Assembly (NCBI GenBank): GCA_903870415.1
Contig: CAIQDA010000005.1
Span: 1 to 34,615 of the forward strand
Reading direction: 5' to 3'
From: an uncultured delta proteobacterium
GTDB taxonomy: Bacteria > Myxococcota_A > Polyangia > Polyangiales > Polyangiaceae
Length of the DNA: 34,615 nt
A program made the position numbers and the translations under genes. Every line of letters begins with the position of its first letter. Position 1 is the first letter of the stretch. Of the stretch, positions 1 to 34,615 are shown in pieces. The notes under the pieces were generated by a model, which was not told the origin of the DNA, ran no database searches, and saw only the letters and a list, made by a program, of their open reading frames with translations.

Positions 1-31
1 CGTCGTCGTAAAACCCTCGGGAGCGTCAGCC

Positions 32-976
32 ATGTACAAGAAGGATTACCGCCTATTTTCCGGCGTTTCGAACCTCCCACTGGCTGAGAGTATCGCCAAG
101 AACCTCGACATGAACCTGGCGAAGGTCGACTACAAGCGGTTCAGCGACGGTGAGTCGTACTGCGAAATCCGCGAGAACGTTCGCGGCGTCGATGCCTTCA
201 TCATCCAGTCCACGTGCCGCCCCGTGAACGACAACGTGATGGAGCTCCTCATCCTGTGCGACGCGCTTCGCCGCGCCTCGGTCGGTTCGATCACCGCAGT
301 GATTCCGTATTACGGATACGCACGGCAAGACCGCAAGGTTCATCCGCGCTCGCCGATCACCTCGAAGCTCGTGGCCGACTTGCTCATCGCAGCAGGCGTC
401 AATCGCGTCGTCTCGATCGACCTTCACGCTGGGCAAATCCAAGGGTTTTTCAACATTCCCTTCGACCACCTCTTCGCGATGCCGGTCATGCTCGACTACC
501 TTCGTCCGCAGTTCGGCGAAGACTCGATGGTCGTGTCACCGGACGCCGGCGGTGTGGAGCGCGCGCGCGCTTACTCGAAGCGACTCGGCGGCGGCATGGC
601 CATCATCGACAAGCGCCGCGAGCGTGCGAACGTGAGCGAAGTGATGAACGTCATCGGCGACGTGCGCGGCAAGCGATGCGTCATCGTCGACGACATGATC
701 GACACCGCGGGGACTCTTTGCGGAGCGGCTCAGGCCATCATGGACAAGGGCGCCACGAGCGTTTCCGCTGTGGCCTGCCACGGCGTTCTCTCGGGACCCG
801 CAGCCGAACGCATTGCCGCGTCGCCACTTTCCGAGGTCATCGTCACCGACACGTTGCCGCTCTCGGAGACCGCGAAGGCGTGCCCCAAGATCAAACAGGT
901 CTCGGTCGCCAAGCTTCTCGGCGAGGCGATCAAGGCCATCGTGTCCGGCGACTCCATCAGCCGCCTCTTCGCCTGA
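32..976 (+). CDS. prs: Ribose-phosphate pyrophosphokinase (PRPP synthetase)
   Basis: Cytosolic enzyme that transfers pyrophosphate from ATP to ribose 5-phosphate, giving PRPP for purine, pyrimidine, NAD, His and Trp synthesis. The 314-residue product has the normal length for class I enzymes. It shows the FSDGE substrate motif near residue 38, the RQDRK ATP-loop region near residue 99, the DLHAGQIQGFF segment, and the PRPP-binding loop VIVDDMIDTAGT near residue 217. The ATG at 32 has GGGAG at 19-23, eight bases upstream, which supports this start. It is followed after 153 bases by rplY and pth, the same neighbourhood as in many bacteria, so the three may share a transcript. Nothing in it is unusual. 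Confidence 0.97.
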   Translation: MYKKDYRLFSGVSNLPLAESIAKNLDMNLAKVDYKRFSDGESYCEIRENVRGVDAFIIQSTCRPVNDNVMELLILCDALRRASVGSITAVIPYYGYARQDRKVHPRSPITSKLVADLLIAAGVNRVVSIDLHAGQIQGFFNIPFDHLFAMPVMLDYLRPQFGEDSMVVSPDAGGVERARAYSKRLGGGMAIIDKRRERANVSEVMNVIGDVRGKRCVIVDDMIDTAGTLCGAAQAIMDKGATSVSAVACHGVLSGPAAERIAASPLSEVIVTDTLPLSETAKACPKIKQVSVAKLLGEAIKAIVSGDSISRLFA

Positions 977-1129
977 TCACCTCCGCGCTCGGCTTCGTTC
1001 GCGACGCGGCCGATTCGATTCCGAGATGCGCGTCCAGAAGAAATTCTCTGGTCAACCTTCGCCACTTCTGGCATATCCCGCCGTCCTGATTTTCCGGCTT
1101 CATTTTGAGCCGCGCCGAGGTCGTTCCCG

Positions 1130-1807
1130 ATGAGCACGAACATCCACGTTCTTCACGCCAAGGTCCGCAACACGAACGGTTCGCCACAGGCGCGCCGTAT
1201 CCGGGCCGAAGGTTTCCTTCCCGCGGTCGCTTACGGCAAGGACCTCTCCGCCGTCGCTGTCGCCGTCGACCCGAAAGAGGTCACGCGCGTCCTTACGAGC
1301 GACCACGGCAAGAACAGCGTCGTGAAGCTCGACGTTGACGGCAAGAGCGAGATTCTCGCCATGGTGAAGTCGTTCCAGATTCACCCGGTTTCCCGCAAGC
1401 TCGAGCACGTCGACTTCATCGAAGTGAAGCTCGATCGCGAAGTCGACGCGGAGATTCCGCTCTTCACCACCGGCAAGCCCGTTGGCATCGTCAAGGGCGG
1501 CGTGCTTCGCCAGGTGTACCGCTCGCTTCCCGTGCGCTGCACCCCTGACCGCATCCCAGTCAAGATCACCTTCGACGTTACGGCACTCGACTTGAATGGC
1601 CACGTTGCCGCCAAGGACGTCACCCTCGGCGAAGGCGTGACCATTCGCCTCGCACCTGAGCAGACCATCATCTCGATCGTCGCACCTGAAGCCGACACCG
1701 AGGCCGTTGCGGTCCCGGGCGCTGCTGCTGCGGCTCCTGCCGCCAAGGGCGCTCCCGCGAAGCCTGCCGCGAAGGCAGCGCCCGCGAAAGACGCGAAGAA
1801 GAAGTAA
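1130..1807 (+). CDS. rplY: 50S ribosomal protein bL25, long Ctc form
   Basis: Binds 5S rRNA in the large ribosomal subunit. The 225-residue product is the long (Ctc/TL5-type) form. An N-terminal 5S-binding domain covers about residues 1-95, and a C-terminal beta domain covers about residues 100-185 (REVDAEIPLFTTGKPVGIVKGG). These are followed by a low-complexity Ala/Pro/Lys tail of about 40 residues ending in KDAKKK. The tail is a lineage extension, probably disordered and rRNA-contacting (inference). The gene lies between prs and pth, and pth starts six bases after its stop, so the two are almost certainly co-transcribed. The 153-base gap upstream of the ATG contains no promoter I would trust. 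Confidence 0.96.
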   Translation: MSTNIHVLHAKVRNTNGSPQARRIRAEGFLPAVAYGKDLSAVAVAVDPKEVTRVLTSDHGKNSVVKLDVDGKSEILAMVKSFQIHPVSRKLEHVDFIEVKLDREVDAEIPLFTTGKPVGIVKGGVLRQVYRSLPVRCTPDRIPVKITFDVTALDLNGHVAAKDVTLGEGVTIRLAPEQTIISIVAPEADTEAVAVPGAAAAAPAAKGAPAKPAAKAAPAKDAKKK

Positions 1808-1813
1808 TTCGCT

Positions 1814-2389
1814 GTGCATTTGCTCGTCGGTCTCGGAAACCCTGGTCGGGAATACGAATCGACGCGGCACAATGCTGGCTTCGACGCGCTCGACCGTTTG
1901 GCCAGTTCGGCAAATGCGACGGCATTTCGCGAGAAATTCAGCGGCGAATACGCGACCGGTACCCTTTCGGGGGAGCCGGTCGTTTTGCTTCGTCCGCTCA
2001 CGTTCATGAATCTCTCCGGGCAATGCGTTCAGCCCGCGGCGGCGTTTTTCAAAGTGCCGCCCGCGAACGTCATCGTGCTCCACGACGAGCTCGACGTGCC
2101 GGTCGGTCAGCTCCGGGCCAAAGTCGGGGGTGGTCACGCGGGGCACAATGGCCTGCGCGACATTCAAGCGAAGTTCGGAACGCCTGAGTTTGCCCGGGTG
2201 CGCATTGGCATTGGGCGGCCCGGGCCCGGCTTTAAAGGGTCCGTCGCGGACTTTGTGTTGTCGCGCCTCGACGCCTACGAGCGGGGGCAACTCGACGACG
2301 CCATCGCCCGCGTGCAGGCCATCGTTGAAGCGTTCATCGCCGGGAAACCCGACCGAGCCGCAACGCTCGCGAACAGCAAATCGCCGTAA
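1814..2389 (+). CDS. pth: Peptidyl-tRNA hydrolase
   Basis: Releases tRNA from peptidyl-tRNA that has dropped off ribosomes. The 191-residue protein matches the family length. It starts LLVGLGNPGREYESTRHNAG, with the catalytic His at residue 19 (His20 in E. coli). It continues with FMNLSG, VLHDELDVPVG (the Asp that polarises the His) and GGHAGHNGLRDI, which carries the conserved Asn. The start is GTG at 1814, six bases after the rplY stop. No ATG fits, because the LLVGLGNPG motif begins at once. The close spacing points to coupling with rplY. Confidence 0.96.
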   Translation: MHLLVGLGNPGREYESTRHNAGFDALDRLASSANATAFREKFSGEYATGTLSGEPVVLLRPLTFMNLSGQCVQPAAAFFKVPPANVIVLHDELDVPVGQLRAKVGGGHAGHNGLRDIQAKFGTPEFARVRIGIGRPGPGFKGSVADFVLSRLDAYERGQLDDAIARVQAIVEAFIAGKPDRAATLANSKSP

Positions 2390-2506
2390 ATTGAGGCTCC
2401 CCGTTGTTTTTGCTTGAGGCTGCGGCATTCCGCTGCTAGCCCCGCCCGTCCCACCGAACCTTGCTCGCGACCTTCGCACGCGCGGGCACACCCCAAAAGG
2501 TCATTT

Positions 2507-3016
2507 ATGAGCGTCAGCACTTCGGCAACTCGCGTCATTCGCGCCAACGAGTACGAGACGATTTTCGTCCTTCGTCCCGACGTCGACCCCGACGCCGCGG
2601 AGAAGCTCCAGAACCGCCTCACGGACATCATTGCCCGCGAGAAGGGCACGCTCGTCAAGGTCGAGTCGTGGGGCCGTCGCAAGCTCTCGTACCCCGTCGC
2701 GAAGCAGCGTCGCGGCGTGTACATCTACCTCCAGTACCTCGGCGTGGGCGGCCTCGTGGCCGAGCTCGAGCGTAACCTCCGCATCGCGGACTTCTGCCTC
2801 AAGTTCCTCACGGTCAAGCTTCGCGACCGCGTGGACGTCTCCAGCATCCAGATCGATCCGGAGCAGCTCAAGCTTGCCCGCCTCGAGCCCGCGGGCGACG
2901 ACGACGAGAAGGAGTCGCGCGAGCGTTCCCTCGGACTTGTCGATCCACCTGCCGAACACCGCGTCAAGGTCGAGGAAGAAGCCCCCGTCGAAGCCGACGA
3001 AGCGGCCGAAGCCTGA
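2507..3016 (+). CDS. rpsF: 30S ribosomal protein bS6 with acidic tail
   Basis: Small-subunit protein that normally forms a heterodimer with bS18 on the 16S rRNA platform. The bS6 core begins NEYETIFVLRPDVDP near residue 14 and runs through ESWGRRKLSYPVAKQRRGVYIYLQY to about residue 110. The ATG at 2507 is preceded by AAAAGG at 2495-2500, which decides the start over an upstream in-frame alternative at 2414. At 169 residues the protein is longer than the usual 95-135, because of a charged tail ending VEEEAPVEADEAAEA. The next gene, 24 bases on, is rplI. The usual partner gene rpsR is not between them. Confidence 0.95.
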   Translation: MSVSTSATRVIRANEYETIFVLRPDVDPDAAEKLQNRLTDIIAREKGTLVKVESWGRRKLSYPVAKQRRGVYIYLQYLGVGGLVAELERNLRIADFCLKFLTVKLRDRVDVSSIQIDPEQLKLARLEPAGDDDEKESRERSLGLVDPPAEHRVKVEEEAPVEADEAAEA

Positions 3017-3040
3017 TCCTCTTTCTTTCGGAGCAGCACC

Positions 3041-3496
3041 ATGCCCTCGACCCTGCAAATCATCCTCCACCAGGACGTTAAGAACCTCGGCAAGGCCGGC
3101 GAACTCGTACGCGTTCGCCCCGGTTTTGCCCGCAACTACTTGCTGCCTCGTGACCTCGCGGTCACGGCGTCCGCAAGCGCTGTCAAGCAAGTTGCCCACG
3201 ACAAGGCCGTCGCGGCCTCCCGCGCCGAGCGTGTCAAGAAGGAAGCCGGCGAACTTGCGACCAAGCTTGGCGCCGTCACCGTGAAGCTCGTGCACCGCGC
3301 GGGCGACGACGGTCGACTCTTCGGTTCGGTCACCACCAAAGACATCGAAGGCGCCCTCAAGGGCCTCGGTTTCGCGGTGGACCGCAAGAAGCTCCAAGCC
3401 GTCGACGCGCTTCGCACCCTCGGCAGCCACGAAGTCAAGGTGCAGCTGCACCAAGACGTCACGGCGACGATCAAGGTCGAAATCGCGAAGCCCTGA
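3041..3496 (+). CDS. rplI: 50S ribosomal protein bL9
   Basis: Large-subunit protein at the base of the L1 stalk, with N- and C-terminal RNA-binding domains joined by a long helix. The 151 residues match the family. The N-domain signature is LHQDVKNLGKAGELVRVRPGFARNYLLPR (about residues 9-37). A Lys/Ala/Glu-rich connecting helix spans residues 45-75. The C-domain contains DGRLFGSVTTKDI. GGAG at 3030-3033 lies seven bases before the ATG. The gene ends the rpsF-rplI transcript, since a strong intrinsic terminator follows about 50 bases after the stop. Confidence 0.97.
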   Translation: MPSTLQIILHQDVKNLGKAGELVRVRPGFARNYLLPRDLAVTASASAVKQVAHDKAVAASRAERVKKEAGELATKLGAVTVKLVHRAGDDGRLFGSVTTKDIEGALKGLGFAVDRKKLQAVDALRTLGSHEVKVQLHQDVTATIKVEIAKP

Positions 3497-3547
3497 GGTT
3501 TTCGATGCGCGTTCGGCCTCTTGAGGTCCGGCGCGCATCCCTCATCC

Positions 3548-3581
3548 AAAGAGCAAGCTTAACCGCTTGCTCTTTTTTTTT
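3548..3581 (+). terminator. Rho-independent terminator after rplI
   Basis: A perfect 11-bp stem (AAAGAGCAAGC / GCTTGCTCTTT) with loop TTAACC is followed by an unbroken run of nine T ending at 3581. It lies about 50 bases after the rplI stop and 140 bases before dnaB. It therefore separates the ribosomal-protein transcript from dnaB, which needs its own promoter somewhere in 3582-3724. Confidence 0.93.
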
Positions 3582-3724
3582 CGTGGCACCGGAGTTCGTG
3601 TCCGTCGCCGTCGCGACCGCTTCCTCTTTGGCCGGTCGTCGGGCAGGTTTCGTATCCATCCCGGTGCACGGTCACTCGGGTTGCCGTTCCCGTCATTCGG
3701 GACCGACGTGAGCAAGGGTGAAGC

Positions 3725-5179
3725 ATGGCCGCTGATTACGGACGCCGCGAACGGCAGCAAGAACTTCCTTCATCCGACGGGCGCATTCCGCCGAACGACC
3801 TCGACGCCGAGGCCGCGATTCTCAGCGCGGTGCTCATCGACCCGGGAGCCATCGACAAAGTGTTGGAGTTTCTGCGGGCGGAGCACTTCTACTCGGAAGC
3901 GCATCGGCGCATTTTCGAGGCCGCGCTTGAGCTTCGTGAGCGCGGGCAGCCTGTAGACTACATTCAAATCAGTTCCTTCCTCCGCGATCGCGACCGCCTG
4001 CAGCAGGTCGGCGGAATGCCGTTTCTCACGGACCTCCTGAACGTGGCGCCCGCGCTCGCGAACGTCGAAGCCTACGCACGCACCGTTTACGAAAAGTCGC
4101 GCGTGCGGCAGGTCATTGTCGCAGCTCAGCGCATCGCAGCAGAGGGTTACGTCGACTACGGCGACCCGCAGGCGTTCATCGACAAGGCCGAACAGGCGGT
4201 GGACCAAATCGCGCGCACGGGCAGCTCGTCGAGCGTCGAGCACATCAAGCCGATTCTCATCCGTTCCTTCGAGAAGATGCAGCAAGCGGCAGCGAACGGC
4301 AGCTGGGTGACCGGCGTGCCGACGGGTTTCGATCGTTACGATCGACTCACGAGCGGGCTTCACGAAGGCGACCTTTCCATCGTCGCGGCGCGTCCCGGCA
4401 TGGGCAAGACCTCGTTCGTTCTCAACATTGCTCAGAACGTTTCGCGTCCACGGGTCGTCGAGAGCCCGGATTTCCCCGGTCGTCGCACTCAGGTCCCGGG
4501 CGTTGCCGTCATGGTTTTCTCCCTGGAAATGCCCAGAGAACAGCTCACCAACCGCATGCTCGCGAGCGAGGCCACCGTTGACGTGAGCAAGATGCGCAGC
4601 CGCGCGCTGACCACCGACGACTGGGCGCGCCTCACCACCGCCGCGTCGCTCTTGAGCAAGCTGCCCATCTACGTCGACGACACGCCAAGCGTCACGCTCC
4701 TCGAGGTTCGCGCGAAGATGCGCCGCCTCATCGCGGAGTACGAGCGGCGGAACGACGGGACGCGCGTCGGCCTTCTGATCATCGACTATTTGCAGCTCAT
4801 GAAGGGCCGTGACGGAGCCACGTCTCGCGAGCAAGAGATCAGCGAAATCTCACGCGGTTTGAAGGGCCTCGCGAAGGAGCTCAAGATGCCCATCATCGCG
4901 CTCTCTCAGCTGAACCGCGCGGTCGAGTCCCGTAGCGAGAAGTCGAAGCGGCCGCTCTTGTCGGACCTTCGCGAGTCGGGCGCCATCGAGCAAGACGCCG
5001 ACAACATCATCTTCATCTACCGCGACGACTATTACAACAAGGAGGACTCGGACGAGCAGGGGATCGCCGAGCTCATCTTGGCCAAGCACCGCAACGGCGC
5101 CACCGACACGGTGAAGGTGCGTTTCGAGCGCGAATACACGAAGTTTTCGAATCTCCCTGAGGGCGAGTTTCTCGAGTGA
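3725..5179 (+). CDS. dnaB: Replicative DNA helicase DnaB
   Basis: Hexameric 5'-3' helicase that drives the replication fork and recruits primase. The 484-residue product has the N-terminal DnaB domain (about residues 23-125), a linker, and the RecA-like ATPase domain (about 195-480). The ATPase domain shows Walker A RPGMGKT at 223-229, FSLEMP near 265, Walker B LLIIDYLQLM at 350-359, SQLNRAVE, and the DLRESGAIEQDAD arginine-finger region. AAGG at 3714-3717 supports the ATG at 3725. Compared with E. coli DnaB recalled from memory, there are roughly 15 extra residues between the helix after Walker A and FSLEM (around residues 240-260). No intein is present. Placement after rplI is the common rpsF-rplI-dnaB order. 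Confidence 0.97.
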   Translation: MAADYGRRERQQELPSSDGRIPPNDLDAEAAILSAVLIDPGAIDKVLEFLRAEHFYSEAHRRIFEAALELRERGQPVDYIQISSFLRDRDRLQQVGGMPFLTDLLNVAPALANVEAYARTVYEKSRVRQVIVAAQRIAAEGYVDYGDPQAFIDKAEQAVDQIARTGSSSSVEHIKPILIRSFEKMQQAAANGSWVTGVPTGFDRYDRLTSGLHEGDLSIVAARPGMGKTSFVLNIAQNVSRPRVVESPDFPGRRTQVPGVAVMVFSLEMPREQLTNRMLASEATVDVSKMRSRALTTDDWARLTTAASLLSKLPIYVDDTPSVTLLEVRAKMRRLIAEYERRNDGTRVGLLIIDYLQLMKGRDGATSREQEISEISRGLKGLAKELKMPIIALSQLNRAVESRSEKSKRPLLSDLRESGAIEQDADNIIFIYRDDYYNKEDSDEQGIAELILAKHRNGATDTVKVRFEREYTKFSNLPEGEFLE

Positions 5180-5231
5180 TCGCCCCGTCGCTCGCGTGTG
5201 ATGGCGCAACCCATACGCGGCGGAGTCGAGG

Positions 5232-5242
5232 TGCATTCTGCA
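5232..5242. promoter_or_regulatory. TGCA-N3-TGCA motif upstream of the first ArsA-type gene
   Basis: TGCATTCTGCA sits inside the larger perfect palindrome GTGCA-TTC-TGCAC (5231-5243), in the 148-base gap between dnaB and the ArsA-type ATPase, about 85 bases before its ATG. It is the reverse complement of TGCAGAATGCA found at 18570 and 22942. An operator role is inferred only from symmetry, recurrence and position. Confidence 0.45.
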
Positions 5243-5327
5243 CGGGGGTCGATTCGCGCGTCCAATTGGTGCTAACCGTTTCCGCGGCGTCGCAAGCCCC
5301 GTAGACCGCGACGCCCGAGCCGCGCCC

Positions 5328-6503
5328 ATGACCGACGGACCCATCGCTTCGCTCCTCGACTCGCATCGCGTGCTTGTGACGTGTGGTGCTGGCGGCGTGG
5401 GAAAAACCACGACAGCGGCTGCGTTGGGTGTTGCGGCGGCACGACGAGGGAAGCGTGTGCTCGTGCTGACCATCGACCCGGCCCGACGCCTTGCGGAGTC
5501 GCTCGGCATCGACATGGAGTCGGCGGAGGCGATGACCGTGGCGCCGGAGCTTTTCGAAGCGGCGGGTTACCGGGCGACGGGCTCGCTCACCGCGATGATG
5601 CTCGACACGAAGCGAACGTTCGACGACCTCGTGCGGAAGCATTCATCGACGCCCGAGCGCGCCGAGAAGCTTCTCTGCAACAAGCTTTACCAGCAAATTT
5701 CCTCGTCGCTCGCGGGTACGCAAGAGTACATGGCGATGGAGAAGCTCATCGCGGTGCGCGACGACGCCCGCTTCGATCTCATCATTCTCGACACGCCGCC
5801 GACGCCCAACGCGCTCGACTTTCTCGACGCTCCGCAGAAGCTCGTCGACGCCCTCGACTCGGTCGCGATGCGGTGGTTCATCGACGCCTTCGAGAGCTCG
5901 GGAAAGTTCTCGCTCAACCTCCTCGCGAAGAGCGCGGGCGTCATCCTGAGGGGCCTCGGAAAGATCACCGGCGGCGCGTTCCTCGCGGACATGGCCGAGG
6001 TTCTCTCGCAGCTCGATGACCTGTTTGGCGGCTTCAAGGAGCGCGCGGCCAGGGTTCAGAGCTTCCTGGCGAGCGAAGAGGTGCGCTTCCTCGTCGTGGC
6101 GTCGCCCTCGCCGGTTGCAGTTCAGGAGGCGCTTTTTTTCGCGGGACGTCTCCGCGATTCGCGCATGCCGTGCGGCGCGTTCATCTTGAATCAGGTGCAT
6201 GGATCCCCGAGCGGGTCGGCGTTGGACGACGAGCTCCTTTCGCGCGCGGAGGCGTTTTCCGATCGCATGCGCATCGCCGGCGCACCCCTCGACGACGACG
6301 CCGGAACTCGAATCGCGGAAGCGTATGTCGACGCACATCGAATCGCGGCTCACGACGCCAAGCTCCTCGCAGAGCTCGCGCGTTCTTGGTCGCGAACGAT
6401 GCCCGTGCTCGCGTTGCCTCGTCTTTCCCAGGACGTGCACGACGTGCGGCTCCTCGGTCACGTGAGCGAGTTTCTCCTCACCGCGCAGCCAGTCAACGTC
6501 TGA
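5328..6503 (+). CDS. ArsA/GET3-family ATPase, single domain
   Basis: Soluble P-loop ATPase of the ArsA/GET3 branch of the SIMIBI class, 391 residues. It has a deviant Walker A GAGGVGKT (residues 20-27), LTIDPARRLAESLG (48-60), and a switch/Walker B segment LIILDTPPTPNALDFLD (151-166) where arsenite pumps have DTAPTGHT. It is half the size of a full ArsA and would have to dimerise. The metalloid-site cysteines of classical ArsA are not recognisable, and there is no arsB, arsR or arsC nearby. Known relatives of this DTPPT type are common in myxobacteria and actinobacteria, but their cargo is not known to me. The ATG at 5328 has no clear Shine-Dalgarno. A palindromic TGCA motif lies upstream at 5232 and another just past the stop at 6530. 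Confidence 0.85.
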   Translation: MTDGPIASLLDSHRVLVTCGAGGVGKTTTAAALGVAAARRGKRVLVLTIDPARRLAESLGIDMESAEAMTVAPELFEAAGYRATGSLTAMMLDTKRTFDDLVRKHSSTPERAEKLLCNKLYQQISSSLAGTQEYMAMEKLIAVRDDARFDLIILDTPPTPNALDFLDAPQKLVDALDSVAMRWFIDAFESSGKFSLNLLAKSAGVILRGLGKITGGAFLADMAEVLSQLDDLFGGFKERAARVQSFLASEEVRFLVVASPSPVAVQEALFFAGRLRDSRMPCGAFILNQVHGSPSGSALDDELLSRAEAFSDRMRIAGAPLDDDAGTRIAEAYVDAHRIAAHDAKLLAELARSWSRTMPVLALPRLSQDVHDVRLLGHVSEFLLTAQPVNV

Positions 6504-6510
6504 CGGTCGG

Positions 6511-6552
6511 CAAAGAAAAACGCGGTACGTGCAGAGTGCAGGTACCGCGTTT
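6511..6552 (-). terminator. Intrinsic terminator for era-der
   Basis: A perfect 11-bp stem (AAACGCGGTAC at 6518-6528 with GTACCGCGTTT at 6542-6552) encloses a 13-base loop. Read on the minus strand the stem ends in TTTTTCTTTG, a good U-tract, so it should stop transcripts leaving der. On the plus strand the tail is weaker (TTTCGTGTTTG), but it may also serve the converging ArsA-type gene. The loop contains the recurring TGCAGAGTGCA motif. Confidence 0.82.
6530..6540. promoter_or_regulatory. TGCAGAGTGCA motif in a terminator loop
   Basis: One of five by-eye copies of TGCAGARTGCA. It fills almost the whole loop of the terminator between the ArsA-type gene and der, 27 bases after the ArsA-type stop. 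It could be a DNA-level site used independently of the hairpin, or a self-complementary loop element. Function is unknown. Confidence 0.35.
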
Positions 6553-6623
6553 CGTGTTTGGGTCGCTCGTGGCTCGTCGCTGCGTCGCCGCGTAACGCCA
6601 ACGGTTCTATCGAGCGATGGACG

Positions 6624-8096
6624 TCAGTTGTCGTCGTCGCCCATGTCGTCGTCTTCGTCGACGGCGGTTTCAGCACCGGGGACGATGTACGTTGACTTCG
6701 GCGCGCCCTTCGCGCGTTTGCGCTTCTCCTTGTAGACCACACGTATCGGTGTGCCCTTGAAGTCGAAGGCTTTTCGCAGCTGGTTCGTCACGTAGCGCTG
6801 GTAACTGAAGTGAATGTTGTCCGGCGCGTTCGAGATGACGACGAACGTCGGTGGCGCGGATTCGGCCTGCGTGATGAAGTAAATGCGTGGCGCTTTGCCG
6901 TCTTTGGTCGGCGGCGAGCGATGCTCGAGCACCTCGGCGAAGAACCGGTTGAGCGCGCCCGTGGTGACGCGTCCGTGGTAGGCCTTGTCGACCTCCATGA
7001 TGGTCTTCACGAGGTCTTTCAGGCCGCGACCGGTCTTGGCGCTGATGCGCACGAGCGGGGCCCAAGGAGCGAAGCTGAGCTTGTCGCGGGCGTCGACCTC
7101 GGCCTTGGCGAGCTGCTCTTTTGGCAGGAGATCGCACTTGTTGACGGCGATGATGAGCGCCCGTCCACGGTCGGCGGCGAGGCCCATGATCTTGGCATCT
7201 TGTTCCGCGACGCCTTCGCTCCCGTCGGACACGAGGATGGTGATGTCCGCGCGTTCGATGGTCTCGACGGTGATGTGCGTCGACAAGCTTTCGACTTCGT
7301 CGCCGTGCGAGTTGACCTTGGACTTCTTGCGAAGGCCGGCCGTGTCGATGACGACGAAGCGCTGGCCCTCGAACTCGACGAGCGCGTCGATGGCGTCGCG
7401 CGTGGTGCCGGGGTTCGAGTCGACGAGCATGCGGTCTTCGCCGAGTAGACGATTGAGCAAGCTCGATTTGCCTGCGTTTGGCCTGCCAATGAGCGCGATG
7501 CGGGGAAGGCGCGCGTCGAGCTCGACTTCTTCCTCGACGGGAAGCTCCGGCGGAAGGTTGCGGAATACCTGCAGTTCGAGGTCTTGCATTCCGCGGCCGT
7601 GGAGGGCGCTCACGGGGATGACGGCTTTGACGCCGTGGCGGTAGAGTTCGAAGGCGTCGCTGTCGAGGCGCGGCGAGTCGGCCTTGTTCGCCACGTAGAG
7701 CACGGGCTTCGAGGTGCGGCGCAGGAGGTCGACTGCCGCAAGGTCGGCGTGCGTGAGCTCCGACGATGCATCGCTGACGAAGACGATGATGTCCGCTTCC
7801 GCGATGGCCTCGCGCACATGGCGCGCAATGCCGGCTTTCATCGGGTCTTCGTCTTCCGGGTCGTAACCGCCCGTGTCGACGACCACGATGGGCCGGCCGT
7901 AAAGCATGGTGCTCGCGTAGTGGCGATCGCGCGTCACGCCCGGCTCGTCGTGGACGATGGCGAGCTTCGCGCGTGCGATGCGGTTGAAGAGCGTCGACTT
8001 GCCGACGTTGGGGCGACCGACGATGGCGACGATCGGGTGGCCACTGGCGGAAGCGGGGAGGGTGGAGGCGGCTGCGCGCCTGCGGTGGCGGGTCAT
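6624..8096 (-). CDS. der: Ribosome-assembly GTPase Der (EngA)
   Basis: Double-GTPase factor for 50S subunit maturation. The 490-residue product has the G1 domain (GRPNVGKSTLF near residue 28, DTGGYD, NKAD), a second G domain (GRPNAGKSSLLNRL near residue 203, DTAGLRKK, NKCD) and the C-terminal KH-like domain (about residues 385-470). An acidic tail DEDDDMGDDDN closes it. The ATG overlaps the TGA of era by four bases (ATGA), so translation is very likely coupled. Two GTPases that both act on ribosome assembly are thus made from one message, which ends at the hairpin at 6511-6552. Confidence 0.97.
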   Translation of the reverse strand: MTRHRRRAAASTLPASASGHPIVAIVGRPNVGKSTLFNRIARAKLAIVHDEPGVTRDRHYASTMLYGRPIVVVDTGGYDPEDEDPMKAGIARHVREAIAEADIIVFVSDASSELTHADLAAVDLLRRTSKPVLYVANKADSPRLDSDAFELYRHGVKAVIPVSALHGRGMQDLELQVFRNLPPELPVEEEVELDARLPRIALIGRPNAGKSSLLNRLLGEDRMLVDSNPGTTRDAIDALVEFEGQRFVVIDTAGLRKKSKVNSHGDEVESLSTHITVETIERADITILVSDGSEGVAEQDAKIMGLAADRGRALIIAVNKCDLLPKEQLAKAEVDARDKLSFAPWAPLVRISAKTGRGLKDLVKTIMEVDKAYHGRVTTGALNRFFAEVLEHRSPPTKDGKAPRIYFITQAESAPPTFVVISNAPDNIHFSYQRYVTNQLRKAFDFKGTPIRVVYKEKRKRAKGAPKSTYIVPGAETAVDEDDDMGDDDN

Positions 8097-9523
8097 GTTG
8101 GGTCTACGAGGGGGCGTGCTGCGGTGACTTCGGCGACGTAGCCAAGGTCACGGAGGCGGTCGACGCGTTCGAACCAGCCCGGCTCCACGCGTACGAATAT
8201 CTTGAGAACAGCCTGGCGGCCGGTGAGGTTCTCGAGGCGCGCGCGCGCTTCGGATCCGACGCGCGTCAGCATGTCGCCGCCGGCGCCGAGAATGATGGGC
8301 TTGTGAGAATCGCGAGCCACGAGCACGGTCATCTCGATGTAGTCGAGCGTCTCTCGGGCCTCCCACGAGTCGACGATGACGCCGATGCCGTGGGGAATTT
8401 CGTCGCGAATCTTTCGAAGGAGCTGCTCGCGCACGTACTCCGCTGCGAAGAATCGCATCGGCCTGTCGGTGAGCGTTTCGGCATCGAAGATGGGTTCGCT
8501 CTCGGGCAAGAGCTCCGCGAGCACTGCAAAGAGGCGTTCCACGTTGTCTTCGTCGCGCGCCGAAAACGGGACGATATCCACGAACTCACGCACCTCGGAG
8601 AGGGCCTTGAGCATCGGGAGCAGGCGCTCCTTCGGGACGATGGTGTCGACCTTGTTCAGGCCGAGCACGACCTTGGCGTTCGGCTGAAGGCGCTCAAGGA
8701 TGGCGCGATCGTCGGGTCGCACGGCGCTGCCACGCACCGGAGGCTCGGTCACAAAGAGCACCACGTTCGCGCGCTCGACCGCTTCGCCCACGGCGGCGTT
8801 CATGTGCGCACCGAGGCGTGAGCCGGTCTTGTGGAGCCCCGGTGTGTCGAGGACCGCAATCTGGCGGCGTCCGAGCGTTCGAACGCCGAGGATGGCGTCA
8901 CGCGTCGTTTGCGGGCGCGAGCTCACGATGGTCAACTGCTCGCCGAGAATGGCGTTGACGAGCGTGGATTTGCCCACGTTTGGGCGCCCAATGATGGCGA
9001 CGGTTCCTGCCTTGAACGGGCCTTCGGTCACCGGCTCAATGGGGCGGCGGCGCTTCGGCGTGCGCTCGACGTCGGCGGGGCGATCGTGCTCGACCTCGGC
9101 CTCGACGGGCTCCGGCGGCAACGCGCGGGGAGCAGAGACGCGCGGCTTGGCAGGGCTCTTCGCCTCGCTCACGACGGCGGGCTTCGCGTCGGGACGGGCA
9201 GGTCGCGCGGCCTTGGTGTCGGCTGGGGCTCCGCCGCGTGAAGGACCGAACTTTCCCTTCGCCGCAGCGTCGGGCTTGCCCTTCGCATCGTCGCGCTTCG
9301 CCTTCGCCGCGTCAGGGCGTCCTGGTTTCGGAGAACCTTTTGCCGCGTCACGCCCCGGGCCTTTGCGCGGTGCTTTTTCTGGCGCATCGCCCTTCGAGGT
9401 CGCCTTCGCAAACGGGCGAACAGGCTTCGGTGCAGGCGCAGCGGCCTTGCCCTTCGAAGCAGGACGGGGCGCTTTGCGCTGGGATTTCTCGGCGCGGGGG
9501 CCATCTGAACGGGACGTCGACAT
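8093..9523 (-). CDS. era: GTPase Era with long basic N-terminal extension
   Basis: Binds the 3' end of 16S rRNA and is needed for 30S maturation. The G domain begins near residue 173 with IIGRPNVGKSTLVN, then RPQTTRD, DTPGLHKTG and NKVD. The C-terminal KH domain includes ILGAGGDMLTRVGSEAR and a VEPGWFER end. The chosen ATG at 9523 (MSTSRSDGPRAEK) gives 476 residues, against about 300 for ordinary Era. Residues 1-170 are low complexity, rich in Lys, Ala, Pro and Arg. A further in-frame ATG at 9658 would lengthen it to 521 residues but looks non-coding. The extension has the same third-base GC bias as the rest, so it is probably translated. The stop overlaps der by four bases. Confidence 0.93.
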   Translation of the reverse strand: MSTSRSDGPRAEKSQRKAPRPASKGKAAAPAPKPVRPFAKATSKGDAPEKAPRKGPGRDAAKGSPKPGRPDAAKAKRDDAKGKPDAAAKGKFGPSRGGAPADTKAARPARPDAKPAVVSEAKSPAKPRVSAPRALPPEPVEAEVEHDRPADVERTPKRRRPIEPVTEGPFKAGTVAIIGRPNVGKSTLVNAILGEQLTIVSSRPQTTRDAILGVRTLGRRQIAVLDTPGLHKTGSRLGAHMNAAVGEAVERANVVLFVTEPPVRGSAVRPDDRAILERLQPNAKVVLGLNKVDTIVPKERLLPMLKALSEVREFVDIVPFSARDEDNVERLFAVLAELLPESEPIFDAETLTDRPMRFFAAEYVREQLLRKIRDEIPHGIGVIVDSWEARETLDYIEMTVLVARDSHKPIILGAGGDMLTRVGSEARARLENLTGRQAVLKIFVRVEPGWFERVDRLRDLGYVAEVTAARPLVDPT

Positions 9524-9636
9524 CGGAGCTCTCAAGGGATCGACGGCCGCTAGCCCACCGGCAGGCGATTGGCGATGGAAACGAGCGGAATGACGCTTCT
9601 CATCGCAAGGGGCTCTGTTCGTTCGACCTCGTGCCC

Positions 9637-12525
9637 ATGGCGTCCTTCGGTCCTTCAAACCGTACGAAAGCCGCGCTATGGCCGCGCGCGATGGCCGAAT
9701 TGACGTCTTCCGAGCCCCCGTCGCCCGTGCCCGTGGAGACTTCAGCCGCCGCTGCCGTCGACACGAACGATGCCGCGTCGTCCGATCGCACGAGCCTAGT
9801 TCTTGCGCATCCGATGTTCACGCGGCCCTGGATTCTTTCAGTCATTTTCGCGGTGGTGGCGTGTGCGCTCGTGCCGCTCCTGTCGCGAGCGGGCCTGTGG
9901 GATCCGTACGAGCTCAACGTCGCCGAGCTTGCGCGTCGCCTTGCGGTGAACGTGTTTCACGCCGACGCGCTTGCCATCGCGGACGCCGACGCGTCGATGC
10001 CCCACCTCGACGACCTTGGGCGCGGAGAGCTTCCGTTTCTCCTTTCCGCCATGGGCTTCGCGGCGTTTGGGCTCCATGAGTGGGCAGGGCGTTTGCCCTT
10101 TGCGCTTCTCGCCATCGTGGCGGCCCTCGTCGTGCACGCGGTTGCACGTCGTGCGGCCGATGCGCGCGCCGCGGTATTTTCCGTTGCTTGCCTCGTCACG
10201 ATGCCGCTCTTCGCGGTGCAGGCGCATGCGCTCATCGGTGACCTCGTGTCGATCGTCGCCATCACGGGCGCGACCCTCGGTCTTGGAACCGCAGCCTTTG
10301 GTCTTGCGCACGACTCGGGTCCTCCGCGCACGATGGGTGAGCGACTCGTGGCGCTCGGGCTCGGGCTTGCGTCCCTCGCGGCGGCCGTGTTGTGCCGCGG
10401 AGTTCTCTTCGGCGCGGTCATTCCCTTGGCCACAGTGGGTGCCACAGGCCTTGTCGCGGCGCTTGAAGGTGCCGTGGTCCTCGACGCATTTGGAACTGCG
10501 ATTTCCCTCATCGCGGGCGTCGCGGCTCTGGGCCTTGCGGGGCGCGTGGTCTTCGCTTTCGGCGCCACGCCAGCGGGCACGTTCAGCTACTGGCTCGGGG
10601 CTCTGCCCCACGCGGTGAAGCCCATGCCGACCTTCGATGTCGTTGCGGGAGACCTCGGTCATTCGATCGTTCCGTGGGCCGGTCTCGCTCCCTTCGCGCT
10701 TGGGCGTTTGACGACCTCCGAGGCCACGACGGAGAAGCTCACGCGCACCCTCGTGGTGGTCGGGCTCGGTGTTGCGTACTTCGTGCACGCGCTTGCGCTT
10801 CCGGTGCTCGAGGCCGTGCCGTTCGTTCACGTTCCGCTCGTCGCTCTCGCGGTGGGTTTCGCGCTTCGCGACATGGAAAAAGGCGCGCGTCCGAACCTCA
10901 TCGTCGCAATCGCCGCGCTGCTTCTTGTGCTCGTCATGCAGCACGACTTTCGCGAGCAGCCCGAGAAACTTTTCTTGGCCTTCGGCGTGCGCAACGGTGC
11001 GGTGCCCGAAGCGTTCAAGGCGTTGTCGGGGGACCTCACGCGGCTCGTGCTGGTCCCCGCGGGGCTGCTGTGGGTGGCGCTCTTTTCGCCGCGCGCAGAA
11101 GGCGTGCCATTTGATGCCGCGCGGTACGTGCAGATTGCACGTGAGTTCCTCGCGTGTTGGGAGTGGGGAGTTGCGAAAGGGCTCGCGAGCCTTTCGGCGA
11201 TGATGGGCGCGCTCGCGGTCGCCGTGCGCATTGGCGTGGCGCAAAAGGCTGCGTGGGCGCTGGGAATTCCCATGTTGGCGCGTCAGACCCTCGTGAACCT
11301 GTGGTGGGCTATCCCGCTCGTTTTCGCGGCGGCACTCTTTGGCGCGTTGCTCATGGCCGACGTCGTGTCGTGGGCGTTCGACGAAGCGAAGCCCCTCGCG
11401 TTCTCCTCGCTCACGCGAGGCCTCGCTCCGATCGAATCGCTCGTGTCGCGGCTGACGAAGCCCGGCCCAGTTGCCGAGCGCGCGGTCATCGGTGCGTTCT
11501 TGCTTCCTGCGCTGCTTCTCGCGGCACCGGCGCTTGTGGCCCTCATGCTTCATCACTCGGGCAAAGGCTGGGGAACGAGCATTGGCGTCGCTGTCCCCAC
11601 GTGCCTTGCGCCACTCGTTTTGCTGGGCCTCGTTGGCGACCTGCTGCAAGGAAGTCGCGTTGCGGGCGTCGTGGCCAGTGCGGCGCTCGCGGGCTTCGCG
11701 ATGAACGCGGTCGTGTATCCGAAGCTTGCCGATCAGCTTTCGCCCAAAGGCGTCTTCGAGCGTTTTGCGAAGGCGAAGAAGGCGAGCGACGAGGTTGCTC
11801 TGCTTGCGGTTGGCACCCGCGCGGCGTCTTATTACGCGGGCGGCGACGTCTCGAACCTGAGCACCGTCGACGAGGCTGCGCGCTGGCTTGCGGCACCCCA
11901 AAGCCATCGACGCTTCCTCGTGTTCAAGGGTTCCGAATTGGCGCGTCTCAACTCCTTGTGGCGCGAGCGCACGAACCCGCCGCGCAACGTGCCGATCCTC
12001 GACGATCGTTCGAGCGAGGTGTTGCTGGCCACAAGCGCGCTCACGGGAAGCGAACTCAGCTCGAACCCCCTCGACGAGGTTCTGCCCAATGCCACTCCGA
12101 CTCCGCAACGCGAGGTTCGTGCGGACCTTGACGGGCGCATCGAGGTCCTCGGCCTCGACATCGTCGACCTCGCGGGCAAGCCGCTCGAGAGCGTGAGCCC
12201 GGGCCGCAAATTCCGTATGCGGACGATCATGAAGGTTCTCGCTCCGGTGGGCGCGGACTACGACTTCTTCATCCACATGGACGGCGCAAACCGTCGTCGT
12301 CACAACGGCGATCACAAGATCGCCAAGGGCCACTTTCCGACGAGCCTTTGGCGCGTGGGCGACGTGGTGGTGGACGACTTCGAGACCACCCTCGAGCCGA
12401 ACTTTGGCCCCGGTCAATACACCATCTATTTCGGCTTGTACCTCGGTGAGCAGCGTCTCAAGGTTCGCTCGGGTCCGGTGGACGCCGACAACCGCATCAA
12501 CGGCGGCGTGCTTCGCGTTCAATAA
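9637..12525 (+). CDS. Large GT39/ArnT-like membrane protein with C-terminal beta domain
   Basis: Inner-membrane protein of about 962 residues. A Ser/Thr/Pro-rich start is followed by a first membrane helix (about 65-85) and then LWDPYELNVAELARRL (87-102). This acidic loop just after the first helix is characteristic of PMT/ArnT (GT39) lipid-linked sugar transferases. Many hydrophobic helices follow to about residue 740. A soluble tail of about 136 residues (827-962) with alternating beta-type segments ends it. The start is uncertain: ATG 9637 is chosen as the first plausible one clear of era's leader, and ATG 9691 also fits. No ribosome site decides between them. A PilZ gene begins 26 bases after its stop. 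Function as a sugar or lipid modifier of the envelope is inferred from the loop and topology only. Confidence 0.75.
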   Translation: MASFGPSNRTKAALWPRAMAELTSSEPPSPVPVETSAAAAVDTNDAASSDRTSLVLAHPMFTRPWILSVIFAVVACALVPLLSRAGLWDPYELNVAELARRLAVNVFHADALAIADADASMPHLDDLGRGELPFLLSAMGFAAFGLHEWAGRLPFALLAIVAALVVHAVARRAADARAAVFSVACLVTMPLFAVQAHALIGDLVSIVAITGATLGLGTAAFGLAHDSGPPRTMGERLVALGLGLASLAAAVLCRGVLFGAVIPLATVGATGLVAALEGAVVLDAFGTAISLIAGVAALGLAGRVVFAFGATPAGTFSYWLGALPHAVKPMPTFDVVAGDLGHSIVPWAGLAPFALGRLTTSEATTEKLTRTLVVVGLGVAYFVHALALPVLEAVPFVHVPLVALAVGFALRDMEKGARPNLIVAIAALLLVLVMQHDFREQPEKLFLAFGVRNGAVPEAFKALSGDLTRLVLVPAGLLWVALFSPRAEGVPFDAARYVQIAREFLACWEWGVAKGLASLSAMMGALAVAVRIGVAQKAAWALGIPMLARQTLVNLWWAIPLVFAAALFGALLMADVVSWAFDEAKPLAFSSLTRGLAPIESLVSRLTKPGPVAERAVIGAFLLPALLLAAPALVALMLHHSGKGWGTSIGVAVPTCLAPLVLLGLVGDLLQGSRVAGVVASAALAGFAMNAVVYPKLADQLSPKGVFERFAKAKKASDEVALLAVGTRAASYYAGGDVSNLSTVDEAARWLAAPQSHRRFLVFKGSELARLNSLWRERTNPPRNVPILDDRSSEVLLATSALTGSELSSNPLDEVLPNATPTPQREVRADLDGRIEVLGLDIVDLAGKPLESVSPGRKFRMRTIMKVLAPVGADYDFFIHMDGANRRRHNGDHKIAKGHFPTSLWRVGDVVVDDFETTLEPNFGPGQYTIYFGLYLGEQRLKVRSGPVDADNRINGGVLRVQ

Positions 12526-12551
12526 ACCCTTCGCTCGATTGCTCTGTGCCC

Positions 12552-12917
12552 ATGCCTCCGTCGAACCGCCGAATCAGCCGTCGCCGCAACGTTCGTCACC
12601 CGGTGAGCTGGGTCGTGGACATGAAGGCAGGCGAGCATTTTCTCTATGCATCCATCGCGAACGTGAGCGAGCTCGGGCTCTTCGTGGCGATGCAGGCACC
12701 GCTGCCGGAAGGCTCCGAACTCGAGCTTCGGTTTCAGCCACCGGGCCACGAGTCCTTTGACGTGCGCGGAGTGGTTCGCTGGGTGAACACCGTGTCGTCA
12801 GGATGCCCAAACCCCGGCGTTGGCGTGGCGCTCACGGGCGTCGACGAAGCGACGAAAGAGCGGCTCAAAGAGTTGATTCGCGCGATCGCTTACGTGGACG
12901 GGGACGACCTCGCATGA
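12552..12917 (+). CDS. PilZ domain protein (c-di-GMP receptor type)
   Basis: A 121-residue single-domain protein with both c-di-GMP motifs: the Arg-rich RRNVR (residues 11-15) and N-V-S-E-L-G (37-42), which fits [D/N]xSxxG. The later part (GSELELRF, VRGVVRWVN, GVGVALTGVDEATKERLKELI) resembles the Myxococcus paralogous PilZ group (TIGR02266 type). A GTG at 12546 is an alternative start two codons upstream. It follows the GT39-like gene by 26 bases, and its TGA overlaps the next ATG by four bases. It may therefore tie c-di-GMP to the activity of the membrane protein upstream. That link is inferred from gene order. Confidence 0.88.
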   Translation: MPPSNRRISRRRNVRHPVSWVVDMKAGEHFLYASIANVSELGLFVAMQAPLPEGSELELRFQPPGHESFDVRGVVRWVNTVSSGCPNPGVGVALTGVDEATKERLKELIRAIAYVDGDDLA

Positions 12918-13384
12918 GTGCCTTCGTGCCTGCACGCATCGACGTGCGCCTCACCGACGACGCGCAAGACAACGGGCTGGCGAACATGCTCGCGGAGCTT
13001 TTGCGACAGAATCTGGAAGCGCGGCCCGTGGCTCGGGCCCGATGTGCCGCGATGAAGGGGCGCATCGTGCTCCACGCCCGCGACGCCGAGGTCACGATGA
13101 CGCTCGATTTTCGAGGCGACGCGGTGATCATTCACGACGGCGCTATCGAGGGCGCCGACGCGACCATCGAGGCCGATGCAGATGCCATCGTGACGATGTC
13201 GCGCTTGCCCATTCGCACGCGTTTCGAGCTGCCCATCTTCAACCCCGCAAGCGACCGCGATCGCGATGCCCTGGGCGCGTGGCGCACGGTTCTCGCGGAG
13301 GGCCAGGTGCATACGGTGGTTCACCGCGCGCGTGCCGTGGCGCTCCTCATGCGTTTCACGAGCATCCTCTCCGTGGGCACGTGA
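12914..13384 (+). CDS. Small SCP2-like protein
   Basis: A 156-residue soluble protein without signal peptide or membrane helix. The middle (MKGRIVLHARDAEVTMTLDFRGDAVIIHDG, then ADATIEADADAIVTMSRLP) has the alternating beta pattern and the 'DATIEADADAI' stretch seen in SCP2 sterol/lipid-carrier domains. This assignment is by pattern only. The ATG at 12914 overlaps the PilZ stop (ATGA), so it is translated with the PilZ gene. With a membrane glycosyltransferase-like protein upstream, a lipid-binding role would make sense but is unproven. Confidence 0.6.
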   Translation: MSAFVPARIDVRLTDDAQDNGLANMLAELLRQNLEARPVARARCAAMKGRIVLHARDAEVTMTLDFRGDAVIIHDGAIEGADATIEADADAIVTMSRLPIRTRFELPIFNPASDRDRDALGAWRTVLAEGQVHTVVHRARAVALLMRFTSILSVGT

Positions 13385-13423
13385 CGTGGTGGAGAAGAAT
13401 GTGGACGTCGCCGTCGCTTCGCT

Positions 13424-13452
13424 TTGACAACTCGACGAGGCTCGGCTACCCG
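13424..13452 (+). promoter_or_regulatory. Sigma70-type promoter for rpsP
   Basis: A perfect -35 TTGACA at 13424-13429, a 17-base spacer and TACCCG at 13447-13452 as a GC-rich -10 (first two bases conserved). It sits 50 bases before the rpsP ATG in an otherwise empty 117-base gap. It is the only exact TTGACA I found at proper spacing ahead of a gene here. Confidence 0.6.
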
Positions 13453-13501
13453 TGCCCGTCCGCCGTGGCGTCCGTTCGCCACGCCTGCACCGAAGCTGCA
13501 C

Positions 13502-13759
13502 ATGGCCGTTCACATTCGTCTCGCCCGCTACGGTTCCAAGAAGAACCCGTTCTACCGTGTCGTCGTCACCGATCAGCGCTCGCCGCGTGACGGCCGATTC
13601 CTCGAGATCATCGGGACCTTCGATCCGTCGAAGAACCCCGGCAAGCTTGAGCTCAAGTCCGACCGTCTGGCGTACTGGTCGAGCGTCGGCGCGCTTGCGA
13701 CGGACACCGTCGCGGGACTCCTTCGCCGCCACGCCCGCGAGGCGGGCGCGAGCGCCTGA
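13502..13759 (+). CDS. rpsP: 30S ribosomal protein bS16
   Basis: An 85-residue small-subunit assembly protein with the family start [22 protein letters not shown], then [17 protein letters not shown] and [21 protein letters not shown]. The ATG at 13502 is fixed by the conserved MAVxIRLxR beginning. An in-frame upstream start at 13424 would read through the promoter and is rejected. The gene heads the rpsP-khpA-rimM-trmD ribosome/tRNA cluster. ffh, often found just upstream, is absent; the SCP2-like gene sits there instead. Confidence 0.97.
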
Positions 13760-13767
13760 GGTCTTTG

Positions 13768-14004
13768 ATGGAGCTCAAGCCGCTCCTCGAGGCGATTGTC
13801 CGCGAACTCGTCGACAAACCCGACGAGGTCCGCATCTCTGAACACGCCCGCGACACCGCGACCGTGCTGGAGTTGCGCGTGGCCCGAAGCGATATCGGCA
13901 AAGTGATCGGCAAAGATGGCCGTACCGCTCAGTCGATTCGCACGGTCCTCACCGCTGCGGGCGCGCAAGACCGCCGCAAGGTGCACCTCGACATCGTCGA
14001 CTGA
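13768..14004 (+). CDS. khpA: KH-domain RNA-binding protein KhpA
   Basis: A 78-residue single KH-domain protein (YlqC/KhpA family). The RNA-binding GxxG loop lies in SDIGKVIGKDGRTAQSIRTVL (GKDG near residue 50). Relatives bind many RNAs and, in Gram-positives, pair with KhpB. Its place between rpsP and rimM is highly conserved across bacteria. The ATG at 13768 is eight bases after the rpsP stop. A TTG one codon upstream is the only alternative. A hairpin terminator follows it. Confidence 0.94.
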   Translation: MELKPLLEAIVRELVDKPDEVRISEHARDTATVLELRVARSDIGKVIGKDGRTAQSIRTVLTAAGAQDRRKVHLDIVD

Positions 14005-14060
14005 TTCACGACACAACGCCACGTACGTTGCTCTCGAAGCAACGCCCAACGTGTGGTCTC

Positions 14061-14094
14061 AAAGGCTCGGGCTTCACGCCTGAGCCTTTTCGTT
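14061..14094 (+). terminator. Terminator or attenuator between khpA and rimM
   Basis: A 12-bp stem (AAAGGCTCGGGC / GCCTGAGCCTTT, one G-T pair) with loop TTCAC is followed by TTTTCG. It lies 57 bases after khpA and ends 11-15 bases before the rimM ATG. As a terminator it would split this normally continuous operon. Read-through would make it an attenuator that reduces rimM-trmD relative to rpsP-khpA. It could also hide the rimM ribosome site. Confidence 0.8.
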
Positions 14095-14104
14095 TGTAGC
14101 TACC

Positions 14105-14647
14105 ATGACCGATCGACGCATCCTCCTCGGAGTTCTCCTCAAGCCCCATGGCCTTCGCGGCGCGGTGCGCGTGCATCTGCACGACCCGCGGAGCCAAACG
14201 CTTCGGCCCGGGCTCACGTGCGACCTTGAGCGTGACGGAGCCGTCGTCCGGTCGATCACCGTGAAAGAGCTTCGCGGAGCCGGCGGCACCTCATCGGTGC
14301 AGTTTGCAGGTATTGATACGCTGGAGAAAGCCGAAGCGCTCCGCGGTCTCACCCTCGTCGTCAAGCGCAGCGATCTTCCTTCAATCGAGGAAGACGAGTT
14401 CTACGTGGAAGACATCCTCGGTGCCGAGGTCTTCGAGCGCGGAGCCGACGCGGGCCTCGTCCTCAAGGGCAAGGTCACCGCCTTCGAGCGCTACCCGTCG
14501 ACGGACGTCATCACCGTCACCATCGGCGAAGGCGAAGCGGCCACCAAGGTCGACGTTCCCCTCATGGAGCGCTTCATCGAAGTCGTCGACGCGGAGGTTC
14601 CTCGCGTGATCCTCAACGCGGGGGCCATCGACGAGGTCACGCCGTGA
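14105..14647 (+). CDS. rimM: 16S rRNA processing protein RimM
   Basis: Late 30S assembly factor that binds uS19 and helps mature the 16S head. The 180-residue protein has the N-terminal RimM barrel (LLGVLLKPHGLRGAVRVHLHDP, about residues 7-28) and a C-terminal PRC-barrel domain (EDEFYVEDILGAEVFE through VPLMERFIEVVDAEVPRVIL). The TGA overlaps the GTG start of trmD by four bases (GTGA), so the two are coupled. A hairpin sits just upstream. Confidence 0.96.
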   Translation: MTDRRILLGVLLKPHGLRGAVRVHLHDPRSQTLRPGLTCDLERDGAVVRSITVKELRGAGGTSSVQFAGIDTLEKAEALRGLTLVVKRSDLPSIEEDEFYVEDILGAEVFERGADAGLVLKGKVTAFERYPSTDVITVTIGEGEAATKVDVPLMERFIEVVDAEVPRVILNAGAIDEVTP

Positions 14648-15492
14648 CAGGCGCGCAGCGTATCGCCGTCGTTACGCTTTTTCCTGAGATTTTCCAGGGT
14701 TTCCTTCAGGCTTCGCTCGTAGGGCAGGCCGTGCGAGAAGGCCTCATTGCCTTCGAGTTCGAGAGCCCGCGCGAGCATGGCCTTGGGCGTCACCGCAGCG
14801 TGGACGACACCCCATACGGTGGCGGAAGCGGCATGGTGTTGCGCGTGGACGTGCTCGTGGCGACGCTCGAGGCCCTCGACGCCAAGCTCGGCATGAGGCC
14901 GCGGCGCATCTTGCTCACCCCCGGCGGCAAGCCGTTCCGCCAAGAGGACGCGCGCCGTTTGGCCGAAGAGTCCGCGATCGTTTTCGTATGCGGTCGCTAT
15001 GAAGGCTTCGACGCGCGCATCGAGGCCTACGTCGACGAAGAGCTTTCTCTCGGCGATTTCGTGATCTGCGGAGGCGAGGTCGCGGCGATGGCCATGACGG
15101 AAGCCATTGTGCGACTGCGCCCCGGGGTCCTCGGAAACGCGCAGTCCGTCGTCGAAGAGTCTCACGGGAGCGCGCTCCTCGAGTACCCGCACTTCACGAG
15201 GCCCGCGGAGTTTCGTGGGGCCGGGGTGCCGGCGGTCCTTGCAGGCGGCAACCACGAACACATCGCCGCGTGGCGCAAAGCCGAGGCCGAGAAGCGCACC
15301 GCGGAACGTCGACCCGACTTGTACGCACCCTACGGCGCGGCAAAAGCAATCGAGGACACGCGTTTGGCCACAGAAAAAGCAGCCAAGCGCGCTCGACGAA
15401 AACGCACGATGGCCCACCTCGACCACCCGGCGGGCGACGCTCACGGCGCTCACCGTGCTGACCCCCGCGACCCGCCCGAAGGAGAGTCCTGA
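14644..15492 (+). CDS. trmD: tRNA (guanine37-N1)-methyltransferase TrmD
   Basis: SPOUT enzyme that methylates G37 of tRNAs reading CNN codons, preventing +1 frameshifts. The trefoil-knot SAM site is clear: DDTPYGGGSGMVLR (54-67), FVCGRYEGFDARIEAYVDEE (114-133) and LSLGDFVICGGEVAAM (135-149), followed by RPGVLG. It starts with GTG at 14644 inside the rimM stop. It has 282 residues because of a basic, His/Pro-rich tail after about residue 230, longer than the E. coli enzyme (about 255). Its TGA shares one base with the next ATG (TGATG). Confidence 0.97.
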   Translation: MTGAQRIAVVTLFPEIFQGFLQASLVGQAVREGLIAFEFESPREHGLGRHRSVDDTPYGGGSGMVLRVDVLVATLEALDAKLGMRPRRILLTPGGKPFRQEDARRLAEESAIVFVCGRYEGFDARIEAYVDEELSLGDFVICGGEVAAMAMTEAIVRLRPGVLGNAQSVVEESHGSALLEYPHFTRPAEFRGAGVPAVLAGGNHEHIAAWRKAEAEKRTAERRPDLYAPYGAAKAIEDTRLATEKAAKRARRKRTMAHLDHPAGDAHGAHRADPRDPPEGES

Positions 15493-16052
15493 TGCGTACG
15501 CTGCACGTGGCACTCGTCCACTACCCAATCCTCGATGCGCAAGGTGCCATTGTTACCACGGCGATCACGAACCTCGACATCCACGACATCGCGCGGAGCT
15601 CGCTAAGCTTCGGCTGCGCGTCGTATTCCCTCGTGCATCCCGTGGCTGCACAGCGTGAACTCGTCGAGCGCATTCAAGGGCACTGGCGCGACGGTGCGAG
15701 CGGCAAGCGTATTCCGGACCGCAAAACGGCTCTTGAAATCGTGCGAACCGTGCCAACGCTCGACGATTTGCACGCAAGTCTCGGTGGCCGCGAGGGCATC
15801 GAGCTGTGGGCCACGAGCGCGCGTCGTGAAGGGCTCGCCATCACGACGTACGCGGAAGGACGCGCGCTCATCGAGGGCGAAGGGAAACCCGTCTGCCTCC
15901 TTTTCGGCACCGGGTGGGGCATGCCGCGATCGATCCTCGACGGTTGCGATCGCCTTCTCGAACCCATTGGCAGCGCGGCGAGCACCTACAATCACTTGAG
16001 CGTTCGCGCGGCGGCGGCCATCACGTTCGACCGGTTGCGCGGCGATCGGTAG
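15492..16052 (+). CDS. SPOUT RNA methyltransferase (Methyltrn_RNA_4 type)
   Basis: A 186-residue protein beginning MRTLHVALVHYPILDAQGAIVTTAITNLDIHDIARSS. This is the signature of a SPOUT-superfamily SAM-dependent RNA methyltransferase (Pfam Methyltrn_RNA_4) that in many deltaproteobacteria-type genomes follows trmD. The knot region is LLFGTGWGMPRSILDGCDRLLEPI near residues 136-160. The specific RNA target is not known to me. GGAGAG at 15481-15486 gives a good ribosome site, and the start overlaps the trmD stop by one base. rplS, which often closes this operon, is missing; the next gene is on the other strand six bases later. Confidence 0.85.
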   Translation: MRTLHVALVHYPILDAQGAIVTTAITNLDIHDIARSSLSFGCASYSLVHPVAAQRELVERIQGHWRDGASGKRIPDRKTALEIVRTVPTLDDLHASLGGREGIELWATSARREGLAITTYAEGRALIEGEGKPVCLLFGTGWGMPRSILDGCDRLLEPIGSAASTYNHLSVRAAAAITFDRLRGDR

Positions 16053-16058
16053 CGGGCC

Positions 16059-16994
16059 TTAAGCCGACTTCGACGACGAAGCGGTGAGCCCGTCGAAGCG
16101 GACGACCATCGTCGTATTCAGCGGCCAAATGCGGCCAATCGCAACTTTCGCGTTCGGCGCGCCCAAGCGTCCAATGCACGCGAGTTCGTCCTCGGAGTAG
16201 AACTTGCGCGCGGTGATGACCGCATCATGAATGGCGGCGGGGCTGAAGGAGAGGAGCGCCGTTCCGACGACGAAGGCGAGCATCGAAAGGCTTCGATAAC
16301 CGTCGACGGACACGAACGCGGTGGTCGCCACGCGGCTCGCTTCGCACACCATGCGCGCGAGCTGTCCCGGCGAGAAGTGGTGCACGCTCTGGGCGACAAA
16401 AATGATGTCGTAGGCGCCTGCATCGAGTTCGCCCATCGTGAGCGCGTCGACGATGCGGAAGTCCACGTGAAGCGCGTGCGCTGTTGCTTTTTCCCTCGCG
16501 CGATCGATGTAGAGCGGCACAACGTCGGACCCGGTGACGTTGAGGTCGAGGCCACGCTTTGCCGCGAGCGCGGCGAGAGCGCATGCGAAGCCGCCAGACC
16601 CGCCTGCGAGTTCGAGGACGCGCGGAGCACGACCCGTTCGTGCGGCGATGGTGTGAAGCATGGGCTCAAGCAACGAGAAGAACCGCCCGTAGGAACCGGT
16701 GACCGTGTTGAGGAGATCGAGACCGTTCGCGATCGCCAACTTTCCCGATTCGGGAAAGTTCGGATCGTCCATGTGCTCCATGGCGTTCGTCCGCAGGGCC
16801 GCATCGAGGCCGTTCGCGAAGCGTGCGAACGAGCCGCGTTCCTCCGCGATTCGTGCCCGCTCGTGGCGCACGAGGGCGAGGGCCGCGTTCGCTTGCGCCT
16901 CGAGGGGTTCTCCTCGCAACCCCGCCGTCGTCGTGGCTTCCCGAAACGCGTCGCCGGAGAAGACGGCCTGATTGAGCGGGTGAAGTTGCAGCAT
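16059..16994 (-). CDS. Class I SAM-dependent methyltransferase
   Basis: Soluble Rossmann-fold methyltransferase. Motif I is VLELAGGSGGFACAL near residue 130, followed by an acidic residue after the next strand (VTGSD). A DALTMGELDAGAYDIIFVAQSVHHF segment fits motifs II and III. The helical N-terminal part (residues 1-110) probably forms a lid. The start at 16994 (MLQLHPLNQAVF) gives 311 residues. In-frame codons continue upstream to 17273 but look non-coding (Arg-rich, poor codon bias). The substrate cannot be told from the sequence. It converges on the SPOUT gene with only six bases between stops. Confidence 0.8.
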   Translation of the reverse strand: MLQLHPLNQAVFSGDAFREATTTAGLRGEPLEAQANAALALVRHERARIAEERGSFARFANGLDAALRTNAMEHMDDPNFPESGKLAIANGLDLLNTVTGSYGRFFSLLEPMLHTIAARTGRAPRVLELAGGSGGFACALAALAAKRGLDLNVTGSDVVPLYIDRAREKATAHALHVDFRIVDALTMGELDAGAYDIIFVAQSVHHFSPGQLARMVCEASRVATTAFVSVDGYRSLSMLAFVVGTALLSFSPAAIHDAVITARKFYSEDELACIGRLGAPNAKVAIGRIWPLNTTMVVRFDGLTASSSKSA

Positions 16995-17263
16995 CGTCGA
17001 GGCCGGTTGGAGGCGGAAAGTGCCCGCGCGTTTATGCAGCACGCCGCGAGGCGAGGGAACCGTGTTCGTCGTTGCCCGGACGTTCAACGGTCGCCGCGTC
17101 GCCGCATCGTGCGTGCGCGATTTTGCGCAAAGAGATGCAACCACTGCGCGCACTTTCCGCCTGAACATCGGTGCACAGGGACGCGGGAAATGGTAGCGAG
17201 AATCCTCTGTGGGCTTTGCGTTTTCGCAGTCCATCCTAATGCTTGCCGAAAGGCGTCGTTGCC

Positions 17264-17374
17264 ATGCCCACACCGAACATCTGTTCCGTCGGTCTTCCCG
17301 ACGCGACCGCGCGAGCGGGGTCGGTGCTGTGTGCAGGCTGCACGTACCTCGGCGTCAAGGAGCACACTTCGTGA
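17264..17374 (+). CDS. Possible 36-codon Cys-containing small protein
   Basis: A candidate gene too short for ordinary gene finding. ATG at 17264, with GAAAGG at 17248-17253 ten bases before it. Its 36 codons have mostly G or C in third position. Its TGA overlaps the GTG of the next gene by four bases (GTGA), as in coupled pairs. The peptide has Cys at 7 and a C-A-G-C pair at 23-26 and no membrane segment. The overlap and ribosome site are what support it. It could instead be a chance leader ORF. Function unknown. Confidence 0.4.
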   Translation: MPTPNICSVGLPDATARAGSVLCAGCTYLGVKEHTS

Positions 17375-18129
17375 GCACCGGTTCCCCCCCGAAACCCCCC
17401 GCCAAGGCAAGTCTTCCCCCGCGTCCAGTCGCTGGTGCGGGCCAACCGGCTCCAGGACGGCCGTCATCACCCTCGTCGCCCTCGCTGCCCTCGCTGCCAG
17501 GGCGCGCGAACGTGGCCGCTCCGAGGCCGTCGATGCCGGGCCCCGCGCGACCGGGAGCCGTTGCAACGTCGGCTCGCGCAGGTGCAACAGGTGCCGCAGG
17601 TGCCGGTGCGCGACCCGGTGCCGGTGTGGTCGTGCCACCTTCGGCGAAGACGGGTCAGACCCCCAAGCCCGGCGGCACCGTTGCCCAAGTGGACCCCGCC
17701 ATCGACGCCATTTGCAGCGCGTTCGAGGAGCATCTTCCAGTCCTTCTCGCGGAGCCTTTCACGCGTCGCGGCTCGATCTTCGTGCGTGCCGCCGGTCCCG
17801 CCGCGCTCGGCGCTCAATACGTCGTGCGCTTTGCGCGCAAGTCGCCGGAGATTCAGCGAGGCCCCGCGATTGAGCTCGTGCTCACGGGTTCGGCCCGCAT
17901 TCCGCACGCGCGCATCGGTCAGGTGCAGCGCCTTCTCGGCACTCGAAAAGTGACCGCCGACGACCCGCTTCGGGGCCTGCGTCCGTACTTCGGGGAAAAC
18001 GAAGCGCGCCTCCTCGTGCCCTTTGACGTCAGCCTCGACGAGCCCGAAATCACGAGCATGGCCGCGGCCGCGAAGCTCAGCGTCCTCGTCGAACTCCTCG
18101 ACCCGATTCTTCCCAAGGTCACGCTGTAA
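17371..18129 (+). CDS. Unknown protein with Pro/Ala-rich N-terminus
   Basis: A 252-residue product I do not recognise. Residues 1-105 are a disordered Pro/Ala/Gly/Ser stretch (PPKPPAKASLPPRPV and similar). Residues 108-252 form a compact domain starting VDPAIDAICSAFEEHLPVLLAEPFTRRGSIFVRAAG and ending VLVELLDPILPKVTL. GTG at 17371 is chosen because AAGGAG at 17357-17362 lies eight bases upstream. Longer in-frame starts at 17209 lack a site and would run through the small ORF. There is no signal peptide or membrane helix, so it is probably cytosolic. A strong terminator follows 22 bases after the stop. Pro-rich leaders of this kind are common in myxobacterial regulators, but no function is claimed. 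Confidence 0.72.
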   Translation: MSTGSPPKPPAKASLPPRPVAGAGQPAPGRPSSPSSPSLPSLPGRANVAAPRPSMPGPARPGAVATSARAGATGAAGAGARPGAGVVVPPSAKTGQTPKPGGTVAQVDPAIDAICSAFEEHLPVLLAEPFTRRGSIFVRAAGPAALGAQYVVRFARKSPEIQRGPAIELVLTGSARIPHARIGQVQRLLGTRKVTADDPLRGLRPYFGENEARLLVPFDVSLDEPEITSMAAAAKLSVLVELLDPILPKVTL

Positions 18130-18151
18130 GCCAAGAGCGCCGTCGCGCGAT

Positions 18152-18184
18152 AAAAGCCCGAGCCTTCATCGGCTTGGGCTTTTT
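18152..18184 (+). terminator. Rho-independent terminator
   Basis: A stem of 13 pairs (AAAAGCCCGAGCC / GGCTTGGGCTTTT, one G-T pair) with loop TTCATC, then TTTTGTTTGG. It lies 22 bases past the Pro/Ala-rich gene and ends that transcript. Confidence 0.9.
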
Positions 18185-18575
18185 GTTTGGTGTCGTCACT
18201 CCCATCGGCGCGCGTCGCATGAAGGGACGATTCCTGATCCGTGTACTCTGCATGTAGCGATGCAAGCTCTCGACGTCGCATCCGTTGCCGATCGAATTCG
18301 ACAACTGCGCGGCACGTTTCGTCCATCTGCAATGCGGTGCTTGCGCTCACCACGGAATCGCGGACCGACGCGTCGCTCTTGCTCTCGACGACCGGGCGCG
18401 GCGCATCCACGTTGTGATCGCACATGCCTCCGCGCGAGGTTCGGTACGCGCTTCGGACGATGGTCGTTCGAAGTTGCGGCCTGTTTTTCCATGGAACGAC
18501 GAGCCTCGTAGCGCCTCGTCGTGGGTCGTCTCGTGCTTCGCGCGCGAAGCTTGCGAACCGGAATGGAGATGCAGA
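18185..18575. other. Long gap before the AgmX-like gene
   Basis: About 390 bases with no convincing gene in any frame. Codon bias is weaker than in neighbours, and frames shift from coding-like to not: a short run reading MQALDVASVADRIRQLRGTF starts at 18260. It might hold a decayed ORF, a long leader or regulatory DNA. It carries a one-mismatch copy of the TGCA motif at 18242-18252 (TGTACTCTGCA) and an exact copy at its right edge. Confidence 0.4.
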
Positions 18576-18580
18576 ATGCA
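18570..18580. promoter_or_regulatory. TGCAGAATGCA motif across an AgmX-like start codon
   Basis: Exact copy of the recurring 11-mer. The ATG of the downstream gene (18576-18578) lies inside it, and GGAG of the ribosome site abuts it at 18565-18568. It shares 15 bases (GAGATGCAGAATGCA) with the copy at 22942. A protein bound here would block translation or transcription initiation. This role is inferred. Confidence 0.4.
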
Positions 18581-20066
18581 AGAACATGAATTCGATTCGG
18601 TCGACGCACGGAGACGATCCGGGCCTTCTCAACGGACGAAGGAGCCGCCGTTCGCGGCGCTCGTGACGGTGTCGTGGGGCACCTATGCGCTCCTCGCGGA
18701 GGAACTCGCAGAAGGCGCGACGTTCACGTTGGGCGAAGGCGGCGCGCTTCCGCTTCCGGCGGGCGTGCTTGGGGGCGAATCCCTCGCGCTGCTCCGAGTG
18801 TCGCGAGGAGGGGCCGTGCGGCTGCGCGTGCATCCTGCCCTGAGAGGCGACGTGTCCATTGGCGGAAAGGCTGTCGATCTAGGCACTTTCGTGAGTTCCG
18901 TCCGCCCTGGCGCGTCCGAGCGATCGGGCGAAGTCGCGGAGGTTGTCTTGCCGGATGGGTGTGAAGTGCATCTATCCCTCGGAGCGTCGCTCTTTGCGGT
19001 TCACGTGACCGTGGGTGCGCGTACGGCGGGTTCCCCCATCGGTGTTGCGCGAAACCTGAGCCCATGGGCCCTTGCCATGGCGGCGCTCTCGTTCACCCTT
19101 CACGGGGCGCTGGTGGGTGTATTTGTATTCTACAGAGAGGCCATGGTTGCCGATGACTCGGGCACCGTGGACCGCGATCAAATCCTCTTCATGCGCGCCA
19201 TGCTCGCGAACGCGGCGGAGCGCGAACTCGAACGCCCGAACGCCGATGACGAAACGGTCCACGACGGGGAAAAAGCGGGCGGATCCAGCGTTTCTGCACG
19301 CGGACCCGCAGGAGCCTCGGGCTCAAGCACCTCGAAGTCTCCTCGCGGACGTCTTGCGATCGAGGGCCCCGCGGACACTCCGGAACCCCATGTGGCGCGC
19401 GAGCGTTTGCTTGCGCAGGCGGCGAACTTTGGCATGCTCGGACTGCTCCAAACTCCCCCGGACGGAGCGGCACTGGCCTCTCCCTTCGCGCGACCCGTTC
19501 TCGTTGCGGGGCGCGATTCAACCTCCGCGTCCGGTTCGCTCTTCGACGCGGACCCTGGCGACAGATTCGGCTCCGATGGGTTCGGCCCAGCGGGCTCGGC
19601 ACGTGGGGGCGGAGGCGAAGGCGACTTCGTGGGTCTCGACCACATTGGCACCGTGTTGCGCGGCAGCGGCGCCGGGCCAAACGCTGGCATTGGACCTCGC
19701 ACGACTGGCGGCGAAGGCGGGGCACACCGGCCGCGGGGGCCATCGCTTCGAGCGGCAAATGTGGAGTCGAATGGGCGCCTTCCGGCCGAGGTGATTCAAC
19801 GCACGTTGCGACGGCAGTCCGGTCGTTTTCGCTTTTGCTACGAGACGGGCCTCGCGCGAAATCCGAACCTGGCGGGGCGTGTGTCGATTCGTTTCGTCAT
19901 CGATCGCACGGGCAGCGTGAACCTCGCGCAAGACGCCGGAAGTGAGCTCGCCGACGCGGGTGTTGTGGCTTGCGTCGCGCGTGCCGTTGCCGATCTCACG
20001 TTTCCGCCGCCGCCCGACGGCATCGTGACCGTGACGTATCCGCTCGTCTTTTCACCGGGAAATTGA
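18576..20066 (+). CDS. AgmX/PglI-type envelope protein with TonB-like tail
   Basis: A 496-residue protein with the layout of myxobacterial AgmX-type proteins. A beta-rich cytoplasmic N-domain spans about 25-150. A single membrane helix spans 163-186 (LSPWALAMAALSFTLHGALV). A long Gly/Ser/Pro-rich periplasmic linker (about 215-400) includes ARGGGGEGDF. A TonB-like C-terminal domain from about 403 starts LPAEVIQRTLRRQSGRFRFCYETGL and carries the usual two cysteines (FCYE and VACVARAV). In Myxococcus, proteins with this tail include gliding-motility and envelope-spanning components, so it may link inner and outer membranes. The ATG at 18576 has GGAG seven bases upstream. Reading further up to 18285 lacks coding bias. 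Confidence 0.85.
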   Translation: MQEHEFDSVDARRRSGPSQRTKEPPFAALVTVSWGTYALLAEELAEGATFTLGEGGALPLPAGVLGGESLALLRVSRGGAVRLRVHPALRGDVSIGGKAVDLGTFVSSVRPGASERSGEVAEVVLPDGCEVHLSLGASLFAVHVTVGARTAGSPIGVARNLSPWALAMAALSFTLHGALVGVFVFYREAMVADDSGTVDRDQILFMRAMLANAAERELERPNADDETVHDGEKAGGSSVSARGPAGASGSSTSKSPRGRLAIEGPADTPEPHVARERLLAQAANFGMLGLLQTPPDGAALASPFARPVLVAGRDSTSASGSLFDADPGDRFGSDGFGPAGSARGGGGEGDFVGLDHIGTVLRGSGAGPNAGIGPRTTGGEGGAHRPRGPSLRAANVESNGRLPAEVIQRTLRRQSGRFRFCYETGLARNPNLAGRVSIRFVIDRTGSVNLAQDAGSELADAGVVACVARAVADLTFPPPPDGIVTVTYPLVFSPGN

Positions 20067-20139
20067 TCGAACGGGGGCGGAGCTCGCAAGGAAACGGCGA
20101 CGCTCCGCTCCTGGCCATTATGGCCGTTGTGGCCGTGGC

Positions 20140-20910
20140 TCACACGAAGGCCGGCGCGCCAATCCATCGGCGCCAGCGCGTGAGGATGGCTTGGTATTCG
20201 GTCGTCATGGCGGGGCGCACTTTTTCGTCGCCACCGGTGCCCGCCCACTCGACGAGCGGCTCGAGCACCGTGAGGCCGCCCACTCCGCCGGCCGCGAACG
20301 ACGCGAGGACGAGGCGTGCCGGATCGCCCGCACGTCCATGGACGAAGCGAATCACCTTCGGCGCCAAGCCCACGCGCAAAGCCTCGACGACGAGGGCGTC
20401 GAAGCGCGGGGCCGGGTAGGCGAGCACCACGCGACCCGCTCGGCCGAGCAATTGACGTGCGGCGTGCAAAAACACAGCGAGTGGTCCGCTGATTGCCCTG
20501 TTGCGGTCGGGCGATGGCGACAATGTAAGCGTATGCGCTTCGAAATACGGCGGATTGATCGCGACCAGGTTGGCAATGCCTTTTTTGTCGTCGCTGAAGG
20601 CACGCGCGTCGCTCGTGGCGAAACTCGCTCGTTCGCCGAAGCCTGAGGCGTGAACGTTTGCCGTGGCGGTGGCAATGCTTGCATCATGCACGTCAACGAA
20701 CGTGACGTGATCGAATCCGCACGCGGCCAAGAGCTGGAGGCCGATGACGCCGGTGCCGCAGCCGAGATCGACGGCGCGGCGACGGGCTTTTGGCGCGTCG
20801 AGACCAAGCAAAAAGGCGCCCAAGAGCACCGCGTCGACGTTGATGGGGTAGACCCCCTCCGCGCGCTCGGTGAAGACGATGGCGGGCTCCGCGACCATGG
20901 GGGGCACCAT
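20140..20910 (-). CDS. tRNA1(Val) (adenine37-N6)-methyltransferase-like protein
   Basis: Class I methyltransferase of the TrmN6/YfiC type. Its order is AIVFTERAEGVYPINVDAVLLGAFL (the family's N-terminal motif), SAM motif I VDLGCGTGVIGLQLL, and the amino-methylating catalytic motif NPPYF (motif IV, Asn-Pro-Pro-Tyr), which marks N6-adenine or N5-glutamine methylation. TrmN6 modifies A37 of tRNA1(Val) in E. coli; the substrate here is inferred. The start is uncertain: ATG 20910 (MVPPMVAEP) or 20898, both just before the motif. An in-frame ATG at 21042 is less likely because the added stretch is Arg/Pro-rich. It lies 162 bases downstream of arsA-like on the same strand and converges on the AgmX-like gene. 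Confidence 0.82.
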   Translation of the reverse strand: MVPPMVAEPAIVFTERAEGVYPINVDAVLLGAFLLGLDAPKARRRAVDLGCGTGVIGLQLLAACGFDHVTFVDVHDASIATATANVHASGFGERASFATSDARAFSDDKKGIANLVAINPPYFEAHTLTLSPSPDRNRAISGPLAVFLHAARQLLGRAGRVVLAYPAPRFDALVVEALRVGLAPKVIRFVHGRAGDPARLVLASFAAGGVGGLTVLEPLVEWAGTGGDEKVRPAMTTEYQAILTRWRRWIGAPAFV

Positions 20911-21072
20911 GCCTGCGACCTGGGGGCGCCTGCAAGGGGAATTGCTGCGCGTTTGCGGACCTCGCGGGCCCGGTGCGCCGAAACGTGGCGTGTCGTATCG
21001 CCGGCGCGCCGTCTTCAGCCAGAAGGTGGATGTAAAGTGCAACTTGCGGTTGGCAAGGTCACGCGCATCGCG

Positions 21073-22815
21073 TCAGCGTCCCCTCGCCAACGCGAGGAGC
21101 CTCGCCGGTCCGATAGGCTCCTCGATCATCCACGGAACGACCGCGAGACGGGTCGCGTGCTGGCTCAAAACAATGGCCGTTTGCTCCATTTCGCTTTGGA
21201 TTCGTTGCTTCAGGCACGGGTCCCGTGACGTTGTGACGGCGAGCGTGGCGTTGATGACCCACGAGAAGGGCTCGATCGAGACGCGACGCAGGTCGCTTTG
21301 CACCCGTGCCGCCTCCGCGACGGGGGTTGGCTCTGCGAGCGTGACGATGATCACCTTCGTGAAGGAGAGGTCTTGGAGCGCCGCGAGTGGGGTCACGAGC
21401 TCGCCGGATTCGGCTTGCTCGGAGTACGAAGCGGCGGAGGCGAGGAGGAGGAGCGTCTGTCCGGCCGGCGCGGTATCGAGCACGACGAAGCTCTTGCGTG
21501 CCTGGAATATCGTTCGCACAAACGCCGCTGTAACCGCCAGTTCTTCGTACAACGGCGAGCGCAGGTCTTCGACGACCAACGCGCGCCCAGCTTCGTCGAG
21601 AGTGACCGATCGGATCGCCATCTCGCGCTCGCGGTAAGCCGCCGCCTCCGCCGCGGCGTCGATGCGTGCGAGGGTGAGATTCGCCACGTCACCGTCGACC
21701 GTCTCCGCCACATGCGCCGAGGGATCTATCGTGCTGAGCGTCACGGCGCGGCCTCGCGAGGCGAGCTCGACGGCGATCGACGCCGCAATCGTCGTCTTTC
21801 CAACGCCTCCTTTGCCCACCACGATGACGAGGCCGCGGCCAGGACGCTCAAGTTCGTCGATGAGCTTCGCGAGGGGCGAGGCCAATGGAATCGGATGCGG
21901 GGAAACGTTGCGCCGCAGCAGCGCTGACCGCTTATCGCTGAGGAGCGCGCGGAGGGCCACAAGGCCGACGACGACGTATGGACGGAGGGGAACGTGAACG
22001 GTCGGGCGCGAGGCGAGGTTGTCTGGCATTGCCCGAAGTGCCTCCGCACCGCGAGCTTCGAGCGCGAGCGCGATAGCATCCGCGCGTGCCTCCGCGGAGA
22101 AGACGGAGTTAACCACGAGGTGTTGATTCGTCATGCCGAGAGCCTCGATCGCGCGTGACGATCGACTTGCCTCACGAAGCGAGAGCGCTTCGGCGCGCAC
22201 CACGAGGACGACCGTCGTACGGGACGGGTCAACGAGCGCGTTCGCTGCGGCGGCGAAGCGCGGTTCTTGCTCCTTCAGGGCCGCGTGAGGCTCGAGGCGC
22301 GAAACGCCGTGAGATAAGCCGTGCAGAAACGCTGCCCAATCCCGAGGCAGCCGAAGGAGGCGCAGCGCGTGCCCGAATGGAGCCATGTCGAAGACGACGT
22401 GATCGTAGGCCTCGTTGCTCGCTCCCCCAGCGAGGAGTTCGACGAATTCGTCAAGGACTCCGACCTCGACGATGGTTGGGCCGGCGAGCTTTGCGCGAAG
22501 CTGAGCGAGTTCCACCGGCGTCGCCAAGGGCACCAACGGAGTGATGACGCGATCGCGGTAGGCCGTCGCCGCGCGTTCGGGGTCGATGATGAGCGCCCAG
22601 AGGTTCGCGACGCCTGCGATGGGGGCGGGGAAATTGGTGAGCGTGGAGCTCAAGACTTTTTCGAGGTCCGACGCCGGGTCGGTGCTGACGAGCAGCACGA
22701 GCTTGCCTGCTTCCGCCAGGCGAATCGCAGTGGCGCAGGCGAGCGCGGTCTTCCCGACGCCACCTTTGCCCGTGAAGAACAGGAACGGAGTCGCCTCCTC
22801 CAAGAACGTCGTCAT
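21073..22815 (-). CDS. Two-domain ArsA-family ATPase lacking metalloid cysteines
   Basis: A 580-residue pseudo-duplicated ATPase with the full ArsA layout. A1 has P-loop GKGGVGKT at 16-23 and A2 has the same motif at 334-341. The signature DTAPTGHT is degenerate as DMAPFGHA (143-150) and DTAPAGQT (447-454). Aligned by eye to plasmid R773 ArsA from memory, the three metalloid ligands Cys113, Cys172 and Cys422 are Thr114, Arg173 and Leu422 here, and His453 is Gln453. Only two cysteines remain (27 and 534), neither at those sites. No arsB/arsR/arsC/arsD is present. It is therefore probably not an arsenite pump subunit. A GET3-like client-handling or other anion role is possible. A TGCA motif lies 126 bases upstream, and the PEGA-TonB receptor gene precedes it. 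Confidence 0.9.
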   Translation of the reverse strand: MTTFLEEATPFLFFTGKGGVGKTALACATAIRLAEAGKLVLLVSTDPASDLEKVLSSTLTNFPAPIAGVANLWALIIDPERAATAYRDRVITPLVPLATPVELAQLRAKLAGPTIVEVGVLDEFVELLAGGASNEAYDHVVFDMAPFGHALRLLRLPRDWAAFLHGLSHGVSRLEPHAALKEQEPRFAAAANALVDPSRTTVVLVVRAEALSLREASRSSRAIEALGMTNQHLVVNSVFSAEARADAIALALEARGAEALRAMPDNLASRPTVHVPLRPYVVVGLVALRALLSDKRSALLRRNVSPHPIPLASPLAKLIDELERPGRGLVIVVGKGGVGKTTIAASIAVELASRGRAVTLSTIDPSAHVAETVDGDVANLTLARIDAAAEAAAYREREMAIRSVTLDEAGRALVVEDLRSPLYEELAVTAAFVRTIFQARKSFVVLDTAPAGQTLLLLASAASYSEQAESGELVTPLAALQDLSFTKVIIVTLAEPTPVAEAARVQSDLRRVSIEPFSWVINATLAVTTSRDPCLKQRIQSEMEQTAIVLSQHATRLAVVPWMIEEPIGPARLLALARGR

Positions 22816-22941
22816 CGAATGCCCTTTCGCCCGCGGTTCACCGGCTCACTCCAAGCTACCCGCTCGCGCGAGGACGAACACCCGCGCGACGAAACGCTCT
22901 CGCCTTCGATGCTCCTGACGTCGGTGCGTCGGTTATCGAGA

Positions 22942-22952
22942 TGCAGAATGCA
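22942..22952. promoter_or_regulatory. TGCAGAATGCA motif upstream of the two-domain ArsA gene
   Basis: Exact 11-mer in the 172-base gap between the TonB-receptor stop (22988) and the ArsA start (22815). Read in the ArsA direction it is GTGCATTCTGCAT, nearly identical to GTGCATTCTGCAC ahead of the other ArsA-type gene at 5231. Operator function is inferred. Confidence 0.45.
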
Positions 22953-22987
22953 CGGACACCGTCGTGCCGAACGTGCGACGCGATGCC

Positions 22988-25900
22988 TCAGTGTTCCGCG
23001 GCGATTCGCAAGGATAAAAGCAGGGTTCTCCCCTCCTGAGGAACCGTCGTTTCGCGCCATGCGGCGGCGGGGACCGTGGACGTGATCGCGTTGAAGAGGT
23101 TGTAGATTCCAAGCTTCGCATCGGCGGGCATGCCCGGAATCGGAACCGTGAGCACCGTGTCGAGGCGCACCGAGGCATCGGTCGTGGTGGCGCCGAGCAG
23201 GGACGGTGAGGGAAGTCGACGCCCGCCTTCGAGGGCTGTGCGGAGCGCAAACGATGATCCCGCGACAGAGAGAGGCGCGATGAACTTCATGCCCGCGAGC
23301 CAGCCAGGAACGTTCGTGCCGACGTGCACCTCGTCGCCGCTCTGAAACTGCTTGGAGACCGATGCCTGGGCAAAAAGCTGCATGGCGCGCGGGAGGCTCC
23401 ATCGAACCTCGGCCTCCACGCCCGCCACCGTGAGCACGTCCGGACTGTTCTTGAACTGGAAGGTCTCCGGCTGCACCTCGGCCAGCACGATGAGGTTTTG
23501 AATTCGGTTCGCGAAGACCGTCCCAAGCAGGGAGACGTTGGCGATGGCTTGGCGATGCTCAAGCTCCGCGCTCAAGATTTGCTCCGGCTCAAGGGGGCTA
23601 TTGGCGAGCCAACCGCTGCCCACGTAAATGCGCTCGATGGTCGTGGCCGCGCGGAACGCTTTGCCGAGGAGCAGCTTCGTCGTTCCTCCGGAAATTCGCT
23701 CGCTTACGATAGCCACGCGCGGCGAGGTAAAGAGCCAAAGGCTCGCATCGGCCACGCGCGGATCGTAGTCGAAGCGCGTTCCCAAGGTGACGTGCACACG
23801 CTCAACGGGGTCGAAGACGGCTTGCGCAAACGTGCCGCCGAAGGTGCCCCGATCCGTCGTGTTCAGCAGCGTTCCCTCGAACTCGTTTCCGGACTGCACC
23901 CGCGAGCGAAGTTGCGCGCGAACCTCCGCCCCGACCGACCCACGAACGGGGCCGAGAAGCGCCTCCCACCTCACCTCTGTTCCAAGGTTCGTGCCACGAA
24001 ACGCCTCAAATTCCAGGCCGATCGGCGCAGGGTAGGCGTAATGCCCGTCGTAGTTGTAGACGGTTCCAAACGCGCGCACGGTCAAGCGTCCCGCACCGAG
24101 TGTCGATTCGTGGCGCCCGTCGAACGAGAAGCGCGTTTCAGCCGTCGTCGATCGCGGGTCGTTGATGATGACGTCGTAGGGCGCCAGCGAGAGCGTGCGC
24201 TCGTAGTGATGGCCAAAGACGCGGAGATGAAATGCGTCCGAATCGAAGCCAAGGAGCACCGACGTGGCGCGCGCCGACGGGCCCCCGGGAAGCCACCCGT
24301 CGACCCCTTTTCCACGCGCGTCGACGCCGCCGTCTGTGGCCCCCGCGCTTGCTCGAAGCTCTGGAAAATATTCGGATTTTCCCGTCACTTCCACCGCTGA
24401 AACCGACGCGTAGAGGTTTCCGCCCGCCGCCGGAACTTCCGCGCGCACCCCCACGCGACCGTGCCCTTCTCCGAACGCGGTGACGCTTGCACCGAGCTTC
24501 GTTTTGCCGCTTCCGGTGCGCGTGATGATTTGGATCGTGGCCAAAAATGCGCTCGTGCCGAAGAGCGCCGACGAAGGGCCGCGGATGACTTCGATGCGTT
24601 CCACGTCGTCGATGGACGCGAGGGTTTGGATGCCTGGGCAAGCGCCGCCGTCGTACGGGTTGTTCAGCGGCTTGTCGTCGAGGAGCACCAAGATGCGCGA
24701 GCAGTACGCCGCGGGCGAGGAAAAACCCCGCATATCGGCCGACTGGGAGAAGCCGTCGTCGGAGACGAACATGCCTCGAACGCCCCGCAGCGCTTCGGTG
24801 AGTGTGGGGTAACCGAAGGCCTCGATCTCCGAACGCGTGATGACCGTGACCGAACCAGGAGCCACACGCGCTTCTTCGATGCGACGCGAAGCGCCCGCGA
24901 CGTCTTCGCGAAGCTCCAGATCGACTTCGACTGCGGTGGTGTCATTGCCTGCAATCTGCACGGATTCGGCGTGGGACCCGTAGCCGGGAGCCCGCACCTC
25001 GACGCTGTGATCTCCTGCGGGAACGCTCATCGAAAGAGGACTCGACCCGACCGCTCGCCCATCGACGTAGACTTGCCCGTAGGGGTGACTCACGACCGCA
25101 AGCGTTCCCTGAAGGCGCGCGAGCGACACTTCGACGCGTGCTCGTGCGTTCGGGCGGACCAGCACCGGGATGCGCGCTTCGCCGTGATGAGGCGCTCGTG
25201 CCACGATCACATGAGGGCCAGGTGGTAGCGACGCGGTGCACGGCAAGTCCGTGCAGAGTGCATCGGTGCCCTCTTCGAGTCGAAGGCTTGCATCGCGATG
25301 TGACCCGACAAATTCCAGCGTTCCCTCAATGAGCTTCAGCGCAGGCGTCAGCTTGGTTCGCGACCCCTTTGCGAAGAACCGCGACTCGGAAGCAGGCGTT
25401 TCGTAACCGTCGCGCTCGACGAAGACCGCGTGGGTACCTTCGGGAAGTGCGAGCACGCAGGGCGTCGTGCATCTTGATCCAAGGTCGCGGCGATCGACGT
25501 ACACGGCTGCACCCGCCGGCTCGCTGCGAATCTCGAGGACCGCAACCTTGCGTTCGAGCTCCTGCTTGAGCGCGGCGGCCGTGCTGCGAAGTGCCTCGGG
25601 AGCCGACGGCGAGTCGAGGACGGAAAGGTAGCGAAATGCCTCGGTTTGAAGGCCGACAGCGTCGTAAGCAATGGCCAAGTCGTAGGCCACGCGCGCGTTG
25701 GGGGCCATGCGGTACGAGGCCAAGAAGTGCGCCACGGCCGCCTGCGCATCGTGCTGCTGAAACGCTCGAACACCGAGCCGAAACTGTGCCTCGGCCTCGT
25801 CCGCGTCGGTGGTGCTGGCGGCTTGCGCGAGGCAACTCCAAAGCAGCGCGGCGCATGCGCAGCGGAGTACGGACGCGGCGCGCGCGGCGACCCCGGTCAA
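22988..25900 (-). CDS. TPR-PEGA-TonB-dependent receptor fusion
   Basis: A 970-residue outer-membrane protein. The signal peptide is about 1-28 (ending LAQAA). A helical TPR-like region covers about 33-115. Three PEGA-type beta domains cover about 118-190, 191-263 and 264-330; the first two carry close Cys pairs (144/148 and 216/221) likely to form disulfides. The receptor plug covers about 340-462 (SVTVITRSEIEAFGYPTLTEALRGVRGMFV, then IEVIRGPSSALFGTSAF), and the 22-strand-type barrel runs to the end with IYNLFNAIT. TonB receptors take up siderophores, metals, cobalamin or glycans; the ligand cannot be told. The PEGA/TPR part replaces the more usual N-terminal signalling or carboxypeptidase-like domain. 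Its ATG overlaps the kinase stop by four bases (ATGA). Confidence 0.9.
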   Translation of the reverse strand: MTGVAARAASVLRCACAALLWSCLAQAASTTDADEAEAQFRLGVRAFQQHDAQAAVAHFLASYRMAPNARVAYDLAIAYDAVGLQTEAFRYLSVLDSPSAPEALRSTAAALKQELERKVAVLEIRSEPAGAAVYVDRRDLGSRCTTPCVLALPEGTHAVFVERDGYETPASESRFFAKGSRTKLTPALKLIEGTLEFVGSHRDASLRLEEGTDALCTDLPCTASLPPGPHVIVARAPHHGEARIPVLVRPNARARVEVSLARLQGTLAVVSHPYGQVYVDGRAVGSSPLSMSVPAGDHSVEVRAPGYGSHAESVQIAGNDTTAVEVDLELREDVAGASRRIEEARVAPGSVTVITRSEIEAFGYPTLTEALRGVRGMFVSDDGFSQSADMRGFSSPAAYCSRILVLLDDKPLNNPYDGGACPGIQTLASIDDVERIEVIRGPSSALFGTSAFLATIQIITRTGSGKTKLGASVTAFGEGHGRVGVRAEVPAAGGNLYASVSAVEVTGKSEYFPELRASAGATDGGVDARGKGVDGWLPGGPSARATSVLLGFDSDAFHLRVFGHHYERTLSLAPYDVIINDPRSTTAETRFSFDGRHESTLGAGRLTVRAFGTVYNYDGHYAYPAPIGLEFEAFRGTNLGTEVRWEALLGPVRGSVGAEVRAQLRSRVQSGNEFEGTLLNTTDRGTFGGTFAQAVFDPVERVHVTLGTRFDYDPRVADASLWLFTSPRVAIVSERISGGTTKLLLGKAFRAATTIERIYVGSGWLANSPLEPEQILSAELEHRQAIANVSLLGTVFANRIQNLIVLAEVQPETFQFKNSPDVLTVAGVEAEVRWSLPRAMQLFAQASVSKQFQSGDEVHVGTNVPGWLAGMKFIAPLSVAGSSFALRTALEGGRRLPSPSLLGATTTDASVRLDTVLTVPIPGMPADAKLGIYNLFNAITSTVPAAAWRETTVPQEGRTLLLSLRIAAEH
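25252..25262. repeat. TGCAGAGTGCA motif inside the receptor gene
   Basis: The one TGCAGARTGCA copy that lies within a gene. It encodes part of the second PEGA domain around Cys216 and is in the coding frame, so it may be a chance product of codons. It is listed for completeness of the motif set. Confidence 0.2.
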
Positions 25901-27384
25901 CGGTCCTCAAGCAGCGTCGGCGCGTGACCAGACGCTCCCGGCGACGGCACCTTGGGCAGCGCATGGGAGACAGGCGCGCTGGCAGGCTTCGGTGCCGGAG
26001 CGAGCGTTTTCTCAGGCGAAAGAAGGCCCGAACCTGCGTCTTCATGCGCCATGGCCACGGGAGAATCGGTGTCGATGACCCGCGCGATCGTCGCGGCGGG
26101 GTCGGGCGAAAGCCCCACGGACGCGGCGGGCGTTGAAGGCGCGAGCGAGACTCCTTGTGGCGCGTCGAGCGTCGTAGCTTCAGCGCCTTTGGACCTCATG
26201 AACAGCGCAGCGGCACCGGTGGCCAACACCATGGCAAGAGCCAATGCCAGGCCCACACGCGTGCCGCGCCGCTCGACCGGAAGGGACGCGCTCGCAACTT
26301 CGGCGGAGGGCGACGCGTCCAAGGGGGCGCTGGGGCTTGTGGACTGAGCGTGCGACGAGGCCGCCGCGTCGATGAGGACGGTTTGAGAGAAGGCTCCCGA
26401 GTCGAGCGAATTTCCAGTCGATCGAAAGGACTTTCCGCGAACCGTCGCCACCGCGCCCGCGGCCAGGCACGGCACGAGGAGCTTCGATTCACCGGCAAGC
26501 TCAAAGGGCGCGAGGGCCGTCGCGAGTTCGTCCATGGAGGAGAAACGCGCGTGGCGATCTTTCATCAGGCATCGGTCGATGACTGCCGCGAACGCAGGAT
26601 TCACTCCGGGGACGCGATCGCCCAGCGGCACATGCGGCTCGGCGGAAATCTGGCGAATCAACAGGGAGAACGTTGCCCCGTTGAACGGCCGCTCCCCGCT
26701 CACAAGTTCGTAAAGCACCACGCCGAGCGACCACACGTCGGCGCGGCCATCGAGATCGTCGAGGCCGTCGATCTGTTCCGGCGCCATGTAGTCCGGCGTT
26801 CCTGCGATCGATCGGGTTGCCATGCGCTCTTCGGCGCCAAAGCCCAGCATCAACTTGGCGACGCCGAAGTCGAGTACTTTTGCAGACACATCGCCGCGCG
26901 AAAGCACGACCATCACGTTCGATGGCTTGATGTCCCGATGCACCACGCCCGCGCGATGAGCTTCCCCCAGCGCATCGGCCGCCTGCATCGCAATCGTTGA
27001 GGCATTGCTGACCGAAAGAGGCCCATGGGTGCGCAGCCATGTATCGAGGTCGAGGCCGTCGAGGAGCTCAAGGACGATGCAAGGAAGCCCCTTCACGGTG
27101 CCCGCGTCGAGCACGCGCGCCACATGCTCGCTGCGAACCTTCGCGAGCGTGCGCGCCTCGCGGATGAAGCGAGCCTCGGCGCGAGGATCGTCCGACGCAC
27201 CGACGAGCAACTTCACCGCGACGGGCTGATCCAGCAGCACCTGGCGCGCGGCAAACACCAACCCCATGGCCCCCGCCCCAAGGAGCTCGCCGAGCTCGTA
27301 GCGGTCCAGCAAAAGCTCCCCCGGCTTCAGCCCAAGCTTGCCAAGCGCCGCGCTCGCCAGCGCATCGATGTCATCCGCGCACAT
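25897..27384 (-). CDS. Membrane-anchored Ser/Thr protein kinase
   Basis: A 495-residue eukaryotic-like (PknB/Hanks) kinase. Kinase domain at about 29-295: Gly loop LGAGAMG 35-41, VAVK with Lys58, HRDIKPSNV (149-157, catalytic Asp151), DFG 172-174, APE 201-203 and DVWSLGVVLYELVSGERPF. All catalytic residues are present, so it should be active. A Ser/Thr-rich juxtamembrane stretch (about 310-370) could be autophosphorylated. One helix at about 375-397 anchors it, leaving a Pro/Ala/Ser-rich periplasmic tail of about 100 residues without a recognisable sensor. Its TGA overlaps the TonB-receptor ATG, so kinase and receptor are made together. The ATG at 27384 has only a weak ribosome site. Confidence 0.94.
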   Translation of the reverse strand: MCADDIDALASAALGKLGLKPGELLLDRYELGELLGAGAMGLVFAARQVLLDQPVAVKLLVGASDDPRAEARFIREARTLAKVRSEHVARVLDAGTVKGLPCIVLELLDGLDLDTWLRTHGPLSVSNASTIAMQAADALGEAHRAGVVHRDIKPSNVMVVLSRGDVSAKVLDFGVAKLMLGFGAEERMATRSIAGTPDYMAPEQIDGLDDLDGRADVWSLGVVLYELVSGERPFNGATFSLLIRQISAEPHVPLGDRVPGVNPAFAAVIDRCLMKDRHARFSSMDELATALAPFELAGESKLLVPCLAAGAVATVRGKSFRSTGNSLDSGAFSQTVLIDAAASSHAQSTSPSAPLDASPSAEVASASLPVERRGTRVGLALALAMVLATGAAALFMRSKGAEATTLDAPQGVSLAPSTPAASVGLSPDPAATIARVIDTDSPVAMAHEDAGSGLLSPEKTLAPAPKPASAPVSHALPKVPSPGASGHAPTLLEDR

Positions 27385-27570
27385 CCGCTATTCAAATCAC
27401 AACTTCCACGAGTGTGTCGCGAAACAATGTGCATAAGCGCACCATCGATTTTGACATTCATCGACGAAAGCCAGCCGACTAGCGCTTGAGGTAGGGCGCT
27501 TTGACCCTTGTCGCGCAGTTCTTGCCGAATGGTGCGCAGTTTCAGCGCATAGCGCGCGTGAGCCACGAAG

Positions 27571-28377
27571 TCACCAGAGGGCGAATCGCGCGGAGGCGCC
27601 CAAGAGAACTCCTTGCCCGAACGCGCGCGCGGCGTCGTAACGGCAAACGTATTGCGCCGCATAGGTCACGTATGCCGACGTGAAGGTGGCGCCAACGGTG
27701 CCGCTCGCTTGATGGTTGTGGTCGAACGCATCGACGGTTCCGGCGACTTCGCCCGTGATCGAAACGCTGCGCCATGGAGTCGCGTGTTCGACGTCGAGTC
27801 CGAGGTTGACGCCAACGGGCGGAAGCGTCGCCGTGGTCGCGCGTGGGTCGACGAAGGCCCCAAAGTTCGCGGCGAGTTGCCAGCCGTTCGTCGTTCCGTC
27901 GACGATGACGAGGCCCTCGATGCCAGGTCCCGCATAGCCCGCGAGTATGGGAATCCTCGGCCCAATTTGCAGCGCGATGGCAGGCACGGCTCTGCCATCA
28001 CGCGCCGCCTGGACGGTGGTTTTGAGGTGCAGCCAAAGGTGATCGGAGGTGTTGGTGAGATGGCTCGGCGAGAACGATGCATCGCCGGTGGTCGCGAGCG
28101 ACATGTCGAGTCCGACCTCCAAATCATCGTCGAGGCCAAGATCGATTTCGGCGTCAGGGCGAATCACCGTCACGCCCGTCGCATCGCGCGCGACACCTGC
28201 TTGCGAGTTGATCTCCATGAGGCCGGGACGTTCGAGGTCCGCGTCTTGCGGCTCGAAGAACGGCCGCGATGGGCGAGGCTTTGGCGTCGCCGATGCGTGC
28301 GCGGTCGCCAACACGAACCCGGCAAGCCGTGCGCAAGCGGCGGCCCGTGGAGCGCAATGACTCGTGCGAGGTCGCAT
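27571..28377 (-). CDS. Probable outer-membrane beta-barrel protein
   Basis: A 268-residue exported protein I cannot name. The N-terminus has a signal peptide (Ala-rich ACARLAGFVLATAHASA, cleavage near residue 30). The rest alternates polar and hydrophobic residues in short beta strands (VGLDMSLATTG, LWLHLKTTV, AIALQIGPRIPI, WQLAANFGAFV, VGVNLGLDVE) and ends GASARFALW. A C-terminal aromatic residue is typical of barrel insertion by BamA. Start ATG 28377 is chosen; 28404 is also in frame. It lies 187 bases upstream of the kinase on the same strand and diverges from queG. Confidence 0.68.
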   Translation of the reverse strand: MRPRTSHCAPRAAACARLAGFVLATAHASATPKPRPSRPFFEPQDADLERPGLMEINSQAGVARDATGVTVIRPDAEIDLGLDDDLEVGLDMSLATTGDASFSPSHLTNTSDHLWLHLKTTVQAARDGRAVPAIALQIGPRIPILAGYAGPGIEGLVIVDGTTNGWQLAANFGAFVDPRATTATLPPVGVNLGLDVEHATPWRSVSITGEVAGTVDAFDHNHQASGTVGATFTSAYVTYAAQYVCRYDAARAFGQGVLLGASARFALW

Positions 28378-28549
28378 CGGCGGCGGGCGTTCGTCGGGGG
28401 CCACTCCGCGTCAGTCTACGGCAACGGGCTGCAGCACGACGAGCGCTTTCTTTTTAACGAAAACGCTCTGAACGCGCCGCCCACGCGAAAGCGCCGGTTC
28501 ACGCGACTTGGGTTCACCGTTTCGCGCGTTCGCGTTACTAGCGGCGGCC

Positions 28550-29629
28550 ATGGATTCCGCGGCGACCGACGCAACGCCTGACGACCGGGCGCGGCGCATT
28601 CGCGAAGAAGCGCATCGCCTTGGCTTCGATGCCATTGCCTTCGCTCGCGCCGAGCCGCTCGACGTCGAGTACGCGCGTTACGAGGAATTTCTCAAGCGCG
28701 GCGCTCATGGGCGCATGGCGTTTCTTGCGGACGATCCGGAGGCGCGTCGCGGCGTGGACCACAAGCGCTTCGTGCCTGGGGCGCGCACGGTCATCTGCAC
28801 GGCCACGCGAACGACGGCCGAACAAGGGGAGGGCGTCGAGGCGCTCATCGCCCGGTACGCTCGCGGCCGCGACTACCACAACGCGCTTCGGCGCAAATTG
28901 CGCAAGCTCGCGCGGTTCGTCATGACCTTGGGCCACGCGGACGAGGAGGTCGTGGCGCGCGGTTACGTGGACGCGGCCCCCATGCTCGAGCGGGCCTACG
29001 CTGCGCGCTCGGGTCTAGGATTCATTGGAAAAAACGGCCTTTGCATCGTGCCCGGCTTGGGGTCGATGGTGCTCCTTGGTGAGGTCGTCACAACCCTCGA
29101 GGTTCGTTCCGGCACGCCTCTCGAAGAGCGCTGCGGCAGTTGCACGCGATGCCTCGACGCTTGCCCGACCCAGGCCTTCGACGCGCCTTGGGTTCTCGAC
29201 CCGCGCCGCTGCGTCGCGTACCTCACCATCGAGCACACCGGCCCCTTTCCCGAGGAACTCGAGGGCCGCATCGGGGCGCACGTATTTGGCTGCGACGACT
29301 GCCAAACCGCGTGTCCCTTCAATGCGGGGCGCGCGACGAAGGAGCCGTTGAAGGAGTCGAGCCTCGTGCCGCTGCCCACGTGGAGGGGCCTCACCTTGGG
29401 CGATTTGCTCCGTGCGAGCGACGACGAGCTTCGCGTGCACGTGGACGGGACGCCGCTTCGACGACCAGGGGCAGAAGGGCTTGCGCGCAACGCGGCGCAC
29501 GTGATGGGCAACACGGGCTCCGCGAAGGACCTCGAAGAGCTGGAGCTCGCATCGCGGACGCACCGTCACGAGGTTGTTCGAGACGCGGCGACGCGTGCCC
29601 TCGATAGGTTGCGCGCGCGCGTGACGTGA
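28550..29629 (+). CDS. queG: Epoxyqueuosine reductase QueG
   Basis: Cobalamin- and iron-sulfur-dependent enzyme for the last step of queuosine synthesis at tRNA position 34. The 359-residue protein has the family's catalytic-region motif VDAAPMLERAYAARSGLGFIGKNG (catalytic Asp141 in VDAAP). It also has two [4Fe-4S] clusters, from C195-x2-C198-x2-C201-x3-C205 and C221 / C248-x2-C251-x3-C255. HEAT-like helices form the tail. The ATG at 28550 matches the family N-terminus; an in-frame start at 28508 adds an unlikely 14 residues. It diverges from the barrel gene across a 172-base gap. Its last ten bases are tandemly repeated at 29621-29640. Confidence 0.95.
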   Translation: MDSAATDATPDDRARRIREEAHRLGFDAIAFARAEPLDVEYARYEEFLKRGAHGRMAFLADDPEARRGVDHKRFVPGARTVICTATRTTAEQGEGVEALIARYARGRDYHNALRRKLRKLARFVMTLGHADEEVVARGYVDAAPMLERAYAARSGLGFIGKNGLCIVPGLGSMVLLGEVVTTLEVRSGTPLEERCGSCTRCLDACPTQAFDAPWVLDPRRCVAYLTIEHTGPFPEELEGRIGAHVFGCDDCQTACPFNAGRATKEPLKESSLVPLPTWRGLTLGDLLRASDDELRVHVDGTPLRRPGAEGLARNAAHVMGNTGSAKDLEELELASRTHRHEVVRDAATRALDRLRARVT

Positions 29630-29688
29630 AGTGACGTGAACCCGCAGGAACGCGAGCCCGCGGCGTCACGCTTTTACATCACGCTTTT
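29621..29688. repeat. Short tandem duplications at the queG and nth 3' ends
   Basis: GTGACGTGAA occurs twice in tandem (29621-29640), and the first copy contains the queG stop. TCACGCTTTT occurs at 29666-29675 and 29679-29688 (period 13), and the second copy contains the nth stop on the other strand. Each gene therefore has a copied stop-codon region beyond its end, within 70 bases. Replication slippage is the simplest cause. Confidence 0.7.
29631..29675 (+). terminator. Possible terminator for queG
   Basis: GTGACG (29631-29636) can pair with CGTCAC (29664-29669), with an inner CGCG-AGCC-CGCG hairpin, followed by GCTTTTAC. The stem is interrupted and the T-run is only four, so this is weak. 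It lies between the convergent stops of queG and nth. Confidence 0.3.
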
Positions 29689-30470
29689 GCGGCGCGCTTC
29701 TTTGGGGGCTTCGGAGGCGACTCTTCGCGCTCGGGGCTCGTGCGCGTGCGCGGAGGCTTTCGCCCGATGTCTTCCGCGTGAAACGCGCTCGGACAAAGGG
29801 TTTTCACGCCGCAAGCTTCGCAGTTTGGTTTGATGGCCGCGCAGATGCGACGCCCGTGGAAGATGAGGATGTGGCTCGTCTCGTCCCAGCGCTCACGCGG
29901 CAGAAGCTTGCAAAGTGCACGTTCGATCTTCTCGGGCTCCGATTCGCGCGTCAGTCCGAGGCGCTGGCTGATGCGCTGAACATGCGTGTCGACGACGACT
30001 CCCTCGGGCGCACCGAACGCAACACCAAGGACGACGTTCGCCGTTTTTCGTCCGACGCCGGGAAGCTCGACGAGCGCCTCGAGCGTGCGCGGAACCTCGC
30101 CGCCATGCTTTTCGATGAGCATTTTTGCAAGGCCAACGATGTTCTTCGCCTTCTGACGAAACATGCCGATGGTGGAGATGAGTGGCTCGACGTGCTCTTT
30201 CGAATCCGCGGCCGCGAGCAATGCAGCCGTTGGATAGGCGGCGAATAGTTTCGGTGTGACCTTGTTGACCGCCACGTCCGTCGTCTGCGCGGAGAGGACC
30301 GTGGCGCAGAGAAGTTCAAAGGCGTTCTTGTGGTCGAGTTCGCAATGCGCGTCCGGGTGAAGCGCCTTGAGTCCGTCGAGCAAACGAACGGCCCCGGCCG
30401 GCGTCGCGCTTGGGCGCTGTGCCGTCGAGGCCTTCGTGGACGAGGCTTTGCCCTGCATTTTGGCAGGCAT
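29679..30470 (-). CDS. nth: Endonuclease III (DNA glycosylase/AP lyase)
   Basis: Removes oxidised pyrimidines in base-excision repair. The 263-residue protein has the helix-hairpin-helix LPGVGRKTA with catalytic Lys142, the catalytic Asp161 in VDTHVQR, and the [4Fe-4S] cluster C210-x6-C217-x2-C220-x5-C226. It is longer than the E. coli enzyme (about 211) owing to an N-terminal Ala/Lys/Ser leader (about 1-25) and a basic Pro/Lys/Arg tail (about 235-263). The ATG at 30470 lies seven bases after the gyrA stop, so the two are likely co-transcribed. Confidence 0.97.
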   Translation of the reverse strand: MPAKMQGKASSTKASTAQRPSATPAGAVRLLDGLKALHPDAHCELDHKNAFELLCATVLSAQTTDVAVNKVTPKLFAAYPTAALLAAADSKEHVEPLISTIGMFRQKAKNIVGLAKMLIEKHGGEVPRTLEALVELPGVGRKTANVVLGVAFGAPEGVVVDTHVQRISQRLGLTRESEPEKIERALCKLLPRERWDETSHILIFHGRRICAAIKPNCEACGVKTLCPSAFHAEDIGRKPPRTRTSPEREESPPKPPKKRAAKA

Positions 30471-30477
30471 TTCGACG

Positions 30478-33099
30478 TCAGTTCAGCGTCGGGTCGGGGC
30501 CAACGACGGCACCGGCGTCGTCCGTAACGGGCTCGCCTGTGACGGCGGCAGCGATCTCTGCGGGGACTTCGTCGTCCTTCTCCGCGAGGCGCTCGCAGCC
30601 AACGATGCGTTCGCCTTCGTCGACGCTCATGAGGCGCACGCCTTGGGCGTTGCGTCCCGTTTCGCGAATCTCGTCAACGCGCGTGCGGATAGTCTGGCCG
30701 CGGTCGGTGACGAGCATGACTTCGTCGCCAGGGCCCACGAGCTTGATGTCCACGACGGGCCCGTTGCGGTCCGACGCGTCGATGAGGATGATGCCTTTTC
30801 CGCCGCGATTTTGCAGGCGGAACTCGTCGAGGAGCGTGCGCTTGCCGTAGCCGCGGGCGCAGACTGCAAGCACGTGGTTGCGTTCGCCGTCGGTGGCAGT
30901 GAAGCCCACGACCTCATCGGTCTCTTCGAGTTCGATGGCTTTCACGCCCATGGTGGAGCGGCCGGTCGAGCGAACTTGATCCTCGGAGAAGCGAATGGAC
31001 ATGCCCTGCTTCGTCGCGATGAGGAACTCGTTCGAGCCGTTCGTGAGCGCGGCCGAGAGGAGCGTGTCGTCGCCCTCGATCTTCACGCCGATGATGCCCT
31101 TCTCACGGAAGTTCTCGTACTCGTCGAGTTCGGTCTTTTTGATCTGACCCTTGCGCGTGAGCGTGACGAGGAATTTGCCCTTCTCGATGGTCGGAACGGC
31201 CACGATGGCGGCGATCTTCTCGCCAGCCTCCATGCCCACGAAGTTCACGATGGCGCGGCCCTTCGAGGTGCGCGGCGCGAGCGGGACTTCGTAGACCTTC
31301 TTGACGTAGACCTTGCCTGCGTTCGAGAAGAAGAAGACGTACGCGTGCGTGCTCGCGATGAAGAGCTGCGTGACGAAGTCTTCTTCGCGCGCCTCCATGC
31401 CGATCTTGCCGCGGCCGCCGCGCTTCTGCGCCACGTAGGTCGCCGATGGGGTGCGCTTCAGGTAGCCCGCGTGCGAGATGGTGACGACCATCTCTTCTTC
31501 TTGAATGAGGTCTTCGTCGTCGATTTCCGCGCCTTGCGAGACAATCTCGGTGCGGCGTGGGTCCGAGTACTTGGCCTTGATCTCTTCGAGCTCGCCGATG
31601 ATGACGTCGTAGAGCTTCGTCTCGGACGCGAGGATGCCCTTGAGGTACGCGATGCGTTCGCAGAGCTCGCCGTACTCGGTCGCGAGCTTCTCTTGCTCAA
31701 GGCCCGTGAGCTTCGAGAGGCGCATTTCGAGAATGGCCTTCGCCTGGCGCTCGGAGAGGAAATAGTCGCCGTGCTCCTTCGCGATTTCGATTTCGCTCTC
31801 GGGTCGACCCGCTCGAATGACGAACGCCTCGAGGCCGCGCAGCGGAAGCGCCATCAAGCGTTCGCGTGCGGTTTCCGTGTCCGGGCTCTGGCGAATCGTG
31901 CGCACGACGAGATCGATCTCGGTCGTCGCCATGCCCATGCCTTCAACGAGTTCGCGTTGCGACTCGGCCTCGCGAAGTTCGAAGCGCGTGCGGCGCGTGA
32001 CGACGTCGCGGCGGTGGTCAACGAAGCACTGGAGCGTCTGCTTCAGGTCGAGGACGGCCGGTCGCCCCGCCACAATGGCGAGGTTGATGACGCCGAAGGA
32101 GCGCTGCAAATCCGTCAGGCGGTAAAGCTGGTTGATGACGACCTGCGGAATGACGTCCTTCTTCAGCTCGAGGACGAAGCGAATGCCGTCGCGGTCGGAC
32201 TCGTCGCGGATCTCCGAGATGCCTTCGATGCGCTTCTCTTTGACGCACTCGCCGATGCGCTCGGCGACGCGCGCCTTGTTGACTTGGTACGGGTATTCGC
32301 GGACCACGAGCTGTTCGCGGTCGCCGCGGCCGATGATCTTTTCGACCTCGATGCGCGCGCGCATGACGATGGAGCCGCGACCGGTGCGGTACGCGCTGAG
32401 GATGCCTGCGCGGCCGTAGATGAGCCCCGCGGTCGGGAAGTCGGGACCTGGGATGAAGCCCATGAGGTCGTCGACGGTGCAGTTGGGGTTGCGCACCAAG
32501 TAGATGGCCGCGGTCACAACTTCGTTCAAGTTGTGGGGCGGAATGTTCGTCGCCATGCCGACCGCGATGCCGCCGGACCCGTTCACGAGCAGGTTCGGAA
32601 TGCGCGCCGGAAGAACACTGGGCTCCTCTTCCGAGCCGTCGAAGTTTTCGACGAAGTCGACCGCGTCCTTCTCGATGTCCTGCAAAAGCTCAAGGGCCAC
32701 GCGCGAGAGACGGGCTTCCGTGTAACGGTATGCCGCGGCCGCGTCGCCGTCGATCGAGCCGAAGTTTCCCTGGCCGTCGACGAGCGGGTAGCGCATCGAG
32801 AAGTGCTGGGCGAGGCGCACCATGGCGTCGTAAACGCTCGAGTCGCCGTGCGGGTGGTACTTGCCGAGCACGTCGCCGACGACCTTGGCGCTCTTACGGT
32901 GAGCGACCGTGGGGCCGAGCTTCTGCTCGTACATCGAGTAGAGAATGCGTCGATGCACGGGTTTTAGGCCGTCGCGCACATCGGGGATGGCGCGGCCGAT
33001 GATGACGCTCATCGCGTAATCAAGGTAGCTCGTCTTCAGTTCTTCCTGAATCGAGACAGGGACCTTTTGAAGCGGGACGTTCGAGGTTTCGTTGGCCAT
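30478..33099 (-). CDS. gyrA: DNA gyrase subunit A
   Basis: Breakage-rejoining subunit of gyrase, which introduces negative supercoils. The 873-residue protein has the N-terminal winged-helix and tower domains with catalytic Tyr126 in RYTEARL, and a six-bladed C-terminal DNA-wrapping domain (about 540-840). The GyrA-box Q-K-R-G-G-R-G at 558-564 distinguishes it from ParC. The quinolone region reads [10 protein letters not shown]: Ser87 and Asp91 (E. coli Ser83/Asp87) are the sensitive-type residues. Usual coupling to gyrB is not seen here; nth follows and bamA precedes on the same strand. A short acidic tail closes the protein. Confidence 0.98.
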
Positions 33100-33217
33100 G
33101 GGATCTTGAGCAGCTAGAAAATAGCCTGAAACGATACGGAATCGCTACGGGAACTGAATCAATGAACGACGGAGACGAGAGGGCGCGAGGCTAGGCGATG
33201 GCCAGCAAAACGCGTCC

Positions 33218-34615
33218 TCAGAAGAAGTTGCCGATGGTGAATTCGAAGACGTAGCTCTCCTCCCACGGCATGCGCGTGAGCGGGTAGCCCCATTCGAAGC
33301 GCAGAGGACCGAGCGGCGAGAACCAGCGAACGCCGAAGCCCGTCGACATGCGTGGCGCGAGCAAGCTCGACGCGTCGAAGCAGGGATTGATCTCTTTGGC
33401 GAACTGAGGCGCGGGGGTCGTCTTGCAGTACTGGCCCTCGGTGTTCCACGAGTTGCCCATGTCGAAGAACGTGACGCCGCGGATTCCCACCTTGTCGAGG
33501 ATCGGAAACTCGAACTCGAAGTTCGTGTAAGCCTGGAGATTCCCGCCGATGTTCGCACCCGTCGTGTACGACGCCGAGTTCGGATCGAGGGCGCTTGAGA
33601 GAGGCAATCGCGCGCCGAGGGTGCGCAAACGGTAGCCGCGCACGTCGAGAATGCCGCCGAGGTAGAAGCGGTTGAAGACAGGCACGCCTTGGGTGCTGGG
33701 GCTCGTGATGAGGCCCATTTCCGAGTTGGCTTTGAGAACGAAGCCGCTGCCCGGCTGACCCGAAGCGCCACCGAGGTTGTAATAGAGGCGGCCTGTCCAC
33801 CGGTGACGCAGGAAGAGCAGTTCGCTGCCGAACATTCCCGACGCGAGCTCGGACGAGAGCTGCGCATAGGCGCCGTTGGTTGGAAAAAGCCTGTTGTCGC
33901 GCGTGTCGTAGGTGATGGCGGGACGAAGCGAAACGGTGCGGCCGGCGTTGAAGAGGTTCGCGAGCGGCAGCGACGACGTGGTGCCGTAGGGGCTGCCGAG
34001 AAAGCCCGAACTCGACGGCTGGCTGATGGCGTCCCACTGAAGCGTGCCCGTGACGCCGACGCGGAGCCAAGGCTGCACGATGGCTTGTCCGAGCGTGACC
34101 GAGCCGCCTGTTGAGCGACGGGTGAAGTTCGGGAAGACGTAGATCTGGTCGTAGAGCTCGGTGGAGAGCGACCAGGTGGAGTCGAGAAAGTACGGCTCGA
34201 AGAGGCGAATGTTGACGAGCTGGCGCAGGCTTGAAAGCTGAGCCTGGACCGAAAGCGACTGGCCATTTCCGAGCAAATTCGCTTGCTGAATCTGCGCCGT
34301 GGCAATGAAGCTTTCGAGGGAGCTGAAGCCCGCGCCGACTTGGAACGTGCCTGTCGAGCGCTCGCCCACGTCGAGGACGATGTCGACGACGGACTTGTCG
34401 CGGCCCGCTTCGGTGCTGATGTCCACGCGGTCGAAGTAGCCGAGCGCTTGCACGCGACGCTTTGAGACGTCGAGGGCGGCTTCGGAGAACGGATGACCTT
34501 CTTCGAGTTCAAGCTCGCGGCGAATGACCTTGTCGCGGGTCTTGCCGTTGCCGCGCACTTCGATGCGGCCGACGCGCACGAGCTCGTGGCGGCGAATGGG
34601 GATGAAGACGTCGAC
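33218..34615 (-). CDS. bamA: Outer-membrane assembly factor BamA, 3' part
   Basis: Omp85 protein that folds and inserts barrel proteins into the outer membrane. It runs off the right edge in an open frame, so the 5' end is missing. The visible 465 residues begin in the last POTRA domain (VGRIEVRGNGKTRDKVIRREL through DISTEAGRDKSVVDIVLDV), then the 16-strand barrel. Loop L6 holds the conserved LDVRGYRL, and the C-terminus VFEFTIGNFF ends in Phe. The order bamA then gyrA, with 118 bases between, gives no sign of other envelope genes such as skp or lpxD in the window; they may lie beyond the edge. Confidence 0.95.
   Translation of the reverse strand, partial: VDVFIPIRRHELVRVGRIEVRGNGKTRDKVIRRELELEEGHPFSEAALDVSKRRVQALGYFDRVDISTEAGRDKSVVDIVLDVGERSTGTFQVGAGFSSLESFIATAQIQQANLLGNGQSLSVQAQLSSLRQLVNIRLFEPYFLDSTWSLSTELYDQIYVFPNFTRRSTGGSVTLGQAIVQPWLRVGVTGTLQWDAISQPSSSGFLGSPYGTTSSLPLANLFNAGRTVSLRPAITYDTRDNRLFPTNGAYAQLSSELASGMFGSELLFLRHRWTGRLYYNLGGASGQPGSGFVLKANSEMGLITSPSTQGVPVFNRFYLGGILDVRGYRLRTLGARLPLSSALDPNSASYTTGANIGGNLQAYTNFEFEFPILDKVGIRGVTFFDMGNSWNTEGQYCKTTPAPQFAKEINPCFDASSLLAPRMSTGFGVRWFSPLGPLRFEWGYPLTRMPWEESYVFEFTIGNFF

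Follow-up and report, generated by a model that had tools for sequence, protein, structure and literature searches.

A conserved pair of Ser/Thr kinase and TPR-PEGA-TonB receptor genes points to a possible new surface-to-kinase signal route in myxobacteria

Contact between an inner-membrane protein and an outer-membrane receptor is known from the FoxA/FoxR system, in which the C-terminus of the inner-membrane protein meets the N-terminal domain of a TonB receptor (PMC11637429). Control of a membrane Ser/Thr kinase through its periplasmic part is known from PpkA, whose partner is outer-membrane-linked or periplasmic (PMC6082577). Taken together, FoxA/FoxR and PpkA/RtkS show that both halves of the scheme proposed here exist separately (PMC11637429, PMC6082577). 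Because each half has a precedent we rate the scheme as a variant of trans-envelope signalling and not as categorically new. In the open-access literature, no paper was found that joins PEGA domains or Hanks-type kinases to TonB receptors in this way.

The gene pair was found in the window, which is the whole stretch of 34,615 nucleotides that was analysed and is part of a 4.7-Mb draft genome. Its features are as follows.

25897..27384, minus strand: Hanks-type Ser/Thr kinase of 495 aa with a single transmembrane segment and a C-terminal tail (open reading frame, Pfam)
26530..27300, minus strand: kinase catalytic domain, residues 29-285 (Pfam Pkinase)
26200..26256, minus strand: predicted transmembrane segment, residues 377-395 (hydropathy 2.27)
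25900..26199, minus strand: predicted periplasmic Pro/Ala-rich tail, residues 396-495 (sequence; poorly conserved even within the genus)
25900..25917, minus strand: proposed C-terminal docking peptide of the window kinase, TLLEDR-COOH (consensus [DE]-I-[RK]-x-x-R in the family)
25897..25900, minus strand: 4-base overlap TTGA, with kinase stop TGA and receptor start TTG (sequence)
22988..25900, minus strand: TPR-PEGA-TonB receptor of 970 aa (open reading frame, Pfam, AlphaFold2)
25820..25900, minus strand: signal peptide, about residues 1-27 (sequence; helix 4-24 in the model)
25556..25813, minus strand: TPR domain, residues 30-115, proposed site for the kinase peptide (five model helices; TPR_2 in relatives; TPR matches in the PDB)
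25658..25696, minus strand: helix A of TPR2, residues 69-81, with R70, D74 and I77 (model; 70 and 77 co-vary with the peptide)
25331..25543, minus strand: PEGA 1, about residues 120-190, with Cys144/Cys148 (Pfam, sequence, model)
25115..25324, minus strand: PEGA 2, about residues 193-262, with Cys216/Cys221 (sequence, model)
24911..25111, minus strand: PEGA 3, about residues 264-330, without Cys (Pfam best stretch 265-329; model)
24521..24871, minus strand: plug domain, about residues 344-460 (Pfam Plug 345-452; model)
22991..24499, minus strand: beta-barrel, about residues 468-970 (Pfam; model; closest solved folds BtuB and Cir)

As in FecA/FecR/FecI and FoxA/FoxR/FoxI, the TonB receptor has an additional periplasmic domain at its N-terminus, which would meet the C-terminal part of a single-pass inner-membrane partner. 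However, the STN domain of those receptors is replaced here by a TPR and a PEGA rod, the anti-sigma factor by a Ser/Thr kinase and the folded C-terminal domain by a six-residue C-terminal peptide, and the sigma factor has no counterpart among the neighbours scanned. The preliminary description had called the route unlike the FecA/FecR/sigma type, which is correct for the parts (STN, FecR and ECF sigma factors were all absent from the proteins scanned locally) but not for the geometry, which is the same as in FoxA/FoxR. The control proposed here, acting through the periplasmic part of a membrane Ser/Thr kinase, is likewise that of PpkA with TagQRST (Pseudomonas) or RtkS (Serratia). The partners there belong to the type VI secretion pathway, being lipoproteins or soluble proteins, whereas here they are TonB receptors, and no C-terminal docking peptide is described in the text consulted, whereas a conserved one is present here.

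Three other systems share part of this layout. TPR domains of the Hop/Hsp90 type bind the C-terminal peptide EEVD in their concave face and have a conserved Asn at position 6 of helix A of TPR2. The proposed docking shares with them the C-terminal peptide, the concave face and the conserved Asn (residue 74, which is Asp in the window), although the end is an Arg with Ile at -5 instead of EEVD and the contact would be extracytoplasmic. PASTA kinases (PknB/Stk1) are also single-pass Hanks kinases, whose C-terminal part lies outside the cytoplasm and senses the envelope, but no PASTA repeats were detected in the window kinase with Pfam or NCBIfam, and the NCBIfam model NF033483 matches nothing beyond its kinase domain, scoring 237 bits where the cut-off is 450. 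TonB itself has the same inner-membrane anchor, Pro-rich periplasmic span and C-terminal element docking to the N-terminal region of the receptor, whereas here the protein has a cytoplasmic kinase and the TonB C-terminal domain was not found in it (Pfam, NCBIfam).

The receptor is a TonB-dependent receptor by its plug and barrel, and Pfam and the AlphaFold2 model agree on the fusion of signal peptide, TPR-like helices, three PEGA domains, plug and barrel that had been described before. Pfam recognised PEGA (PF08308, E 5.6e-29; score 100.3 bits, cut-off 20.8), Plug (1.9e-20) and the TonB barrel (3e-16). The model, made from an alignment of 25 family members, has a mean pLDDT of 82.6; in it a signal helix is followed by the five helices of the TPR, by three beta domains resembling PEGA (120-328) and by the plug and the barrel. 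Its closest folds in the PDB are BtuB and Cir (TM-score 0.79-0.84, target-normalised, with about 16% identity), and its TPR region matched designed TPRs (TM 0.84 to 1na3); moreover, Pfam TPR_2 is recognised in relatives. Two of the three PEGA domains carry Cys pairs, as had been noticed earlier (144/148 in PEGA 1, 216/221 in PEGA 2, none in PEGA 3), and the pair of PEGA 1 is specific to this lineage, position 144 being Gly in 94% of the relatives. A conserved stretch resembling EVxAASR precedes the plug at about 333-339 and looks by eye like a TonB box. The STN domain is absent, since Pfam at E values up to 0.1 gives PEGA, CarboxypepD_reg, Plug and barrel only. No ligand is assigned, because the nearest solved folds are only about 16% identical and the window receptor scores below the cut-off of every NCBIfam receptor family.

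The upstream gene encodes a Hanks-type Ser/Thr kinase (Pkinase, E 4.6e-46) with the complete set of catalytic motifs, as K58, E76, HRD 149-151, K153, N156 and DFG 172-174 are invariant among 26 paired kinases. The membrane kinase with a Pro-rich tail of the preliminary description was recovered: there is one transmembrane segment near 377-395, followed by a tail of about 100 residues with 15% Pro that is predicted to be periplasmic from hydropathy and from the signal peptide of the receptor. Among paired kinases the length of the tail varies between about 40 and 197 residues, and apart from Pro/Ala richness and the C-terminal end there is little that the tails share. Many of them include a PEGA-like stretch, which is absent from the tail of the window kinase. 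The overlap of the two genes had been given as ATGA; it is indeed one of four bases, but these are TTGA and the receptor starts with TTG and not ATG, this TTG being the first ATG, GTG or TTG downstream of the preceding in-frame stop.

Homologues of the receptor are present in 84 of 183 genomes of the order and in 82 of 377 genomes of the phylum sample. Pooling gave 147 distinct fused TPR-PEGA-TonB receptors, comprising 111 with a kinase directly upstream, 27 without and nine that could not be judged. A Ser/Thr kinase on the same strand is thus directly upstream of 111 of the 138 judgeable receptors, a recurrence beyond chance, and the pair is kept far outside one strain, in several families and classes of Myxococcota, which answers the survey that had been asked for. 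The called gap between kinase and receptor has a median of 6 nt and is 50 nt or less in 62 of 72 cases, and no fusion of kinase and receptor without a stop was seen among the loci read. In a name-labelled sample a kinase is adjacent to 27 of 37 fused receptors versus 2 of 29 plain TonB receptors, and both of the latter were later recognised as members of a second class (class B, below). All the named carriers of fused receptors are Myxococcota (Sorangium, Polyangium, Labilithrix, Myxococcus and Corallococcus); hits outside the phylum in the same name-labelled sample consist of plug and barrel only, with one exception in a metagenome-assembled genome (MAG). This MAG, labelled Klebsiella pneumoniae (L216, CAMAWH010000006.1), contains a typical myxococcal kinase/PEGA-TonB pair, and its label is almost certainly wrong. 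Another locus (L143, G376:C12) carries a tandem of two fused receptors separated by about 7.6 kb; the kinase that lies about 2 kb upstream of the first may serve both.

The paired kinases end alike, with D or E at position -6, I or L at -5, R or K at -4 and R at -1, and little is conserved further upstream. The core of this pattern fits 110 of 111 paired kinases: I, L or F occupies position -5 in 110 of 111, and at position -1 there are 109 R and one H. Among control kinases from three genomes, the loose pattern was found in 1 of 51 and the strict pattern in none of the 31 tested. The end of the window kinase, TLLEDR, compares with SLLEER in a relative of the same genus, the remainder of both tails having diverged.

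Some fused receptors are orphans, and those of Myxococcus and Corallococcus have no adjacent kinase. A search with the pattern in M. xanthus AM003 returned a kinase ending in GLGIKTGR (L363:4432-6105) that adjoins ABC-transporter-like genes, whereas the fused receptor (L235) is on another contig. This kinase is 51% identical over its full length to a receptor-adjacent kinase of an Archangiaceae MAG that has the same ending, and it is a likely trans partner of the orphan receptor.

In class B, kinases with an end resembling GYKxxPY are encoded directly upstream of TPR-TonB receptors without PEGA. Such loci are L365, L290, L286, L347 (M. xanthus), L371-L374, L377, L382, L386, L388, L393 and L399, and in other lineages the class B kinases end in GYMPLPDDF. 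The genome of the window also encodes a class B TPR-TonB receptor (G000:C256:5259-7769, L375), with no adjacent upstream kinase recognised. In both classes the peptide has a hydrophobic residue followed by K or R, and the TPRs of many members have N70, N74 and R77. When the two classes are compared, the common elements are therefore the kinase C-terminal peptide and the partner TPR, and PEGA looks like a spacer present in one class. In addition, a secreted TPR-PEGA protein without plug or barrel (L364:3713-5176) follows a kinase ending in ERDNPY and is possibly a third kind of TPR partner.

The peptide was compared with 821 receptor columns in a phylogeny-aware test for which the tree was built without the TPR and PEGA 1. 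Mutual information over all receptor columns placed the pair of peptide position -6 and residue 77 at the top (Z 6.5), and a second pair, -4 with residue 70, was found on inspection. An acidic -6 goes with a basic residue 77 in 80 pairs, whereas with a non-basic 77 it is acidic in only 2 of 17; position -4 is basic in 84 of the pairs with a non-basic residue 70 but in none of the ten whose receptor has a basic residue 70. These pairs are related and not independent, their effective number being about 62 at an identity cut of 62%. With acidic and basic classes that were chosen after the first contingency tables had been seen, the acidity of -6 against residue 77 gave P 8e-8 and a basic -4 against residue 70 gave P 1.3e-7, both ranking first of 821 columns (the next being 4e-4 and 2.6e-4, respectively). 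The best of 209 kinase-domain control columns treated in the same way reached P 4.4e-7 against any receptor column, and the margin of the peptide pairs over it is only about three- to five-fold. None of the tail positions -7 to -16 fell below 1e-5.

One helix (69-81) carries both residue 70 and residue 77, which correspond in the Pfam alignment to TPR positions 2 and 9, standard ligand-contact positions of TPRs. Residue 74 of the same helix is Asn in 96% of the family. In the window both partners are divergent (TLLEDR with R70, D74 and I77) and the consensus contacts are not present as such; a non-consensus peptide together with non-consensus TPR residues fits the co-variation. An AlphaFold2 model of a natural in-frame read-through of kinase tail and receptor, in which there is no free C-terminus and the signal peptide acts as linker, gave the peptide block a pLDDT of 68 versus 41-53 for its flanks, which is only suggestive of docking. 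Since -6 and -4 change together with residues 77 and 70 of one TPR helix, the kinase tail most likely docks into the TPR and not into PEGA. The contact across the periplasm that the preliminary description had suggested gains support from a conserved and co-varying C-terminal peptide, but its likely site has to be moved: on the receptor the co-variation points to residues 70 and 77 of the N-terminal TPR in place of the PEGA domains, and on the kinase the proposed docking element is the last six residues and not the Pro-rich part. PEGA was rejected as the contact because its columns show no comparable co-variation and because class B receptors lack it altogether.

We therefore propose, as the probable reading, a two-protein trans-envelope unit in which the kinase is docked through its C-terminus to the receptor TPR and the state of the receptor alters kinase activity. 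The kinase would be an inner-membrane protein with a cytoplasmic catalytic domain, and its disordered Pro/Ala-rich tail, which in many relatives has a PEGA of its own, would span the periplasm so that the last six residues could dock in the concave face of the N-terminal TPR of the receptor. The rod of three PEGA domains would hold this TPR away from the outer membrane. Binding of a ligand or TonB-driven movement of the plug may then alter how available or how clustered the docked tails are, and with that the dimerisation and activity of the kinase, and the kinase would phosphorylate targets in the cytoplasm. What the sequences themselves give is the set of parts, the conservation of the gene pairing and of the peptide, and the co-variation of the peptide with two residues of one TPR helix, and this supports docking; the membrane topology, direct binding as such and every step after docking, with the direction of the signal, its ligand and its targets, we infer.

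The same pairing, peptide and co-variation would also arise if docking only placed or stabilised the kinase or linked the two membranes, with an activity blind to the receptor. There is a parallel in Serratia, where the kinase PpkA depends for its stability on RtkS, which binds to its periplasmic domain (PMC6082577). Nevertheless, a tether needs neither an intact plug and barrel nor a motif-complete kinase, both of which suggest sensing, and we consider this explanation unlikely. It is still less probable that the kinase controls the receptor from the inside, for instance by pulling or releasing the N-terminal module to gate transport. The geometry is that of TonB (inner-membrane anchor, Pro-rich span and C-terminal docking to the N-terminal part of the receptor), but a cytoplasmic kinase domain cannot phosphorylate the receptor, and no energy-coupling element was noticed by eye in the kinase transmembrane segment. 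Simple co-regulation, in which the two genes share an operon and respond to the same condition with no physical contact, would agree with the short gaps, which are common in operons, and with the orphan receptors. This is very improbable, as it leaves unexplained why, behind an unconserved tail, 110 of 111 kinases keep the peptide, why it is absent from other kinases, why it persists in the M. xanthus trans kinase and why it co-varies with two TPR residues. Finally, an origin of the conserved kinase end as a by-product of the downstream ribosome-binding site can be dismissed, since, although the LEDR codons of the window contain GAGG a few bases before the TTG, the peptide is as common where the gap is at least 60 nt (30 of 30 kinases), its Arg is written with all six codons and the M. 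xanthus trans kinase keeps it, so that selection on the protein is indicated.

If the pairs do signal through a docked and receptor-controlled kinase, an outer-membrane receptor would be assigned to a definite subset of membrane kinases, and TonB receptors could feed Ser/Thr phosphorylation. With the peptide and the two TPR positions, a single binding assay and a handful of point mutations are enough to check this claim; the peptide can also serve to find trans partners, as with M. xanthus here. A wider idea, which we hold to be evenly balanced between right and wrong, is that Myxococcota possess a general addressable wiring, in which many inner-membrane Ser/Thr kinases would end in a short address peptide (DI[RK]xxR, GYKxxPY or maybe further ones) that is read by the N-terminal TPR of a cognate TonB receptor or periplasmic protein, surface ligands thereby driving Ser/Thr phosphorylation in the cytoplasm. 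Such wiring would be a further mode of TonB receptors beside transport and sigma/anti-sigma control, and would provide inputs for some of the kinases of the myxobacteria, whose kinome is very large (two complete myxobacterial genomes each gave at least 150 kinase-domain matches).

The proteins scanned around the pair were the kinase, an ArsA-type ATPase, an unknown 277-aa protein, a methyltransferase, a GltG-like protein and QueG. Pfam detected neither FecR nor an ECF sigma factor among these locally scanned window proteins, and no type VI secretion genes were present among the window genes scanned. The ArsA-type ATPase, of 580 aa, is a tandem protein with two P-loop halves, encoded at window positions 21073-22815, 172 nt downstream of the receptor. 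The GltG-like protein (18285-20066) lies about 3 kb from the receptor and has an AgmX/PglI C-terminal domain (83 bits, cut-off 40), which weakly resembles the C-terminus of TonB.
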